Assembly: GCF_006459125.1 (NCBI RefSeq)
Contig: NZ_CP041070.1
Location: forward strand, 1,550,001-1,614,000
Reading direction: 5' to 3'
DNA length: 64,000 bases
DNA from: Halarcobacter anaerophilus
Lineage (GTDB): Bacteria > Campylobacterota > Campylobacteria > Campylobacterales > Arcobacteraceae
The translations under genes were made by a program, and so were the position numbers. Positions 1 to 64,000 of the stretch are shown here, one piece after another; position 1 is the first letter of the stretch; each line of letters opens with the position of its first letter. Below the pieces are notes generated by a model, which saw nothing but the letters and a program-made list of their open reading frames with translations, was not told the DNA's origin and did no database searches.

Positions 1-9
1 GAGTGTAAG

Positions 10-426
10 ATGGTTAAATATGTAGAGTTTGACAAAGTTAATATGGAGCATACTGTATTAGAGTTTAGAGGTGGAAGTGAAAATGTGGTTGTTACAGGTT
101 TCACGGGGGAAAATGTAGTGGTTAATGTTGTATCTATTGCAAGTGATGATGAATCAAAGATTGATGAGCTTATAGCTTCACAGCCGAGTGAAATCAACTG
201 TAGAGAAATCCTTCAAGACGAATTCAGAACTTTAGTTAAAGATAGCGAACAAATTAAAAATATCAATAGGCAAATAAAAAATACGATTGCTAAAAAATAT
301 GATTTCGCCGACGAAATTGCAATGGGTAAAAGAGCAACAGATGATTCAAAAAGAATCGAATACGATACTTTTGTAGCGGATGCATTAGCTAAGGGAGATG
401 AAATAAAGGCATCTATAGGCTACTAA
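10..426 (+). CDS. Hypothetical phage protein
   Basis: This is a 138-residue soluble protein with no family I recognise. The first 60 residues are beta-like and rich in Val and Gly. The rest is helical and charged, with a Lys/Asn-rich stretch near residues 85-95. No signal peptide or membrane segment is visible. The frame stays open to the window edge, so the ATG at 10 may not be the true start; it is preceded by a weak GAG. It sits one base before the next gene, in line with a phage late operon ahead of the lysis genes. A tail- or baseplate-associated role is possible from position only. Confidence 0.55.
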   Translation: MVKYVEFDKVNMEHTVLEFRGGSENVVVTGFTGENVVVNVVSIASDDESKIDELIASQPSEINCREILQDEFRTLVKDSEQIKNINRQIKNTIAKKYDFADEIAMGKRATDDSKRIEYDTFVADALAKGDEIKASIGY

Positions 427-427
427 A

Positions 428-697
428 ATGACACTAGAACATCTAAATAAAAACTATATTTATAAAACAGATAAAGAGCAGTACGGAGTACCTGAATATT
501 GGGAAGAGATGAAGCCTGATAGCAAAGGTAAGTTTATCGGAGATTGTTGCAAGGGTCATGACAAATCTTGTAGTACATCTAAGTTTTTTAAATGTTTAAA
601 ATCAAAATTGGGATGGTTTCATGCTTCATATATAACAGCAGGTGGTGCTATTGGGTGTTGGGTTAAATATACAAAAAAGATATTTAAAAGAATTTAG
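428..697 (+). CDS. Small cysteine-rich phage protein with a CCxxHD motif
   Basis: This 89-residue protein starts one base after the upstream stop. It has a cluster of cysteines and a histidine (CCKGHDKSC, residues 39-47), further Cys residues at about 56 and 77, and a short hydrophobic Gly/Ala stretch near 68-78. The CC-x-x-H-D pattern recalls the phospholipase A2 catalytic motif, but the spacing to the last Cys is one residue longer than in that signature, so the family is not established. It lies directly before the holin. It could be a lysis-associated or metal-binding protein. I do not recognise it. Confidence 0.55.
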   Translation: MTLEHLNKNYIYKTDKEQYGVPEYWEEMKPDSKGKFIGDCCKGHDKSCSTSKFFKCLKSKLGWFHASYITAGGAIGCWVKYTKKIFKRI

Positions 698-718
698 GCA
701 GCAGGAAGGATAAGAAGA

Positions 719-1159
719 ATGATAACAGAACATGGAATAGGTGGAGTTGTTACTTATAATGGTTCAGCCATAGCGGTTAGCTCTTTTTTTGTATATTTAG
801 GTTTAGATAAAGAAGCTATTTTATTTTTTGCAGTGCTTTTACTTATCGATTATATTACAGGATTAGGTAAAGCTCTTGCAATAAAAGAATCTATCACATC
901 TAATAAGATGAAATATGGAATCTTATCTAAACTATCTTTACTAATTATTCCTATTACTGTTGCAATAGCTGGTAAGTCTGCAAATGTTGATATGACATAT
1001 ATTATCTATGCATCTATGAATGTATTAGTTTTAAGTGAAGTATATTCAATAATTGCAAATATCTATTCTATGCGAACTCATAAAGAGCTGCCTGAGTTTG
1101 ATGTAACAAGATTATTAGCTAGAAAGATAAAAGTAATACTTTTGAGTTGGGCTGAATAA
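719..1159 (+). CDS. Phage holin, class 4-like (Bhl/TcdE type)
   Basis: A small hydrophobic protein of 146 residues with about three or four membrane segments (near 18-36, 38-55, 74-92 and 98-118). The motif LIDYITGLGKA at about residues 42-52 is typical of the phage_holin_4 family, whose members form inner-membrane lesions that release or activate the endolysin. A purine-rich AGGAAGGA lies upstream of the ATG. Its last codon overlaps the next ORF (TAATG), and spanin and endolysin genes follow, so the context fits a lysis cassette. Pore type and timing cannot be read from sequence. Confidence 0.8.
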   Translation: MITEHGIGGVVTYNGSAIAVSSFFVYLGLDKEAILFFAVLLLIDYITGLGKALAIKESITSNKMKYGILSKLSLLIIPITVAIAGKSANVDMTYIIYASMNVLVLSEVYSIIANIYSMRTHKELPEFDVTRLLARKIKVILLSWAE

Positions 1160-1356
1160 TGTATTCTGATTATAAAACTACAACAACATATTTTATAGTA
1201 ATTATTGCTTTTGTATATGCTGTATATATGGATAAACCAATATTAGTCAATACAATTATTATACCTATGATTATCATGTGGATAATTTTGAAAACAAATT
1301 CAAAAGAGCTTATGAAAGATTTGATAAGTGTATTAAAAGATAAATGGAGTAAATAA
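1159..1356 (+). CDS. Small membrane protein of the lysis cassette
   Basis: This 65-residue protein has two hydrophobic segments (about 10-25 and 28-45) and a basic C-terminus (KDLISVLKDKWSK). Its ATG overlaps the holin stop codon, which indicates translational coupling. It could be a second holin, an antiholin or a membrane accessory protein. No conserved family is recognised. Its position between holin and spanins is the only functional hint. Confidence 0.6.
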   Translation: MYSDYKTTTTYFIVIIAFVYAVYMDKPILVNTIIIPMIIMWIILKTNSKELMKDLISVLKDKWSK

Positions 1357-1357
1357 G

Positions 1358-1684
1358 ATGTTTGATAGTTCTAAAATATATATTTATATTGCAATTTCTG
1401 TAGGGATATTATCACTATTAGGTTATGGATATTATTTAAAATCTGAAAATGAGATATTAACTTTAAATAATCAAACTTTAAAAGTAAATCAAAAGCAGAT
1501 TATAAGTGCGTATGAACAATCCATAAAAGTTCTTGAACAAAAAGCTTTTGAAGAGGGATTAAATAAACAAAGTGCAAAAACAGCCGAAGAGCTAAATAGA
1601 AAAGTAGCTGAACTATCTAAGAAGAGAGGGGAAATAAATGAAAAAGATATTGATTCTAATGTTTATGTTATTACTTCTTTTTAG
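1358..1684 (+). CDS. Inner-membrane spanin (Rz-like)
   Basis: A protein of 108 residues with one N-terminal membrane segment (about residues 7-24), followed by a long charged helical region with coiled-coil character up to about residue 95. That is the classic i-spanin plan: anchor in the inner membrane and periplasmic helix. The gene for a small lipoprotein starts inside its 3' end in another frame (1638), exactly the embedded or overlapping Rz/Rz1 arrangement. Sequence identity to known Rz proteins is not expected. The call rests on topology, coiled coil, overlap and neighbours. Confidence 0.8.
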   Translation: MFDSSKIYIYIAISVGILSLLGYGYYLKSENEILTLNNQTLKVNQKQIISAYEQSIKVLEQKAFEEGLNKQSAKTAEELNRKVAELSKKRGEINEKDIDSNVYVITSF

Positions 1685-1898
1685 TGGTTGTTCTCAAAAA
1701 GAACCACAAATAGTTAAAGAACCAGAGTTTATATGTGTCAAGCAAGAGTTATATCCTTATGGTAATGAAATAAAACTAAGAGTACATCCAGATGATTTAT
1801 CTTTGTTTGAGAAAAGAAAAGAATATTATAAAAAAAGAGCTAAACACTATGAAGAACAAGTTCTTAGAAATAATGAAAGATGTAAGGAAAATAAATAA
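1638..1898 (+). CDS. Outer-membrane spanin lipoprotein (Rz1-like)
   Basis: This 86-residue lipoprotein has a signal peptide (MKKILILMFMLLLLFSGCSQ) with a lipobox ending at Cys18. The mature part is short, Pro-containing near its start and strongly basic toward the C-terminus. It starts within the upstream i-spanin gene, overlapping its 3' end by 47 bases in a different frame. Lipobox, size and overlap identify the outer partner of the spanin complex that disrupts the outer membrane at lysis. It is larger than lambda Rz1 but within the known range. AGAGAGGGG upstream of the ATG is a good ribosome binding site. Confidence 0.82.
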   Translation: MKKILILMFMLLLLFSGCSQKEPQIVKEPEFICVKQELYPYGNEIKLRVHPDDLSLFEKRKEYYKKRAKHYEEQVLRNNERCKENK

Positions 1899-1987
1899 TG
1901 TATGACCTAAGACAAAAAGAAGATGTGAGATGTTTGTTTCCTAAAGCAGGATATATTATTAAGAGAATACTTGAAAGGGTATCATAA
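1898..1987 (+). CDS. 29-residue ORF coupled to spanin and endolysin
   Basis: A short ORF of 29 codons that exactly bridges the spanin and endolysin genes. Its ATG overlaps the spanin stop (TAATG) and its own stop overlaps the endolysin ATG (TAATG). The peptide is basic and has two Cys-free hydrophobic patches around a single Cys. Exact tiling on both sides suggests it is translated, at least to couple ribosomes into the endolysin gene. It could equally be a leader with no protein function. It is too short for family assignment. Confidence 0.5.
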   Translation: MYDLRQKEDVRCLFPKAGYIIKRILERVS

Positions 1988-2682
1988 TGACAAATATAAA
2001 AGATATGTTAGTTATTTTATTTCCAAAATCTGATACAGTAGATATAGAATATGTAGCAAATATTATTGAGTTTAAGTGTCAAAACTTCGGATTAAATACA
2101 CCTCTTAGAGTTGCACACTTTTTAGCACAGGTTAGGGAAGAAGTAGGAGCAGAGCTTAAACCTATCTCTGAAAACCTAAACTATAGTGAAGAAGCTTTAA
2201 TAAATATATTTAAAGCCTTTAGAAATAATCCAGAACTTGCAGATAAATTTGGTTGGGATGAAGATACCCCTATTGCAGACCAAGTAAAGATTGCAAACTA
2301 TGCTTATGCAAATCGTAATGGTAATGGTGCTGCTGATTCAAATGGAGATGGAGATATTAACGAAGATGATGACGGTTGGAAATATAGAGGTGCAGGAGCT
2401 TTACAGATAACTGGCAAAGGCAATTATATAGAAGTTCAAAAAAGAATAGATAAATATATAGTTGGCAACTCTGTAAATATTTTAAATGGAAAAGATATTC
2501 ATACATTAAAAGGTTCTATTCTAGCTGCTGCTGGATTTTGGATATGGAAAGATATCTATAACGATGCCGATTTAGGAACAGATAGTTATGCAATAGACCA
2601 TGTAACTGCAAGAATTAATAAACATACAGATTCTTATTCGCATAGAAGAGAGCATTTTGAGAAGATTAAACATTTAATCTGA
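1987..2682 (+). CDS. Phage endolysin, glycoside hydrolase family 19
   Basis: A 231-residue protein that resembles GH19 chitinase/lysozyme endolysins, which cleave the glycan strands of peptidoglycan. Visible family features are the N-terminal helix followed by RVAHFLAQVREEVG (residues about 39-52), carrying the catalytic-site glutamates, SENLNYS, and the YRGAGALQITGKGNY block (about 131-145). A Ca-binding-like D/N-rich insert (ADSNGDGDINEDDDG, about 116-130) sits just before that block, which is unusual and looks like an EF-hand or dockerin-type loop. No signal peptide is seen, so export through the holin is expected. Its start overlaps the 29-codon ORF. Confidence 0.88.
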   Translation: MTNIKDMLVILFPKSDTVDIEYVANIIEFKCQNFGLNTPLRVAHFLAQVREEVGAELKPISENLNYSEEALINIFKAFRNNPELADKFGWDEDTPIADQVKIANYAYANRNGNGAADSNGDGDINEDDDGWKYRGAGALQITGKGNYIEVQKRIDKYIVGNSVNILNGKDIHTLKGSILAAAGFWIWKDIYNDADLGTDSYAIDHVTARINKHTDSYSHRREHFEKIKHLI

Positions 2683-2694
2683 CTTGAGAAGAAT

Positions 2695-3048
2695 ATGGCA
2701 CTAGATAACAAAAAAGATAAATTAGGACTTTTAGCTTTTAAAAAAACTAAACAATTAAATGCTCTTATTCAAGAACTACGAAACACTACAATTGGTTCAT
2801 TAAATGAAGATGTAAATGCTAATGCAAATGCTATAATACAAATTGATGAAGCTCTTACAATAATTAATGCAAAGATAGATTCACTATCAAATTTGTTCGG
2901 TATTACATACAATACTGATGGAACTATAGCAACTGAAAGCTATACAACACATACTCATAATTATGAAGATACTACTATAAATGACACTGTAGATGGTAGT
3001 GGAAGTGAAACAGCCACACAAAAAGAATCAGGAGAAGTTAATACATAA
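2695..3048 (+). CDS. Hypothetical phage protein with coiled coil and Thr-rich tail
   Basis: This 117-residue protein has a basic N-terminus, a helical segment at about residues 18-70 with heptad-like hydrophobic spacing, and a disordered acidic tail rich in Thr, Ser, Glu and Asp (about 85-117). No family is recognised. It follows the endolysin by 12 bases and is the last gene before the palindromes that precede the excisionase and integrase. A small structural or chaperone role is possible, with no direct support. Confidence 0.5.
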   Translation: MALDNKKDKLGLLAFKKTKQLNALIQELRNTTIGSLNEDVNANANAIIQIDEALTIINAKIDSLSNLFGITYNTDGTIATESYTTHTHNYEDTTINDTVDGSGSETATQKESGEVNT

Positions 3049-3064
3049 TTGTTACGGATTAACA

Positions 3065-3095
3065 AACTTTTAAGTTTAGAAGTTATAAACTTCTA
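3065..3095. promoter_or_regulatory. Two adjoining palindromes upstream of the excisionase/integrase pair
   Basis: Two inverted repeats touch each other in the gap before the gene at 3122: AAACTT-TT-AAGTTT (3065-3078) and TAGAAGTT-ATA-AACTTCTA (3077-3095), the second with eight perfect base pairs. Both contain AAGTT/AACTT half-sites. They may be an operator or recombinase arm site for the downstream pair, or the second may act as a weak terminator for the late genes. Seen: the repeats. Inferred: function. Confidence 0.45.
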
Positions 3096-3121
3096 TTAAT
3101 AAAAGTACGGAGTAACAAAAA

Positions 3122-3385
3122 ATGATGGATAAAGATAGAGAACTTCTTCTTACAATATTATCTGAAGTTAGAGAGATAAAAGAGGATAATAAATTCCTTA
3201 AATCTCTAGTTCCAGAAGAATTATCACTATCTGAATTATCAAATATGACTGGGAAAACAGCTAATACATTAAGAAAATATATAATTGCCAATTTTGAACC
3301 AGAAGAAGATTATGAGAAAAAAAGTGGTAAAATATATGTGAAACAAGATGTAGTGCTTCGTATAAGGAGACATTATGCGAGGTAA
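3122..3385 (+). CDS. Excisionase-like small DNA-binding protein
   Basis: This 87-residue protein has an N-terminal helix (residues 1-30) and a likely winged helix-turn-helix: LSLSELSNMTGKTANTLRKY at about 36-55, then a wing and GKIYVKQDVVLRIRRHYAR. The order of helices followed by a K-x-Y-V wing fits MerR/Xis-type DNA-binding proteins. Its 3' end overlaps the integrase start by 11 bases, so the two are cotranscribed and probably coupled. GGAG lies nine bases before the ATG; a second ATG follows at once. It is probably the recombination directionality factor or a regulator of the integrase. Confidence 0.6.
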   Translation: MMDKDRELLLTILSEVREIKEDNKFLKSLVPEELSLSELSNMTGKTANTLRKYIIANFEPEEDYEKKSGKIYVKQDVVLRIRRHYAR

Positions 3386-4583
3386 AGGTTGGGATATTCC
3401 CAAAAAACGAAATAAAACTACTGGCGAACTTGAAGACGGTAATGTTATTTATGTTCTTGGAACAGTTGATGGTAAGTTCTACAGAAAATCAACTGGTAAA
3501 GAAGCAACAAAATTAAATATTGCATGGATAAAAAAGAATGCCAGAGAAGTTCTTTTAAAACTTATAAATAAACAAAACACTAAAGTAGAAAAAACTAGCT
3601 TAGAAGAATATGGTTTAAAGGTTATTGAAGCTACTGCAAGAGGTAGAAGTATTTCTACTCAAAAAGAGAAAAAAGGCTATTTCAATAATCACATATTGCC
3701 TTATTTTAAATCTAAAGGTTTTACATATATTGAAGATATTAAAACTACAGAAATAGAAATGTGGCAAAACCATATGTTAGATAATAAGTCTTCAAGCACT
3801 GCAAAAAAGTGCAAAGATACTTTTGCTCTTATTATGGATAAAGCTGCAGCAGATGATATAATTAATAAGAACTATGTAAAACTGGCTTACAGTTTTACTG
3901 TTACTACAGAAAAAAGAGTTCCATATACTCCAGGTGAAGTTACAACTCTCATAAAAGAGAGTGAAGGCTGGTTTAAAGTATTTTTATACTTGATATTTAG
4001 TACAGGAGTTAGAACTGGTGAAGCTCTTGGTCTTATGTGGGATGATATAGATTTCAACAATGGGTTTATTGATTTAAAGAGATCTATTACAAAAAGTAGA
4101 GTAACCACAAAAGAAGGTAATACTAGTACTGAAGATTTCATACAAAACGGTTATAAAATTGTAGAAAACAACAATACTAACAAAACTAAAAATCATACAA
4201 GACTTATACCACTTGATGATACCACAAAAAATATTTTAATGGAATATTATCAAGAAAGAACTCAAGATGAATGGATTTTTGTAAGTAAAAATAATACCTG
4301 CTTTAGTGATAGCAAAACAGTAAATAAATACTATTGGAAACCATTACTATTTAAAACAAAAATTGAAGATAAAGATTTATATACATCGAGACATACATAT
4401 GTAACCATTATGAAAAATAATGGTGCAGATGAAGCTTGGCTTAAATCTGTTGGCGGATGGACACAAAGTTCTAAAGTGCTAAATGATGTTTATTTTACTC
4501 ATGAAAGTAGTAAAAAAGATATCAAGTTAGCTAATAATTTTTTCCATATAGTAAATGAAAAGGAAGATAAAAAACCATGTTAA
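3375..4583 (+). CDS. int: Phage-type tyrosine integrase
   Basis: A 402-residue tyrosine recombinase that catalyses integration and excision of the prophage. It has an N-terminal arm-type DNA-binding region (about 1-65), a SAM-like core-binding domain (about 75-170) and a catalytic domain. Catalytic residues visible are Arg213 (TGVRTGEALG), Arg339-His340 (TSRHTY), the GGW block and nucleophile Tyr373 (DVYFTH). The first His of the usual HxxR box is replaced by Tyr, a tolerated variant in the family. The gene overlaps the excisionase-like gene and ends next to the tRNA-Met 3' end, which is therefore the likely attachment site. Confidence 0.93.
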   Translation: MRGKGWDIPKKRNKTTGELEDGNVIYVLGTVDGKFYRKSTGKEATKLNIAWIKKNAREVLLKLINKQNTKVEKTSLEEYGLKVIEATARGRSISTQKEKKGYFNNHILPYFKSKGFTYIEDIKTTEIEMWQNHMLDNKSSSTAKKCKDTFALIMDKAAADDIINKNYVKLAYSFTVTTEKRVPYTPGEVTTLIKESEGWFKVFLYLIFSTGVRTGEALGLMWDDIDFNNGFIDLKRSITKSRVTTKEGNTSTEDFIQNGYKIVENNNTNKTKNHTRLIPLDDTTKNILMEYYQERTQDEWIFVSKNNTCFSDSKTVNKYYWKPLLFKTKIEDKDLYTSRHTYVTIMKNNGADEAWLKSVGGWTQSSKVLNDVYFTHESSKKDIKLANNFFHIVNEKEDKKPC

Positions 4584-4650
4584 TGTTTGCCGAGTTTTTG
4601 CTGAGTAAGTTGTTTAGTTTATTTGTTAGAATAGTTATGATATCTAACCA

Positions 4651-4670
4651 ACCCTACGTTTTAGGGCTTT
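4651..4670 (+). terminator. Probable terminator of the integrase gene
   Basis: A short hairpin (CCCTA, loop, TAGGG) is followed by CTTTTT, 70 bases after the integrase stop and just before the 3' end of the convergent tRNA-Met. The stem is only five or six pairs, so it may be a weak terminator. Confidence 0.5.
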
Positions 4671-4675
4671 TTAAA

Positions 4676-4752
4676 TGGTGTCAAGAGAGAGACTTGAACT
4701 CTCGACCTCCGGCTTATGAGACCAGCGCTCTAGCCAGCTGAGCTACCTTGAC
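4676..4752 (-). tRNA. tRNA-Met (CAT), elongator type
   Basis: The - strand folds as a complete cloverleaf: acceptor GTCAAGG/TCTTGAC, D stem GCTC/GAGC, anticodon arm with loop CTCATAA, T arm GAGAG-TTCAAGT-CTCTC, discriminator A and an encoded CCA (4676-4678). CAT could also read as tRNA-Ile2 (lysidine), but the body looks like elongator Met. It lacks the initiator hallmark GGG/CCC of the fMet gene nearby. Its 3' end faces the integrase and is the probable attB of the prophage. Confidence 0.93.
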
Positions 4753-4770
4753 ATAAGATATCATATATTT

Positions 4771-4817
4771 GATAGTTGCTAAAGTAGGATTAAAACCTAC
4801 GACCTCAGGCTATAAGA
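4771..4817 (-). pseudogene. Decayed tRNA 3'-half, fMet-like
   Basis: On the - strand the sequence runs CTTATAG, then AGGTCGTAGGTTTTAATCC and the end GCAACTA. This matches the anticodon loop, T arm and GCAACCA end of the tRNA-fMet at 6319 over roughly 48 positions with about ten differences by hand alignment. The 5' half (acceptor and D arm) is absent and CCA has become CTA. A 7-bp hairpin (CGTCTGT/ACGGACG) lies just upstream. It is not a functional tRNA. It looks like an attachment-site scar or a partial duplication. Confidence 0.6.
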
Positions 4818-4954
4818 ATAACCGTCTGTCTTGCAACGGACGAAATTATAAGAATTTATCACTTAATATTTACTTAAAAATCTTACAAAAATGTAATTTT
4901 TTTTAATTTTAGAATATGTGCAGTTCTTTTAAGTTTTTTCTTGTTAAATATTTA

Positions 4955-5557
4955 TTATTTTATATTTTCAAAAAATAAATTAATTTCTTTTGTAAGCTCT
5001 TGAGATTTAACACTTAATCTTTTTGTCAAATTTTTCCACTCTTCATCTTTTTGATAATTTATCTTTATTCTATTGCCTAAAATATCATTTCTATACTCAT
5101 TTTGATCCTCTATGTATTGATGAAGTAATTTTGCTATTTTTGACGCTCCTATCATTTTTAGTTTTCTTTTAGCTATTGTTGTTTCATTCATAGCATGAAT
5201 ATAGTTTTTTTTATTTTCTAAAATCTTATTCTTTAATTCTGTACTTAATTCGTTGTAATACTTATTGGCTTTTTTTATTGAATAAATACTATTTTTAAAT
5301 AAATAAAATTCTTTTGAAAAATTATTTATATAAATTAGTGTTTCCTCCAATATTTCATACTTTTTTTCTAATCTAAATTTTTTATTTTCTCTTTCATATT
5401 GCTCTTTTATTTTTCTTAATTCATTTTTGTTATTTAAAATTGTTACTGTTAATGTTCCTATTACACCAATAAATGCTCCTAATCCAATTTTTACTATATC
5501 ATGTATAATTTCATATTGTTTTGCAGTTTCATTAAAAATTTCTGTAGTAGTTGTCAT
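4955..5557 (-). CDS. Unknown membrane-anchored coiled-coil protein
   Basis: This unrecognised protein is about 200 residues from the ATG at 5557, which has AAGGAC six bases upstream. The longer reading from 5608 would overlap the upstream gene. After a short polar start there is one membrane segment (about residues 22-42, Gly- and Ile-rich). A long Lys/Glu-rich helical region with coiled-coil character follows to the C-terminus. It resembles the generic one-TM plus helical plan of small phage-exclusion or envelope proteins, but no family can be named. It is the last gene of the three-gene island operon. Confidence 0.6.
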   Translation of the reverse strand: MTTTTEIFNETAKQYEIIHDIVKIGLGAFIGVIGTLTVTILNNKNELRKIKEQYERENKKFRLEKKYEILEETLIYINNFSKEFYLFKNSIYSIKKANKYYNELSTELKNKILENKKNYIHAMNETTIAKRKLKMIGASKIAKLLHQYIEDQNEYRNDILGNRIKINYQKDEEWKNLTKRLSVKSQELTKEINLFFENIK

Positions 5558-5570
5558 TTTTGTCCTTTTT

Positions 5571-5813
5571 TTAATTACTATCTTCATATCTATAAACAGC
5601 ACTTCCACTTATAGATATTGATTCTTTAATTTTTTCAAGAGTGTTATTTTTATACTTTTCAATTTTTTTAGTTTTTGGTTTTTTAATCGTTTCTTCTTTT
5701 ATATCTTTGCTTTTATTTATTTCAAGCTCTTGTGAATCATTTTTTAAAAAGTTTTCTAAGTTGCCTGCAAAAAGTATTGAAGCAGTAAATAAAAGTATTG
5801 TCAATTTTTTCAT
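5571..5813 (-). CDS. Small secreted Lys-rich protein
   Basis: This 80-residue protein has a clear signal peptide (MKKLTILLFTASILFAG) and a highly charged mature part dominated by Lys and Glu. It ends in a less polar segment with two Tyr. No Cys or known motif is present. Spacing is 13 bases to the downstream gene and 7 to the upstream one, so all three share a transcript. A periplasmic role next to two membrane proteins is implied by the signal peptide. Function unknown. Confidence 0.6.
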   Translation of the reverse strand: MKKLTILLFTASILFAGNLENFLKNDSQELEINKSKDIKEETIKKPKTKKIEKYKNNTLEKIKESISISGSAVYRYEDSN

Positions 5814-5820
5814 TCTACTT

Positions 5821-6198
5821 TTACCCTTTTTTTGTTATTTGTATTTCTTCAAAGTCTAAATATAACATCCCAAAAAAAGGTGCTAAAAATAGAGTTATTA
5901 ACCAGCAGACTTTATTTATATCTTTTTTAAAATCGTTTTTTAATACTGAAATAATAGAGTAGAACCAGAATAGTAAATTAATAAGAATTAAAACACCAAA
6001 AACTAAAAAAGTAAATGTTGTTAAATTATTTATCTCTTTCCAAAATAATTCTTCATCTAGGCACATGTATCCCCAAATATTATGAGTCGCATATATTAGA
6101 TAAGATATTAATAGGCTTTGTAAGATTAAAGTTATTACTAACCAAGTAGGACGATAAGGCTTTTCAAAGTTGATTTCTTTATCTGAGTTTATTTGCAT
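5821..6198 (-). CDS. Unknown three-TM membrane protein
   Basis: This 125-residue protein has a cytoplasmic N-terminus (about 1-18) and hydrophobic segments near 19-40, 62-88 and 98-114. Cys47 lies in the first loop (YMCLDEELFW). It ends with an acidic then basic tail. It is the first gene of the island operon and no family is recognised. The upstream 120 bases to tRNA-fMet are AT-rich and presumably hold the promoter. Confidence 0.6.
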   Translation of the reverse strand: MQINSDKEINFEKPYRPTWLVITLILQSLLISYLIYATHNIWGYMCLDEELFWKEINNLTTFTFLVFGVLILINLLFWFYSIISVLKNDFKKDINKVCWLITLFLAPFFGMLYLDFEEIQITKKG

Positions 6199-6318
6199 TT
6201 TATTTTTATCCTCTGTTTTGTGAGAGAATAATTATATAAGAAAAATGATTATAAGCTAATTTATTTTATTTATGGATGAAAGTATAAGTTTGGAAAACTA
6301 TTTTTGTAGGATTTTGAT

Positions 6319-6395
<77 letters not shown>

Positions 6396-6410
6396 CCATT
6401 GACTAAAAAG

Positions 6411-6485
6411 TGGATGGGGTAGCAGGATTCGAACCTGCGGATGACGATACCAAAAACCGTTGCCTTACCACTTGGCGATACCCCA
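6411..6485 (-). tRNA. tRNA-Gln (TTG)
   Basis: The - strand folds with acceptor TGGGGTA/TACCCCA, D stem GCCA/GGC, anticodon loop TTTTGGT (anticodon TTG), T arm GCAGG-TTCGAAT-CCTGC, discriminator T and encoded CCA. It lies 15 bases from tRNA-fMet and is probably cotranscribed with it. In Campylobacterota this tRNA is usually charged through Glu-tRNA(Gln) and GatCAB, which bears on the odd gltX at 20996. Confidence 0.95.
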
Positions 6486-6596
6486 ACTTTTTAAGTGCCG
6501 AAATTATAGTAAAATAATATTATTATGTCAAGGGTTTTTAGATTAAATTTTGAAATTTTTGATATAATTTATAAAATTAAAATAGAAGAAGAGTTT

Positions 6597-7628
6597 ATGG
6601 ATTCAACAAGAAGAGTTAAAGAGGCTATTGAAGAGATTCAAAAAGGAAATATGGTCATTATGCTAGATGATGAGGATAGAGAAAATGAAGGTGATTTGGT
6701 TTATGCAGCGCCTTTAAGTACTCCTCAAAAAGTTAATTTTATGGCAAGTCATGCAAAAGGTTTGATTTGTGTTTCTGTAACAAAAGAGACGGCAAATAGA
6801 TTAGAATTAAATCCTATGGTTGCTGCAAATACATCATCATATGAAACTGCATTTACCGTTTCAGTGGATGATGCAGATGCTGCTACGGGAATTAGTGCAG
6901 GAGAAAGAGATAGTACAATTAAAATATTATCAAATCCCATTTCTCAACCTGTTCAACTTGTAAGACCGGGGCATATATTTCCTCTTATTGCAAAAGACGG
7001 TGGAGTATTAGTTAGAACAGGGCATACGGAAGGTTCTGTGGATTTATGTAAATTGGCGGGACTTAACGGGGAAGCTGTAATTTGTGAAATTATGAAAGAA
7101 GACGGTACTATGGCAAGAAGAGATGATTTGGATATTTTTGCCAAAAAACATAATTTAAAACAGATATATATATCGGATTTGGTAGAGTACAGATTATCTC
7201 ATGAAAAACTTGTTGAAGAGATTTCCTCAAAAGAATCAAGTTTTTTTAATACACCGACAATAAAAAGAGAATTCAAAGATCATTTGGGACAAATACATAC
7301 AACTATACAATTTGGAGAGTTAAAAGATCTTACCCATGTTAAATTTCATACGATTATTCCGGATATAGATCTTTTCTTAAATGATGAGAAACTTCACTCA
7401 ATGTTAAAAACAATAAACTTTCTACAAGCAAAAGGAGGATTATTGATATTTTTAGATGAAGATACTGTAAACAAAGAATCACAAAAAGATTTTGGAATAG
7501 GCGCACAGATTTTAAACTATCTAAATGTTAAAAAAATAAAGTTAATGACAAGTGGAGGGAAACACTCTTTTGTTGGACTTACAGGGTTTGGTTTGGAAAT
7601 TGTTGAAGAGATTCAAATAGAGTGTTAG
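6597..7628 (+). CDS. ribB: 3,4-dihydroxy-2-butanone 4-phosphate synthase, RibBX-type fusion
   Basis: The N-terminal domain (about 1-205) converts ribulose 5-phosphate to DHBP plus formate for riboflavin synthesis. The signatures DDEDRENEGDL (24-34) and GHTEGSVDL (142-150) are intact. The C-terminal part (about 215-343) aligns with GTP cyclohydrolase II in outline (HLGQIHTTIQFG start, GIGAQIL, LTGFGLEIVEE end) but lacks the Cys zinc-binding block and catalytic residues, as in the RibBX variant known from Proteobacteria. I chose ATG 6597, after a GAAGAAGAG site, over an upstream in-frame ATG whose 24-residue extension has no family match. The true RibA must be elsewhere. Confidence 0.92.
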   Translation: MDSTRRVKEAIEEIQKGNMVIMLDDEDRENEGDLVYAAPLSTPQKVNFMASHAKGLICVSVTKETANRLELNPMVAANTSSYETAFTVSVDDADAATGISAGERDSTIKILSNPISQPVQLVRPGHIFPLIAKDGGVLVRTGHTEGSVDLCKLAGLNGEAVICEIMKEDGTMARRDDLDIFAKKHNLKQIYISDLVEYRLSHEKLVEEISSKESSFFNTPTIKREFKDHLGQIHTTIQFGELKDLTHVKFHTIIPDIDLFLNDEKLHSMLKTINFLQAKGGLLIFLDEDTVNKESQKDFGIGAQILNYLNVKKIKLMTSGGKHSFVGLTGFGLEIVEEIQIEC

Positions 7629-7662
7629 AGTAGGGGTTTAGATTACTCCTACTGCTTTTTTT
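7629..7662 (+). terminator. Terminator of ribB
   Basis: AGTAGGGG pairs with CTCCTACT (one wobble/mismatch) and is followed by GCTTTTTTT. The hairpin overlaps the 3' codons of the convergent gene at 7638, so the two transcripts overlap here. Confidence 0.75.
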
Positions 7663-8132
7663 ACAAGGTTAATTTGATTTTTTATTTCATCAATTTCTTT
7701 TTTCCCTAAAGAACTATTCTTTTTAAAAAAATTTGATTCTTCAATTATTTGAACTCTTTTTTCAAGTCTGCTTATTGCGGCATTTCTCATTTCAAAATCT
7801 TCAATAGCTAGATATTTTTTAGGGTCTTGATTTATGACTCTTTTTAATCTATATTCAAAAAGGTGTCTATTGTCACTATTCTCATTGAAATATGTACATA
7901 AGTATTCATATATTTCATCATTTGAAGATTCATATCTTTTATATATTATATTTGCATAATCATTTAAATATTTGTCATAGTTGTTATAATCAATAAAAAA
8001 CTCTTTTATTTGATGCTCTTCTAATGCCTCTTCTTGAATATCGTATCTTTTTTGAAGCATATGTTTTGCGCAGAGATATATTACCTCTTTTTCATCTTTT
8101 TGTAATGTTGATAAAAAGTCTGCTAATTTCAT
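7638..8132 (-). CDS. Conserved-looking hypothetical soluble protein
   Basis: This 164-residue protein is rich in Tyr, Asn, Glu and Lys and appears wholly helical, with no signal peptide or membrane segment. The N-terminal half reads as an acidic helical domain (MKLADFLSTLQKDEKE onward). The C-terminal 50 residues have coiled-coil spacing and end IKNQINLVKKAVGVI. No family is recognised. It lies downstream of the pckA terminator and is read alone on - toward ribB. Confidence 0.6.
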   Translation of the reverse strand: MKLADFLSTLQKDEKEVIYLCAKHMLQKRYDIQEEALEEHQIKEFFIDYNNYDKYLNDYANIIYKRYESSNDEIYEYLCTYFNENSDNRHLFEYRLKRVINQDPKKYLAIEDFEMRNAAISRLEKRVQIIEESNFFKKNSSLGKKEIDEIKNQINLVKKAVGVI

Positions 8133-8151
8133 TTTAAAACCTTATATAAAT

Positions 8152-8182
8152 AAAAAAAGGAGTGAAAAATTTCACTCCTTTT
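8152..8182 (-). terminator. Strong terminator of the oad-pckA operon
   Basis: A perfect 13-bp inverted repeat (AAAAGGAGTGAAA / TTTCACTCCTTTT) with a two-base loop lies 22 bases after the pckA stop. On the - strand it is followed by a run of T. Confidence 0.9.
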
Positions 8183-8203
8183 AGAAAAACTATAAATAAC
8201 TAT

Positions 8204-9787
8204 TTATGAAAGTTTCGGTCCGGCAGTAGTAAAATCATAATCGCTTTCTAGAGTTAAATACTTTTTAGAGTAATTCTCTATATACATTCCTGCAAGTTTT
8301 AATGCAGTTTCATCATATGATTCTTTGTCTTCCCAAGTATTTCTTGGATTAAGCACTTTTGTTTCTACACCATGTAATGTTTTTGGAATTTGCAAATTGA
8401 AAATAGGTAGAGTTTCAAATTCAGAGTCATGAATAGACCCATCCAGAATTCCATTTATACAAGCTCTTGTATTTTTGATACTCATTCTAGTACCGATTCC
8501 ATACGGACCACCTGTCCATCCTGTATTAACTAAATAAACATGTACATTGTGTTTATCAATTTTTTCACCGAGAAGTTCTGCATAAACAGTAGGATTAAGA
8601 GGTAAAAAAGCTTCACCGAAACAAGAACTAAAAGTTGCAACAGGTTCTGTAATACCTCTTTCCGTTCCGGCAACTTTTGCAGTATAACCACTTAAGAAAT
8701 AGTACATTGCTTGACTTTTATCAAGTTTCGCAACAGGAGGTAAAACACCAAAAGCATCTGCACATAAGAAGATAATATTTTGAGGATGATCTCCTCTTAA
8801 ATCTCTTTTATGATTTGGAATATGCCCAATAGGATAAGATACTCTTGTATTTTCCGTTTTACTTCCGTCAGTATAATCTACAACTCCATTTTCATCTGCA
8901 ACAACATTTTCTAAAATTGCACCTTTTTTAATTGCATGATAAATATCAGGTTCTGACTCTGCATCTAAGTTTATAACTTTTGCATAACATCCACCTTCAA
9001 AGTTGAATACACCTTTATCATCCCAACCATGTTCATCATCACCGATTAAAGCTCTGTTTGGATCAGTAGATAGTGTTGTTTTCCCTGTTCCCGATAAACC
9101 AAAGAAAAGTGCAGTATCACCGTCTTTACCTACATTAGCAGAACAATGCATTGAAAGTTTACCTTCAAGAGGCAACCAGTAATTCATCATAGAGAAAACA
9201 CCTTTTTTCATCTCTCCTGCGTACCATGTTCCACCGATTAATGCAGTATTTTCTTCAATATTAAATACAACAAAAACTTCAGAGTTTAGTCCATGACTAG
9301 CATATGCCATATCTACAGTTTTACAAGAGTTATAGATTGTAAATTCAGGTTCAAAATTTTCTAAATCCTCTTCTGCTGGGATTATAAACATATTTTGAAT
9401 GAAATGTGCTTGCCAAGCTACTTCAGTGATAAATCTTACTGATTTTCTACTATCTAAAGATGCTCCGCAATATACATCTGTTACATACAAATCTTTGTTA
9501 CTTAACTGTTTTTTAGAGATTACTTCTAAATCTTCATAAACTTCTTTAGATACTTTAAAATTTATATCTCCCCAAGCAATGTATTTATTTGAAGGGTCTT
9601 GGTTTACAAAGAATTTATCTCTAGGACTTCTACCCGTGAATATTCCGGTATCTATCATTAAAGCACCTGTTGAAGAGACCTTTGCCCCTTCATTTTCGAC
9701 TGCATGTTGAATTAATGTATCAACATCAAGATTTCTATACACTGTTCCCACATTTTCAAGTCCAAGTGTATCTTTGATTTCTGACAT
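8204..9787 (-). CDS. pckA: Phosphoenolpyruvate carboxykinase (ATP)
   Basis: This 527-residue cytoplasmic enzyme interconverts oxaloacetate and PEP with ATP/ADP. It has the nucleotide-binding loop GLSGTGKTT (230-238), the metal-site IGDDEHGW (248-255), the substrate loop TGRSPRDKF (51-59) and EGGCYAKVI. Length and motifs match the ATP-type family, not the GTP type. It is last in the oadG-oadA-oadB-pckA set, so oxaloacetate can go either to pyruvate with Na+ export or to PEP. The gap to oadB is 20 bases and a strong terminator follows. Confidence 0.97.
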
Positions 9788-9807
9788 TTCTTTCCCTATT
9801 TTCTTTT

Positions 9808-11142
9808 TTATTTAAAAATTGATAAAAGTACACCAGCAGCTACGGCAGAACCAATAACTCCTGCAACGTTAGGACCCATAGCATGCATTAATAATACATT
9901 TGATCTATCATATTCCTGTCCCACTTTACTTACAACCCTTGCCGCCATCGGTACTGCTGATACTCCAGCAGCTCCTATTAGTGGGTTTACTTTTGTCTCT
10001 TCTGATGAAAATTTATTCATTATTTTAGCCATTAATACACCGGCAGCCGTTCCTACTGCAAATGCTATAAGACCTATAACCATAATTCCCAATGTTTCCA
10101 GAACAAGAAATTTATCGGCAGCTAATTTAGAACCGACTCCTAATCCTAGGAAAATTGTTACTATGTTAATTAATGAATTCTGCATTGTATCAGAAAGTCT
10201 CTCAACAACTCCTGATTGTTTTAAGAAATTTCCAAATGCAAAGGCTCCGATTAAAGGAGTTGATTCAGGCAAGAACAATACTGCCAAGAATAAAATAACG
10301 ATAGGTAAGAAAAGATTCTCTAATCTATGTACTTTTCTTAACTTCGGCATTTTGATTTTTCTCTCCGCTTCAGTTGTCAAAGCCTTCATAATAGGAGGTT
10401 GAATTACAGGTACTAAAGCCATATAAGAGTAAGCAGCAACCGCTATCGCTCCTAACATTTCAGGAGCCAATCTATTTGCAATAAAGATTGATGTGGGACC
10501 ATCGGCACCACCGATAATTGAAATTGCCGAAGCAGTTTGCAAGTCAAAACCTAATGCAACTGCACCTACTAAAGAACCGAAAATTCCAAATTGTGCTGCA
10601 CCGCCTAAAATAGCAGATTTAGGATTTGCCAAAAGAGGGGTAAAGTCAGTCATTGCTCCTACACCCATAAAAATAAGTAGAGGGAAAAATTCATTTGCAA
10701 TACCCATATTATAGATAATACCTAACATTCCGTGAGCTCCACCCATGTCTGCTAAAGGGATATTTGCCAAAAGTCCTCCAAAAGCAATCGGTAAAAGTAA
10801 TAAAGGCTCAAATCCTTTTGCAATAGCAAGATAAAAAAGAAGAATTACTATAGCAAACATAATAATTCTACCCCAGGTTTGTTCAAAAGTTGTCATAGGT
10901 CTTATATGATCAGGATTAGGTTCAGAAGTCATAACATCATCACTTGGATTTAAAATAGCATTAATCCCTGTTGTTTCATAAAAAGATGACATTAATTCTG
11001 TTATTGATTTTGGCTTATATTCATGCACAACTTCTGTATTACTATCTTCTTTTACAACTTCTTGATCACTATTGGCAAAAAGCGTTACGTTAAAGATAGT
11101 AAAAAAGATTATCAGCATAGAAGCCATAATTTTTTTATTCAT
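9808..11142 (-). CDS. oadB: Oxaloacetate decarboxylase beta subunit (Na+ pump)
   Basis: An integral membrane carboxybiotin decarboxylase of about 444 residues that couples CO2 release from carboxybiotin to Na+ export. It has many membrane segments from residue 90 on and the conserved [10 protein letters not shown] around 211-220, whose Asp is the Na+-site residue. An N-terminal signal-like segment and an extra periplasmic stretch (about 25-90) precede the usual domain. ATG 11142 follows GGAG by six bases. The frame extends upstream only to a TTG that coincides with the ribosome binding site. It lies between oadA and pckA. Confidence 0.95.
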
Positions 11143-11175
11143 CAAATACTCCAAATTTTAGTAGTTTTCAAGCTA

Positions 11176-12996
11176 TTAACTAATTGTAGCTATAGCTTGA
11201 CCTTCTTCAACAGGATCACTAGGATTTGCTAAAATAGCAGAAACTGTACCGTCACAAGGAGCTTCAACATCGATTTCCATTTTCATTGCTTCTAGAATTG
11301 CTACTACATCACCTTGTTTAACACTATCACCTACTTTTACGTTAACTTTCCAAACATTTCCCGCAACTGTAGCAGGAACTTCAGTTCCTCCAGTTGATGC
11401 AGGTGCTGCAGCACTTGGTGCAGGATTTGACTTTTCTGCCACAGGAGTTACTTGAATATCAGCATCTCCTTCAGCTACAGTTACATTAAATTTTTGTCCA
11501 TCTACTACTACAGTATAGTTTCCAGTTGCGTTACTCATACCTTTATTTTCTCCTACTTCACATTCTTTATCGTTTTCACAAGTTTGATCGCTATTTTTTC
11601 TTACACTTAAAGGACCGTTTCCTTTTAAGAAAGCAATACCTTTTTCATTACAAGCTGCAGCTATAAAAACATTTTCATCTGATGTTTCTATACCTTCTTC
11701 TTCTAATCTTCCTCTCCAATAAGACATTGTTTTCTTTTCATCTCTATCTGCAATATCAAGAGGATTTTCAGTTGTTGGTTCAAGTTTTAGTTTTTCAGCA
11801 GCAAATGCAACTACTTTTTCATCAGGTTTAACAGGAGTTTTTCCGAAATATCCTAAAACCATTTTCCCGTAACCAGGTGCAATTTGTTTCCAAGGTCCAA
11901 ACATTACGTTTGCATACGCTTGTTGCCAGTAAAATTGAGAAACAGGTGTTACTGATGTTCCGTAACCACCTTTTTCTACTACTTCTCTCATAGCTTTTAT
12001 TACTTCAGGGAATTTATCTAAAGTACCGTTATCTCTCATCATTTGTGTGTTTGCCGTAAGCGCTCCACCAGGCATTGGAGAGAAAGGAATCAATGGTGAA
12101 ACCTGTGTTGCTTCAGGTGGAATAAAGTAATCTTTTAAACAATCATTTAATACTTCTTGATATTTTAATACTTTTTCTAGTTCTAATCCGCCTAAATCAT
12201 AATCTTTACCTTTTACGGCATGCATCATTGTTAAAATATCAGGTTGAGAAGTTCCTCCTGAAACAGGAGAAGCAGCTAAGTCGATACCATCTGCACCTGC
12301 TTCTAAAGCTGCCAAATAGCATGCTACGGAAACACCTGCTGTTTCATGAGTATGAAGTCTAATATGAATATCTTCACCGACAAGCTTTCTTGCCATTTTC
12401 ACAGTATCATATACTTTTTGAGGAGAAGAAGTACCTGACGCATCTTTAAAACATAAAGAATCAAATGGAAGGTTACTATCTAATATATTTCTTAATGTTT
12501 TTTCATAAAAAGCAACATCGTGTGCTCCGACACAACCCGGAGGCAAATCCATAAGTGTTACAACAACTTCATGATTTAATCCATATTTTTTAATACATTC
12601 AGCAGAATATTCCAAGTTTTGTACATCATTTAGTGCATCGAAATTTCTAATTGTCGTAACACCGTGTTTAGAGAACATTTTTGCATGCATTTCAACCAAT
12701 TCCCTAGAACCGGTATCTAACATAACTGTATTAATACCTCTTGCTAATGTTTGTAAATTTGCATCAGGACCAACAATTTCTCTAAATTTATCCATCATTT
12801 CAAAAGCATTTTCTTGTAAGTAGAAGAAAAGAGATTGGAATCTAGCTCCTCCACCAAATTCGAAATGTGTTATACCAGCTTCTTTTGCAGCTTCAACAGC
12901 TGGAAAGAAATCGTTCATTAAAACTCTACCTCCAAAGACAGACTGAAATCCATCCCTAAAAGTAGTATCCATGACATCTATATATTTCTTAGCCAT
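11176..12996 (-). CDS. oadA: Oxaloacetate decarboxylase alpha subunit (carboxyltransferase plus biotin carrier)
   Basis: This 606-residue protein starts with the HMGL-like TIM barrel (VMDTTFRDGFQSVFGGR, 8-24; metal site LHTHETAG), then the PYC/OADA domain, a variable linker, and a biotinyl carrier domain with EAMKMEID, where Lys572 is the biotin site. It moves the carboxyl group from oxaloacetate to biotin, making pyruvate. The segment at about 465-490 holds a Cys-containing insert (DQTCENDKECEVGENKG) that is unusual in the linker. The oadG and oadB neighbours favour the decarboxylase over a pyruvate carboxylase B subunit, which has the same architecture. Confidence 0.94.
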   Translation of the reverse strand: MAKKYIDVMDTTFRDGFQSVFGGRVLMNDFFPAVEAAKEAGITHFEFGGGARFQSLFFYLQENAFEMMDKFREIVGPDANLQTLARGINTVMLDTGSRELVEMHAKMFSKHGVTTIRNFDALNDVQNLEYSAECIKKYGLNHEVVVTLMDLPPGCVGAHDVAFYEKTLRNILDSNLPFDSLCFKDASGTSSPQKVYDTVKMARKLVGEDIHIRLHTHETAGVSVACYLAALEAGADGIDLAASPVSGGTSQPDILTMMHAVKGKDYDLGGLELEKVLKYQEVLNDCLKDYFIPPEATQVSPLIPFSPMPGGALTANTQMMRDNGTLDKFPEVIKAMREVVEKGGYGTSVTPVSQFYWQQAYANVMFGPWKQIAPGYGKMVLGYFGKTPVKPDEKVVAFAAEKLKLEPTTENPLDIADRDEKKTMSYWRGRLEEEGIETSDENVFIAAACNEKGIAFLKGNGPLSVRKNSDQTCENDKECEVGENKGMSNATGNYTVVVDGQKFNVTVAEGDADIQVTPVAEKSNPAPSAAAPASTGGTEVPATVAGNVWKVNVKVGDSVKQGDVVAILEAMKMEIDVEAPCDGTVSAILANPSDPVEEGQAIATIS

Positions 12997-13001
12997 ATAA
13001 A

Positions 13002-13253
13002 TTAACCTTTTAGATTTTTGTGATGTTGTACAGCAGCTATGATAGCGGCTATTTTTGCAGTGTTTGCAGTATTATTAGAAGCTTCAGTAGTAGCTTTTGG
13101 TTTAGCAGGTTCAACTCTTTTTTGAGGGAAATACTTCCCCACTATCTTAGCTTGGAGCTTAAGAGCATAAACCATGACGATTAGGAACATAAAAACTATT
13201 CCCATACCTAATACCATAAACTTTACTGCTTCAGCAATTAAGTTTGTTTCCAT
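13002..13253 (-). CDS. oadG: Oxaloacetate decarboxylase gamma subunit
   Basis: This 83-residue protein has one membrane segment (about 10-33, MVLGMGIVFMFLIVMVYALK), a polar linker, and an Ala/Thr-rich C-terminal helix ending with a His pair (HHKNLKG). That is the OadG plan: a small anchor that assembles alpha and beta and binds zinc through its C-terminus. ATG 13253 lies just after GGGGAG. An in-frame GTG 21 bases upstream is less likely. It is the first gene of the operon, so the promoter lies in the 13254-13580 gap. Confidence 0.85.
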   Translation of the reverse strand: METNLIAEAVKFMVLGMGIVFMFLIVMVYALKLQAKIVGKYFPQKRVEPAKPKATTEASNNTANTAKIAAIIAAVQHHKNLKG

Positions 13254-13580
13254 ATTACTCCCCGTGGTTACCACCGTGAATTTGTACTCTTATTGTATAT
13301 TAAATAAGCTTTAGTAAAATTTATATGCTTAGCCCAATTTTAGTAAATTTATGAATTTAATGTAAAAATAATGTCAAAATTAAAATCATAATATTTTGTT
13401 ACCACAAACTAACAAAAAATTATCCATTTTATATAAAATTCTTAATACTTTATTTGTTGCTTTTCCAATTTTTTGCGACATTATCAATCCTTTTTATGAA
13501 TTTTTTAAAATTTTATACTTTTTTTTCAAAGCACTTGAAAAATATTGCATTTTGTAATATAATTACAAAAAGGAGTTAAA
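13254..13580. other. Divergent intergenic region between oadG and the S24 regulator
   Basis: This gap of about 330 bases is very AT-rich with poly-T/A tracts. It must hold the oad operon promoter on - and the regulator promoter on + (13535-13570). No RNA gene or further ORF is evident. GGTGGTAACCACC near 13262-13274 is a GC-rich palindrome-like block next to the oadG ribosome binding site that could shape the leader. Confidence 0.6.
13535..13570 (+). promoter_or_regulatory. Promoter of the S24 regulator with overlapping operator-like palindrome
   Basis: TTGAAA (13535-13540) and TATAAT (13558-13563) are separated by 17 bases, a near-consensus sigma70 promoter. A perfect inverted repeat TTTTGTAAT-ATA-ATTACAAAA (13550-13570) covers the -10 box. 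A repressor bound there would block its own promoter. AAGGAG follows before the ATG at 13581. Confidence 0.75.
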
Positions 13581-14237
13581 ATGCTAATAGTAAATGAAAT
13601 TATTGAAAAATTGAAAGATATTTTGAGTAAAGACGGAAAATTAGGAAAAATTTTTGATAAAGATGTTGCAAAAGCTTTGGATTTGAGTCAAGTTAATTTT
13701 GCCACAATGAAAAACAGAGGGAAAATACCTTATTCAAATATATTAGATTTTTGTGCAAAGAAAAAAATATCAATAAATTGGCTTCTTTATAATCAAAATC
13801 CCGGTTCTTTAGTGGACTCTACGGATAAATATTGGATTAGATATTATCCTGAGGTTAATGTAAGTGCAGGTGGGGGTGCTTATGAAAGTGATGATTCATA
13901 TGAAAGTATGGAAGTTCCTCCTTATTTTATGAATATGTTAGGTGGAAAAGAAAATTTAAAAAATATTGATGCTATTAATGTAGTAGGGGATTCAATGGAA
14001 CCTACATTAAACAGTGACAATATTATTTTTATTGATAAAACAAGAACAGATTTGAACAGAGACGGGATTTATGCTTTTACAACAACTCACGGTCTTTTTG
14101 TAAAAAGAATGCAAAGAAGAGTTGACGGGAAACTTGATGTAATTTCAGATAATAAAGACTATCCAACCCAAATTTTAGACAAAGATGAAATATTTGTAGT
14201 TGGAAAAGTTATTAGTAGTTTTGGAATGATATATTAA
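13581..14237 (+). CDS. S24-family CI/LexA-like transcriptional regulator
   Basis: This 218-residue protein has an N-terminal helix-turn-helix of the phage CI type (about 5-72; FDKDVAKALDLSQVNFATMK as the likely recognition region) and a C-terminal S24 peptidase-like domain. GDSMEPT (136-142) and FVKRMQ (173-178) hold the Ser138/Lys175 dyad used for self-cleavage in LexA/CI. It could be a stress or SOS-type repressor that cleaves itself, or a non-cleaving variant; the Ala-Gly cleavage site near AGGGAY (97-102) is plausible. It stands alone, with an operator-like palindrome over its promoter, and overlaps the convergent gene by four bases. Confidence 0.82.
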   Translation: MLIVNEIIEKLKDILSKDGKLGKIFDKDVAKALDLSQVNFATMKNRGKIPYSNILDFCAKKKISINWLLYNQNPGSLVDSTDKYWIRYYPEVNVSAGGGAYESDDSYESMEVPPYFMNMLGGKENLKNIDAINVVGDSMEPTLNSDNIIFIDKTRTDLNRDGIYAFTTTHGLFVKRMQRRVDGKLDVISDNKDYPTQILDKDEIFVVGKVISSFGMIY

Positions 14238-15223
14238 ATCAGTGAAGGCTCGATACTCTGTTTAGATACTTGCTCATAAAGTTCATCATAATCTACGCCC
14301 ATAAAATAGACAGCGTTAAAAGAAGCCTTCTTTAAAAAAGATTTAAGTTCATCTAAAGAACTTAAATGAATATATTCACTATCATCATCTATCTCTTCCG
14401 TAGTTAAATAGATAATTCTTGCATATTTATATTTTGTTTTTAAATAATTAATCTCTTTTGAAATTAACTCTTTATTATTTTGAGCTATTAAAAATTTATC
14501 GGTTTTACCGTAATCTGTATGATTAATCAATTTATCCACGAAAATAGGTTTTAAATAGTTAAATTTTTTTAATTTATTTAAATCGCAATTAAATCCTAAA
14601 AAGCTATAAACATCTAAAAACTCGGTTATATACAAACTAGAGAGTTTAAGCTTGGAAAAATATCTCTCTTTAAAACTAAATGTTGTTTCAAAAATTGAAT
14701 GTTCAATAAGATTATGAATTTCATATTTTTTTGTATTAAAATCAAAATTTACAGGATAAATATCATCTAAAACTCTTTGATCAGAACATATTAAAGTATC
14801 ATTCTCTTCTAAATCATCTAAAAATTTAAAAAATTTTGATAATTCTTTTGGAACAATTTTTATATTTGAATGAACTGTCGGCTTTTTTAAGATTTTAAAT
14901 AGTTCATAAGAGATATCATTACAATAAAAAGCAGTAAGTCTTTTATTTGATAATAGATATCTTATTAGTTTTTTTATTGTTTCATTAACTGAATCTACAT
15001 AAATCCAAGCAATTTCATCATCAGTAATATTAATATTTTTTTGAGTAATTAGTGCAAAAGCACCGTTTTTTATTGCAGTATGAATATCTTCTTCATGTTC
15101 TACAATAAACAGATCTCCTTCTTTTACTTTTCTAGGGTTTGTTTTTATTGAGTATATAAAAGAGATTGATGGATGATTTAATAATCTTCCATCAATAATA
15201 TCAATAATAGATGAGATCTGCAC
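14234..15223 (-). CDS. Protein with MurF/MurE-like N-terminal domain, otherwise unknown
   Basis: The first 75 residues resemble the substrate-binding domain of Mur ligases: NPRKVKEGDLFI (29-40) then IKNGAFALITQ (50-60). The rest of this 329-residue protein has no ATP loop (no GTNGKT) and matches no family I recognise. It is rich in Leu, Lys and Asp and ends with a region resembling a degraded ligase C-domain (FNAVYFMGVDYDELYEQV). Its start overlaps the metG stop by one base, so it is coupled to metG. It may be a Mur-ligase relic kept for another role. Confidence 0.5.
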   Translation of the reverse strand: MQISSIIDIIDGRLLNHPSISFIYSIKTNPRKVKEGDLFIVEHEEDIHTAIKNGAFALITQKNINITDDEIAWIYVDSVNETIKKLIRYLLSNKRLTAFYCNDISYELFKILKKPTVHSNIKIVPKELSKFFKFLDDLEENDTLICSDQRVLDDIYPVNFDFNTKKYEIHNLIEHSIFETTFSFKERYFSKLKLSSLYITEFLDVYSFLGFNCDLNKLKKFNYLKPIFVDKLINHTDYGKTDKFLIAQNNKELISKEINYLKTKYKYARIIYLTTEEIDDDSEYIHLSSLDELKSFLKKASFNAVYFMGVDYDELYEQVSKQSIEPSLI

Positions 15224-17178
15224 TAGCTTATCTTCGTCCCTGATTTTTTAGCTTTTTCAGGTCTTACTAAACATAAACCGTTTTCATCACGTGCCGCTAA
15301 AAGCATACCTTCACTTACCATTCCCATAAGTTTTGCAGGTTTTAAATTAGCAACAACACAAGCTTGTGTTCCTATTAATTCATCCGGAGAATAGAACTCT
15401 TTTATTCCTGCTAAGATTTGTCTGTTTTTTCCTTCTGCCAAATCTACTTGAAGTTTTAAGAGTTTTTTAGATTTTGGAACTTCTTGAGCTTCTACAATTG
15501 TTCCTATTTTTAAAGTTGTTTCAAAGAACTTATCAATTGTAATTAAATTGTCAGGTTCTTCTTCTTTCTGCTCTTTTTTAGAAGATTTTGTTTCAACTTC
15601 CGCTTTTGATACATCTGTAACTTTTGCTTGTTCCAATAAAACTTCTTCAATTCTAGGAAATAGTTGCTCAACTTTTGTAATAGTTGTTTCAGGAATCAAC
15701 TCTTTATTTACGATTAATTTATTATAAGTATCCGTATCTATATTTATTCCCAAAGATTTTGCAATTTTTGCAATTTTTTCCGGCATAACAGAATCTAAAA
15801 GTAGGGCTACTTTAGCCATAACATTTGTAATTAAAGCTACCAAAGCCATAGCTTCGTCATCTTTTCCTTCTTTCATTTTTGCCCAAGGTTCATAATCACC
15901 GATTGCTTTGTTTGCAATTGTTAAAACTTTCCAAATATCTTCTAAATATCTGTTTAATTGCATATTGTAGATATAATCTTCTACATTTTCTAAAATTGCA
16001 TTTACTTCATCTAACTCTTTTTGATGAAATTTTTTTACATCTTTTGAGTTTATTTTAAAATCAAAATATTTTCCGCTCATCCCTGAAATTCTGTTTAGAA
16101 GATTTCCTAAATCATTTCCTAAGTCTGAATTTATTCTATCAATTAAAGCTTTTTGAGAAAAATCACCGTCTTGTCCGAAAGGAACTTCTCTTAACATAAA
16201 ATATCTAAAAGCATCTAAACCGTAAGCATCGGCAACTTCTTTAGGATTTACTACATTTCCTTTTGATTTAGACATCTTTTCTCCGTCTCTTGTCCACCAA
16301 CCGTGAGCTGCAATATGATCAGGAAGAGGTAAATCTAAAGACATTAAAAATGCAGGCCAGTAGATTGAGTGAAATCTTAAAATATCTTTTCCTACAAGTT
16401 GTATTTTAGCAGGCCAATACTCCATATTTTTTTCATCTGTTCCATATCCTAAAGCAGTAATATAGTTAAGTAAAGCATCTAACCAAACATACATAACATG
16501 TTTTGGTTCATTTATCGATTCAGGAAGTTTTACTCCCCAATCAAAAGATGTTCTTGAAATAGATAAGTCTTTTAATCCGCTTTTTACGAAGTTAATAATT
16601 TCATTCTTTTTTGATCTTGGTAAAATACAGTCTTCTTTCTCTTCATACCATTTTAACAATCTATCTTCATATTTAGATAGTTTAAAGAAAAAGCTCTCTT
16701 CTTTTACAATATTTGTAGGTTTCCCGCAATCAGGACAAAACTCTTCATCTACAAGTTGCTTTTCCGTAAAAAAAGTTTCACAAGATACGCAATAATATCC
16801 TTCATATTCACCTTTGTAAATATCACCTTTGTTATACATAGTTTCAAATGCTTTTTGAACTCCAATTTTATGTTCTTCATCTGTAGTTCTGATAAATTTA
16901 TCGTATGAAATATCAAAATCATCCCATAGTTTTCTAAATTTGCCTGATACTTCATCTGCATACTCTTTGGGTGTTTTCCCTCTAGCTTCTGCACTTTGAG
17001 CGATTTTTTGACCGTGTTCATCAGTACCTGTTAAAAAAAATGTTTTATGCCCCACAAGTCTTGAATATCTTGCTAACATATCTGCAATAATTGTTGTGTA
17101 TGCATGCCCGATATGAGCTACATCATTTACATAATAAATTGGAGTAGTAATATAAACATTCTTACAACTATTTTCCAT
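15223..17178 (-). CDS. metG: Methionyl-tRNA synthetase
   Basis: A 651-residue class I synthetase that charges tRNA-Met and tRNA-fMet. It shows HIGH at 22-25, a CxxC...CxxC zinc knuckle (CVSC, CPDC, about 129-150), KMSKS (DGEKMSKSKGNVV), the anticodon-binding helical domain, a charged linker rich in Lys/Glu/Ser, and a C-terminal tRNA-binding OB domain (ITIDKFFETTLKIGTIVEA onward). It is followed without a gap by the MurF-like gene. In C. jejuni, as I recall, the metS-fbp-mobB group has the same order. Two of its substrates are encoded at 4676 and 6319. Confidence 0.97.
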   Translation of the reverse strand: MENSCKNVYITTPIYYVNDVAHIGHAYTTIIADMLARYSRLVGHKTFFLTGTDEHGQKIAQSAEARGKTPKEYADEVSGKFRKLWDDFDISYDKFIRTTDEEHKIGVQKAFETMYNKGDIYKGEYEGYYCVSCETFFTEKQLVDEEFCPDCGKPTNIVKEESFFFKLSKYEDRLLKWYEEKEDCILPRSKKNEIINFVKSGLKDLSISRTSFDWGVKLPESINEPKHVMYVWLDALLNYITALGYGTDEKNMEYWPAKIQLVGKDILRFHSIYWPAFLMSLDLPLPDHIAAHGWWTRDGEKMSKSKGNVVNPKEVADAYGLDAFRYFMLREVPFGQDGDFSQKALIDRINSDLGNDLGNLLNRISGMSGKYFDFKINSKDVKKFHQKELDEVNAILENVEDYIYNMQLNRYLEDIWKVLTIANKAIGDYEPWAKMKEGKDDEAMALVALITNVMAKVALLLDSVMPEKIAKIAKSLGINIDTDTYNKLIVNKELIPETTITKVEQLFPRIEEVLLEQAKVTDVSKAEVETKSSKKEQKEEEPDNLITIDKFFETTLKIGTIVEAQEVPKSKKLLKLQVDLAEGKNRQILAGIKEFYSPDELIGTQACVVANLKPAKLMGMVSEGMLLAARDENGLCLVRPEKAKKSGTKIS

Positions 17179-17200
17179 AAATTTCCCTCTTTTTATTTAA

Positions 17201-17401
17201 TTAAAATTCGAATCCACCGCCGGAACCTTTATTCATTGATTCGTAAACGGCGAGTATATACTCTTTTCTAAGTTCGCACTCAAAAAATTTATCACATGGA
17301 GTACATGAGTTTAAGTTATTAGATTCTTGACACTGTTTCAACTCTGCAACTTTTGAATCTAATTTCTTTTCCCATTCATCTGTTTCTTCATTAACTTGCA
17401 T
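17201..17401 (-). CDS. Small conserved Cys-containing protein between fbp and metG
   Basis: This 66-residue soluble protein has four Cys ([16 protein letters not shown], about 23-47) arranged as possible metal ligands and a Gly-rich C-terminus ending GSGGGFEF. It overlaps fbp by 11 bases and precedes metG by 22. The same slot holds a small unknown ORF in Campylobacter, to my knowledge. Function unknown; redox or zinc binding is a guess from the Cys pattern. Confidence 0.65.
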
Positions 17402-18239
17402 ATTCTTTGTATACTTCTTTTACTTTTTTTATCTCTTCTTTTGAACCGAAAAAACACGGTGTTGTATCATGAATATGTGTTGTTTCAACTTCTAATGCTC
17501 TTTTAAAACCGTCCGTTGCGGCTCCACCTGCAAATTCATAAGTTAAAGCAAAAGGGAAAACCTCAAAAAGTTGTCTTAATTTTCCTTTTGGTTTATCACT
17601 GGTTCCCGGATAAGAAAAAAGTCCACCGCCTTTTAGTAAAATTTGGTGTAAATCAGGAACCATTCCTCCTGAATATCTTAGATAATATCCTTCATTAAAC
17701 ATATCTTTTAAAAGTTTTTTGTGATAATTAGACCAACACATTTGAGTTGAACCTGTAGCATTAAGGTTCCCTTTTTCATTTAATTTAACATCTTTTATAT
17801 ATTTAAATTCACCGTTATGAAGTCTATACATTTTTACGCAATTATCTAAAGCTACAACCATCTCAATTCTAGGTCCAAATACAACATAAACAGCGGCAAT
17901 AATATTTTTTGCATTAAATTCATTTTTATAAATACCGTAAATAGAACCTACAGAAAGGTTTACATCTACTAATGATGAACCGTCAAGAGGATCATAAGCA
18001 ATTAAGTATTCACCGTTTTCATGTAAAGGAACAATTGATTCTTGCTCTTCACTTACAATCTCTTTTATAGAAGGAATTTCCGAGAAGATTTTCCCTATAA
18101 TAAGATCGCTTGCAATATCAAGTTTTAACTGAGTATCTCCAGTAGAGTTCTCATTTGTACTTTTACTTGTATCACCTTTATCTATAACTTTTTTGATTTC
18201 AATACTTGCTTTTTTTATTGCTTCTAAAATCTCGTTCAT
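17391..18239 (-). CDS. fbp: Fructose-1,6-bisphosphatase, class I
   Basis: This 282-residue enzyme hydrolyses fructose 1,6-bisphosphate in gluconeogenesis. It has the metal/phosphate motif [19 protein letters not shown] (about 89-107), the acidic EEQES site upstream and [13 protein letters not shown]. It fits with pckA and the oxaloacetate decarboxylase in the same window as a gluconeogenic lifestyle. Start overlaps the mobB stop by one base; end overlaps the 66-residue ORF. Confidence 0.95.
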
Positions 18240-18742
18240 TATACTCTCTTTGCATATTTTTCAATCCAAGATATAATTTCATCCGGATTATTTAAATTTA
18301 ATTTGTCAATATTTGAAGGTATTTGACTCTCATTTATGGTTTCATCATACGCTATTGCATTTGTAACACTAAAATATGATTCATCCAGTTTCTCTCTAAA
18401 TATTGAAATTCTAGGTAATGGAAGATTTTTAAGTCCTTCTACTAATAAATAATCAAATTCACCGAAGAGTTCAATAAGCTCTTGGATAGAAGAACTCTCT
18501 TGTTTAAAAAGAGTAGTTCTTGTAGGACTTACAACAGCAACATCTGCACCTGTTTTAAAGAACTTATCACTATCTTTACCGGGAGAATCGAACTTTGCTT
18601 TGTCTTTGGGATCATGTTTTACAATACAGACTTTAAATCCTGCTTTTTGCAGTAATTCCGAAACTTTTATAATAAGCGTTGTTTTCCCGCTGTTTGATGG
18701 ACCGCTAAATGCCACTGCTAATTTTTTAAATTCCTTACTCAT
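18239..18742 (-). CDS. mobB: Molybdopterin-guanine dinucleotide biosynthesis protein MobB
   Basis: A 167-residue P-loop protein: [12 protein letters not shown] (13-24) is Walker A, followed by [13 protein letters not shown] and [14 protein letters not shown], the usual MobB blocks. It binds GTP and assists MobA in making the MGD form of molybdenum cofactor for oxidoreductases. It is first of the mobB-fbp-ORF-metG group and divergent from the lipoprotein at 18821. Confidence 0.93.
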
Positions 18743-18820
18743 AGAGGAGATTTTATCTAAATGATGGTTAAAGTAACTTTAGTGTAGAATTCCATTTATT
18801 AACTATCGGGAGTAATTTTA

Positions 18821-19303
18821 ATGAATAAGTTTTATTCACTTTTTTTCATCTTTTTTTCAATATTTTTTACAGCTTGTAACCCAACAACTTCATTAGAACA
18901 TTTTTCAAATAATCCTGTAGATGCCTATTCGGTTCAATATACAAAAAAAAGGGATATTCTTTTTAATAAAGAGCTAAAAGCAATGCTTTTTGCTACATAT
19001 TTGAATAAAATTTCAACTAAATATAATACAAATGAAGTTTACAGTTTTGTTATCGGTGTTCAATATGTCAATAATGAAGATGATGAACTAATAAAAAGCG
19101 TTACTTTAAACGGGAAAAAGCCTTTAAGTTTTATTAACTTAAAAAAAGAATCAAAACTTCTAAAAAACATTTCATTAAAAAATAATTGGGCGAAGTATTA
19201 TTTAGTAGATTTTACAAAAGATAAAGATGATGAGTCAAATAAATTAAATTTAGACTTCTCTCACTCTACTTGGGGTAAAGCTCTTATAAGTTTTCCCAAA
19301 TAG
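18821..19303 (+). CDS. Putative outer-membrane lipoprotein
   Basis: This 160-residue protein has a signal peptide ending in lipobox FTAC (Cys19) and a mature domain of mixed beta/alpha with many Lys and Asn. GGGAG precedes the ATG. It overlaps the convergent slt gene by 20 bases. Campylobacter carries an unknown ORF in the same mobB-slt interval. Role unknown; envelope location is inferred from the lipobox. Confidence 0.7.
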   Translation: MNKFYSLFFIFFSIFFTACNPTTSLEHFSNNPVDAYSVQYTKKRDILFNKELKAMLFATYLNKISTKYNTNEVYSFVIGVQYVNNEDDELIKSVTLNGKKPLSFINLKKESKLLKNISLKNNWAKYYLVDFTKDKDDESNKLNLDFSHSTWGKALISFPK

Positions 19304-20717
19304 TATTTAACTCTAATCTCTCTTTAGACTTTTTATCTAATTTATTATAAGCCAAGGTATACCATAAAAGGTAATTTTCATTTCCTTCTAAAAGGGGAAA
19401 TAATTTAATATAAGAAGTTAACAAATCATCCTTTTTTATAGCACTAAGAGCAGTTATTTGATCTAAATTTTTAACTTCTTTATTGTATTTAAACAAGATT
19501 GACAAAAGATTATTATTTGTTTCTATATTTAATCTTTCTAGATATGCTTTTGCATAAGTCAAACTATCTTCCATATTAAAAAAAGAGTTAAAATTATACT
19601 CTTTTGAAAGATCTTTTATCCAAACAGGTTTTAGCTGCATAATACCGACTTTTAAATCTTTTGATACTTTATCTAACTCAAGATTTGATTGGCTTTTTGC
19701 TATTGCGTAGAGCAGGGCGATAGTTTTTGAATTTGAAGATTTTAGTATTGTTTTAAATTCATTTAAAGAATCAATTTTAAAATCTTTACTTATTTTGTTT
19801 CCTAAAAGTTCATTTGCATAATATGAATAAAAATTAAAATTTTCGCTTGAAGAGAGAAGTTTTAAGATAGATTCATCTTTTGTTATTAAATACTCTAAAA
19901 AGTCTACTTTATCAATAAACTTTTTATTAGAGCTTTTCTTTTTTGCATTTTCCAAATAGTTATAAGCTTTATTGAAATCTTTAAATCTTATAGCATTTAT
20001 AGCCAAATAAAAAGAGGATTTGTACCCTAACTCTTTATCATCAAGACCGTTTAGGTTTTTATTTAAATTAGTAAGTTTGTTATTGCTTAGAACAAGTTTT
20101 AAGAACTCTTCAAACTTTTTTTTATTTTTATATATTTTTTCAAATGTTCTTTTAGGTAATTTATAATTAAAATATTTTTCTCTAAAAGAAGAATCAACAT
20201 TTAAAAATATATCATAAAAATTGGATTTATCTTGCACAATTAGCCTTGTAAAAGGTATAGCTGAAGAGATTACTTTAATTTTTTTCGTAAAAGCAGGGTA
20301 TTTGTCTTTAGTTTTTTGAATAATTATATTTAGATCAAAAGAGGATAATAAAGATGCCTTTTTTAAACTTAAGCCATTTACTATACAATCGGCATAAGAA
20401 TCAACCAAGTCGCTGTTTTTCATATTCATACATTGGGCAACGGCAAAAGTTTCATCATGACCGAACTTTGATGCAAAATTATAAAAAAGTTCATTGTTTA
20501 TATTGTAAATTAAATTTAATGCTTCATAAGCTTGATCATTTGAAATATTATTTTTTTTCAAATACTCGTTTATAAAAAAATCTCTTTTTATATTTTTAGG
20601 TAAAGTCTTTAGATAATCAAGAGTTAAAGAAGAAGTTTGTAGAGTCTGAATATTTTCTTCTATCTCATTTGCATAAAAAGAAGCAGCCAAGCAAAGAGAC
20701 AGAAGAATCTTTTTCAT
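19284..20717 (-). CDS. slt: Slt-type lytic transglycosylase homologue with Glu to Gln at the catalytic position
   Basis: A 477-residue periplasmic protein: signal peptide (1-17), a long alpha-helical superhelix (about 25-325) and a C-terminal SLT domain. The domain keeps VGIMQLKPVW (358-367) and later conserved residues. However, the catalytic segment, normally A-x-x-R-Q-E-S, reads AIAKSQSN. Position 343 is therefore Gln (codon CAA at 19689-19691) instead of the acid Glu. Unless another residue substitutes, it should not cleave peptidoglycan and may only bind it. The frame is intact and the place in the mobB-slt-yggT-gltX order is conserved with Campylobacter. Confidence 0.8.
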   Translation of the reverse strand: MKKILLSLCLAASFYANEIEENIQTLQTSSLTLDYLKTLPKNIKRDFFINEYLKKNNISNDQAYEALNLIYNINNELFYNFASKFGHDETFAVAQCMNMKNSDLVDSYADCIVNGLSLKKASLLSSFDLNIIIQKTKDKYPAFTKKIKVISSAIPFTRLIVQDKSNFYDIFLNVDSSFREKYFNYKLPKRTFEKIYKNKKKFEEFLKLVLSNNKLTNLNKNLNGLDDKELGYKSSFYLAINAIRFKDFNKAYNYLENAKKKSSNKKFIDKVDFLEYLITKDESILKLLSSSENFNFYSYYANELLGNKISKDFKIDSLNEFKTILKSSNSKTIALLYAIAKSQSNLELDKVSKDLKVGIMQLKPVWIKDLSKEYNFNSFFNMEDSLTYAKAYLERLNIETNNNLLSILFKYNKEVKNLDQITALSAIKKDDLLTSYIKLFPLLEGNENYLLWYTLAYNKLDKKSKERLELNTIWENL

Positions 20718-20720
20718 TTT

Positions 20721-20999
20721 TTACATTCCCATAAAAAGTCTTCCTAAAAAAGTCTCTAGGAAAATCAAAACAAAAATAACAATAATCGGCGCTAAATCCA
20801 TTCCTCCTACTACTGTTGGAATAAATCTTCTAACCAAAGCGTATGCAGGTTCAGTTAACCTATACAGCATTTGGACAATTGGATTATAAGGATCAGGTCT
20901 GACCCAACTTAAAAGTGCAGAAATAATAATAACCCATTTGTATAAAGAAATTATTGTTAAAATAACCGTAAAAACTGAGCCTAAAAGTGCATCCATCAT
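20721..20999 (-). CDS. YggT family membrane protein
   Basis: This 92-residue protein has two membrane segments (about 8-28 and 65-88) separated by the conserved [23 protein letters not shown] (split: [11 protein letters not shown] at 28-38, then RLTEP), diagnostic of YggT/Ycf19 proteins. These are linked to cell envelope, osmotic response or division-site functions in other bacteria. It overlaps gltX by four bases and lies three bases from slt. Confidence 0.88.
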
Positions 21000-22261
21000 T
21001 TTGTAATCTCTCCTAAATAATTTTTAATCAAAGGATATATCTCTAAAAGCTCAGGTCCTTTATTTTCTCCTGTTAAGATATATCTAAAAGGGATTGAAAA
21101 ATTTTCACCTTTTAACCCTGTTTTTTCTATAACATACTCTTTTAATTCATTATAATTCTCGTAAAAAGGAGCTTCTTTCATACATGATTTAATCTTTGTA
21201 AACTCTTTTTCAAAGCCTTTACAAGTTGTTTTTTTATTAAAAATTGAATCTATTTTTGATTTTATTTCTTTTATAGTATCTGCTTCTTTTAAGAAAAGTT
21301 TTCCTAATTCTCCGATATCAGTATCTGCAAATCCTAAAATTTTTGATAATCTCATTTCATCAATTTTTTCTAAATGCTTTTTATTTATAAATTTTAATTT
21401 ATCTATGTCAAACTTTACGGAATTTTGTGATATATTTTTTATATCAAACCACTCTACGGCTTCTTCTAAAGTAAAAATTTCTTTTGGAGTTTTATTTCCA
21501 AGAAGAACTAAATAGTTTGCAATAGCACTTGGTAAAAATCCTTCATCTATAAGCATTTTTACAGGAATTTCATTTAAAATACCCGGTAAATGTATATATT
21601 CTATCTTTTTATTATAATTTAAAGAGTCTCTTACATGAATTTGCTTGGGAGTATTTGACAAATACTTCTCTTCTCTAAGTACAACAGAGATATCATAAAG
21701 CATATCATCAATAGCACAGGCATAATCATATGTAGGAGTTTTATCATGATTTAAAATAATAAAAGAGTCTACTTCAAAAGGTTTAAATGTAAACTCACCT
21801 TTTAACAAGTCTGTAAAAGTAACTGCTTCTTTTGGTTTTTTTAACCTTACAGTAAAGGGTGCATTGCAGTTTAAAACTGTTTCATCAGATAAATTTTCAC
21901 AGAATCCGTCATATCTAAAAGGTTTTCCTTCTTTTTCTAACTCTTCTTTTATCTCTTCAAGTTTTGCATCGGAACAAAAACAGGCAAAAGCTTTTTTCTC
22001 ATTCATTAATTGCATTGCAAGTTTTTGATAATATTTTAAATTTCCGCTTTGGTTAACAACTTGAGCATACTCAATCGAAAAAAGATTTAAAAGCTCTAAA
22101 ATCTCTTTCTCTTTGTCTTCACTATTTTTTTGACTATTGGTATCTTCAATTTTTATTAATAACTTTTCGTTTAACTGTTTTGATAATATATAATTAAATA
22201 TTGCAACTCTTAAGTTGCCAATATTCATCTCTTGTGTAGAACTTGGTGCAAATCTCAACAC
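20996..22261 (-). CDS. gltX: Glutamyl-tRNA synthetase paralogue lacking all class I ATP-site motifs
   Basis: A 421-residue protein with the fold and N-terminus of GluRS2 ([18 protein letters not shown]). HIGH is NIGN (13-16). The RGEDH block is REEKY (196-200). The whole KMSKR loop is missing: HLPGILNE (224-231) jumps straight to [13 protein letters not shown], about 14 residues short of the H. pylori GluRS2 layout as I know it. The frame is unbroken and the anticodon-binding half persists. Charging activity looks lost; tRNA binding or a new role is possible. GTG 22261 matches the family N-terminus and follows GGAG. It is cotranscribed with yggT and slt. Confidence 0.85.
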
Positions 22262-22265
22262 CTTT

Positions 22266-23561
22266 TTATCTCCTTACTATTGAAAAAGACAATTTATTTA
22301 TCTCTTTATGAGATTTTATATAATTATTTAAATCTTCTAATTTAAGAGATTCTATCTTTTCCAACTCTTTTTTATTGTAATCTTGAGGTAAGCCTCTGTA
22401 AAATAGAGTAAAGGCTCTATTTAATCTTTGAGAAAGTGTTTCTGTTCTAAGAGGTTCACTTCCTAATAGAAATTTTTTGGCAGAATCTAATTCCTCTTTT
22501 GTAACTCCGTTTTTAACAAACTCTTCTACTAAAGTTTCAACTAAAGATTTTGCTTCATCGGCGCTTTCTAATTTAGTTTGTAAATATCCTGTAAAATAAG
22601 AGTATGTTTTATTCATAGAAATATATCCGTAAGCAGAATACGCCAATCCTCTTTTTACTCTTATCTCTTCCATCAACCTTGAACCGAAACCGCTTCCTCC
22701 AAGAATAAACGAAGCAACTTTTGCCATATAAACATTTTGATCTTTTACATCTATATTAAAAGGGCTTCCAAAATAGATATAAGCTTGTTGTGTATCTTTT
22801 TTTATCTCTTTTATTTGCGTTTGGGATACCGTTTTAATCTCTTTTGAAGAGTTTTTTGAATCTGCATTTAATACTTTTAGACTTTTTTTGATTTTTGAAA
22901 TAATTTCATCATATTCAAAATCTCCACCTACTACTATAATAAGATTATTTATGTCTAAAGCATTTGTTAAAAACTTTTTTACATCACTTAAATTTATTTT
23001 AGAAAGAGACTCCTCTGTACCTAAAGATGGATTTTCCAAGGCACTATCTTTAAAAAGTATTTTTTTTAGATTTTGAGAAGCTATATAATCGTAATCATTT
23101 TCTTTTCTTTTTAAAGAACCTTTTTGCAAAGTTTTGATTTTTTCCAAAACTTTTTTATCATAATTTGGATCTTTTAATAAATCTTTTAATAAAACCAATG
23201 CTTTTTCATGAACATCTTTTAAAGAAGAGAGTTCTATAACAAAAGTTTCAAAACCTATATTAGATTGTAAAGAGATTGCAGAATTTTCAAGTTTTTCGGC
23301 AAATCTAGTACTTCCTATTTTTTTTGTTCCTTCATTTAAAAGTTTTGCACTAATTGAAGCAAGTCCGCTGTTTTTGTTATCTTGGATATATCCCGAGTTT
23401 GCAAAAACTAACTGTAGATTTAAAATAGGAAGAGATTTATCCTGTTCAAATACGACAGGAACATCAATGCCTTTTATATTTATATGCTTTATAGTAGCAC
23501 CCATCATTATTCCTTGTAAAAATAAAAATAAAATTATTAATTTTGAAATCCTCTTTTTCAT
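22266..23561 (-). CDS. M16 peptidase-like protein, non-catalytic subunit type
   Basis: A 431-residue exported protein with a signal peptide (1-22) and two M16 half-domains. The zinc motif HxxEH is absent; the same place reads [14 protein letters not shown] (67-80). The R/Y substrate motif of M16B partners is kept (RGLAYSAYG, near 305-313). Such proteins usually pair with an HxxEH subunit, which is not adjacent here. It probably serves as the substrate-binding half of a periplasmic protease. The gap to gltX is four bases. Confidence 0.82.
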
Positions 23562-23569
23562 AAGAGTTT

Positions 23570-24640
23570 TTAGAACCTCTCTAAAATTTCATATGCAGTA
23601 TTTCTTTTTGCAGGATTTTCTCCAACATCTTTAATTAGCTGAATCATTTCATCTTGATTCATGCAGTTTGTAGCTCCTGCTGCTGCAACAACATTTTCTT
23701 CCATCATAGTACTTCCTAAATCATTAGCTCCGAATTTTAAAGCCATTTGACCTATATAACTTCCTTGTGTTACCCAAGAACTTTGTATATTCGGGAAATT
23801 ATCCAAATATATTCTTGAAACAGCTAAAAGTCTTAAATATCTATTTGAAGATTGAGGTTTTAAATCAGGAATTTCTTCTTTTAGTTTTGTATTTGCACTT
23901 TGAAAAGACCACATAATAAATGCTCTGAAACCACCTGTTTCATCTTGCAATTTTCTGATTCTATCCCAGTGTTCGATAATCTCTTCATCTGTTTCAACTG
24001 TACCAAACATCATTGTTGCAGTTGTTTTCATACCTATTGAGTGAGCTAATCTGTGTATTTCAATCCACTCATCGGCATCTATTTTTTTAGGAGCAATAAC
24101 ATCTCTTACTCTATCACTTAAAATTTCAGCTCCTGCTCCTGGAATAGAGCTTAGACCTTTTGCCTGCAATCTTTTTAATACTTCAAGCTTTGATATTTTT
24201 GAAACTTTTGCAATATAAGAAATCTCTATTGCAGAAAAAGAGTGTAGGGTGATTTGAGGGAATTTTGTATGAATATGCTCCACTAAATCTTCATAATAAT
24301 CTATTTTCAAATTTGGATGAACTCCACCTTGCATAAGAATTTGAGTTCCACCTATTTCAAGTAATTCTTCTATTTTTTTATCTATTTCATCATATGATAA
24401 AACATATGAATCTTCATCTCTTTTATGTCTGTAGAAAGCACAGAATTTACAGTCTACCCAACATACGTTTGTATAATTTATATTTCTGTCTACAACAAAA
24501 GTTGTAACTCTGTCAGGGTGAAGTTGCTCTTTTTTCAAACTTGCAGACTTACCCAACTCTACTAAAGAAGCATTTTTTATTAAGTCTAATGCTTCCTCTT
24601 TTGATATTCTTCTATTTACTAAATCCATTTTTTTTACCAT
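23570..24640 (-). CDS. mqnC: Cyclic dehypoxanthinyl futalosine synthase (menaquinone, futalosine route)
   Basis: A 356-residue radical SAM enzyme with the cluster motif CWVDCKFCAFYRH (CxxxCxxC, about 40-52), then GGTQILMQGGVHP and SIPGAGAEILSDRVR. These match MqnC rather than MqnE. It cyclises dehypoxanthine futalosine in the alternative menaquinone pathway used by Campylobacterota. The ATG overlaps the bamA stop (TAATG), so it is coupled to bamA; ATG at codon 5 is an alternative start. Confidence 0.93.
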   Translation of the reverse strand: MVKKMDLVNRRISKEEALDLIKNASLVELGKSASLKKEQLHPDRVTTFVVDRNINYTNVCWVDCKFCAFYRHKRDEDSYVLSYDEIDKKIEELLEIGGTQILMQGGVHPNLKIDYYEDLVEHIHTKFPQITLHSFSAIEISYIAKVSKISKLEVLKRLQAKGLSSIPGAGAEILSDRVRDVIAPKKIDADEWIEIHRLAHSIGMKTTATMMFGTVETDEEIIEHWDRIRKLQDETGGFRAFIMWSFQSANTKLKEEIPDLKPQSSNRYLRLLAVSRIYLDNFPNIQSSWVTQGSYIGQMALKFGANDLGSTMMEENVVAAAGATNCMNQDEMIQLIKDVGENPAKRNTAYEILERF

Positions 24641-26892
24641 TAGAATGATGACCCCAGTGAGAATTCAAATGATGATGTATCATCGCCTGATTCATCATCA
24701 AGAGGGTTGGCAAATATAAGTTGTAAAGGACCGAAAGGAGAAACCCATTCAAAAAGGGCACCCACACTTGATCTTTGTATATCACTAAGACTATCTTGAC
24801 CGATCATACCGTAATCATAAAACAGTCCCCATCTCATATTCGCATCAGGAATTAAAGGCAAACTAAACTCAATTGAAGTAGCTGCCATCTCTTTGTACGG
24901 ATCCTCTATTTCACCATCGTCATTGTCAGGACCAAAAGCGTAAGATTTAAATCCTCTTAACGATTTTGTCCCTCCAAGGTACAAAGAATCCCCTTGATTA
25001 ATTTGACCGTTATCAACTAAGAAGTTTGCCTGCAATTTATATCTTAATACCCAATCTAAATCAAATCTGTCCTCTAAAGAGTAGAAAGCTTTGAAGTATG
25101 AAGAACTTTTTAGGTATTCAGAATCTCCGCCAAGACCTGCAAATTCAAGAGAAGTACCTACTTTTATACCGCTTGTAGGAAAATAATAGTCATTTGTATT
25201 ATCAAAATTTATATAAGGAGTAATAGAACTTGTTACATAGTCAGTATCTTCATAATATTTTTTTCCAGGAAGTTTTTTAAAATCATCATCATAATCATAA
25301 GTTTCATCTATAAAATCGAGTCTATATCTTGCTCCGGCTTTTAAATTTCTTATAATTTCTCTTCCTAATCCTACAGAGAAACCTTTTACGTCTTTATCTA
25401 AATCATAATCGTCATTATTAATCTCTGTTTTACTATTATGAATATCAATATCTCCATGATATTTACTGTCTCTAATAGCCGGATTTATTATTTTGAATGA
25501 AAGATTAGATCTTCTTTTTGATAAATCTGCAGAAATAGACAATCCTAATCCGGAACCGAAAATATTTCTTTCATTTAATGCGGTATTTATCATAAATCCG
25601 TCATAAGAACCGTAACCACCACCAAGAATAATATTCCCTGTAGGAGCCTCTTTAACTTTTACTACTAGATCCATTTTATCTTTAGAAACTCTTTTTTGTT
25701 CAATTCTTATATCATCAAAAAAACCGCTTCTTTTTAATTTATTTTGAGAATCATTAAAATCAGTAAGAGAGAATAAATCTCCCGGTGCCAAATATATATT
25801 TCTTCTGATAACTCTATCTAAAGTTCTGCTGTTACCTGTAATTTTTACATCTCTAATATATACTTTATCCCCGGGAACAACATTATAAACTATATCAACG
25901 GTACCGTTTTTTTCATCTTTTTTTATATCATATTTAACTTGTGTAAAGGCATATCCAAAATCTGAAATTTTTGTTTTAATATAATCTACATCTCTTCTTA
26001 ATTTTTTAATATTAAAAGTTCTTCCCTCTTTTAATTTCAAATCTTCATATAAGAATTCGGGTTTTATTAAATCTGATTGTACATAAATTTTAATCTTATT
26101 TGTAGTGTATTGAATACCTTCATCAATATAAAAGTCCAAATCAGCTTGATTTGAGGCAAAATCAACTTCTAAGAAAGGATTTTCGACTTTTGCATCAATA
26201 TAACCGTGTTCAAAATAGAGTTCTTGTATTCTTTTACCGTCATATTGTAATTGATCGGCTTTTAACTCTCCGTCATTTTGTGTAAAAAACCAAGAAGCAA
26301 ACTCTTCTTCTTTATTTGCAGTTACTTTTTCAAATTGACTATTTTCTAAATTTTCTGCACCAAAATAATTTACTTTTTTGATAACGATTTCATCACCTTT
26401 ATTTACATTAAACGTGATATAAACAGCATCTTCATTTAGCTTCTCAACTTCTACTTCAACAACCGAGTTTATATACCCTTCTGTTTCCAACTCTTGTAAA
26501 AGCTTCTCTTTTGCCTCTTTTACTCTTTTTGGAGAGTACATAATCCCTTTTTTAAGACCTATTTTATTTTTTACCTCTTCAATATCTTCTTCTCTTGATT
26601 TATATCCCGTAATATCCACATTTGCAATAGAAGGTTTTTCTTTAAAAATAAACTTTAAAACACCATCTTCATTTGCAACTGTAATATCTTCAAAATAACC
26701 ATATTTATAAAAATCTTTTATTGCCTGATTTATTTTAGATACATCAAGTTCTTCACTCTCTTCTATACTAAATGTATCTTTAGCTATTGTCGGTGAGATT
26801 TTTGTTAGATTAATGAACTCTACTGATTTTATTCCCTCTGCATTCATAAAAGATGCAAGAGCAATTGATAATAAGATACCCTTTTTTTTCAC
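24640..26892 (-). CDS. bamA: Outer membrane protein assembly factor BamA
   Basis: A 750-residue protein with a signal peptide (1-18), five POTRA-like repeats (about 20-410) and a C-terminal beta-barrel. It shows the conserved VRGF-like GTKSLRGFKSYAFGP and a terminal aromatic residue (SLGSSF) typical of outer-membrane barrels. It inserts beta-barrel proteins, including LptD, encoded at 49488. It is followed by coupled mqnC and divergent from tyrA. Confidence 0.95.
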   Translation of the reverse strand: MKKKGILLSIALASFMNAEGIKSVEFINLTKISPTIAKDTFSIEESEELDVSKINQAIKDFYKYGYFEDITVANEDGVLKFIFKEKPSIANVDITGYKSREEDIEEVKNKIGLKKGIMYSPKRVKEAKEKLLQELETEGYINSVVEVEVEKLNEDAVYITFNVNKGDEIVIKKVNYFGAENLENSQFEKVTANKEEEFASWFFTQNDGELKADQLQYDGKRIQELYFEHGYIDAKVENPFLEVDFASNQADLDFYIDEGIQYTTNKIKIYVQSDLIKPEFLYEDLKLKEGRTFNIKKLRRDVDYIKTKISDFGYAFTQVKYDIKKDEKNGTVDIVYNVVPGDKVYIRDVKITGNSRTLDRVIRRNIYLAPGDLFSLTDFNDSQNKLKRSGFFDDIRIEQKRVSKDKMDLVVKVKEAPTGNIILGGGYGSYDGFMINTALNERNIFGSGLGLSISADLSKRRSNLSFKIINPAIRDSKYHGDIDIHNSKTEINNDDYDLDKDVKGFSVGLGREIIRNLKAGARYRLDFIDETYDYDDDFKKLPGKKYYEDTDYVTSSITPYINFDNTNDYYFPTSGIKVGTSLEFAGLGGDSEYLKSSSYFKAFYSLEDRFDLDWVLRYKLQANFLVDNGQINQGDSLYLGGTKSLRGFKSYAFGPDNDDGEIEDPYKEMAATSIEFSLPLIPDANMRWGLFYDYGMIGQDSLSDIQRSSVGALFEWVSPFGPLQLIFANPLDDESGDDTSSFEFSLGSSF

Positions 26893-26936
26893 AGTAATCC
26901 TTATACTTATTATTTCAAAGCTAGAATATATCTAAA

Positions 26937-26965
26937 TTAACTTTATAGGATGATTAAGATATAAT
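26937..26965 (+). promoter_or_regulatory. Probable tyrA promoter
   Basis: TATAAT (26960-26965) lies 17 bases after TTAACT (26937-26942), a partial match to the -35 consensus. It is placed about 35 bases before the tyrA start. Confidence 0.5.
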
Positions 26966-26999
26966 CCTCTTCTAAAAACAAAATTGTAAAGGTAAAAAA

Positions 27000-27830
27000 T
27001 TGAATATAGGTATTATTGGACTCGGTCTGATGGGCGGTTCCTTGGCAAAAGCCTTAAAAAAATATTATATAGCAGAGAAAATTTACGGATATGCCAGAAG
27101 TGAAAAATCAAAAACAGAGATAGAAGAATTAAATTTAGTTGATGAATTGGTTGATATCAAAACAATTAAAGAAAAGTGTGATTTAATAGTTTTAGCAATT
27201 CCTGTTGATAATATTATCTCAATGATTCCTCAATTTTTAGATATAAATGAAAAGACTACAATAATGGACTTAGGCTCAACAAAAGAGTTTATTATAGAGA
27301 ATGTTCCATCTTCAATCAGAAAAAACTTTATTGCGGCACATCCAATGACAGGTACTGAAAAATCAGGACCTAAAGCAGCAATTGATGATTTATACGAAGG
27401 GAAAACAGTTGTTCTTTGTAATTTGGAAGATAATGATAATCTGCATGTAAATAGAGCTTTTAAAATTTTCCAAGAAATTGGTATGAGAATTGTTGTTATG
27501 GACGCAAATGAACATGATGTTCATGCTTGTTATATGTCTCATCTTCCCCATGCCATATCTTTTTCATTGGCAAATACCGTAATGAGCAGAGAAGATCCTA
27601 AATCAATTATTGCACTTGCAGCAGGTGGTTTCAAAGATATGAGTAGGGTGGCAAAATCAAGTCCTAAAATGTGGTCCGATATTTTTAAACAAAACAGAAA
27701 AAATCTTCTTAATGCTATTGATCAATTTGAAATTCAGATGAAAGAAGTAAGAGATATGGTAGAAAACGAAAAATATGAAGATTTAAAAAAATGGATGAGA
27801 AAAGCCAACTCTTTGCATGAGATACTTTAG
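27000..27830 (+). CDS. tyrA: Prephenate dehydrogenase
   Basis: A 276-residue NAD-dependent enzyme of tyrosine synthesis converting prephenate to 4-hydroxyphenylpyruvate. It has the Rossmann motif GIIGLGLMGGSLAKAL (3-18), HPMTGTEKSGP (about 113-123) and HDVHACYMSHLPHAISF (about 171-187). The start is TTG at 27000 with AAAGG seven bases upstream. No closer ATG fits the family N-terminus. It ends overlapping folP tail-to-tail by four bases. Confidence 0.94.
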   Translation: MNIGIIGLGLMGGSLAKALKKYYIAEKIYGYARSEKSKTEIEELNLVDELVDIKTIKEKCDLIVLAIPVDNIISMIPQFLDINEKTTIMDLGSTKEFIIENVPSSIRKNFIAAHPMTGTEKSGPKAAIDDLYEGKTVVLCNLEDNDNLHVNRAFKIFQEIGMRIVVMDANEHDVHACYMSHLPHAISFSLANTVMSREDPKSIIALAAGGFKDMSRVAKSSPKMWSDIFKQNRKNLLNAIDQFEIQMKEVRDMVENEKYEDLKKWMRKANSLHEIL

Positions 27831-27848
27831 AGTATCTCTACGCTTTTT
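27819..27848. terminator. Shared terminator between tyrA and folP
   Basis: GAGATAC-TTTAGA-GTATCTC forms a perfect 7-bp hairpin spanning both stop codons, followed on + by TACGCTTTTT. It can serve both convergent genes, although the - side lacks a strong T run. Confidence 0.6.
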
Positions 27849-28972
27849 ATTGCTTCTTGTAATTTTATAGCTTGATAATGCTCTTTTACATCATGACATC
27901 TAATAATTGAGGCACCGTTATTTATTGATTCAAGGTGAATTGCCAAAGTACCGGGTAATCGTTCTTCTATTTTAGAAGGAACTATCATATCAATCAAAGA
28001 TTTTCTACTAGCTCCTATTAAAAGTTCATATCCAAAATGTTTAAAATGTTCCAAATGTTTTAGTAAAAGAAGGTTATGTTCCAAACTTTTTCCAAAACCT
28101 ATACCCACATCAAGAATAATATCCTCTATACCGAAACTTTTTGCTTTTTCAACTCTTTGTTCCAAGAAATCATTAACTTCTACTATTACATCTTCATATT
28201 GAGGATTTTTTTGCATATTTTTAGGGTCACTTTGCATATGCATAATAACAACTTGCGCATTATATTGGGCACTTAACTTACAAACTTCATCATTTTGTAA
28301 ACCTGTTATATCATTTACGATTTTAAATCCGCAATCAAGAGCATACTTTAAAACTTCGGGTTCATAAGAGTCCAAAGAAAACTCTGCTTTTTCATAAAGT
28401 TTTTGTTTTCCAATTAAATCTAAAATAGGTTTTAACCTTGATAATTCCTCTTTAGGTGAAACAGCTTGGCTTCCCGGTCTGCTTGAAACTCCCCCTAAAT
28501 CAATAATATCAGCACCCTCATTAATCAGCTTTTCTATATGAGCTACTGCATCTTCGCCTTTAAATCTACTTTTATAAAAGAAAGAGTCGTCATTTGCATT
28601 TACAACACCCATAATTTTGTTTTTATACTCTTTTTGATTTATAAAAGATTTAAGTTTTAAAGCAAGATCTTTTAAACCGAAAGGTTGAGATAACTCTTTT
28701 TTACTTAAAATCTCAAAATGTTTAGTTGTTCCTATTAAAACAGCATCAACAATTTTTTCGCTAGCAATTATAACTCCGCTTGGAACTGCCAAATCAGCAC
28801 CGATGGATAAAGCATCTTGTTTAAGGATATTTGCAGCTCCAACATGAAGCTCTTTTATATACAAAGCATGAAGTTTTGATTTTTTATCTAAAATTGAAAC
28901 ACCGCTTTTATCGCAACCTAATTTGTTAAAAAGCTTTTTTATCTCTGTTGTAGAAACTTTATATAATTTCAT
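27827..28972 (-). CDS. folP: Dihydropteroate synthase
   Basis: A 381-residue enzyme joining pterin pyrophosphate with p-aminobenzoate. The catalytic TIM barrel occupies about 118-381, with IMGVVNANDDSF, GADIIDLGGVSSRPGS (pterin loop), NDITG, VIMHMQ and GASRKS. An N-terminal extension of about 110 residues is typical of Campylobacterota FolP. It is last in the rppH-lysC-hobA-holB-folP run; holB ends one base before it. Confidence 0.95.
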   Translation of the reverse strand: MKLYKVSTTEIKKLFNKLGCDKSGVSILDKKSKLHALYIKELHVGAANILKQDALSIGADLAVPSGVIIASEKIVDAVLIGTTKHFEILSKKELSQPFGLKDLALKLKSFINQKEYKNKIMGVVNANDDSFFYKSRFKGEDAVAHIEKLINEGADIIDLGGVSSRPGSQAVSPKEELSRLKPILDLIGKQKLYEKAEFSLDSYEPEVLKYALDCGFKIVNDITGLQNDEVCKLSAQYNAQVVIMHMQSDPKNMQKNPQYEDVIVEVNDFLEQRVEKAKSFGIEDIILDVGIGFGKSLEHNLLLLKHLEHFKHFGYELLIGASRKSLIDMIVPSKIEERLPGTLAIHLESINNGASIIRCHDVKEHYQAIKLQEAIKSVEIL

Positions 28973-29605
28973 TTAAACCCTTTTATTTTTATTTAAGAGC
29001 ATAAGAAGTAAAGAAGTTAGAACATTAATAGGTCTGGAATTGAGTTCTAAAAGTTTTATTGATTTTGAAAAAAGATCCAACTCTTTTTGATTTAATTCAA
29101 TCTTTTTAGAATTTATTTTAAATAAAATAGATTCGACTAAACTTTTAGCTTCATTTTTTGTAATTCTTTGATTCTCTTTTAAAAAAGAATAAACATCTTT
29201 TAAATCTAAATTCAAAATATCCAACTCAAGTTCAGCTCTTTTTGAAGCTGTTTTATAAAACTTGTGAGGAATTCTTGAAAAAATAGTCGGAAGAATTGAA
29301 GATTTTGAATTTGTAATTATTATAAAAATGATATTTTTTGGAGGTTCTTCCAAAACTTTCAATAAAGCATTTTGTGCTTCGACTCTAAAGCTTTTACCTA
29401 TTAAGAAGATATATTTTTTTTCATTTGAAGAGATATAAGCCTCTTTTACGGCTGCATGTGCTTGAGCTAATAAAAATTCATCTTTTTGCTCATTTTTTAT
29501 AATTCTTACATTATGTTTTGAATAAAAAGGCAGTAAAGAACTTAAAGTCTCTTCAATATCATTTACTATTAAGATATGAGCAGATTCAATTTTTTTATCT
29601 ATCAT
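28973..29605 (-). CDS. holB: DNA polymerase III delta' subunit, short form
   Basis: A 210-residue clamp-loader protein with the conserved SRC-like segment FRVEAQNALLKVLEEPPKN (about 73-91) and FIIITNSKSSILPTIFSRI. No Walker A is present, as expected for delta'. It is shorter than the E. coli subunit, lacking most of the collar domain, which is usual in this phylum. It lies between hobA and folP, the same order as in H. pylori to my knowledge. Confidence 0.88.
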   Translation of the reverse strand: MIDKKIESAHILIVNDIEETLSSLLPFYSKHNVRIIKNEQKDEFLLAQAHAAVKEAYISSNEKKYIFLIGKSFRVEAQNALLKVLEEPPKNIIFIIITNSKSSILPTIFSRIPHKFYKTASKRAELELDILNLDLKDVYSFLKENQRITKNEAKSLVESILFKINSKKIELNQKELDLFSKSIKLLELNSRPINVLTSLLLMLLNKNKRV

Positions 29606-29624
29606 ATAAGAGTGTTATCCAATT

Positions 29625-30176
29625 TTAATTTTCTACATTTATATCTGCAAAAAGTGCAGCACTCAAAGTTTTGTTAAAAAGTCTGAACATTTGTAAAAGT
29701 TTCATATCTAAAGCTTCATCAGTTGTTTTTAGATTAAAAGCATCTTGAATCTCTTCATCAAAAATCCAAAGAAATGAATTCTTTGTAAATTTAGGAAGAG
29801 TTGCTCTTACATCATTACTTTTCCCTATATACCAAAAACAGTAACCGTTAGGAAAAGAGATGTTTAACATATCTTTTATAAAACTGATATCATCTTCTGT
29901 TTTTAAACTATCTAAATCTTTGTAAAAAGATTTAAAGTTATAAAAAGGTAAAAAAGGTCTGTTTTGTTTATGTGAATTTAAATTTGTCAAAATATATTTT
30001 AAAAACCAATCTCTTTCACTATCAGTTATTATAAGAATCGAACAACCTTTATCCAAAATATTTACAATAGATTTTGATACTAAAGGAACCCATTCATATT
30101 TTTTCTCCTCCAACCAAGGAGAGATAAGTCTATCTTCCCTAATTGTATCAACAGTCCAATTTAAAAATTCTTGCAC
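29625..30176 (-). CDS. hobA: DnaA-associated replication initiation factor HobA
   Basis: This 183-residue protein matches HobA by its opening FLNWTVDTIREDRLISPWLEE (WTVDTIREDR, 7-16), the ILIITDSERDWFL block and its place between lysC and holB. HobA tetramers bind DnaA domain I and promote initiation complex assembly; the family is confined to Campylobacterota, so it is a strong taxonomic marker. The start is GTG 30176, eight bases after the lysC stop. Confidence 0.92.
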   Translation of the reverse strand: MQEFLNWTVDTIREDRLISPWLEEKKYEWVPLVSKSIVNILDKGCSILIITDSERDWFLKYILTNLNSHKQNRPFLPFYNFKSFYKDLDSLKTEDDISFIKDMLNISFPNGYCFWYIGKSNDVRATLPKFTKNSFLWIFDEEIQDAFNLKTTDEALDMKLLQMFRLFNKTLSAALFADINVEN

Positions 30177-30184
30177 TTTTTAAC

Positions 30185-31396
30185 CTACTTATCCAAATTA
30201 TATGCACTATGAAGAGCTCTTACGGCTAATTCTGCATATTTTTCTTCAATTATCATAGAAATTTTTATTTCACTTGTTGAAATTATTCTTATATTTATAT
30301 TCTCATTTGCCAAAGTACTAAAAGCTTTTGAAGCAACACCCGTATGAGTTTTCATACCCACTCCTACAATTGAAACTTTACAAATAGTGTCATTATAATC
30401 TATTTTTTCAGCTTCTTCTTTAAATCTAGCCATTACTTTTTTACAAGCTTCCCAATCTCCTCTAGGAATTGTAAAATCTAAATCGGTTTTTCCGTCTCCA
30501 CCTCTTGTTTGTACTATCATATCAACATTAATATTTGCATCCGCAAGTGCCGTAAAGATTGTTGAAGCAATTCCAGGTCTGTCAATTACTCCATACATTC
30601 CTACTCTGATTTGGTCTCTATCTAATGCAATACCGCTTACAATAGCTTTTTCCATAATATTCTCTTCCTTAGTTATTAATGTACCTTCAACTTCCGGTGT
30701 GAAGCTACTTCTTGATATCAAATTTACGTTTAATTTTTTTGCCATTTCAACAGATCTATTCTGTAGTACTTTTGCTCCCAGACTTGCGAGTTCAAGCATT
30801 TCATCATAAGATATTTTATCTAGTTTTTTTGCTTTTGGCTCTATTCTTGGATCAGTAGTATAAATACCGTCAACATCCGTATAAATTTCACAAACATCAG
30901 CTTCAATTACACCAGCAATAGCAACGGCAGTCAAATCAGAACCGCCTCTACCTAAAGTTGAAACTCTGTTTGTATCTTGTGTCACACCTTGAAAACCTGC
31001 AACAATAACAATCTTACCATCTGAAATAGCTTTTTTTAAGTTTGAAGGATCAATATCTTCAATTCTTGCTTTTGTATGTAAGCTATCTGTAATAATACCT
31101 GCTTCTCTACCGCTCATTGATGTAGTAGAGTAGCCTTGTTCATTTAATGCTATAGAAAGCAGAGCAGAAGTTACCCTTTCACCTGAACTTAATAACATAT
31201 CCACTTCACATGGATTGGGAGTTTTTGAAAAACTATGTGCATACTCTAATAATTTGTTTGTTTCTCCACTCATTGCAGAAACAACAGCAATTACATCATG
31301 TCCTTCATCTTTTATTTTTTTTATAATATTTGCAACATTTTGAATTCTCTCAAGTGTTCCTACACTTGTACCGCCGAATTTTAATACTTTTAACAT
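30185..31396 (-). CDS. lysC: Aspartokinase
   Basis: A 403-residue enzyme phosphorylating aspartate, the first step to lysine, threonine, methionine and diaminopimelate. It has KFGGTSVGT (6-14), the GRGGSDLTAVAIA kinase block and two C-terminal ACT domains (about 265-400) for feedback control. As a single-function form it lacks a homoserine dehydrogenase part. It lies in a tight operon between rppH and hobA. Confidence 0.96.
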   Translation of the reverse strand: MLKVLKFGGTSVGTLERIQNVANIIKKIKDEGHDVIAVVSAMSGETNKLLEYAHSFSKTPNPCEVDMLLSSGERVTSALLSIALNEQGYSTTSMSGREAGIITDSLHTKARIEDIDPSNLKKAISDGKIVIVAGFQGVTQDTNRVSTLGRGGSDLTAVAIAGVIEADVCEIYTDVDGIYTTDPRIEPKAKKLDKISYDEMLELASLGAKVLQNRSVEMAKKLNVNLISRSSFTPEVEGTLITKEENIMEKAIVSGIALDRDQIRVGMYGVIDRPGIASTIFTALADANINVDMIVQTRGGDGKTDLDFTIPRGDWEACKKVMARFKEEAEKIDYNDTICKVSIVGVGMKTHTGVASKAFSTLANENINIRIISTSEIKISMIIEEKYAELAVRALHSAYNLDK

Positions 31397-31400
31397 TTTC

Positions 31401-31898
31401 TTAAATATAACCCTCTTTTCTAAAATATTTTAATACCTGTTTATAAACTGTTCTTTTAAAAAAAGTGATATAGTCATAAACTCTTTTTGTGGGTACAAAC
31501 TTATAATCACTAAATTCCGGTATTTCAGTATTAATATTAATTTTTGCACCTTTTTTTAATTTAACCAAATAGTACTTTTGTATTTGTCCATCAAATGGAT
31601 ACATTTTTTTTGCAATAGCAGGTGGAAAATCATAACTTACCCATTTTGGGTATTCTGCTATAATTTCTATCTCTCTTGTTCCAATTTCCTCTTCCAATTC
31701 TCTAAGAAGAGCCTGTTTTGGAGTCTCTCCTTTGTCAATTCCACCTTGGGGAAATTGCCAAGCATTTTCAACATCTGTTCGTGAAGCAATAAAAAGTTCA
31801 CATTTCTCAGGATATTTAGCCGATAATACAATTGCTGCAACATTCGGTCGATAATTTTTCTCATCTTTTGTTTGTTCTTTGTTTTCTTTATCAGTCAT
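31401..31898 (-). CDS. rppH: RNA pyrophosphohydrolase (Nudix)
   Basis: This 165-residue enzyme has the complete Nudix box (GGIDKGETPKQALLRELEEE begins near residue 52, ending EIG), preceded by WQFPQ. It fits RppH/NudH, which removes 5' pyrophosphate from mRNA and dinucleoside polyphosphates. The N-terminal charged extension (MTDKENKEQTKDEKN) is short and specific. First gene of the lysC operon, divergent from hemW. Confidence 0.92.
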   Translation of the reverse strand: MTDKENKEQTKDEKNYRPNVAAIVLSAKYPEKCELFIASRTDVENAWQFPQGGIDKGETPKQALLRELEEEIGTREIEIIAEYPKWVSYDFPPAIAKKMYPFDGQIQKYYLVKLKKGAKININTEIPEFSDYKFVPTKRVYDYITFFKRTVYKQVLKYFRKEGYI

Positions 31899-31953
31899 AA
31901 ATAATAATTCCCTTATAATTAGCCCAAAATTATAATAAAATTAGGATTAAAAA

Positions 31954-33015
31954 TTGCTTTTGTATATACATATACCGTTTTGTGACAGTAAATGCCACTA
32001 TTGTGCTTTTAACTCGTACACCGATAGATTTCATTTAAAAAAAGATTATATGAGTGCGTTAAGAAAACAACTACAATTTGAACTAGAAAAAAATTCAGAA
32101 AAGAAGAGTATAGAAACTGTTTTTATAGGAGGAGGAACGCCAAGTACAATAAAAACTGAAGAGTATGAAAAACTCTTTGAAATATTGACTCCTTATTTGC
32201 AAAATAATTGTGAGATTACGACAGAGTGTAATCCCAATTCCGCAACAAAAAAATGGCTTGAAGGTATGAAAAAATTAGGAGTAAACAGAATTAGTTTCGG
32301 AGTACAAAGTTTCAATGATGAGAAGCTAAAAAAGCTAAATCGTGCACATAACAGTAAAGGAGCAATAAATGCTATACAAAATGCAAAATGTATAGGTTTT
32401 AATAGTATTAACTGTGATATAATTTACGGAGTCCAAGGAGACTCTTTTGAATTGCTGAAAAAAGATTTTGATATGATTTCCCAACTTAATATTGAGCATT
32501 TAAGTGCATACTCTTTGACTTTGGAAGAGGGTACTAAATTTTTCAATAAATCTGAAATAAAAATTGATGATGAAGAATTATCTTATAAAATATTTGAATA
32601 TCTAAAAAACAAAGGTTTTAAACAGTATGAAATCTCTAATTTTTCAAAAGAAAAAACTTATGAGTCCAAACATAATTATGGATATTGGCAACATAAAAAT
32701 TATCTTGGAGTAGGGGCAGGTGCAGTAGGTTTTATAGATAATAAAAGATTTTATACAAAGAAAGGTTTAGAAGAGTATATTTCAAACCCTTTAGAGTATG
32801 AGATAGAGCTTTTATCAAAAGAAGATATTATTGTCGAAAAAGTGCTTCTAGGTTTTAGATGCAGTAACGGCTTTAAAAAAGATATCTTAAATCAAAAACA
32901 ACTATCAAAAGTTGAAGAGTTAAAAAAAGAGAAAAAAATTGAAGAAAAAGAAGGCAGAATTTTCAATAAAAACTTTTTATTAGCCGACGAATTAGCTCTT
33001 TATATATTAGAGTAA
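31954..33015 (+). CDS. hemW: HemW-type radical SAM protein (HemN-like)
   Basis: A 353-residue radical SAM protein: IPFCDSKCHYCAF (7-19) carries the CxxxCxxC cluster. FIGGGTPST and NRISFGVQSF follow. It lacks the N-terminal extension and extra residue pattern of true coproporphyrinogen dehydrogenase HemN, so it is more likely the heme chaperone HemW. It starts with TTG 31954, AGGA seven bases upstream; the YIHIPFC opening matches the family. It is followed by prmC after 46 bases. Confidence 0.9.
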   Translation: MLLYIHIPFCDSKCHYCAFNSYTDRFHLKKDYMSALRKQLQFELEKNSEKKSIETVFIGGGTPSTIKTEEYEKLFEILTPYLQNNCEITTECNPNSATKKWLEGMKKLGVNRISFGVQSFNDEKLKKLNRAHNSKGAINAIQNAKCIGFNSINCDIIYGVQGDSFELLKKDFDMISQLNIEHLSAYSLTLEEGTKFFNKSEIKIDDEELSYKIFEYLKNKGFKQYEISNFSKEKTYESKHNYGYWQHKNYLGVGAGAVGFIDNKRFYTKKGLEEYISNPLEYEIELLSKEDIIVEKVLLGFRCSNGFKKDILNQKQLSKVEELKKEKKIEEKEGRIFNKNFLLADELALYILE

Positions 33016-33061
33016 TGAAAATTTTTATATAATAAATACTTTTAAAAGGCAAAATTATAAA

Positions 33062-33886
33062 ATGACAATAAAAGATACAGTTAGAAAATATTCTCAAAAA
33101 CTAAAATATGTTACGCATATTCCTGCAAAAGAAGTTGAAATACTTATCGGTTTTTTGCTTGAAAAAAACAATATTTGGCTTCATTTGAATTATAACAATG
33201 AATTTGACAAAGAAAAAGAGCTTGAAAAACTAATCAATAAAAGAGCTTCTGATTATCCTCTTGAATATCTTATAAATAAAACCTCTTTCTACGGCGAAAG
33301 TTTTATTGTAGAGGAGGGGGTTTTAATTCCTAGACCCGAAACTGAACTTCTTGTAGAAAATGCCGTTGAGATACTCAAGAACAGAAATTGCAAAACAAAA
33401 GTTTTGGAAATAGGTACGGGAAGCGGAATTATATCTATAATGTTAGCTCTATTAATAAAAGATATAGAGATAATTGCCGTGGATATAAATGAAAAAGCTT
33501 TAAGCTTAGCCAAGAAAAATGCCAAAAAGCATAAGGTAAGTGATAAAATAGATTTTAGATTAAGTAATCTATATGAAAATGTAGAAGAAGAGGATATTTT
33601 TATGACTATATCAAATCCTCCATATATTGCAAATAGTTATAAACTACCTAAAAATGTTCAGTATGAACCTAAAAATGCACTTTTTGGAGGAGAATCAGGA
33701 GAAGAACTTTTAAAAAAGATTATAGAAAAAAGTTACGAAAAAGGAATTACTTATTTACTCTGTGAAATGGGATATGATCAAAAAGAGGCTTTAGAAAAGT
33801 ATTTTAAAGAGCTAAACATAAAAGAGTATAGCTTTTATAAAGATTATGAAAAGTTTGACAGAGGCTTTACAGTTAAATATAAATAA
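33062..33886 (+). CDS. prmC: Release factor glutamine methyltransferase
   Basis: A 274-residue SAM-dependent enzyme methylating the GGQ glutamine of release factors. It has an N-terminal helical domain, VLIPRPETELLVE (about 83-95), the SAM loop VLEIGTGSGIIS (about 113-124) and the catalytic NPPY motif (SNPPYI, about 184-189). The 3' end runs close to prlC, whose ATG at 33903 lies 17 bases on. Confidence 0.95.
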   Translation: MTIKDTVRKYSQKLKYVTHIPAKEVEILIGFLLEKNNIWLHLNYNNEFDKEKELEKLINKRASDYPLEYLINKTSFYGESFIVEEGVLIPRPETELLVENAVEILKNRNCKTKVLEIGTGSGIISIMLALLIKDIEIIAVDINEKALSLAKKNAKKHKVSDKIDFRLSNLYENVEEEDIFMTISNPPYIANSYKLPKNVQYEPKNALFGGESGEELLKKIIEKSYEKGITYLLCEMGYDQKEALEKYFKELNIKEYSFYKDYEKFDRGFTVKYK

Positions 33887-33902
33887 AAGGAGAAAAGATA
33901 AT

Positions 33903-35870
33903 ATGTTTAATGAATTTAATTTAGAAAATTTAGACAATAGTAAAAAAGATTTAGAAGAGCTTTTAAATGAGAGTAAAAAACAAATAGACGAGTTATTAGA
34001 AATAAAAGATAAAACTTATGAAAACTTTGTTAAACCTTATGAACAAATAGGGGAGAGTATTAATGAATTTATAACTCCTATCTTCCATATTGATTCGGTT
34101 AAAAATTCAGAGTTGACTCAAAAAGTTTATGAAGATTGCCTTCCTTTGATCTCTGATTATGAAACTGAGATATCTCAAAATGATAATATTTATAGATCTT
34201 TAAAAGATATACAAGATAATGATTATAGATCTTTAAATAGTATACAAATAAAAGTTCTTGAAAATGAAATTAGAGATTTTAAATTAAGCGGTTGTCACTT
34301 AGATGAGAAAAATAAAAAGAGACTAAAAGAGTTAAATCTTAAACTAAGTGAGTTATCTCATAAATTTTCTCAGAATCTCTTAGATGAAACAAATGCTTTT
34401 GAAATGATTATTGATAATTTTGAAGATGTAAAAGAGATTCCTCTGTCGGATTTAGAGCTGGCAAAATTTGAAGAAGATGGAAAAACCAAATATAAATTTA
34501 CACTCCAAATGCCTTCTTATATTTCATATATTACGTATGGTTCAAATAGAGAAAAAAGAGAAGAGATATACAAAGCTTATTGTACAAGAGCTCCTCAAAA
34601 CGGGAAAATCATAGAAGAGATTTTAAAATTAAAAGAAGAAAAAGTAAATATTCTGGGATTTGATAATTATGCTTCTTACTCTTTATCTACAAAAATGGCA
34701 AAAAATGAATCAGAAGTTACCTCTTTTTTAGAAGAGTTGGCAATTAAAGGTAAAAAAAGAGCAATAGAAGAGCTTGATGAGATTAAAGAGTTTGCTAAAA
34801 AAGACGGAATAGAGGATCTTCAAAGTTATGATTTATCTTATTACAGTGAGAAATTAAAGAAAGATAAATATGATTTAGATGAAGAGTATTATAGACCGTT
34901 TTTTGAACAAAATTCAGTTTTAAACGGATTTTTCAATTTTCTTTATGAAGTATTTAATATCAAATTTACACAAACAGATGCAAAAGTGTGGGATAAAAAC
35001 GTAAAAGTTTATAATATAAGTGAAGATGATAAGATCATAGCACGTATTTATATTGATTTAGAAGCAAGAAAAGATAAAAGAGGTGGAGCTTGGATGAATA
35101 ACTGGCACTCTTATTATATAAACGATAAGGGAGAGGAACAGCTTCCAACTGCATATATTGTATGCAATTTCCCACCTTCAACACAAAACACTCCTTCTTT
35201 GTTAAGACACTCTGATGTAGTAACATTATTTCATGAAATGGGTCATGCTTTACATCATCTTTTAAGTAAAGTTCCCGAAGCATTGGTTAGCGGAATATCA
35301 GGTGTTGCTTGGGATGTAGTTGAATTTCCTTCTCAATTTTTGGAATATTTTGCATATGATAAAGAGGTTTTAAAACTTTTTGCTAAACATTATGAAACAG
35401 GTGAGATTTTAAGTGATGAAGCTATTGAAAGAATCATTAAAGCAAGAAATTTCCAATCTTCTTTAGCCATGTTAAGACAAGTAGAATTCGCGCTTTTTGA
35501 TTTTAAATTACATCAAAAACTCTATAAGAATGAAGATGAAGTACAAAAACTTTTGGATAATATCAGAGATAAATATGCAGTAACAAAACCACCGAAATAT
35601 AACAAATTTCAAAATGGTTTTGCACATATTTTTGCAGGAGGTTATGCTGCCGGGTATTATTCATACAAATGGGCAGAAGTTCTAAGTGCCGATGCTTTTT
35701 ATATGTTTATTGACTCAGGAAAGGTTTTAAATAAAGAGTTGGCGGTAAAATATAAAAATACCATACTAAAAAACGGCGGTTCAAAAAATATGGATGAACT
35801 ATTCTTTGAATTTGCAAATAGAGAACCAAGTGTTGATTCTTTATTAAGAATTGATGGAATTATTAGCTAA
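33903..35870 (+). CDS. prlC: Oligopeptidase A, M3 family
   Basis: A 655-residue zinc metallopeptidase of the cytoplasm that degrades oligopeptides and signal peptides. It has the zinc motif HEMGHALHHLL (HExxH) with the downstream Glu in SQFLEYFAYD, and the typical long helical N-terminal half. ATG 33903 follows AAAAGGAG. An earlier in-frame start at 33846 would overlap prmC and adds no family sequence. Confidence 0.94.
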   Translation: MFNEFNLENLDNSKKDLEELLNESKKQIDELLEIKDKTYENFVKPYEQIGESINEFITPIFHIDSVKNSELTQKVYEDCLPLISDYETEISQNDNIYRSLKDIQDNDYRSLNSIQIKVLENEIRDFKLSGCHLDEKNKKRLKELNLKLSELSHKFSQNLLDETNAFEMIIDNFEDVKEIPLSDLELAKFEEDGKTKYKFTLQMPSYISYITYGSNREKREEIYKAYCTRAPQNGKIIEEILKLKEEKVNILGFDNYASYSLSTKMAKNESEVTSFLEELAIKGKKRAIEELDEIKEFAKKDGIEDLQSYDLSYYSEKLKKDKYDLDEEYYRPFFEQNSVLNGFFNFLYEVFNIKFTQTDAKVWDKNVKVYNISEDDKIIARIYIDLEARKDKRGGAWMNNWHSYYINDKGEEQLPTAYIVCNFPPSTQNTPSLLRHSDVVTLFHEMGHALHHLLSKVPEALVSGISGVAWDVVEFPSQFLEYFAYDKEVLKLFAKHYETGEILSDEAIERIIKARNFQSSLAMLRQVEFALFDFKLHQKLYKNEDEVQKLLDNIRDKYAVTKPPKYNKFQNGFAHIFAGGYAAGYYSYKWAEVLSADAFYMFIDSGKVLNKELAVKYKNTILKNGGSKNMDELFFEFANREPSVDSLLRIDGIIS

Positions 35871-35924
35871 TTTTTGTAATAATGTTGACTTTAATATATA
35901 TGATACATTATAAGGATAAGATTC

Positions 35925-36401
35925 ATGACAAATGCTGAAACTATCGCAAAACTAAATGAAGCACTAGAAAAATTAATTGTAGGATATGAAGAGCTTCAAA
36001 ATTCTTACGATACATTAAAAAATGAAAATGATAAATTAAATACAGAAATTACAAATTTAAAAGAAAAAATTTCATCTTTGGAAGAAGATAAAAGAGAGTT
36101 AGAGGATAATGTAAATACATTAGAAGATAATACTCAAAAAGATTCAAATAATATAAATTCAATGTTAAGTAAAATAGAAGGTTTATTGGGTAAAAAAGCC
36201 CATCCGGCTGCACCAAACTACTCAAAAAACGGCAACTCTGAACAACAAGAGAAAAAAAACCAAGATGAAATCAAAAATGTGAGGCAGAGCCTCGAAGAGA
36301 TTGTAGTTGAGAGCAAAGAAGAATCCTCAGATTCTTCCTCTTCTGAGAATAAAATTGACTTAAATAGGATGGCTTCCTTACTAAATGGATTTAATAATTA
36401 A
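35925..36401 (+). CDS. Coiled-coil protein of unknown function
   Basis: This 158-residue protein is a nearly continuous coiled coil at about residues 5-90 (NEKDLN-type heptads, LNEALEKLIVGYEELQNSY), followed by a flexible polar region. A Ser/Glu-rich stretch (about 132-143, EESSDSSSSE) precedes a short helix ending NRMASLLNGFNN. The tail is not membrane-bound. It resembles ZapB- or scaffolding-like helical proteins only in shape. It is paired with the next gene, five bases on. Confidence 0.6.
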   Translation: MTNAETIAKLNEALEKLIVGYEELQNSYDTLKNENDKLNTEITNLKEKISSLEEDKRELEDNVNTLEDNTQKDSNNINSMLSKIEGLLGKKAHPAAPNYSKNGNSEQQEKKNQDEIKNVRQSLEEIVVESKEESSDSSSSENKIDLNRMASLLNGFNN

Positions 36402-36405
36402 ATAG

Positions 36406-36684
36406 ATGGTATTACTTTTAGATAGAAACTCTTTATATAACACTTTCGGTGTAGATTCTTTCGAGTCTTTAGATATAGCTATAAATGATATTGCTCCATC
36501 TATGGTAGAGTATTATTTATCTGACTTATCTCAAGGAAGTGATGATGTATATCTTAATAAAAGAAATATACAAAATAGCATAAATATAGGAGATTTTTCC
36601 ATATATTTAGATTATGATGAAGATATTTATTTAGAAATAGAAGATGAAACTACAGATGAATTTGAAACAGGATCTCTTTGGTAA
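36406..36684 (+). CDS. Small acidic protein of unknown function
   Basis: This 92-residue, strongly acidic protein starts five bases after the coiled-coil gene. It appears as mixed helix and strand (GDFSIYLDYDEDIYLEIEDE near 66-85) and ends with a bare GSLW. No Cys or motif of a known family is visible. The tight pairing suggests it works with the coiled-coil protein, for example as a soluble partner. Confidence 0.55.
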   Translation: MVLLLDRNSLYNTFGVDSFESLDIAINDIAPSMVEYYLSDLSQGSDDVYLNKRNIQNSINIGDFSIYLDYDEDIYLEIEDETTDEFETGSLW

Positions 36685-36750
36685 AATATTTATATAAGTG
36701 AGCATTTAAAATTTCCATTTATAAATGTTTTCAGAGACATTCCATACATT

Positions 36751-36998
36751 TTATTTAACATAATTTGTAAATTTTGGCTCTATTAAAAATAAATCATCAT
36801 CAAAACTTTTCAAAGAAATTAAATCACTAACAATATTTATAATAATTGTGCTTCTTTTATTAAAATTATTGTTAACATCTCAGAGGCATTGTATTGTAAT
36901 TTTTTTATATTTTCATCAATTTTTTTGCATATCAGAAAAGTTTTTTATCAAAAAACCTATCTCATCATTGTAGTATTTAACACTAAATTTGTGTATCT
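36751..36998 (-). pseudogene. Remnant of a HAMP-containing signalling protein
   Basis: In the 350-base gap after 36684 the - strand encodes three broken fragments in different frames. IHKFSVKYYNDEIGFLIKNF reads like the C-terminal half of a HAMP domain (DEIG..., F.DMQ). KKIDENIKKLQYNASEML looks like the helical linker after HAMP. A third piece, IINIVSDLISLKSFDDDLF, ends at TAA near 36751. Several stops and frame changes separate them. The full protein was probably a chemoreceptor, kinase or cyclase. The fragments lie directly downstream of the PDC-sensor gene. Confidence 0.45.
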
Positions 36999-37034
36999 TG
37001 CCATTTTTGAGAGTTTATCATATTTTTATATTCA

Positions 37035-37889
37035 TTATTTTTTGATTAGATATTTATTATATTGACTCATAGTTAAAAGTAAAAAGCCTATTCCTAACAG
37101 TAAATAAACAGCATATAAAATATCTTTATAATCACTAATAGCAATTTTAAATACCATCATAAGTGCTTCAATAGCTAAAGCGATAACAATAGAAATCAAA
37201 AACTTAATTAGTAAAGTGTTGCTTCCATGGGCTTCTGTTGTATGATCTCTGAAGATAACCTCGTGCTCCAAAAGGTTTTTTGCCAAATCAAAAGTTGCTA
37301 GACCTAGTGTTAATCCAATTGTAGACTTGAAAATAGATTGAAATATATTATTAGCTATCCCTAAAAGGTGACTAGTAAAATCATAAAGGGAATAAAAAAT
37401 AAGTATTAAAGCAAAGGCAGTTAAACTAATTCCAATAATACCATAAACTATCTGTACCCCATTTGTAAACAGTTTCGCTTTTAAATCGGTATGGTTGTAT
37501 TCTTTTAAAAGCTTATAAAAATCAAAATCCATAGCGATAAGTTTATTATCTATCTTTTTTACAAAAGTTACCACAAATTTATTAGTTTTACTTGATACAT
37601 AAGGTGCACTGATAAAGTATTCATTTTTAAGATAAGTATTGCTTTTTAAACTATTTTTTATTTTATTACTTATAAACTCTCCATCTTTTGTATCCCTATT
37701 AAAAATTGGTGAAAGCTGAACAAAGTTTTCATCAACTGCATATATAGTATCTAGTGCATTAAAATCTACAAAAGCTTTATTTAATTCTTTACTATTTAAA
37801 TAGTCTATTTTACTGTCAGCCAATTTTTTTAACAGCTCTTGAATAATATTGACTTTGTTTTTTTGAAATATTGAAATAAACTCTTTCAT
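37035..37889 (-). CDS. Membrane protein with PDC/Cache-like sensor region
   Basis: A 284-residue protein. Residues about 1-135 look like a single PDC/Cache sensor fold (AFVDFNALDTIYAVDENFVQ; EYFISAPYVSSKTNKFVVTF), but no membrane anchor precedes it. Hydrophobic segments follow at about 148-170, 185-203, 230-250 and 258-276, with a charged loop (FRDHTTEAHGSN) in between. No kinase, HAMP or methyl-accepting part is present. It may sense a ligand and pass it to a partner, possibly the decayed HAMP protein next door. Confidence 0.6.
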   Translation of the reverse strand: MKEFISIFQKNKVNIIQELLKKLADSKIDYLNSKELNKAFVDFNALDTIYAVDENFVQLSPIFNRDTKDGEFISNKIKNSLKSNTYLKNEYFISAPYVSSKTNKFVVTFVKKIDNKLIAMDFDFYKLLKEYNHTDLKAKLFTNGVQIVYGIIGISLTAFALILIFYSLYDFTSHLLGIANNIFQSIFKSTIGLTLGLATFDLAKNLLEHEVIFRDHTTEAHGSNTLLIKFLISIVIALAIEALMMVFKIAISDYKDILYAVYLLLGIGFLLLTMSQYNKYLIKK

Positions 37890-37947
37890 TATGATTTTTT
37901 TATTATAGTAACTACTTTATAAAGCAGTTACTATAATTGCTCCTCTT

Positions 37948-38136
37948 CTATAAATATACACTTGTTCTTAAGTTTTCTAATACATTATTATAAGAGAGTA
38001 TTACCTCTTGGTTTGTGGGATATTTTCTTTGAAGCTCTTTCTTATTTGATTTAAAAGTAACATCTTTATCAAATAATCCAGCGTTTAATATACTACTTAA
38101 TAATAAAATTAAAAGTATTACAATCTTTAGGTTCAT
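37948..38136 (-). CDS. Small secreted protein
   Basis: This 62-residue protein has a signal peptide (about 1-18, LILLLSSILNAG) and a short mature part, GLFDKDVTFKSNKKELQRKY then a neutral tail. No Cys, no known family. It lies 71 bases after the downstream Hsp20 gene and 58 before the PDC-sensor gene, and probably belongs to the same transcript. Confidence 0.5.
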   Translation of the reverse strand: MNLKIVILLILLLSSILNAGLFDKDVTFKSNKKELQRKYPTNQEVILSYNNVLENLRTSVYL

Positions 38137-38207
38137 ATTTTTCCCTTAGTTTTCTCAATCTAAAATCATATAAAGGGGATATATATAATATCCCCTTAAA
38201 TTTAAAG

Positions 38208-38762
38208 TTACTTAGATTTTATCTCTATTCTTTTCGTATCACTTTTTGGAAGTGATTTTTTAGGGATATTGATAGTTAATACCCCATCTTTGTGGGTTGA
38301 CTCTATTTTGTCCACATCAGCATCTTGAGGTAGATTTAATACCCTTTGAAACGATCCATATGATCTTTCTATTCTATAAAAATCTTTATTTTTCTCCTCG
38401 CTCTCTTGTTTCTTTTCACCCTTGATTATCATAGTATCACCATCTATTTCAATTTGCATATCTTTTGCTTCTACACCTGGAATTTCAAGCTTTACGGTAT
38501 ATTCATTGTCTGAAGTTGCAACATCTAAAGATGGTTTGAACCATCCCTCATTAGCTATATTTCCAAGATTAAACGGTGCAAAGCTATGTTCAATATTTTG
38601 TCTTAGTGAATGAAACAAACTGTCAAATTCTCGGTGAATATCTAAAAGAGATCCAGCACTATTTGTAGATACTTGATTGTTGTTTTTTACAGGAATAACT
38701 TCACCTTTATTTGACTCCTCATCTTTAAACCAGTTCCATGGTGCAAGCTTTGAAAAATTCAT
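38208..38762 (-). CDS. Small heat shock protein, Hsp20/alpha-crystallin family (second of pair)
   Basis: A 184-residue chaperone with an N-terminal variable arm (about 1-70), an alpha-crystallin domain (about 75-165: YTVKLEIPGVEAKDMQIEI, then GVLTINIPKK near 165-174) and a C-terminal tail with the I-x-I-like RIEIKSK. It holds unfolding proteins during heat or oxidative stress. It follows the other Hsp20 gene by 11 bases. The two sequences differ enough to form hetero-oligomers. Confidence 0.9.
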   Translation of the reverse strand: MNFSKLAPWNWFKDEESNKGEVIPVKNNNQVSTNSAGSLLDIHREFDSLFHSLRQNIEHSFAPFNLGNIANEGWFKPSLDVATSDNEYTVKLEIPGVEAKDMQIEIDGDTMIIKGEKKQESEEKNKDFYRIERSYGSFQRVLNLPQDADVDKIESTHKDGVLTINIPKKSLPKSDTKRIEIKSK

Positions 38763-38773
38763 AGTAAACTCCT

Positions 38774-39193
38774 TTATTTCACTTCAATTGTTTTTTTCTC
38801 TATAGCTTTTTCAAGTTTAGGAATAACAACTTCCAATACCCCGTCATTACCAGAAGCAGAGATGTTTTCTATATCAACATTTTCAGGCAGTGTAAATTGT
38901 CTTTGAAATTTACCAAATGATGTTTCAACTTTATAATAATCCTCTTTTTTTGTCTCTTCTTTATAATTTCTTTCACCCTGAATAATTAAAATATTATCAT
39001 GTACATCTATTTTAATATCATCTTTTTTTACACCAGGAAGATCAACATCTACATGATAAGCAAACTCACCTTCTCTTGTATTTACCTTAGGAGTAAAAGT
39101 ACCTAGTGATGATTCAACAGGAACATTAAAAACTTCAAACATTTTTTGCATATTAGTAAACTCTCTAAATGGGTCAAATTTTGTTAATAACAT
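38774..39193 (-). CDS. Small heat shock protein, Hsp20/alpha-crystallin family (first of pair)
   Basis: A 139-residue chaperone from ATG 39193, which follows AAGGAG; the longer frame to 39223 adds ten non-family residues. The alpha-crystallin domain runs from AYHVDVDLPGVKKDDIKIDV to GVLEVVIPK, with short arms on both sides. It heads a pair of Hsp20 genes. A CIRCE-like element lies about 240 bases upstream, which implies HrcA control through a long leader or a distant promoter. Confidence 0.9.
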   Translation of the reverse strand: MLLTKFDPFREFTNMQKMFEVFNVPVESSLGTFTPKVNTREGEFAYHVDVDLPGVKKDDIKIDVHDNILIIQGERNYKEETKKEDYYKVETSFGKFQRQFTLPENVDIENISASGNDGVLEVVIPKLEKAIEKKTIEVK

Positions 39194-39432
39194 TGTATTC
39201 TCCTTATATTTTATAACTAGCACTGTAATTGATATAATGCTAGTAAAATGATTCTTATAGATAATGAATCAAAAATATATTGAGGAAATCCTCACCAAAA
39301 ACTCTTAACTTACTTCTACTTCATAATTAATTCTAATCTTCATTTATTAGTTTTTAAACTTTCAGAATCTTTAGTCAAATACACTAAAGTTAATGAAATT
39401 ATAAACCTATAAAACTTAAAAAAATATTAATA

Positions 39433-39459
39433 TTAGCAATTATAAATATAGAGTGCTAA
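39433..39459. promoter_or_regulatory. CIRCE-like element (HrcA operator) upstream of the hsp20 pair
   Basis: The + strand reads TTAGCAATT, nine bases, GAGTGCTAA. The CIRCE consensus is TTAGCACTC-N9-GAGTGCTAA, so 16 of 18 arm positions match with the exact nine-base spacing. It overlaps a perfect 14-bp palindrome TGCTAATATTAGCA (39454-39467). The 39194-39620 gap holds no ORF that I trust. Confidence 0.8.
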
Positions 39460-39619
39460 TATTAGCAGCATTCTGTATTAATAAATACTAAATAGTTTGT
39501 TATATTTATAAAATTAAATTTGAAAAATATTTTGTAATAAATTCAAACTAAGGAGTGTTAGAAACTCCCTATTAACATAAATTTCTGATAGGAAGAATCC
39601 TCTTCCACCCAAACTTAAA

Positions 39620-40311
39620 TTTTAAACTCATCTAATTTTACCTCAAAAAATACAGCTGGTTCTAAGAAAGTAAGAAAGTAAGATTCCAATTCCACATTGG
39701 TATATTCCATTTTTTGTAGTATATTGTTTATATGCAGTAAAACTTTAATTAATCCGTGAAAGAAAATCATTAAACTAAAAAGACTTATCTTTAAAATTAT
39801 TTATTAGCTAACTCTTTTAAAAAATTAATTTGTAGACCCTAAATCACCTATTTACCTTCAATAATAATTCCAAGCATTATAATCGACTCTTATTTTTAAT
39901 ACAGTTGCATCCATAAAGATGATGGGGTATATTGGTTCTAATGGTTTACTTTTTAAGAGTCTTTCTCTTTTTTTAACAAGTTGTGGTTCAAATGTTCCAT
40001 CTCTATCTCTTGGAATTGAAACATCAATTTCTCAATATTTAGATTTTCTCATAGAGAGTGCAAGCACAAGAAAGTTTTTTTATTTGTACCGTTACGATAG
40101 TTTGGATTATCTAATTCTTGATGTTTTTCATAGCCTAAATGGGGATCCATTTCAACTTCTGAAGAATGTTTGGATAGATTCTCGAAGAAGGGATTTAAAC
40201 TCCTCTAAAATTCCAGCTAATGAAACTTCTTTCCCTTCTTTGATCTGCTTTCGTTGTTATAATATTCATTATAAATTGATATTTTTGGATTTACACAGTT
40301 TGTTTTACACT
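39620..40311 (-). pseudogene. Decayed IS256-family (mutator) transposase
   Basis: The - strand between the Hsp20 genes and xerH carries disconnected fragments of an IS256-type transposase: MDPHLGYEKHQELDNPNYRN, then EIDVSIPRDRDGTFEPQLVKK, then EPIYPIIFMDATVLKIRV, and near 39650-39720 pieces of the C-terminal WNLTF/Q-LA-FFE region. Stops and frame changes interrupt every part and the middle is missing. A candidate terminal repeat, TTTACACAGTTTGTTTTACAC, sits at 40290-40310, within ten bases of the xerH stop. The other end was not found. Confidence 0.75.
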
Positions 40312-40318
40312 ACCTTAA

Positions 40319-41374
40319 TTATCCCATTAAATTTGTTGTAGCTTTTAATCTTTGCTTATCGAAATGAGTATATATTCTTGAAGTATTAATATCAGCATGT
40401 CCCAAAGCTTCCTGTACTAATACAAGATCATGATGTTTTTGATAAAGTAGGGTAGCAAAAGAGTGTCTTAACATATGAGCACCGTTTTTTTCTTTTCTAA
40501 TACCTATACTTATTAATATATTTTCTACTATTCTACTAACGTATGCCTGAGTTAATCTATTGCCTTTTTTATTACAAACTAAATAGTCATCATTGCAGCA
40601 TCTCATATTTAACCAATTTTGTAAATCATTTTCTATAATTTTTGCTTTAATCATGGCAATTCTTGGTTTATTTCCTTTTCCCCTTACTTGCAAAATGTAA
40701 AGATCTTCTTCTTTATAGATATCCCTTAATTTTAAATTTAACATTTCCGATACTCTAATACCGGTATAAATTATCATCTTTATAATTAACTTATTTCTGT
40801 ATATTGTATCAGCTGAAAATTCATACTCATCAATGGCTTTTAAAAACTTGTCAATCTCTTCTTTATTCATATGAGCAGGGAGTTTTGTTCCTGATTTTCC
40901 ACCTAAACCTGCCCAGTTTTTCAGTTCAATTTTAAATTGATATGAACTTCCGTCTGAATTTTCATTTTGTTTATCTATATAAGAAAAAAAGTTAAGTAGG
41001 GCAATTCTATGGTTTTTTTTACTTGCATCGGAAAGTCCACTTGTATATGAAGCTAAAAAATCGATTAAAAGCTCTTCATCTATCTCTTTCATTGATGCAG
41101 GACCGAAACTTTGCAAAAATTCATATAATTTTGAAAGGGGATTAAAATATGTATTTATACCTGATAATCCGATATTTCTTGCTTCCTTTACTAACGTTTT
41201 TAATTCATCAATTGTTTTATCTCCACGAATCAAAATTTGCAAGATTTGGGCAAACTTCTCTTTATTTGCTACATGTATATTTGAAAGTGTTGTTAATTTA
41301 TTTCTTACAAACAAAGAGAGCCAAAAACAATAAGTTCTATTAAAGTTGGATGTAAAATCAAGTTCATATCTCAT
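40319..41374 (-). CDS. xerH: XerH-type tyrosine recombinase (chromosome dimer resolution)
   Basis: A 351-residue recombinase strikingly similar in layout to H. pylori XerH, including NGAHMLRHSFATLLYQKHHD and HADINTSRIYTHFDKQRL. Catalytic residues: Arg207, Lys233, His300, Arg303, His326, Tyr335. The N-terminal core-binding domain spans about 50-165. Campylobacterota use this single recombinase with a difH site instead of XerC/XerD. A dif-like palindrome lies about 65 bases upstream (41438). A decayed IS lies just past its stop. Confidence 0.93.
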   Translation of the reverse strand: MRYELDFTSNFNRTYCFWLSLFVRNKLTTLSNIHVANKEKFAQILQILIRGDKTIDELKTLVKEARNIGLSGINTYFNPLSKLYEFLQSFGPASMKEIDEELLIDFLASYTSGLSDASKKNHRIALLNFFSYIDKQNENSDGSSYQFKIELKNWAGLGGKSGTKLPAHMNKEEIDKFLKAIDEYEFSADTIYRNKLIIKMIIYTGIRVSEMLNLKLRDIYKEEDLYILQVRGKGNKPRIAMIKAKIIENDLQNWLNMRCCNDDYLVCNKKGNRLTQAYVSRIVENILISIGIRKEKNGAHMLRHSFATLLYQKHHDLVLVQEALGHADINTSRIYTHFDKQRLKATTNLMG

Positions 41375-41437
41375 AAAAAGACCTTCTTAATAAATTATCT
41401 AAAGAGTAATTATAACAAACTTTTTATTAAATTAGTA

Positions 41438-41457
41438 TTGAAAACTATAATTTTCAA
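41438..41457. other. Candidate dif site next to xerH
   Basis: TTGAAAA-CTATAA-TTTTCAA is a perfect 7-bp inverted repeat around a six-base centre. It resembles the inner TGAAAAC...TTTTCA arms of Xer target sites; the outer arms are asymmetric, as in real dif sites. It lies in the gap between xerH (start 41374) and cheB (end 41485). The call is inference from shape and location. Confidence 0.5.
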
Positions 41458-41484
41458 ACCAATATCTACTCTAACAATAAAGCA

Positions 41485-42564
41485 CTATTTCACTCGTCCT
41501 TTACTAAAATCAATAATATATTTAGCAATATCATCCAAATGAACAATATCTTTTACAGCACCTTTTTGAATAGCTTTTGCCGGCATACCGAAAACTACAC
41601 AACTCTCTTGATTTTGTGCAATAGTATAAGCTCCGTTGTCATGTAATTCTTTCATTGCTATACTTCCGTCATCTCCCATTCCCGTCATCATTACAGCCAT
41701 TGCACTGCTTCCTACAACATTATTTACTGATCTAAACAGCACATCGACACTTGGTCTGTGATGACTGACTTTGATTGTATCTAAAAGTTTTGTTTTATAA
41801 ACTCCTGCTGTACCTTTTTCTATTGTCAAGTGCATATTCCCCGGAGCTAAATATGCATGCCCGTTTTCTAGTACCATTCCATCTTTTGCTTCATGAACAA
41901 TTACCTCTGAATTGCTATTTAGTCTGTCTGCGAAGGATTTGGAAAAACCGTAAGGTATATGTTGAGTTATTAATATGGGAGGTAAATTTGCTGTTAAATC
42001 TTTAAAGACCTTTAAGAGTGATTCAACACCGCCTGTAGAGGACCCGATTGCAATAACTCTTTTACCCCCTAGTCTCGCTGGCATGGACTTTATGACTTCA
42101 TCAGGATGAACTTTTCTATCTAAATCTTTTGCTTTTGAACTTACTACTTTTTTAATGGGTTTTGGTTTTTTCAAAGTATATCGTTTTAGAAGAAAAGTTA
42201 GATTTAAAAGGTTATCTTTTATTCTTGAGGCAAAACTTATCATTGATTCGCCTCTATCGGGTTTATTTATAAACCCTACAGCTCCATCATCAAAGATATC
42301 ATTACCTCTAACACTCTCACCTGAAATTACAACGGCAGGCATTGGATGTAAACGCATTAAGTTTCTTAAAAATGTTACGCCGTTCATTTTCGGCATATTT
42401 ATATCTATAGTTACTAAATCCGGTTCATACTCTTTTATTTTTTCTCTTGCATCATAAGCATCTACGGCATCAGCTATTACTTCAAACTCTTCTATGCTGT
42501 TAATCATATCTTTTATAATTCTTCTCATAGAAGCGGAATCATCAATTATTAATACTGTATACAT
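41485..42564 (-). CDS. cheB: Chemotaxis response regulator protein-glutamate methylesterase CheB
   Basis: A 359-residue protein: REC domain (1-120; DD8-9, phospho-site Asp54, Lys101) and C-terminal methylesterase/deamidase. The catalytic triad is visible: Ser176 (GSSTGG), His202 (TQHIPYG) and Asp299 (GMGDDG). It demethylates chemoreceptors. Campylobacter CheB lacks the REC domain, so this full form is a difference. It is last of cheY-cheA-cheR-cheD-cheB. Confidence 0.96.
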   Translation of the reverse strand: MYTVLIIDDSASMRRIIKDMINSIEEFEVIADAVDAYDAREKIKEYEPDLVTIDINMPKMNGVTFLRNLMRLHPMPAVVISGESVRGNDIFDDGAVGFINKPDRGESMISFASRIKDNLLNLTFLLKRYTLKKPKPIKKVVSSKAKDLDRKVHPDEVIKSMPARLGGKRVIAIGSSTGGVESLLKVFKDLTANLPPILITQHIPYGFSKSFADRLNSNSEVIVHEAKDGMVLENGHAYLAPGNMHLTIEKGTAGVYKTKLLDTIKVSHHRPSVDVLFRSVNNVVGSSAMAVMMTGMGDDGSIAMKELHDNGAYTIAQNQESCVVFGMPAKAIQKGAVKDIVHLDDIAKYIIDFSKGRVK

Positions 42565-42572
42565 ACAAAACC

Positions 42573-43253
42573 TTAAAAAAGTTCTATTTCCATCTCTGGT
42601 TCAACTTCTACTTTATCAGCTCCAAATAGATCAACACCACCAACATACTCTTTGATAACAGGTGCTTTTGTAATCTCTGTTTGAAGAGCTTTTTCATCTT
42701 TAAGAATTTTATTATCAGTTTCAGATTTTTGAGTCACTTTTATAAAAGTTTGAAAATGATCTGCAAGAAGAATTAATCTTCCGTGTTCTCCTCTTGTATG
42801 TTCACTGATTAATTTAAATCCTTCAGATCTGCAAAAGTCTTTGGCAAATTCTACATTTCTATGCCCTATTGAATTAGCCATACTGATATTAAGCTGCATA
42901 ATATCAGCACCTCCGGAGATTTTTGCACTCATATTTTGTTTATGGCAGCCCATTTTATACATCTCATTGAGCATTGCTTCAACAGAATAAAGTCCATATT
43001 TCATATCTTCATTTGTACTGTTTGTAGTAGGTAATAAAAAGTGGTTCATTGCTTTAATCTTCTTTTGAGAATCATAAAACATTATAGCAACACAAGAACC
43101 AAGCAATGTTTTAAAGGCAACTTCGTCTGAATCTTTACCAACGGCAAACTCTCCACCTATTATTGTGTGAGTATTATAACCTTTTGTTCTTTGAGTGAAT
43201 CTTGAAACAGAAGCTTTTTCAATACTCCCATCTTTGTGCCCTAAAATAATCAA
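42573..43253 (-). CDS. cheD: Chemoreceptor glutamine deamidase CheD, with C-terminal tail
   Basis: This 226-residue protein has the CheD core: LGSCVAIMFYD (about 49-59, nucleophile Cys), MNHFLLP (about 67-73, His) and KISGGADIMQL. It deamidates receptor glutamines and in some bacteria works with CheC. The tail beyond about 175 is longer than usual and ends in acidic residues (EVEPEMEIELF), with no known motif. It overlaps cheR by four bases and precedes cheB by eight. Confidence 0.93.
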   Translation of the reverse strand: MIILGHKDGSIEKASVSRFTQRTKGYNTHTIIGGEFAVGKDSDEVAFKTLLGSCVAIMFYDSQKKIKAMNHFLLPTTNSTNEDMKYGLYSVEAMLNEMYKMGCHKQNMSAKISGGADIMQLNISMANSIGHRNVEFAKDFCRSEGFKLISEHTRGEHGRLILLADHFQTFIKVTQKSETDNKILKDEKALQTEITKAPVIKEYVGGVDLFGADKVEVEPEMEIELF

Positions 43254-44095
43254 TAAAAATCCTTTGTTTTTATGAAAATATTTTGCCCTATTCTATCTAC
43301 ACAACTAATTAAGTCTTGTGGATTTTCAGAATGACCTAGATATAAGGTACCTCCAATCTTAAGATGAGAAAAAAGTTTTTTTAAAATTTTGTTTTGATCC
43401 TCATTTGAAAAATATATAAGCACATTTCTACAAAAAATCACGTCAAAATAGTCTTTTTCATATGGGTAGGATTTATCATTTAAATTCATTACCTTAAATG
43501 TAACCATTTTTTGAAGTTCAGGTTTAACTTTTATTAAAATTTCTTCATTAGCCAAAGTTTTTTGAACTCTTCTTTTAAAATATTTTTGAGGTTTTATCCA
43601 AGAAGGGAACTCTTTTGAAGATTTTGAAAATCTATAAACTCCATTTGCAGCATATTGCAATACATTTGTATCAATATCTGTTGCTAAAATAGATGCTTTT
43701 ATATTTTTTCCTTGTTCTTGACTTGTTTCTAATACCGTCATAGCCATCGAATAAGGTTCTTCACCCGTTGATGATGCAGAACAGTACATTTTTATTTGTT
43801 GTCCTGATTTTGCAAACGATGGTAAAACCCTGTTTTTTAGATCGGCAAAATGAAAATCTTCCCGAAAAAAGTGTGTTTTATTTGTAGTAAATGAGTTAAT
43901 AAACTCTCTTGTGTAAGCGCCCTCTTCTATCTCATCTAAAAGGTCTTCTATATCACCTTGATATTTACTGTCTCTTTTTAATTTATGAAGTCTGTTTGAA
44001 ATCATTATATCTTTATTCTCTGAAAGAGAAATCCCTGTTAGAGAATAAAGAATATTTTTTACTCTGTTATGTAAATGCTTATTACTCTTTTGCAT
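43250..44095 (-). CDS. cheR: Chemotaxis protein methyltransferase CheR
   Basis: A 281-residue SAM methyltransferase of receptor glutamates. It has the N-terminal helical domain (about 1-75), the NKTHFFREDFHF block (about 75-86), the SAM-binding YCSASSTGEEPYSMAM (about 109-124) and DVIFCRNVLIYFS. No C-terminal tetratricopeptide part. It starts six bases after cheA ends and overlaps cheD. Confidence 0.95.
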   Translation of the reverse strand: MQKSNKHLHNRVKNILYSLTGISLSENKDIMISNRLHKLKRDSKYQGDIEDLLDEIEEGAYTREFINSFTTNKTHFFREDFHFADLKNRVLPSFAKSGQQIKMYCSASSTGEEPYSMAMTVLETSQEQGKNIKASILATDIDTNVLQYAANGVYRFSKSSKEFPSWIKPQKYFKRRVQKTLANEEILIKVKPELQKMVTFKVMNLNDKSYPYEKDYFDVIFCRNVLIYFSNEDQNKILKKLFSHLKIGGTLYLGHSENPQDLISCVDRIGQNIFIKTKDFY

Positions 44096-44101
44096 TTATC
44101 C

Positions 44102-46198
44102 TCACGAAGCTTTTTGCATCATATTATTCATATTTTTTTCTATCTTGATTTGAGCATTAATTATTCCCAATACATCAAGAATTAACCCAATGCTTCCATC
44201 TCCTCTAACTGTTGCAGCACCTATACCTTCTACACTTCTGAAATTTTTATCTAAAGGTTTTACAACAACTTGATGTTGATTTAAGAATTCATCGATTGAG
44301 ATTGCTACTTTTTGCGTTCCTGATTTAACAACAATTAACATTCCATCTTCTAAATTTACAAAAGTAGGTTCTACTCCAAATAATTGATGCAGTCTTACTA
44401 CAGGAATAAATTCTTCTCTTAACATCAATAAATCTTGTGAACCGTCACCGATTTTTTTAATCATATCAGGAGTCGGTTGTAAAGATTCAACAATTGAACT
44501 TAACGGTAAAATATATTTTTGATCTCCTACTGCAATATCCAATCCATCCAAAATAGCAAGAGTTAAAGGAAGCATAATAGTAATAATTGTTCCTTTACCA
44601 AGTTCTGTATCAAGTTTAATCGCTCCGCCTAGTTTTTGAATATTTGTTTTTACAACATCCATTCCTACACCACGACCTGAGATATCAGTAACTTCTTTTG
44701 CTGTTGAAACTCCTGCTCCAAATACTAACATTGCTTTTTCATTATCACTCATAGTATTATATTGATTTTCATCAATTTGACCTTGTTCTAAGGCTTTTTT
44801 GGCAACTGTTTCAGAATCAATACCTTTACCGTCATCTTCAATTGTAATAATCATTTGACCGTTTGCTTGTTCTGCTGAGATTGTAATAGCACCTACTTCC
44901 TCTTTCCCGCTAGCTTTTCTTACATCAGGGGTTTCTAAACCATGGTCTAAAGAGTTTCTGATAATATGCATTAAAGGATCGGTTAACCCCTCAATCATTG
45001 CTTTATCAATTTCAACACCGTCACCGTAATGTTTGAACTCTACTTTTTTATTAAGTTTTTTAGATATATCTCTTACAACTTTAGGGAATTTTGAGTATAT
45101 AGATTCCATAGGAACCATTCTTATACTCATGATTGAATCTTGCATATCTCTAATATGTCTTTCTAACAACTCCAATCTCTCTAAAACCGCATTTCTAGTT
45201 TTAGTCTCTTCAATTGAAGATGAAAATTGTGTAAGCATTGCATTTGTAATAACTAGATCACCGACATTATTCATCAATAAATCAATTTTATCCAAATTTA
45301 CTCTAATGTTATTTGACGCTGAAGATTTTTTACTGCTCTCTTTTGCCTCTCTTGAAGCTCTAGCAGGTCTTTTTGAAGATGCTTTTGCAGCAGCCGGAGC
45401 AGCTTTTACTTCAGTTTGCGGTTTCTCTTTTGGAGCTTCTGCTTTTTTCTCTTTTTGTAATTCTGCATTTTGATCGGCATTATTACCTTTTATTTCTGCT
45501 TCAGGAGTAATTCCAGGTGCATCATCAAAAAATCCAAAATCATCACTTCCATCATGTTCAATTACCGGAGTTTTTTCTGTTTTTATTTTTTTATCTAACT
45601 CTTCATCAAAGAATCCATAATTACTATTTTCACTCTCATTACCTATTTCATCATCTTTAAAGAAACCGTAAGAGACATTAAACTTACTCTCATCAATATC
45701 AGAATCATATAATCCTATATCACCGTTAGCATTGGATTCATGAATATTTTCTTCTAAATTTTCGCTCTGTTCTTCAGAAGAAGATGCAGGAGTTTCTCCA
45801 TTTATGTATGCTTTGATATCTGTTAATAAATCAGAAGTCATTTCTTCAAAAGTTTCTCTTGTAAGCTCTTCTGCAACTTCTAAATCAAGAATCTCTTTCA
45901 TAACATCCAAGGCATCAATTAAAGTTCCCGCCATTTCCGGAATAAATTCTATTTCATGATTTCTAAGTTTATCCATCATATTTTCGACGTTATGGGTAAA
46001 CTCAGCAAATAGTGCCAATTCAACAGAAGCTCCACTTCCTTTTAATGTATGAACATCTCTGAAAAGTTGTCCCATCTCTTCAGTAGTTAATGTTCCATTA
46101 GTTTCCGCTTCTAGAAGAACGTTATCAGCTGATTCAAAAAGTTCTTCAGCTTCCTCGAGAAACATCTCTCTATATTTAGAAATATCAAAACCAGACAT
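44102..46198 (-). CDS. cheA: Chemotaxis histidine kinase CheA with repeated GFF motif in the linker
   Basis: A 698-residue protein: Hpt/P1 domain with phospho-site His50 (DVHTLKGSG), an acidic linker (about 135-300), dimerisation P3 (about 300-370; NLDKIDLLMNNVGDLV), ATPase (IIRNSLDHGLE; GRGVGMDVV) and a CheW-like P5. The P2 response-regulator docking domain is not recognisable. In the linker, YGFF (177), YGFF (194) and FGFF (221) each lead into acidic residues, with a weaker IGLYDSD at 161. These may be short docking motifs replacing P2. cheY is 12 bases upstream. Confidence 0.95.
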   Translation of the reverse strand: MSGFDISKYREMFLEEAEELFESADNVLLEAETNGTLTTEEMGQLFRDVHTLKGSGASVELALFAEFTHNVENMMDKLRNHEIEFIPEMAGTLIDALDVMKEILDLEVAEELTRETFEEMTSDLLTDIKAYINGETPASSSEEQSENLEENIHESNANGDIGLYDSDIDESKFNVSYGFFKDDEIGNESENSNYGFFDEELDKKIKTEKTPVIEHDGSDDFGFFDDAPGITPEAEIKGNNADQNAELQKEKKAEAPKEKPQTEVKAAPAAAKASSKRPARASREAKESSKKSSASNNIRVNLDKIDLLMNNVGDLVITNAMLTQFSSSIEETKTRNAVLERLELLERHIRDMQDSIMSIRMVPMESIYSKFPKVVRDISKKLNKKVEFKHYGDGVEIDKAMIEGLTDPLMHIIRNSLDHGLETPDVRKASGKEEVGAITISAEQANGQMIITIEDDGKGIDSETVAKKALEQGQIDENQYNTMSDNEKAMLVFGAGVSTAKEVTDISGRGVGMDVVKTNIQKLGGAIKLDTELGKGTIITIMLPLTLAILDGLDIAVGDQKYILPLSSIVESLQPTPDMIKKIGDGSQDLLMLREEFIPVVRLHQLFGVEPTFVNLEDGMLIVVKSGTQKVAISIDEFLNQHQVVVKPLDKNFRSVEGIGAATVRGDGSIGLILDVLGIINAQIKIEKNMNNMMQKAS

Positions 46199-46209
46199 AT
46201 TTAAACCTT

Positions 46210-46578
46210 TTATCTACTTAATACTATATTTACTGCTTTTAAAAGTTGTTCCGGAACAAATGGTTTTACAATCCAACCGGTAGCTCCTGCAGCTTTTCCT
46301 TTTGCTTTCATCTCATCACTTCTTTCAGTAGTTAAAACTAAAATTGGTTTACTTGCGTATGTCGGGAGTTTTCTTAACTCTCCAATAAGTGCCAAGCCAT
46401 CCATATTAGGCATGTTAACATCTGTTATTATCAAATCAAATGTTGTAGCCTTAGCTTTTTCTAAGCCATCTATACCGTCAATAGCTTCTGTTACATCGTT
46501 ATAACCACCTTCATTTAGTGCATAATTCAACATATCTCTTAACATTGTCGAATCATCCACGATTAAAAGCTTAGCCAT
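46210..46578 (-). CDS. cheY: Chemotaxis response regulator CheY
   Basis: A 122-residue single-domain receiver: acidic pocket DD8-9, phospho-acceptor Asp53 (IITDVNMPN), Thr84 or 85 (VLTTERS) and the conserved Lys in IVKPF. It carries the signal from CheA to the flagellar switch. It heads the che cluster, 76 bases after pnp. The TGWIVKPF end and lack of a C-terminal output domain make the assignment secure. Confidence 0.95.
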   Translation of the reverse strand: MAKLLIVDDSTMLRDMLNYALNEGGYNDVTEAIDGIDGLEKAKATTFDLIITDVNMPNMDGLALIGELRKLPTYASKPILVLTTERSDEMKAKGKAAGATGWIVKPFVPEQLLKAVNIVLSR

Positions 46579-46654
46579 AAAAACCCCTTGTTTTTGTAAA
46601 AAAATATTATTTTAACTATATTAACCAAACAAATATTAAATTAACTTTAATATT

Positions 46655-48838
46655 TTAAATCCCATTTAACGCCAATTCTATACGATCTTTTTTAACTTTT
46701 AAAACTTTAATTTCAATATTATCATTAAGAGATAATACATCTTCAACTCTTTTTACTCTCTGTTTTGAGAGTTTAGAAATATGAAGTAATCCTTCTCCGC
46801 CTTTTGGAAGTTCAACAAAAGCTCCGAAGTCGGCAATTCTTACAACTTTACCCTCTAAAACTTCATCTACTTCATAAAGTTTTTCAAAGTCTACACTTTT
46901 TTTGTCATTATCTTTTCTTGAATGGGCATTACTTGAAATAGATTTTATATGTTCACAAGCATCTAAAACATTTTGTTTATTTTCACCGCTTACTTTTACA
47001 TTACCGCTATCTCTGTCTAAATCGATTGAAACTGAGAATTTTTCTATTATTTCTTTGATTGTTGAACCTGCTTTTCCAATTACAACCATTATTTTACTAG
47101 GATCAATTGCAAATTGTTCAACTAAAGGCAGAGCTTCACTAGGAACAATTTCAGAAGCTGCTTCTTCCATTAGATTTAAAATATGTTCTCTACCCTCTTT
47201 TGCTTGATATAATGCCTCTTTTAAAACTGAAAGTTCAATTCCTCCGAGTTTTATATCCATTTGAAGAGCAGTTATTCCATCTTTTGTTCCTGCAACTTTA
47301 AAATCCATATCTCCATCATGATCTTCAAGTCCCATAATATCCGTTAATACAGAATATTTTTCTCCTTCTACGACCATTCCCATTGCAACTCCTGCAACAA
47401 GATTAGAGATAGGAACACCTGCTGCTTTTAAAGCTAAAGAACCACCGCAAACAGTAGCCATAGAAGAGGAACCGTTAGACTCTAAAATTTCAGAAACTAA
47501 TCTTACAGTATCTTCATAATCTTTATCAATTGTTGATTCAAGTGCTTTTTTAGCAAGATTTCCGTGTCCTAATTCTCTTCTTCCTACACCAAACATAGGT
47601 TTTGCTTCACCTACAGAAAATCCGGGAAAATTATAATGAACCATAAAATTTTCCATTCTTGTAGATTTTTCAGTTAATACTTCATACATTTGACCGTCTT
47701 TAGCTCCTGCTAGTGTACCGACTACTAAAGCTTGAGTTTGACCTCTTGTAAAAAGACAAGATGAATGTGCTGACGGTAAGATATTTGTTTCAATGGTAAT
47801 AGGTCTAACCTCTTTTAAACCTCTTCCGTCTGCTCTTACCTTTTCATTTACGATCATTGCTCTTACGACTTCTCTTTTTACAATAGATACAGCTTCGTAA
47901 ACTACACTGTATTCAAGCTCATTTGAAGTACAATATTCATCTTCTAATACTTTTTTTGCGACATCTTTAAGTTCCGTAGCTCTTTCACTTTTTGCTAACT
48001 TTTGTAATGCTTTTTTAATATCTTCTAAATAATTCTCTTTTACATGATTAATTACCGCTTCATCAATAGTAAACTCTACTAACTCTATATCTTTAATCTC
48101 TTTTGATACTGATTCAAAACCGATTTCATATGTTTCATTTGACTCTTTTAATGCTGTTTGTGCAATTGAAATTGCATTCACTAATTCATCTTCGTTCATT
48201 TCATTTGTTTTGTGAAGTTTTGTAAAAGCCTCAATATCTACTTCAATCATCTCTTCACTTGAAATAGATTTCATTTCAATCATTAACAACTCTTCTTTTG
48301 TTCCCGCTACATAAAGATCTAAAGTGGAATCATCAAGTTGTTCTGTTGTAGGATTAATTACATACTCTCCTTCAACTCTTCCGACTCTTACTCCTGCAAC
48401 TGATTTTTTAATCGGTAAATCAGAAGTATATAATGCGGCACTTGCTGCATTTAAAGCTAAAACTTGGATATCAACATCACTATCGGCACTTAAAACTATC
48501 ACGGTAATTGTTGTAGGATAAATATAACCTTTTGGGAAAAGAGGTCTTAAACTTCTATCTATAACTCTTGAAGTTAAAGTTTCAAAATCGCTTGGTTTTC
48601 CTTCTCTTTTTATAAAACCGCCCGGTAATTTAGCCGAAGCGTAAGTTTTTTCTACATACTGTACAGTTAAAGGAGTAAAATCTTCTTCAACAGGATTGTC
48701 AAACTCACTTACTACAGTTGCCAATACAACTGCATTTCCTAATTTTGCTAATACTGAACCGTTAGCTTGTTTGGCAACTTTACCAAACTCAAATATTTCT
48801 TGTTTTCCATTTAACTCAAATTCACATACTGTTGACAT
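46655..48838 (-). CDS. pnp: Polyribonucleotide nucleotidyltransferase (PNPase)
   Basis: This 727-residue phosphorolytic 3'-5' exoribonuclease has two RNase PH-like domains, a KH domain (VVIGKAGSTIKEI, about 580-592) and an S1 domain at the C-terminus (LEGKVVRIADFGAFVELPKG). It carries FTRGQTQAL and GVGRRELGHGNLA of the catalytic core. It degrades mRNA and processes sRNA. In the same run as lptD and purD, as in Campylobacter to my knowledge. Confidence 0.97.
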   Translation of the reverse strand: MSTVCEFELNGKQEIFEFGKVAKQANGSVLAKLGNAVVLATVVSEFDNPVEEDFTPLTVQYVEKTYASAKLPGGFIKREGKPSDFETLTSRVIDRSLRPLFPKGYIYPTTITVIVLSADSDVDIQVLALNAASAALYTSDLPIKKSVAGVRVGRVEGEYVINPTTEQLDDSTLDLYVAGTKEELLMIEMKSISSEEMIEVDIEAFTKLHKTNEMNEDELVNAISIAQTALKESNETYEIGFESVSKEIKDIELVEFTIDEAVINHVKENYLEDIKKALQKLAKSERATELKDVAKKVLEDEYCTSNELEYSVVYEAVSIVKREVVRAMIVNEKVRADGRGLKEVRPITIETNILPSAHSSCLFTRGQTQALVVGTLAGAKDGQMYEVLTEKSTRMENFMVHYNFPGFSVGEAKPMFGVGRRELGHGNLAKKALESTIDKDYEDTVRLVSEILESNGSSSMATVCGGSLALKAAGVPISNLVAGVAMGMVVEGEKYSVLTDIMGLEDHDGDMDFKVAGTKDGITALQMDIKLGGIELSVLKEALYQAKEGREHILNLMEEAASEIVPSEALPLVEQFAIDPSKIMVVIGKAGSTIKEIIEKFSVSIDLDRDSGNVKVSGENKQNVLDACEHIKSISSNAHSRKDNDKKSVDFEKLYEVDEVLEGKVVRIADFGAFVELPKGGEGLLHISKLSKQRVKRVEDVLSLNDNIEIKVLKVKKDRIELALNGI

Positions 48839-48843
48839 AAAAT

Positions 48844-49491
48844 TTATCCTTTATAATTTTTAATTTCTTCATAACTTATCTCTTCTAATTGGTCATAATA
48901 GAAGTCTATAGAAATAAAATGATCCAAATTTTTCACAAAATATAAGTCATCTGCAATTGATTCAATTGTCGGTATACTTGCAGTCGGGAGAATAGGTATT
49001 GCAACGGAAACGGATTTAGCTCCTAAATGTATTGCCGTTTTAATACAAGCCATCATAGTAAGGCTGGTATTTAACCCTTCATCAACTAAAAGTACGTTTT
49101 TATTTTCAAGATTTTCTAATTTTTTACCTTTTCTAAATTTAGTTACGCAAGCTGATAGTTCATTTTCATAGATATATTTAGATTTTGAAAAAACAAAATC
49201 CAAGCTTATATCAAAAGCTTTTACTAACTCTTCATGAATTACGACCTCTTCACTCTCGGTAACAATTGCAATTTCACACTCATCATTATTGGGAGCATAA
49301 ATTTTTCTTGAAAATATTATATCGAGTTTTGCATCTAATTCATTTGCAACGATTTTTGCAATAGGTAAACCATTATATGAAGTAGAGATTACTATCCAAT
49401 CTTCTAACTTCATTTTATTGATTGGTAAGATATCAATGAGTCTATATGCAGCGACTTCTCTATTTTTGAAATATATTTTATCTGGTGTCAT
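48844..49491 (-). CDS. Phosphoribosyltransferase-like protein
   Basis: This 215-residue protein has the type I PRTase fold, with the PRPP-loop region reading NVLLVDEGLNTSLTMMA (about 128-144). The usual form is VDDGxxTGxT, so one acid has changed to Glu and both Gly/Thr loop positions differ. The substrate is unknown. It may be an inactive or specialised member such as a regulatory PRTase. Five bases separate it from pnp and it overlaps lptD by four. Confidence 0.75.
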   Translation of the reverse strand: MTPDKIYFKNREVAAYRLIDILPINKMKLEDWIVISTSYNGLPIAKIVANELDAKLDIIFSRKIYAPNNDECEIAIVTESEEVVIHEELVKAFDISLDFVFSKSKYIYENELSACVTKFRKGKKLENLENKNVLLVDEGLNTSLTMMACIKTAIHLGAKSVSVAIPILPTASIPTIESIADDLYFVKNLDHFISIDFYYDQLEEISYEEIKNYKG

Positions 49492-51602
49492 TCCTCAGTA
49501 CTATCCTTATCTCTTATCGTATACTGTTGGTTAATACCGCCAAGAGGTTTTAAGAATAGCTGTACATATAAAATATCTTGGGTTTTGTAATCCGTATATC
49601 TGCTAGAAGTAGCTTCAATATCTCTTTCATATTTTAAATTTAAATCCCAGCAACTATCTTTTATTGTAAACATAACGCCGTGTTTTGTTCTTACATCCTC
49701 TTTTAAATTGTAATTTGTATAATACCCTAATGAATATTTATCTGAAATTTTATATCTAGACATCACAGAATAAGATTCCAAATCTTCTTTTCCTGAATTT
49801 GGAGTATCTTTTGATAAATAATGTCCCAAACTTAAATAGATATTTTCATAAGTTAACGAGAAAGAAGAAGAACTTTCAATAAGCTCTTTATCATCATAAT
49901 TATAAACCAATTTGTTTCTTATTGATCCTAAAATATAGTTATATCTTATCTCGTTTTCAATATTATCCAATTTGAAATCGTTATAATCATCATATTTCAT
50001 TGTTTGTGTTAATTTGTGATTTATAATTTGTTTAAAATTATCTTTATCATATAAAGAGTGATTTATACCAATTTCTATATTATCTTCACCTTTTGATATA
50101 GGAAAAGGGCTTAAAGTGGAAGAATCATTTGTAATGGCATATAAATCACCGTCTTTTTTCATTGTATCTATATGATTATAATTGGCAAAAAGATTTGCCG
50201 TATGAATATAATCATCATAAGGTTTTACTAAATCGGTATTTAATGAAACCGTAGATTTTGATTCTATATAGGTTCCATCTTCAAAATCTACATCAACATT
50301 CGAGTATTCATACTTATTAAAACTAAATTCCTGTTTTAATCCTAGTTTTAGATAATCATCTAAAAGAGAAAAAGAGTAAGAAATAGGAATATTAAATTCA
50401 TATTGTTGGGCATTTAAACCGTTATTTCTTTCGTGATTTGTATATTTAAAATCTGTTGAGACCAATAATTTATCTAAAAACAGAGGTCTGTTATAAGTAT
50501 GCGCTTGTAATTTAGGCAGCTCCTGTAAAGTATTACTGTTACTATCATTTAATTTTATTTCATCAAGGTCGATATAATATCTAAAATATGTACCTAAATA
50601 GTAGTTTGGAGTATTATAAACATAGTTGATTTTTGATTCAACTTTTTTTGTCTCATCATCCTCTTCAAAACCGTCATCTAGGTTTTGGTACTCTACATCG
50701 TTTAAATAATTTATATCAACATAAAGACCGTCACTGTATCCCAGTTTATTTGGAGAGAGCATATTTTTTCTAACATAATTTACGCCTATTCCATAATGTT
50801 CTCTATTTCTTATATCATTCTCGTCTTGATATGATTTAAAATCTTTAAAGTACCCTAAACTAAGTTGCAACATAGAATCTACTGAATCGGCATATCTAAA
50901 ATAGGTATAAACTCCCTTCCCTCTTTCTGTTTTATATTCGGGAACTATTTCAATATCATAATTTGGTGCAGGTGCAATATAAATAGGCTGAGAATAGAAA
51001 GCCCCGTCACTACTTGAATATCCAATAGTCGGAATTAGAAGACCGGTTCTTCTTGTTGTATCAGTAGAGAAACCTATATAAGGAGAATAAATTAAAGGAA
51101 CATCTTTTAAATAAATTCTAGGATTATAGATATTTATCCATTTGTCTTTTGTATCATAATCGGCACTTGTAAATTTTATACTCCAATCAGGGTCTACACA
51201 ATCACAGCTAGATAGAATTGAACTTTCCAAATGCACAATATCATTCTTTTTTGTAGCATCTTTAGAACTTATCCAAATAGAGTTAGCCTCTTCAAAATAC
51301 AAACTTGGTTTTTGATAACTGTCATCCGTATTTAAATCTAGATAAGAGTAATTACTTTTTGTTTGTACATTATTGTTTTTAAGAACAACTACATCATCAA
51401 AAAGTTCAAAAGTACCTTTCTTTTTATCGTAAACTGCTTTTTGTGCTGTTATATAATATGTGGGAGAAAAAGCAACTACGTTTCCGGTTGCTATTACTAT
51501 ATCATTTTCAGTTACTAAATTATTGGCTAAAATTTGAAATTTTTCTACTTCGGCATGTAAAGTTACTACTAAAATTGCAGTTGCTAGGATTTTTTTAAGC
51601 AT
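49488..51602 (-). CDS. lptD: LPS-assembly protein LptD
   Basis: This 704-residue protein has a signal peptide (1-17), an N-terminal OstA-like beta-jellyroll (about 20-120; VTENDIVIATGNVVAF) and a large outer-membrane barrel. Tyr- and Asp-rich strands continue to the C-terminus. It inserts lipopolysaccharide into the outer leaflet with LptE. A CDCVDPDW Cys pair (about 133-140) may form a disulphide. Its start overlaps the RDD gene by eight bases. Confidence 0.93.
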   Translation of the reverse strand: MLKKILATAILVVTLHAEVEKFQILANNLVTENDIVIATGNVVAFSPTYYITAQKAVYDKKKGTFELFDDVVVLKNNNVQTKSNYSYLDLNTDDSYQKPSLYFEEANSIWISSKDATKKNDIVHLESSILSSCDCVDPDWSIKFTSADYDTKDKWINIYNPRIYLKDVPLIYSPYIGFSTDTTRRTGLLIPTIGYSSSDGAFYSQPIYIAPAPNYDIEIVPEYKTERGKGVYTYFRYADSVDSMLQLSLGYFKDFKSYQDENDIRNREHYGIGVNYVRKNMLSPNKLGYSDGLYVDINYLNDVEYQNLDDGFEEDDETKKVESKINYVYNTPNYYLGTYFRYYIDLDEIKLNDSNSNTLQELPKLQAHTYNRPLFLDKLLVSTDFKYTNHERNNGLNAQQYEFNIPISYSFSLLDDYLKLGLKQEFSFNKYEYSNVDVDFEDGTYIESKSTVSLNTDLVKPYDDYIHTANLFANYNHIDTMKKDGDLYAITNDSSTLSPFPISKGEDNIEIGINHSLYDKDNFKQIINHKLTQTMKYDDYNDFKLDNIENEIRYNYILGSIRNKLVYNYDDKELIESSSSFSLTYENIYLSLGHYLSKDTPNSGKEDLESYSVMSRYKISDKYSLGYYTNYNLKEDVRTKHGVMFTIKDSCWDLNLKYERDIEATSSRYTDYKTQDILYVQLFLKPLGGINQQYTIRDKDSTEE

Positions 51603-52023
51603 TAACGACTAAAGTCCTTCCAATTTTATCATGAAATGTCTGTTTACCTTCCGTAAAAAAAGCAAAAATAAATCCTACATAAAAAAACATTTCACTTACA
51701 ATTCTAAAAATAGATCTAACCATAGCTGTAAAAATAGAGACACGACCTAAGGTATTATAATCTATTACTTTTATTTTTGTAATTATTTTACCCACAGTTG
51801 CCCCATAATACCAAACAAAAAGAGCTTGATATAAAAATTTTAGAAAGAGTATTTGCCATACAAACTCATTCATCACAAGAAGAACTGACGCTACATCATT
51901 ATTTACAACCGATATTTTATCCCAGTATATAATTATTGAAATTACCGTTACAAGAAAATCATCAATTACAAAAGCAAAAGCTCTAGAACGTATACTAGCT
52001 AATTCTAAGTTATTATTATTCAT
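51595..52023 (-). CDS. RDD family membrane protein
   Basis: A 142-residue protein with the RDD signature: an N-terminal R-x-x-A-F-x-x-D-D block (RSRAFAFVIDDFLV, 12-25) and two or three membrane segments, ending GKQTFHDKIGRTLVV. RDD proteins are often transport-related or signal proteins. It sits between purD and lptD, overlapping lptD. Exact role unknown. Confidence 0.85.
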   Translation of the reverse strand: MNNNNLELASIRSRAFAFVIDDFLVTVISIIIYWDKISVVNNDVASVLLVMNEFVWQILFLKFLYQALFVWYYGATVGKIITKIKVIDYNTLGRVSIFTAMVRSIFRIVSEMFFYVGFIFAFFTEGKQTFHDKIGRTLVVNA

Positions 52024-52036
52024 ACAACAACACTAC

Positions 52037-53305
52037 TTATTTCAAAGCTTGATATGCAATATCTGTTCTACATTTTTTCCCGGCAAAATGAACTTGTCCA
52101 CAAAGTTTGTATGCTCTGTCTCTTGCTTGTTTTATACTATCTCCAAATCCTATGCAAAGAAGAACTCGTCCTCCTGTTGCAAAAAGTTTGTCGTTTTCTT
52201 TAGAAACTCCGGCATAAGAGATATGAGTATTATTTAATATCTCCTCATCAATTATATCATCAACTATAATTTCAGCAGGTTTCGAAGAGCCGTAAGGATA
52301 ATTTTCACTAGCCATAACTACTGCAACGGCATACTCATCTTTTATTTTTATATCTAGTTTATCAAGTTGTTTAGTAGCCCCTTTATAAAAAAGTTCAGAA
52401 ACAGGCGTTTCTAAAAGAGGCATCAGAATTTCACACTCAGGGTCACCGAATCTGACATTATACTCCAAAATAATAGGTTCATTGTCTACAACCATTACTC
52501 CTATAAAAAGAACTCCTTCAAAAGGTGCATTCTCTTTTTGCATTCCTTCTAAAGTGGGTTTAATTACTTTTTCTTCAACCTTTTTATAAATTTCATCATT
52601 TACAAGAGGTGTCGGAGCATATGCACCCATTCCTCCTGTATTTGGTCCTGTATCACCGTCCCCTACTCTTTTATGGTCTTGGGCAGCAGGAAGAATTTTG
52701 TAATTTTTACCGTCACAAATTGCAAATATTGATAATTCATATCCATCTAAATACTCTTCTATTACTACAGAAGTTCCTGCTTTACCAAAAGATTCACCGC
52801 TTAACATATCTAAAACTGCTTTTTTTGCCTCATCTTTTGTTTGAGCTATTATTACACCTTTTCCGGCACATAAACCGTCGGCTTTTACAACAATAGGCTC
52901 TTTCATGGTATCTATAAAATTGTATGCTTCTTCTTTACTTGATGTTTCAATAAACGCTGCTGTTGGTATATTATATTTTTTTAATATATTTTTCATATAT
53001 ACTTTTGAACCTTCAAGTTGTGCAGCAGCACGACTCGGTCCAAAAACAGTTAAGTCATTTGCTTTAAAAATATCAACAACACCATCTACAAGGGGAGCTT
53101 CAGGTCCGACTATTGTTAAATCTATTGAATTTGATTTTGCCCATTGTGCTAACTCATTATAATCTTTTATATTAATATTTTTCCCTAAATTTTCAGTTGC
53201 ACCATTTCCAGGCATAAAGTATAAATTATGATTTTCTTGCTCTTTTGATATAGCCAAACCAATAGAATATTCTCGTCCGCCACTACCAAGTATTAAAATG
53301 TTCAC
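52037..53305 (-). CDS. purD: Phosphoribosylamine-glycine ligase
   Basis: A 422-residue ATP-grasp enzyme making glycinamide ribonucleotide, the second step of purine synthesis. It has [12 protein letters not shown] (5-16), [22 protein letters not shown] and [13 protein letters not shown], all typical for PurD. The 6S RNA lies directly upstream on the same strand, an arrangement described in this phylum, so both may share control. Confidence 0.96.
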
Positions 53306-53344
53306 TAGATTTTCCTTAAAAAAGTAATAAAATAAATAATGTAT

Positions 53345-53515
53345 CCAAGTAGTCGTTAACCATCAAAATGGCCCTAAAAGCCAACGATAGCAGGTAAGAA
53401 TTATGCTTTAGGAGCAGAAATACAAAAATTGTAAACGCTTCACACCGCATAAATTACAATTACCCGCAAAATTAAAGTATCGGACCCTCAACAATGGAAA
53501 TCCCGTACTACTTAG
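53345..53515 (-). ncRNA. ssrS: 6S RNA (purD motif)
   Basis: On the - strand, a closing stem pairs AAGTAGT (53513-53507) with ACTACTT (53353-53347). Inside lie CCATTGTTGAGGGTCC and, on the 3' side, GGGCCATTTTGATGG, which can pair in two parts around a central bubble. This is the long, bulged rod of 6S RNA, which mimics an open promoter and binds sigma70 RNA polymerase. Position upstream of purD in a Campylobacterota genome matches the known purD motif. A TATATAT -10-like box lies just before the 5' end. Ends are approximate. Confidence 0.8.
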
Positions 53516-53553
53516 ATATATATAATTTTAACTAATTATCTTTGAATTAAACA

Positions 53554-54189
53554 TTAAAAATTATCCACCATAGCAAGTTTTATACACTCTTCTACCGAAG
53601 TTTCTTTGCTTAGCTTAAATTTAACATAATTTGGAAGATATTTTGCCGTTGTTTGACCTATAGCTATTGCTTTTAAACTATCATTCCAACTATATTTTTT
53701 GAAAAAACATTTTACACTAGAAGGTGATGTAAAAATAATTGTTGAGAAATCTTCTATATTTGTATTAATTTTCTCATTACATACGGTTTTGTATGTTATT
53801 ACTTCATCTATTGAAATATTTGCTTCTTTAAGAGTTTGAACTAAATTTGAAACAACTTTTTGCGCTCTTATGTATAAAGCTTTTCTATTTTTTAACACAG
53901 GAATAAGCTCTTTTGCAAAATCATTTCCATGACCGCTTGAACCTGTAAACTCAATTTTTCCACCCTCTTCTTCTATAATTTTAGAAGTTTTTTGTGCGAT
54001 TGAAAAAGAGGGAATATCTTTCCATTTTGAGGTTATGTTTGATAAAGAGTATACGGCGTTTTTAGAAGTAAAAACCAAAGCATCGTATTTTGATAAATCA
54101 ATTTGTACATTAAGATACTCTATTTTAAAAATTTCAATATTTTCGACATTGTCAAATTTTTGATTATTAAGAAGATATATTTTAGGCAT
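53554..54189 (-). CDS. hemD: Uroporphyrinogen-III synthase
   Basis: A 211-residue heme-pathway enzyme closing the hydroxymethylbilane ring. The family is poorly conserved. Visible are two Rossmann-like lobes, YDALVFTSKNAVYSL (about 34-48), IIFTSPSSVKCFF (about 150-162) and AIAIGQTTAKYL (about 174-185). It follows der by five bases on the same strand. Confidence 0.85.
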   Translation of the reverse strand: MPKIYLLNNQKFDNVENIEIFKIEYLNVQIDLSKYDALVFTSKNAVYSLSNITSKWKDIPSFSIAQKTSKIIEEEGGKIEFTGSSGHGNDFAKELIPVLKNRKALYIRAQKVVSNLVQTLKEANISIDEVITYKTVCNEKINTNIEDFSTIIFTSPSSVKCFFKKYSWNDSLKAIAIGQTTAKYLPNYVKFKLSKETSVEECIKLAMVDNF

Positions 54190-54194
54190 TTAAA

Positions 54195-55625
54195 TTAAAA
54201 CTCTTCTATCTCTTCTTCATCAATATCTCTTTCACCTTTTTTTCTGGCAACAAGATGAATAGGCGTTCCTTCAAAATTTATATTTTCTCTTAAAAAGTTA
54301 ATCAAATATCTTTTATAAGAGAAATGAAGGAATTTAGGTTTATTCATAATTAGAGCAATTCTTGGAGGTTTTGTCTCAAACTGTGTTGTATAATATATTC
54401 TAAGATAATTTCCCGCAGGACTTGGCAAAGCGTGTCTTATTGTTGCTGTTTCAATTACTTTGTTTAAAACAGAAGTAGGAATCCTTTGTGAATAGTTATC
54501 ATAGATTTCTACAATTTTATCTTTTAATCTATCTATGCTTCTTCCTGTTTTTGCAGAAACTGCAATAATTGGAGCATAATATAGAAACTTGAATTTACTT
54601 CTTACTTTTTCTTCTAATTTTTGAAAAGTATCAGCATTTTCATCCCATTTATTTAACACGATTATAGTTCCTAAACCATATTTATCAACAAGTCCCGCAA
54701 TTTTTTCATCTAAATCAACCAACTCTTTAGAAGCATCAAGCACAACTAAAGCTAGATTTGCTTTTTCAAGCATCTCTTCCGTTCTCATTAATGCAAATCT
54801 TTCAATTCCTTCAATTCGCCCTCTTCTTCTAAGACCTGCCGTATCGACAAAAGTGATTTTTTTATCTTTATATTCAAAAGATTCATCTACAGGATCAATA
54901 GTAGTTCCTGCAACAGAAGAGACAACAGAACGCTCTTCTCCTACAAGAGCATTTAATATAGAAGATTTACCGACATTTACTCTTCCTATAATTGCAACCC
55001 TGACTTCATTATTATCCTCATAATCTATTTGTTTGTTTATATCTTCAGTTGGATTTAAAAACTCTTCTAGGAAATCATCTTCATCTTCTTTTAACAGCAA
55101 TTGATTTTCTTCTTCTCTTGGAGGTAATTGATCTGCTATCCATTCAAAAAGTCTTTTTGTTCCTCTATTATGTGAAACAGATATACCAAATAAGTTCTCT
55201 TCATCTATTCCGAACTCATAAAAAGACCATAATCTTTCCAGCTCTTTATCATTATCAATTTTATTAACAACTAATGCCAGCTTTTTATTAAGAGTTTGAA
55301 GCTCATAAAATAGTTCTTTATCTTTATCATCGGGTATTTTTTTACCATCTACCATAAAAAGTATTATATCAGCCTCTTTTGCACACTCTACTGCTTTTCT
55401 TTTTACATTAGAAAAAATTTCATCATTTGTTTCATCAATTCCACCTGTATCAAGCATAATTGCATCTTTATCAAGAATCTCAACTTCATGTTTTCTAATA
55501 TCTCTTGTAGTTCCCGCCAAATCAGAAACTATAGCAATTCTTTTTTTTGCAATTCTGTTAAAAAGTGAAGATTTCCCCACATTTGGTTGACCAATCAGTG
55601 CAATTTTTTTTAGCTTATTATTCAT
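54195..55625 (-). CDS. der: Ribosome biogenesis GTPase Der (EngA)
   Basis: A 476-residue protein with two tandem GTPase domains: GQPNVGKSSLF (12-22) and GRVNVGKSSIL (about 213-223), both with DTGG/DTAG, NKxD and SAK boxes, followed by a KH-like C-terminal domain. A charged acidic linker (DEDDFLEEFLNPTEDIN) joins the GTPase domains. It matures the 50S subunit. It precedes hemD by five bases. Confidence 0.97.
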   Translation of the reverse strand: MNNKLKKIALIGQPNVGKSSLFNRIAKKRIAIVSDLAGTTRDIRKHEVEILDKDAIMLDTGGIDETNDEIFSNVKRKAVECAKEADIILFMVDGKKIPDDKDKELFYELQTLNKKLALVVNKIDNDKELERLWSFYEFGIDEENLFGISVSHNRGTKRLFEWIADQLPPREEENQLLLKEDEDDFLEEFLNPTEDINKQIDYEDNNEVRVAIIGRVNVGKSSILNALVGEERSVVSSVAGTTIDPVDESFEYKDKKITFVDTAGLRRRGRIEGIERFALMRTEEMLEKANLALVVLDASKELVDLDEKIAGLVDKYGLGTIIVLNKWDENADTFQKLEEKVRSKFKFLYYAPIIAVSAKTGRSIDRLKDKIVEIYDNYSQRIPTSVLNKVIETATIRHALPSPAGNYLRIYYTTQFETKPPRIALIMNKPKFLHFSYKRYLINFLRENINFEGTPIHLVARKKGERDIDEEEIEEF

Positions 55626-55644
55626 TAAATCATTATCCTTTATA

Positions 55645-55684
55645 AAATAAAAAAGGCATTAGCCAAAAGACTAATACCTTTAAA
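55645..55684 (-). terminator. Terminator after hpf
   Basis: AAAGGcATTAG and CTAATaCCTTT form an 11-bp stem (one mismatch) around an eight-base loop. On the - strand it is followed by TTTTTTATTTTAT. It lies between hpf and der. Confidence 0.8.
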
Positions 55685-55700
55685 GAGTTTGGGTATATTA

Positions 55701-56243
55701 TTAATACAATCCAAATTTTCCTTCTTCTTTTGTTTTATATAGTACTCTTAGATTGTCATCTTTGTCATAGAATACTTTAAATACATCATCACCTGATTTT
55801 AAACTGTCAAGTGCTTCTTCAATGTCAATTGGTTTATAAGAAGCCATTTTCACAGGGATAATTTCGTTTTCGAATTTTTCAAGTTCTGCTGCAACTTCAT
55901 CTTCAACTCCATTTGCTTCAAATTCACTTAGTTTTGTAGCTTTATGCCCGGTAATTTTATCATGATGTCTTCTTAAAACTTTTGAAACTCTATCTACTGC
56001 TATATCAATAGCTGCATATAAATCTTTATCTTTTTGTTTTACAACAACAGTGTCTAAATGAGCAATATTTAAAGTAAATTCAAATGTAAAGGCTTTTCTT
56101 CCGTTTTTCTCTTCTTGTGAAATAATTGCACCAACAGATATAATATCTAAATTATATTTTTTAAAAATTTCGATTGAGCTATTTACATAATCTTTAATAG
56201 CGTCAGTTAATTCTATGTGTCTTCCTACAATACTTGTATTCAT
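55701..56243 (-). CDS. hpf: Ribosome hibernation promoting factor, long form
   Basis: A 180-residue protein: N-terminal S30AE domain (MNTSIVGRHIELTDAIKDYV; about 1-105) and C-terminal dimerisation domain (about 125-180; KPIDIEEALDSLKSG). The long form makes 100S ribosome dimers in stationary phase. ATG 56243 follows a GGAG-containing region; upstream is AT-rich. Own terminator at 55645-55684. Confidence 0.93.
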   Translation of the reverse strand: MNTSIVGRHIELTDAIKDYVNSSIEIFKKYNLDIISVGAIISQEEKNGRKAFTFEFTLNIAHLDTVVVKQKDKDLYAAIDIAVDRVSKVLRRHHDKITGHKATKLSEFEANGVEDEVAAELEKFENEIIPVKMASYKPIDIEEALDSLKSGDDVFKVFYDKDDNLRVLYKTKEEGKFGLY

Positions 56244-56396
56244 AACATACTCCTTTTACTTATATAATATATTAATTTTAGCATACTAATGATTAATAAA
56301 TAGTCATGGTAATAAAATTACGACAGAAAAAGTTAAAAATAATTAATAATTGGTAAGTTTTTTTAATAGTGTATTTAGAGATTCAATATTTTTATC

Positions 56397-56443
56397 AAAG
56401 TTATACTTTTCATAACTTGATTTTTATGAAATCGTATAACTTT
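56397..56443. terminator. Long imperfect hairpin after fliD
   Basis: AAAGTTATAC..TTTCATAA pairs with TTATGAAA..GTATAACTTT across a short loop, 12 bases past the fliD stop. A T run follows on + only, so on - it would be a weak or factor-dependent terminator. Confidence 0.5.
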
Positions 56444-56455
56444 TTTTAATTTTTA

Positions 56456-57799
56456 CTAATTACTAGAAGTTTCCATATCCATTATTAATTGTAGAGATTT
56501 AAATGAATTCTCCATTTGAGAGATAATAACGGTATATTGAGCAAACTGGTCGGCTAGTTGTTGATATTTTGTATCAATTCTATCTGTTTCATCTTCAAGA
56601 TTATCATTTAAATCACTTAATTTATCAGAAAGTTTATCTTGAAATGACGTTAACGTTCCGTCTAAACTATCTAAATCATCTAAATATGAACTTAATCTTG
56701 TACCGATCCCCTCTTTTTCGGCATATCCTACAAATAACTCTTTTAAATCGTCGTAATTATTTGTAACGGCATCAGATAATTCAGCTGTATCTACTTCCAT
56801 TTGTCCGTTTTTATTAAATGATATTCCATAAACAAAAGCATTCTCTTCATCTTCTAATCCATATGAGTCATAAAACATACTTTTTATATCACTCATAATT
56901 GATCTTAAAGTACTTGAATCAGAAATTACAGCTGCATTGTCTTCATCACCTATAGTATATGAATCTACTAAATCTACTAATTCATTATAAGCTGTAGCCA
57001 TTTGGGTTATTTGATCAACAATTAAAGTATCGTCTCTTGCTATTGAAATTGAAGAAGTTCCTTGTTCTACTGCCGTTATTGATAAACCGCTTTGCAAAGT
57101 AAGTTTATTTGAAGACAAATCATAATCAGTCCCGTCTATAGTTGCTTTCATATTTTGAGCTTCTACTACATGATTTGTTGCATCTGATAAATTTAAACTA
57201 GCTATATCTTGAGTAATCGAAATTGAGTTAGACAGACCTGTTTCCGTACTTTTTAAAATAAGTCTATATGAATCATCTCCTACTTGTTCAATAGAAGCAT
57301 CCAATTTAGAGTTATAATTTAATTGAGTAACTAAATCTTCATAAGTCATATCGGTTGTATCAAAATCATAATCTGTACCATCGACTGAAATCGTCAATGT
57401 TCCAGCTCCTATTGCAGCTGTTTTATCTGTTATTATATCAGATTGATAAACATCTTTTTGAGCTAATTGATCAACCGTAACAGAGATTGTTCCAGGATTT
57501 ATATTACTAGTATCAGACGCGGCAAAACTCACAGAAGTACCAGAAGCTGTTGCTGACACTTCATCAAAAACATTAGTTCCAGATGTATATAAATCAAAAC
57601 TTTCCATAATATCTAAAAGTTCTGATATTTTAGTGGCAACTTCATCTGTTGCCTCAATTTCTGCTTGAGTATCTTCTATATCCCCAGAAATAGGATCTAT
57701 ATATGCAGTTGATTCTGCTTCTTTAAGCTGATCGATTAAGTCTTGATTTAAATCAACACTTCCTGAACTTCCTAGTCCTAATATTCCTTGAGCCATCAT
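56456..57799 (-). CDS. fliD: Flagellar filament cap protein FliD (HAP2)
   Basis: A 447-residue protein with helical ends (LDQDLIDQLKEAE-like start; DNLEDETDRIDTKYQQLADQ, FAQYTVIISQMENSF end) that form the D0/D1 coiled coils and a beta-rich middle. The middle includes the IN-like module (ISVDGTDYDFDTTDMTYEDL, about 115-134). No Cys. It caps the growing filament. Two ATGs at the start follow AAAGGATAA. No fliS follows. Confidence 0.93.
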   Translation of the reverse strand: MMAQGILGLGSSGSVDLNQDLIDQLKEAESTAYIDPISGDIEDTQAEIEATDEVATKISELLDIMESFDLYTSGTNVFDEVSATASGTSVSFAASDTSNINPGTISVTVDQLAQKDVYQSDIITDKTAAIGAGTLTISVDGTDYDFDTTDMTYEDLVTQLNYNSKLDASIEQVGDDSYRLILKSTETGLSNSISITQDIASLNLSDATNHVVEAQNMKATIDGTDYDLSSNKLTLQSGLSITAVEQGTSSISIARDDTLIVDQITQMATAYNELVDLVDSYTIGDEDNAAVISDSSTLRSIMSDIKSMFYDSYGLEDEENAFVYGISFNKNGQMEVDTAELSDAVTNNYDDLKELFVGYAEKEGIGTRLSSYLDDLDSLDGTLTSFQDKLSDKLSDLNDNLEDETDRIDTKYQQLADQFAQYTVIISQMENSFKSLQLIMDMETSSN

Positions 57800-57866
57800 T
57801 TATCCTTTAAGGTTTATAATGAATTATTTCATACCATTTCTTAAATTTAGATTAAACAATAATAAT

Positions 57867-59474
57867 TTACATATTTAATAATGTATCTAACATTTCATCA
57901 ACTGCTGTTATAACTTTTGCATTTGCAGTATATGCAGCTTGATATTTAAGAAGATTAACTTGTTCTTGATCGCCGTCTACTTTTGTTAAATTATCATAAG
58001 TATTTTGAAGAGAATTTAAGACTGCATCTTGAGCATCTTGTTTAAAAGCATTATCTTCAACATTTGAAGAGACAGTAACTAATAAATCTTCATAAAACTC
58101 TCTAAAAGATGTAGTTTCACTACTATTTGAATCAATATTTATACTCTCATCCCATTGTATTTCAGAGAGGGATTCTAAATCACTATTGGTTAAAGAAAAA
58201 ACACTTCCGTTAATAAATTCCAAGGTATTAACGCTTGCACCTTTAAACATTGTTGTACTACCGCTTTTTTCGGCAAAAGACTCTACTAATGCTTTTGCAA
58301 AATCATCTAAAGACTTTTTATAAGAAGATATTTCCGATGTTTCGGTTGTTAACTCTTCGGTTAACGATTTTAAAGAACCTGAAGCGAAATCTAATTTTTC
58401 ATTATATACGGAAACTGAAATATTATTTGCTGCTTCAACAGAGACATCACTTTTTTCCATAACTGTACCGTTAACATCAATTTTTATATCAAAAGCAGAA
58501 TCTTCTCCACCTTCAACTGATCTTATTACTAAATTATTAGTTGTATCTAAATAAGCCTCTACTGAACTAAATTCAGAACTATTATTTATTGCATCAACAA
58601 TTTGCTGTTTTACATCATAATCAGAACCACCTGCAGTATTTGCAGTTACACTTATAGAAATATCATTATTTAAAGTTATATTGATTGTATCTCCGCTTGT
58701 TATGCTTGAATCATTTAAATCTGTAGTTGTATAGATATCTTTTTGTTGGATATACTCTTCATCAACACTTAATTCACTTAAGTTTGTATTATTAAAAATT
58801 ACAGTTTCACCTGCCATAGTTAATTTATAATTGTCATTATCGGTATTTACATCAACATCGGCATAACTTGATAACTTCTTTTCCAATAAATCTCTTTTAT
58901 CTAAAAGATCGTTAGTTTCTCCATTTTGTCGAAGTTTTTTGTTTATATAAGTAATCTCTTTTAGTATTGAATTTACTTCATCAACTTGATCTTTCAACGA
59001 AGTTAAACTATTTTCTTGTAACTCTTCTAAATCCGAATATATTGATTGTATTCCTGAAACTAACATTTGAGCATTTGATTCAATATCATTTTTATAAACA
59101 GAAGAAGTAGGATCCCCTCTTAAACTTTCAATTGATGAGAAAAAATTATTCAGAGTAACAGAGACTCCACTATCTTCCGTTTCTTGAAATAACATTTCAG
59201 CATTACTTAAAATGGTATTTTGCTGTGAATAATAACTTGAAATACTGTTTTGAGTCAATATTTGATCATAAAAGTACAGGTTTGTACTTCTTTTTACTCC
59301 GTCAAAAGAGACCCCATTCCCCAAATTATTTTCAAGACTGTCCATTTCACTTGTTTGTACAATTCTTTTTTTGTACCCTACAGTATTTTCATTAGCTATA
59401 TTGTTAGAAGTAACATCTACTGAATATCTAGATACTTTTAATCCAGTTTGAGCAGTATATAATGAATCCATCAT
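57867..59474 (-). CDS. flgK: Flagellar hook-associated protein FlgK (HAP1)
   Basis: This 535-residue protein has the rod/hook N-terminus (LYTAQTGLKVSRYSVDVTSN) with the conserved NNIANENTVGYKK, a long beta-rich variable region holding an IN-like module (about 245-330), and a helical C-terminus ending in the KYQAAYTANAKVITAVDEML type. It joins hook and filament. ATGATGG gives two starts. It lies between flgL and fliD. Confidence 0.92.
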   Translation of the reverse strand: MMDSLYTAQTGLKVSRYSVDVTSNNIANENTVGYKKRIVQTSEMDSLENNLGNGVSFDGVKRSTNLYFYDQILTQNSISSYYSQQNTILSNAEMLFQETEDSGVSVTLNNFFSSIESLRGDPTSSVYKNDIESNAQMLVSGIQSIYSDLEELQENSLTSLKDQVDEVNSILKEITYINKKLRQNGETNDLLDKRDLLEKKLSSYADVDVNTDNDNYKLTMAGETVIFNNTNLSELSVDEEYIQQKDIYTTTDLNDSSITSGDTINITLNNDISISVTANTAGGSDYDVKQQIVDAINNSSEFSSVEAYLDTTNNLVIRSVEGGEDSAFDIKIDVNGTVMEKSDVSVEAANNISVSVYNEKLDFASGSLKSLTEELTTETSEISSYKKSLDDFAKALVESFAEKSGSTTMFKGASVNTLEFINGSVFSLTNSDLESLSEIQWDESINIDSNSSETTSFREFYEDLLVTVSSNVEDNAFKQDAQDAVLNSLQNTYDNLTKVDGDQEQVNLLKYQAAYTANAKVITAVDEMLDTLLNM

Positions 59475-59579
59475 AATGAATCCTTTAAAGTATTTTAATT
59501 ACATATGTTTTATTAGTTTTTTTTAAAAAACAACTTTTTACTTTTATAAAAATTATCATATGTAATCCTTTTATATTAT

Positions 59580-60707
59580 TTAACTTAAAAAGTTAACCAA
59601 AGACATATTATTCATTCTATTAATAGTAGAATAAAGTGCCGTATATGTATTTTCCAATGCTTTTGATTCAATTGCCAATGCAGTTAAATCAGCTCCTGCA
59701 TACTCCTCTTCCAAACTTTTTAAATTTGTTAGCTTAGAAGATACAACATCGTTATATGTATTAATAGCAGCAGTTCTACTACCAACTGTTGAATGGGCAA
59801 TATTTTGAGAATCATAAGCCGATTTTATATTATCGATTCCAGTTGAGATAAGATCTCTTGCCGCAGCACTACTAATTGTATTTCCATCTGTATCTTGCAG
59901 TTTCAAAGCAGCTATAACTTCATCTAAAGCATCAAAAATAGAGTGTTGTACACTAAGTGTTGAAGAAGTAGAGTTTGTCGCCGTAAATGTTCCATCCCCA
60001 TTATCAGTTACTGAAATAGGAGTTGATGATGTATCACCATTTAAATATAGTTCATAAACACCGCCACCGCTATCTATAAGCTGCCATTCATTGCCTTCAG
60101 GATCTAAAATTTTTTCATTTGCCGAAAAAGTAAAAGTATCTGTACTTCCTACTGCTGCATTTTCATAATAAAAGGCATCTATTCCATTTACACCTTGAGA
60201 GACATAAGTAGCTTTTTCCACATTTAAAGTTTTTGTTGAATTATCACTTTGATAAGATGTTTGTCCTGTAACACTATCTGTAACAAAAGGTTTAGTATCT
60301 GTATTAATTCCTGAAAATAAATATTGTCCATTTACTTTTGTATTTGCTAATGATAACAGAACATTTTTAGAATCTTCAAGTTCCGTCGCAATTACTTCTC
60401 TATCTTCATCTGCTGTTGTATCAGTATTTGCTTCAATCAACTTGGCAATAATTTCATCTGTCACATCTTTTGCCTCTTTTAGTGCACTATCACTGCTACT
60501 ATTAAAAGCTTTGCTAAGAGTAATATTATCTTGTATGGAAGAGTAGCTATTTATATCTCCTTGAAGACTTATAATATAACTATACTTTATTGAGTCATCA
60601 CTTCCATACTCCAATGCCTCTTTCGTACTTAAAGCAGTATTTACTTTATGGTTTCTTTCATCTAAAATAGAAAGATTATAAGTTATTGCATCAAGAGATT
60701 TAATCAT
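59580..60707 (-). CDS. flgL: Flagellar hook-associated protein FlgL (HAP3)
   Basis: A 375-residue protein with flagellin-like ends (YNLSILDERNHKVNTALSTK; LEEEYAGADLTALAIESKAL and ENTYTALYSTINRMNNMSLV) and a variable middle with Ser/Thr- and Asp-rich beta strands. The ends form the D0/D1 coiled coils. It connects FlgK to the filament. It starts 22 bases after flgE. Confidence 0.9.
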   Translation of the reverse strand: MIKSLDAITYNLSILDERNHKVNTALSTKEALEYGSDDSIKYSYIISLQGDINSYSSIQDNITLSKAFNSSSDSALKEAKDVTDEIIAKLIEANTDTTADEDREVIATELEDSKNVLLSLANTKVNGQYLFSGINTDTKPFVTDSVTGQTSYQSDNSTKTLNVEKATYVSQGVNGIDAFYYENAAVGSTDTFTFSANEKILDPEGNEWQLIDSGGGVYELYLNGDTSSTPISVTDNGDGTFTATNSTSSTLSVQHSIFDALDEVIAALKLQDTDGNTISSAAARDLISTGIDNIKSAYDSQNIAHSTVGSRTAAINTYNDVVSSKLTNLKSLEEEYAGADLTALAIESKALENTYTALYSTINRMNNMSLVNFLS

Positions 60708-60729
60708 AACTAACTCCTATTATTTACTT

Positions 60730-62760
60730 TTAGTTTTTCAATTGTATTAGAGTTGTAAGTAATTGATCTGCTGTGGTAATAGATTTTGAATTTGCTTCAA
60801 AAGCTCTTTGAAATACCATAAGATTTACTAAACTCTCACTTAAATCTGCTGTACTAAGTTCTAAAGTTTTACTTTCAATTATTGTTGAATTATCATTATT
60901 TGTTGTATATATTGCTTTACCGCTTTCTGTAGTCTCTTTTAATAAATTATCTCCTACAGCTTCAAGTCCGATATTATTTGCAAATTGCGCAATTGCAATT
61001 TGTCCTACAACATAATCTACACCATCTTGTGTCATTGTAATAAGTCCTGATTCATCAACTGAAAACTCACCGAGATATGAATCTGTTAAACCTAAAGAGT
61101 CAAGTTTTAACTGAAGCGATGTTTTTGAAGTTTCTTGATCTACTGTTGAAACAATTTGCATAAATTCAGCACCTGCACCTGTATTTCCACTAAGTTCAAG
61201 ATTCTTCTCTTTTGTATATGTTGTTGCTGCTGAAGCATCAGTATACTCAATAATACCCGAGAACTCTTCCCCTGTTGTTTTTGATTGTATTACCAATTCT
61301 CCATTTACGTTTTTAGCTTCAACTAATAAACTTAAATCAGGGTCTGTATTAATCTGAGATATGATATCAGTAATTGCCTCTGAATAACTTACAGGTGTAC
61401 CTGCAGTCCCGGCAGTAGTGGTAACCGTTTGATTAATACCGTTTATTGCAATAGTAAAAGATATTGTATCTCCTGTTCCTGTACTACCGTCATCCCAAGT
61501 TATTGGCGTTCCATCATCATCAGAAACAATATCATCTTCTCCATATGCATCATATTGTTTACCGGCAACAGCATCTTTTAATGCTTCCATTGCTGTTTCA
61601 ACAGCACCTCTTCCTGTCCCCTCAACAGATTCAGTTATTGTTGTTTTTGTTCCTTCTACTTCTGTACTTCCTGAAACTTCAACAACATCTCCTAAAGTAA
61701 ACTCTTTACCCGGAATTATAGAATCAATTTTAATTGAACCTTCAATTACATCAATAAAAGAAGTAGACGGATTATTTGAACTATCAACTGTATAAGCATT
61801 TAAACCCGTAATATCGGAGATTTCATCTGCCAGAGCCTTATATGTAGCTACTCTACTTGCTAAAATATCATAATCTCCTTGATCAACACTACCGCTTCCA
61901 TCAAGGTCTGTAACCGTATACCCCGAAGCATTAACTTCAGCTATAAAATCTGTGCTCGCCGTAGTATTTTGATAATCTGCCCAAACTTTATCTCCACCTA
62001 TATAAACAAAAACTTGATCACGTTCTCCATCCATAATACTACTTGCACCGCTTGGAAAATCTATTACTGTTGATTGAGCAATTGAAGGAGATGAAACTGC
62101 ATCCGGGTTTTCTGCATAATTTTCCAATGCTGCTGTATAATTTTCAATTAAGGCTTCAATATCTGAGATTTTTGATGATTGTGATTTTATTCCCGAACCT
62201 GTTAATTCAGATGCATCACTTCTTGAACTTGTTGCATAATCTGTAATTTTTGCTGCATAAGTCTCTACTCTGTTTGAAAATTTAATAATCTGATTTCCCG
62301 CTATTTCAGTAAAGTTATCATTAAAATAAGTCCAGTTGTCATTTGTACTTTCTACATCACTTGTAGGATCTAAAGCACTCATGGCCCATCCTTGAACTTC
62401 ATATCCGTTTGCATCTTGTAAGGTTCCGTTCTCACCCATTCTAAGATTTCCTGCTCTTGTATAATAAGTTTCGGAAGTTCCTGTGGGGTTTATATTTGAT
62501 ACTACAAAAAAACCGTCTCCGTATAAAGCTAAGTCATAAGAGGAACCTGTACTATTCATTCCTCCTTGTGTATACTGCTTTTCTGCATTTGTTACTGTAG
62601 CACCTTTACCGATACTATCTTGATACATCATATCTGCAAATGATACTCTTGATGCTTTATATCCAATTGTATTAACATTTGCTATATTGTTAGACTCATT
62701 ATCTAATGCAGCCTGAGATGCTGATAATCCTGAAATTCCAGTCCATAATGCACCAATCAT
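60730..62760 (-). CDS. flgE: Flagellar hook protein FlgE
   Basis: A 676-residue hook subunit, larger than the enteric form, as usual in Campylobacterota. N-terminal MIGALWTGISGLSASQAALD, NNIANVNTIGYK, GFFVV (hook plug) and C-terminal LVNLMVFQRAFEANSKSITT are the family ends. The large insert includes Asp/Thr-rich repeats, an EF-hand-like DLDGSGSVDQGDYD (about 284-297) and an IN-like module (about 430-500). Expected to be exported by the flagellar T3SS. Confidence 0.95.
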   Translation of the reverse strand: MIGALWTGISGLSASQAALDNESNNIANVNTIGYKASRVSFADMMYQDSIGKGATVTNAEKQYTQGGMNSTGSSYDLALYGDGFFVVSNINPTGTSETYYTRAGNLRMGENGTLQDANGYEVQGWAMSALDPTSDVESTNDNWTYFNDNFTEIAGNQIIKFSNRVETYAAKITDYATSSRSDASELTGSGIKSQSSKISDIEALIENYTAALENYAENPDAVSSPSIAQSTVIDFPSGASSIMDGERDQVFVYIGGDKVWADYQNTTASTDFIAEVNASGYTVTDLDGSGSVDQGDYDILASRVATYKALADEISDITGLNAYTVDSSNNPSTSFIDVIEGSIKIDSIIPGKEFTLGDVVEVSGSTEVEGTKTTITESVEGTGRGAVETAMEALKDAVAGKQYDAYGEDDIVSDDDGTPITWDDGSTGTGDTISFTIAINGINQTVTTTAGTAGTPVSYSEAITDIISQINTDPDLSLLVEAKNVNGELVIQSKTTGEEFSGIIEYTDASAATTYTKEKNLELSGNTGAGAEFMQIVSTVDQETSKTSLQLKLDSLGLTDSYLGEFSVDESGLITMTQDGVDYVVGQIAIAQFANNIGLEAVGDNLLKETTESGKAIYTTNNDNSTIIESKTLELSTADLSESLVNLMVFQRAFEANSKSITTADQLLTTLIQLKN

Positions 62761-62870
62761 TTTAAATCCTTTATTATTAATTCAAATCTATCTAAAAATA
62801 AATTTGCATATTCTTTTATTATATCAAAATTAGAGTAAAAAGGAAGTTCTCCTTATTTAACTCATTTTAC

Positions 62871-63629
62871 CTAATATATTTTCGTAATATTTGTGTAAGG
62901 TAAATTCTCAGCTTCTTCTGCGTAAGTGGTAATACTATTTGTTGTATACCCAAGATCTATTCCTGTTGAAGAGATAGAACTTCCTCCTCCACTCACATAA
63001 ACTGATAATTGATAATTACCATCACTGTTTTCTACCATATTTGCGGTAATACCGTCCATTGCATTTAATTCTTGTGCAACCTCTTCATAAGTTTTCCCAT
63101 AAGTGCTTACTTCATGGGCATCACCGTTTGCATCTGTTATCGTTAAAGTATCATCTTCATTTGCCGAATCCAAACTATCAGAAACACTTGAAGTCTCTTC
63201 AAAAGAGTATATATCGTAAAAACCTGTTATTTGATGAGCAGTTAAATATATATCTCCGTCACTTCCTTCTACAGAAGCTATTTGATATTGTTTTGGATTT
63301 CCTTGATCATCTATTTCACCGTTCTCAACAATATTGCCTATTAGTGAAGCTGCATTGGAAAGTGCACTTTGTTGAAAAGATTCACTAAAAGACTCCATCG
63401 CATCAACAGTAGCCATATTTGCTTCAAGTGTAGATAATCTCATCTGAGAATCAAGCATAGATGAAGAGTCCACAGGGTTTGTAGGATCTTGTAAAGATAA
63501 TTCCGTTAACATTAGTTGAATAAAATCTTCACTTTGTAATCCCTCTTTACTAACTGATGTGGTATATGTATTACCGTAAGCATCAGTTCCACTACTAGTT
63601 GTAACACCATCTGTTGAAGTAGTTGACAT
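62871..63629 (-). CDS. flgD: Flagellar hook assembly scaffold FlgD
   Basis: A 252-residue protein. The N-terminal hook-capping motif reads EDFIQLMLTELSLQDPTNPV (35-54), followed by the M-rich helix LDSQMRLSTLEANMATVDAM. A beta region follows, with an IN-like segment (about 155-200: DTLTITDANGDAHEVST, TYEEVAQELNAM) not usual in FlgD. It has an SSISSTGIDLGYTTNSI end. It acts as the temporary cap for hook growth. First of the flgD-E-L-K-fliD run. Confidence 0.9.
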   Translation of the reverse strand: MSTTSTDGVTTSSGTDAYGNTYTTSVSKEGLQSEDFIQLMLTELSLQDPTNPVDSSSMLDSQMRLSTLEANMATVDAMESFSESFQQSALSNAASLIGNIVENGEIDDQGNPKQYQIASVEGSDGDIYLTAHQITGFYDIYSFEETSSVSDSLDSANEDDTLTITDANGDAHEVSTYGKTYEEVAQELNAMDGITANMVENSDGNYQLSVYVSGGGSSISSTGIDLGYTTNSITTYAEEAENLPYTNITKIY

Positions 63630-63729
63630 GGGTAACTCCTTTTCTTTTCTAATTTTAATATCATATAATTAAAATATAACGCTATTATCAATTATATTAC
63701 CCAAAAGTAAATAAAAAGTAACAAAAAAG

Positions 63730-64000
63730 CTAAAATTGAATTTTAAAAATATGATAATCGTTACTATAATAATAAAAAAGGTTAAATCCATGATGTTTGA
63801 TAATACTATCAGTAATATATAAACCTAAACCTAGACCTTTATCAATTGATTCATACTCTCTATTAAAAGGCTGAAGATACTCTTCAAAAGTTTTTTTAAG
63901 AGGTTTTCCATGGTTTTTGATTATTAAACAATCCTCTTTTATAACTATTTCAGGTTTCCCTTTACTATTATACTTCATAGCATTATCTATTAGGTTTTTA
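63730..64000 (-). CDS. Sensor histidine kinase, C-terminal part (runs off the window)
   Basis: Only the ATPase end is inside the window, and the frame continues past 64000. The N box reads KNLIDNAMKYN, then a G2-type glycine loop DKGLGLGLYITDSII, and it ends with a short tail. The G1 box (DNGxG) is replaced by IKNHGKPL and the gap is short. It would be the C-terminus of an orphan or two-component kinase. It lies upstream of flgD on the same strand. Its role (for example flagellar control) cannot be judged from this part. Confidence 0.75.
   Translation of the reverse strand, partial: KNLIDNAMKYNSKGKPEIVIKEDCLIIKNHGKPLKKTFEEYLQPFNREYESIDKGLGLGLYITDSIIKHHGFNLFYYYSNDYHIFKIQF

Follow-up and report, generated by a model that had tools for sequence, protein, structure and literature searches.

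A glutamyl-tRNA synthetase, GluRS2, without its active-site motifs in Campylobacterales that encode GlnRS, and its probable retention in a non-catalytic role

In Campylobacterota that lack GlnRS, GluRS2 puts glutamate onto tRNA-Gln and so supplies the substrate for GatCAB. This tRNA-Gln-specific enzyme, of the H. pylori type, is the closest described relative of the protein considered here, with which it has in common its orthology, the gene order gltX2-yggT-slt, a zinc motif and the fold. The present protein differs from it in being without HIGN, RGEDH and KMSKR, in having lost basic charge and in residing together with a GlnRS. Pseudo-synthetases are a kind already known, and HisZ and other synthetase-like pseudoenzymes likewise have the synthetase fold, are without catalysis and are under selection, HisZ being a regulatory subunit of another enzyme (PMC9437257). 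What distinguishes the present case from the HisZ type is that an active GluRS2 orthologue survives in sister species and that the decay is recurrent. The sole GluRS paralogue in the table of the same review is GluQ-RS (YadB) (PMC9437257). It is also related to GluRS, with the common catalytic fold and a zinc motif, but it is active and has no anticodon-binding half, unlike the full-length protein described here.

The GlnRS-YqeY of Deinococcus-Thermus and Campylobacterota is related in another way, as a functional replacement whose tail is GatB-like and whose gene is separate from gltX2. GluRS2 and GlnRS were found together in 6 of 10 epsilonproteobacteria, where GlnRS was suggested to be non-functional; GlnRS was present in Arcobacter nitrofigilis and not in A. 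butzleri (PMC3927822). The zinc-binding domain of bacterial GluRS has been proposed to contact GatB (PMC4381286). The papers searched contained no report of a damaged GluRS2 in this phylum, nor of a dead GluRS2 that is recurrently created and still constrained.

The gltX2 frame and its neighbours

The window, by which is meant the whole stretch of 64,000 nucleotides analysed, carries the following features.

19284..20717, minus strand: slt-like gene, next in the conserved order
20721..20999, minus strand: yggT, which overlaps the gltX2 stop by 4 bases and is beside gltX2 in nearly all genomes examined
20996..22261, minus strand: gltX2 (GluRS2) orthologue of 421 residues with three active-site motifs lost (HMM, motif reading, AlphaFold2)
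about 21569..21574, minus strand: junction of the GKKMSKRD loop deletion, residues 230/231 (alignment to intact relatives)
21662..21676, minus strand: REEKY replacing RGEDH, residues 196-200 (motif reading)
21887..21982, minus strand: putative zinc-binding domain, residues 94-125, CxCx20Yx3C (C94, C96, Y117 and C121 kept)
22214..22225, minus strand: NIGN replacing HIGN, the class I HIGH motif, residues 13-16 (motif reading)
22266..23561, minus strand: M16-type peptidase gene, upstream, a conserved neighbour in Arcobacteraceae

The gltX2 frame is free of stops through its 421 codons and begins with GTG (22259-22261), upstream of which is an AAGGAG stretch. (Among Arcobacteraceae, 56 of 57 dead gltX2 copies have TTG or GTG as start codon, and intact copies are half TTG, 21/42, and half ATG.) Its product scores 337 bits against the full-length model gltX_bact/TIGR00464, above the curated cut-off of 289.95, and 134 bits against the GluQ-RS model TIGR03838, where the cut-off is 276.7; the fold is that of a full-length GluRS. 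None of the three motifs of an active GluRS, HIGH, RGEDH and KMSKR, is present, and with the KMSKR loop gone the protein is 12 residues shorter than intact relatives. HIGN is invariant or nearly so in relatives that lack GlnRS. The product is predicted to aminoacylate neither tRNA-Glu nor tRNA-Gln, and 'dead' below denotes a GluRS2 that has lost motifs known to be necessary for catalysis, as judged from sequence. The HMM score leads to annotation as a glutamate-tRNA ligase, which is probably a misnomer for this protein and for its counterparts in over 100 related genomes.

Identity of the product is 55-71% to orthologues in the genus, 44-47% to the GluRS2 of Helicobacter species and 33% to the GluRS1 of its own genome, which identifies it as a GluRS2 orthologue. 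The gene order M16 peptidase-gltX2-yggT-slt is conserved and contains the gltX2-yggT-slt order of Campylobacterota GluRS2; the 4-base overlap with yggT is kept in dead as well as intact genomes. The AlphaFold2 model (mean pLDDT 91.7) has the GluRS fold, and its nearest PDB GluRS structures along its length are 2cfo and 1j09, with a TM score of about 0.84-0.85. (For the Thermotoga enzymes, the names GluRS1 and GluRS2 in the PDB titles, 2o5r/3afh, are opposite to those in a table of PMC4381286.)

The preliminary description, made from the window alone, was accurate as to the loss of the three motifs and their positions, the open frame, the keeping of the anticodon-binding half and operon place, and descent from the Campylobacterota GluRS2. 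It was right to place the protein in the GluRS family, though as a paralogue where orthologue of GluRS2 is meant, and it counted RGEDH, a GluRS motif, among residues common to every class I synthetase. It had also allowed for a sequencing deletion at about 21560-21580. Such an error is excluded because an open gltX2 orthologue with damaged motifs, nearly always at all three, is present in 16 of the 16 genomes of the genus, and because the KMSKR deletion varies in length between species.

GlnRS and the state of GluRS2

The genome of the window encodes a full-length GlnRS-YqeY (G000:C1:2011505-2013070) with HIGH and VMSKR intact, the latter being of the type present in nearly all sampled full-length GlnRS copies; its tail is a YqeY domain, which is GatB-like. 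It had been supposed earlier that decoding had moved to another GluRS. The only other GluRS in the genome is an intact GluRS1 (L002), which leaves no third GluRS to do the job. Since damage to GluRS2 in relatives follows the presence of GlnRS with very few exceptions, it is to GlnRS, and not to another GluRS, that decoding moved.

The association is close. Among the 59 Arcobacteraceae genomes in which GlnRS passes the cut-off and gltX2 can be read, KMSKR is lost in 57; the two that keep it, G058 and G062, both read RGEDQ. Where GlnRS is absent from the family, all motifs are kept in 38 of 39 full-length GluRS2 copies, the sole exception being G076, a 74%-complete MAG with a dead GluRS2 in which no GlnRS was found (absences in general are only as reliable as the assemblies, whose completeness varies). 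Across Campylobacterales, GlnRS scores above its cut-off in 136 of 399 genomes. In families other than Arcobacteraceae, 57 of the 60 genomes with GlnRS and a clear gltX2 have no canonical KMSKR, some of these 57 having motifs that are otherwise near-intact and others being down to 381-396 residues; without GlnRS, GluRS2 is intact in 30/30. Genomes reached through separately fetched loci, several of which duplicate counted genomes, fit the rule in 20 of 21 cases, the miss being L046. Altogether the genomes where GlnRS is present and yet the GluRS2 motifs are intact are G058, G062, G454, G224, G309 and L046. On a tree of the flanking genes, built by quick search, the dead state accompanies GlnRS in 7 of the 8 independent pairs, and no pair shows the opposite (p about 0.016). 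There is a mirror case: a decayed GlnRS with 15 stops (G060:C171:7988-9214, L231) in a genome whose GluRS2 is intact. Another decayed GlnRS copy, with 20 in-frame stops, is at G071:C290:7543-8937.

In genomes with both enzymes, the motif evidence points to GluRS2, not GlnRS, as the one inactivated, which inverts the reading in PMC3927822.

The GlnRS tree is discordant with the genera, congeners falling in separate clusters with other families, though many of its forks are weakly supported. G019, which has an intact GluRS2 and no GlnRS, and G038/G039, which have GlnRS and a dead GluRS2, are 94% identical in their flanking proteins and 87-88% identical in gltX2 DNA, as similar as to GlnRS-lacking relatives. 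With sisters so alike at gltX2 and its flanks, the simplest reading is repeated transfer of GlnRS followed by parallel decay of GluRS2 in place. The same similarity fits descent in place and argues against a general explanation in which glnS arrived together with a gltX2 that was already dead. Such joint transfer may have occurred in other families where the two genes adjoin. In four families glnS is within about 4 kb of a dead gltX2, in 26/29, 14/20, 12/30 and 5/55 genomes respectively, the two genes being tandem, divergent or convergent. (In family f20 glnS and the dead gltX2 are mostly in tandem with few bases between, in f16 they are head-to-head, and other orders occur in f6 and f1; G122 (L168) and G220 (L154) are examples from f20 and f16.) In the genome of the window itself the two genes are not close together.

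Selection on the dead gene

By a simple counting method, pairs of closely related dead copies give a dN/dS of about 0.10-0.33 and intact ones 0.04-0.12; for dead copies in other families it is 0.13-0.32. In a neutral simulation, which ignores selection from translational coupling, 0 open frames were left at 0.2 substitutions per site. These divergence estimates, a calculation the preliminary description had proposed, show the dead gene to be still under purifying selection; with its catalytic motifs lost and its frame free of stops it is a pseudoenzyme in the usual sense.

Constraint is unevenly distributed. The ratio of omega in dead to that in intact copies is about 5 at residues 1-45, 166-215, 216-250 and 251-300, and the C-terminal residues 386-433 are relaxed about 3-fold. 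Relaxation was undetected at residues 46-93, in the zinc-binding domain 94-125 (ratio 1.07, bootstrap interval 0.46-2.51) and at 301-345 (ratio 1.25), the bootstrap intervals for such unrelaxed regions being wide. The motif CxCx20Yx3C, which probably binds zinc, is kept in 57/57 dead Arcobacteraceae GluRS2 and in 43/57 dead copies elsewhere. It is absent from GluRS1 in 14 of the 14 loci read, and since the active-site motifs of that enzyme are intact, the zinc motif is not needed merely to fold a GluRS.

Other features have changed in a consistent direction. Dead GluRS2 proteins lose the otherwise invariant basic residues R45, R116, R171, the KMSKR lysines, K386 and R405 (numbering of the intact enzyme). 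Net charge per 100 residues goes from -1.1 in intact to -3.2 in dead copies, a drop that neighbouring proteins do not show; the acidic shift recurs in four comparisons between sisters and, beyond the family, goes from -0.3 to -3.9. Retention in dead copies is 0.91 for hydrophobic residues and 0.65 for K/R. Because basic residues and positive charge are lost, it would appear that dead GluRS2 no longer binds tRNA productively. Of the earlier suggestion that the protein may bind tRNA or act as a regulator, the first part is thereby disfavoured and a non-catalytic role stays likely.

Possible roles of the dead enzyme

Of 104 Arcobacteraceae genomes, 101 have a GatB that exceeds the cut-off and none has AsnRS, so GatCAB is needed for Asn. 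Among GlnRS-bearing genomes GatB was matched in 80/80 (78 over the cut-off), GluRS2 being lost or not, which rules out loss of GatCAB together with GluRS2. (A GatB match with an apparent stop inside it, L066, the one copy read, is not damaged: the match overruns the true stop.)

The reading preferred here, to which we give a probability of about three in four, is that GlnRS replaced GluRS2 and that the dead GluRS2 is kept for a non-catalytic, protein-binding role. A horizontally acquired GlnRS with its GatB-like YqeY tail would have taken over synthesis of Gln-tRNA-Gln, and as a consequence of that takeover GluRS2 would have lost ATP activation, in many lineages in parallel. The protein would then persist through protein-protein contacts of its zinc-binding domain and the helices at 301-345. 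Of all this the sequences themselves show the concurrence of dead GluRS2 with GlnRS, the parallel decay in many lineages, the scattering of GlnRS by transfer and the purifying selection on the dead protein.

The main competitor is that the gene is a decaying relic, held open only through its translational coupling to yggT and slt, and that what constraint remains merely keeps the product from misfolding. The yggT overlap, conserved whether GluRS2 is dead or intact, would suit this, as would the weak starts of nearly all dead copies, the better retention of hydrophobic residues, and shortening or loss of gltX2 in some lineages. Coupling alone, however, predicts a dN/dS near 1, far from the values found, and intact copies, too, often start with TTG. 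The zinc site and 301-345 are constrained as in active enzymes, although GluRS1 manages without that site, and the neutral simulation, its neglect of coupling notwithstanding, left no frame open. A relic is judged unlikely.

It is more improbable that dead GluRS2 still binds tRNA-Gln, or tRNA in general, as a chaperone or regulator. The predicted fold is kept, including the anticodon-binding half, and glnS adjoins gltX2 in three families; against this are the lost invariant basic residues, the acidic shift, repeated between sisters and outside the family, and the relaxed C-terminal region. Hardly credible is a rebuilt active site that still aminoacylates, or an acquired GlnRS that is itself the non-functional enzyme (as in PMC3927822). 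Though every tested member of Arcobacteraceae with GlnRS also has GluRS2, and GlnRS is patchy, HIGH, RGEDH and KMSKR are lost jointly and in differing ways, the GlnRS motifs are intact, and the either/or pattern would be left unexplained.

If a protein-binding role is accepted, the most likely partners are GatB, retained for Asn, or the GatB-like YqeY tail of GlnRS, a choice more weakly founded than the role itself. Docking on one of these is favoured, indirectly, by the proposal in PMC4381286, the unrelaxed zinc domain, the keeping of GatB, the likeness of the tail to GatB and the proximity of glnS in several families. The stronger form of the idea, that dead GluRS2 is a dedicated non-catalytic subunit of the Gln/Asn tRNA machinery, its zinc domain docking on the YqeY tail or GatB and so reusing an old transamidosome contact, is offered tentatively and is rather doubtful.

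Were this stronger form true, a pseudo-synthetase would have arisen repeatedly and in parallel through one and the same replacement of genes. Sister species in which GluRS2 is active, newly dead, reduced in length or gone constitute a natural replicated experiment, which could separate a non-catalytic function of a synthetase from its catalysis.

A profile search of 48 GlnRS-bearing genomes gave further shortened gltX2 frames of 299-396 residues and about 15 genomes without any gltX2. Because these 15 or so have both GlnRS and GatB, the role cannot be essential to GatCAB or GlnRS, and because gltX2 has been shortened or lost in certain lineages, it is dispensable in the long term. The shortening takes more than one form: dead GluRS2 frames of about 300 residues lack the C-terminal part (G242:C1:1961761-1962564 and G360:C9:161255-162058), and those of about 380 residues in G179, G191 and G333 are missing large stretches of the N-terminal half.

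Follow-up and report, generated by a model that had tools for sequence, protein, structure and literature searches.

The closest described system is the P2 domain of Escherichia coli CheA (PF09078), in a kinase that we take to be of the F7 class. P2 is one folded domain that lies between P1 and P3, and its probable role is to gather CheY and CheB near P1. Short peptides also serve in chemotaxis: the N-terminal peptide of FliM and the C-terminal peptide of CheZ bind CheY, with sequences that appear to differ from the GFF motif described below, and the C-terminal pentapeptide of receptors is a short aromatic motif for CheR and CheB, which concentrates the enzyme from a flexible tether. More than half of CheA proteins have been reported to lack P2, with an extended unstructured region running from the Hpt to the dimerisation domain (PMC10782961); in the available sections of that survey the inter-domain region is described only as unstructured, and the word "motif" has zero occurrences in its main text. 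For Arcobacter, cheYARDB has been reported as the F7 operon (PMC9321776), and the available sections of the A. butzleri genome paper give a CheA without a receiver domain and leave the linker unmentioned (PMC2147049). A search of the open-licence literature by title or abstract start returned no description of a GFF motif in CheA linkers.

The cheA gene studied here is part of a minus-strand cluster with the gene order cheY, cheA, cheR, cheD, cheB, identified from open reading frames and Pfam domains in the window (the whole 64,000-nucleotide stretch of DNA that was analysed; Table 1). This order agrees with the cheYARDB order reported for the F7 operon of Arcobacter, and Pfam finds all core domains of the F7 class (P1, P3, P4 and P5) in the window CheA. 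The CheA proteins of 17 named or described Arcobacteraceae contigs are 66–83% identical to it, which points to a host within that family. The host genome (3.02 Mb, a single contig) gave four CheW-domain matches, one of which is the window CheA; since the other three read as CheW, CheV and a sensor-CheW fusion, the window CheA is probably the sole CheA of the genome. On host-genome stretch L004 (positions 1–1956), a large sensor-like protein with a terminal CheW domain adjoins a gene read as radical-SAM.

Table 1. Features of the chemotaxis cluster, with positions in the window.
Feature	Position	Strand	Evidence or remarks
cheY (operonic), best candidate partner	46210..46578	-	domain scan; CheY identity in distant clusters
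cheA	44102..46198	-	698 aa; P1-linker-P3-P4-P5; neither P2 nor receiver detected
P1 Hpt domain, residues 9–99, His50 in HTLKG	45902..46174	-	Pfam; H50 invariant in 18 alignment rows
Acidic linker, residues 133–295, predicted disordered	45314..45802	-	composition, conservation, AlphaFold, profiles
Motif 1 IGLYD, residues 161–165, weakest copy	45704..45718	-	48% amino-acid identity, 43 orthologues
Motif 2 YGFFKDDE, residues 177–184	45647..45670	-	YGFF 84% identity; G178 and F180 invariant in 18 rows
Motif 3 YGFFDEEL, residues 194–201	45596..45619	-	YGFF 86% identity where present
Motif 4 FGFFDDAP, residues 221–228	45515..45538	-	FGFF 98% identity; FGFFD invariant in 18/18 rows
P3 dimerisation domain (H-kinase_dim), residues 296–359	45122..45313	-	Pfam
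P4 ATPase domain (HATPase_c), residues 406–546	44561..44983	-	Pfam
P5 CheW-like domain (CheW), residues 553–682	44153..44542	-	Pfam
cheR	43250..44095	-	domain scan
cheD, C-terminal tail conserved	42573..43253	-	domain scan and alignment
cheB, receiver and methylesterase domains	41485..42564	-	domain scan

Between P1 and P3, where E. coli CheA has its folded P2, the window CheA has several motifs of 5–8 residues in a linker that is predicted to be disordered (163 residues, with 38 D/E versus 21 K/R). The original prediction had described these repeats as evenly spread in an acidic linker that replaces P2. Its coordinates, reading frame and residue numbering are correct (open reading frame and translation), and the observation is confirmed, in a stronger form than was first claimed; the even spread holds approximately only, with motif starts at residues 161, 177, 194 and 221 and hence gaps of 16, 17 and 27 residues. 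An AlphaFold model of full-length CheA (17 sequences, shallow alignment) has a mean pLDDT of 51, with P5 at about 30 and the linker at 26–48, and says little because it is weak overall. A model of residues 1–300 (16 sequences, shallow alignment) predicts P1 well, with the linker at low confidence (pLDDT 35–59). Row L046, which contains runs of N, was left out of the first folding alignment, and L046 and L049 out of the second. Neither shallow model gives confident order or fold in the linker, as judged by pLDDT; both fit a disordered linker and would also be compatible with weak docking.

The strict pattern [FY]GFF occurs three times in the window linker, while composition-preserving shuffles of the linker gave one copy in 195 of 200,000 cases and two copies in none. 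By the loose pattern [FYIL]G[FLI][FY] there are four copies; 13 of 200,000 shuffles had two, and none had more. A DNA pattern for [FY]GFF[KDNE][DE] matches four times in the 3.02 Mb genome, three times within the window CheA and once in a membrane protein read as sulfatase-like. The same pattern read backwards matches three times genome-wide and, because this control lies so near the forward count, the evidence is the clustering of the motif rather than its genome-wide frequency. A looser DNA pattern gave five matches (backward control: two), two of them in CheA; the other three lie in the sulfatase-like protein already mentioned and in two proteins that read as a molybdopterin oxidoreductase and an ABC transporter ATPase. 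Viral contigs yielded a single pattern match and no relative. A chance origin of the motifs is ruled out by the shuffles, together with the conservation and codon pattern set out below; recent tandem duplication is unlikely, as the stretches between copies are unlike each other (judged by eye).

Conservation in orthologues had been set beforehand as a test on which the original prediction could fail, and the motif does prove conserved. All 43 family orthologues keep two to four motif copies in the linker (four copies in 34, three in five and two in four). Amino-acid identity across the 43 is 0.85 in P1, 0.88 in the core and 0.33 in the remaining linker, as against 0.48, 0.84, 0.86 and 0.98 for motifs 1 to 4, each taken over its four core residues. 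The synonymous share of codon changes is 77%, 74% and 94% for motifs 2, 3 and 4, and 33% for motif 1, compared with 72% for the core and 13% for the remaining linker. At the place of motif 1, a copy of the form [IFL]G[FL][FY][DE] is present in 21 of 24 alignment rows; motif 3 is gapped in L050, L051, L053 and L055 (18-row alignment). Over 191 instances from 50 CheA linkers, gathered with a search pattern in which the glycine was fixed and the choice of residues at the remaining three core positions was restricted, the register reads [FY]-G-F-[FY]-D-[DE]-[DE], often with an acidic residue at position -2. A conserved motif in a poorly conserved, predicted-disordered region is what characterizes a short linear motif array, and these comparisons show that the motif is under selection.

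Beyond the family, 397 genomes of the phylum and 41 genomes of relatives were surveyed; the matches listed include at least 12 CheA proteins at ≥50% identity, and each of these 12 was read. Five of them (L058–L062), from cheY-A-W-R-D-B clusters in two other families, carry 3, 4, 7, 3 and 3 copies by the stricter pattern, and 5, 5, 7, 5 and 5 by the looser one. L067 (the same gene as L029, on a longer stretch) has a single FGFFN. Six more (L063–L066, L068 and L069) carry GFx[LI]F in its place, in one to three copies such as GFELFDE and DGFMLFTPEMI. Neither repeat form was found in six F3-like kinases (L032–L034 and L075–L077; about 800–840 residues, with an assumed receiver domain) or in five f18 kinases (L070–L074). 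In a 58-row tree that included the window CheA and 10 of the 43 family orthologues, and in which the L120 row is incomplete, all 17 GFF and all six GFx[LI]F kinases of Campylobacterota fall into one 24-row clade (support 100/100). One or other form is carried by 23 of the 24 rows, and copy number has turned over among them. The exception is encoded on an A. cloacae plasmid, sits on a long branch and lacks P1 and linker; this protein, L107, was counted apart.

Several observations from this survey stand on their own. The L107 gene (positions 3992–5065 of its stretch) encodes a CheA-like protein with an ATPase region that appears eroded by eye, and lies near two annotated chemoreceptor genes; its product may be a structural component of the array. 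In L064 and L068, both GFx[LI]F kinases, two tandem Hpt-like domains stand ahead of the motif (by eye). The F3-like linkers contain M[ST]xxE[VI]ExEIERLL (regex), twice in L032 and once each in L033, L034, L075 and L076, while L077 has a diverged form, LSPEEADAVLEHLV, plus a second similar copy by eye. This F3-like motif presumably resembles the N-terminal CheY-binding helix of FliM.

No P2 (CheY-binding) or receiver domain is found in the window CheA by Pfam at E ≤ 1. Because Pfam, in a scan that included E. coli, B. glumae and the Comamonadaceae CheA L099, also misses P2 in seven other CheA proteins, profile tests were added, and these agree with the original prediction that P2 is missing. 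As a profile, the GFF linkers have no similarity to enteric P2 (hhalign probability 0.6% and 0.3%), and the window linker alone scores 0.3% and 1.3% against two P2 profiles; a hidden P2 is thus unsupported by profile comparison. Fifteen further plasmid CheA linkers, taken as one profile, match enteric P2 at 93–95%; singly, three of the 15 reach 90% and the others 0.3–75%. Linkers matched to a profile that they helped to build match by construction, and were not counted. The linker of Sphaerotilus L101 matches the P2-like profile at 88.6%, and those of L104, L114, L115 and L121 match neither P2 profile and have no motif. A P2 of another subfamily could slip past the profile test, as the clostridial L104 illustrates (0.3% and 1.5%).

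Outside the phylum, one sequence bears on the relation between P2 and the motif. The Comamonadaceae CheA L099 has one FGFFDD and is the sole motif bearer by the stricter regex among 24 plasmid-borne, linker-bearing CheA proteins; the loosest regex also matched six other plasmid linkers, in unlike strings such as LGLLD. L099 groups with the CheA proteins of E. coli, B. glumae and Cupriavidus (support 97/93, 58-row tree), none of which carries the GFF motif, and from this tree position L099 is probably of the F7 class. By Pfam, P2 is present in E. coli and B. glumae but absent from L099, and the two P2 profiles give probabilities of 0.5% and 0.2% for the L099 linker. The exchange of P2 for the motif rests on this one betaproteobacterial sequence. 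The survey of P2-less CheA proteins that the original prediction had proposed gave a divided answer: the motif is present in the GFF clade and in L099, and absent from L114, L115, L121, the six F3-like and the five f18 kinases. No linker with a recognised P2 carries it. Loss of P2 alone therefore does not require the motif. Two alphaproteobacterial CheA proteins, L118 and L106, have FGFxP- or GFxP-like stretches directly ahead of a P2-like domain.

Candidate partners were sought in 22 genomes: seven with multi-motif CheA, seven other clade members (six with GFx[LI]F and one with a single motif) and eight from outside the clade. A close CheY (69–83% identity) and a close CheB (53–68%) are present in all seven multi-motif genomes, and the multi-motif form is co-inherited with the CheY/CheB operon. 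In the other clade members the best CheY is at 49% and the best CheB at 41%; five of the seven have a more distant CheB (36–41%), while the CheB search found nothing in G030 and G031 at E ≤ 1e-22. In the genomes from outside the clade, identity is at most 52% for CheY and 53% for CheB, each over part of its length. In five distant multi-motif clusters the operonic CheY keeps 69–81% identity, as against 48–52% for CheA. Across 23 operonic CheY proteins, identity to the window CheY is 93% in beta4-alpha4-beta5-alpha5, 90% in beta1-alpha1 and 77–79% in the two middle parts; high conservation at alpha4-beta5-alpha5, like that around the active site, is normal for a CheY and does not identify a ligand. 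The draft genome G031 (270 contigs, 96% complete) has one FGFFN copy in a cluster with CheA and CheW, and no close CheY was found in it. CheD was not found at E ≤ 0.001 in the draft genomes G031, G030 and G155. As G031 keeps the motif and neither CheB nor CheD was found in it, either protein as the only partner is disfavoured. With G030 also bearing a form of the repeat (and G155, for CheD), CheD is not a ligand shared by all bearers of the two repeat forms, and CheB probably is not either. CheY-like receivers are the simplest remaining candidate, despite G031; co-inheritance and the analogy with P2 both point towards CheY.

That the repeats may be linear motifs, as originally predicted, agrees with their selection, the predicted disorder of the linker, the P2 position and copy numbers of 1–7; multivalent docking is the natural reading of these features, and is plausible. 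We lean slightly towards the linker being a multivalent array of short linear motifs that replaces P2 and most probably docks CheY-type receivers, as judged from sequence. Each [FY]GF[FY]-acidic motif would transiently hold a partner with a receiver domain; the operonic CheY is the most likely one, perhaps along with other CheY paralogues and the CheB receiver. Docking would raise the local concentration of the partner beside phospho-P1, and the array would thereby do the job of the folded P2 in E. coli CheA; that the motifs bind directly, that CheY is what they bind and that this affects the kinetics are all parts of the proposal. An analogy in form is the receptor pentapeptide, which differs in sitting on receptors and once per chain, where the GFF motifs sit in the CheA linker. 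A multivalent tether would make sense for a kinase that serves several receivers. Comamonas testosteroni CheA phosphorylates two CheY proteins, one of which, CheY1, loses phosphate quickly and may be a sink, and has a locus tag adjoining that of CheA, according to the available sections of PMC6391922. Arcobacter is reported to have one F7 operon and five CheY proteins in total, and FliM is argued to be bound by CheYz and not by the operonic CheY (PMC9321776).

The motifs could instead dock on the kinase's own domains (P1, P4 or P5) or on CheW, fixing P1 in an inhibited or a productive state. Their place in the tether between P1 and P3 suits this, as does G031, where one motif occurs with CheA and CheW and no close CheY, CheB or CheD was found; the A. 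cloacae plasmid protein, which lacks P1, linker and motif alike, is also allowed. Docking on the kinase core, which the original prediction had named beside CheY and CheB, is nevertheless fairly unlikely in our view, because copy number (1–7) and spacing vary, as better suits an intermolecular array, and neither AlphaFold model gives the linker confident order (pLDDT 26–48 and 35–59, from shallow alignments). A role in tethering a further chemotaxis protein to the array (CheR, CheD, CheB or a polar factor), much as the receptor pentapeptides do, would fit the presence of cheR, cheD and cheB beside cheA in all five outside multi-motif clusters and all 17 named family loci. We regard it as distinctly unlikely given that, among the repeat-bearing draft genomes, G031, G030 and G155 gave no CheD, and G031 and G030 no CheB, at the thresholds given above.

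Aromatic-glycine repeats in an acidic, predicted-disordered chain, with turnover in copy number, also recall stickers, through which CheA linkers would self-associate and cluster or stiffen the array with no specific ligand. The ordered register and near-invariant motif 4 (98%) are stricter than sticker models need, and make this very unlikely. Least credible of all is a degenerate P2 with remnants that resemble motifs: it would explain why the position equals that of P2, yet it faces a profile probability of 0.6% (0.3% and 1.3% for the window linker alone), the lack of a confident fold in AlphaFold and up to seven copies in one relative.

Docking of receivers by the motif array, if correct, could account for a single kinase serving several CheY proteins; it would also show that a folded domain and a motif array are interchangeable among related kinases. 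A selected, countable motif at the P2 position makes P2-less docking cheaply testable. A wider possibility, which we offer tentatively and with more doubt than confidence, is that many P2-less CheA proteins use class-specific linear-motif arrays instead of a folded domain for CheY docking, with [FY]GF[FY]DD for cheYA(W)RDB kinases, GFx[LI]F for the sister kinases and MSxEEVExEIERLL for F3-like kinases. Copy number would then tune how many regulators are held per kinase, and the extreme would be Arcobacter, which has several CheY proteins to one such kinase.

A further conserved short sequence was seen at the C-terminus of CheD (window positions 42573–43253), for which a literature search by title gave no fitting paper. 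The tail has the form [VIT]xLF, with LF invariant in a 24-row alignment, and ends in MEIELF in the 18 family rows. It somewhat resembles the GFx[LI]F repeat of the sister CheA proteins.
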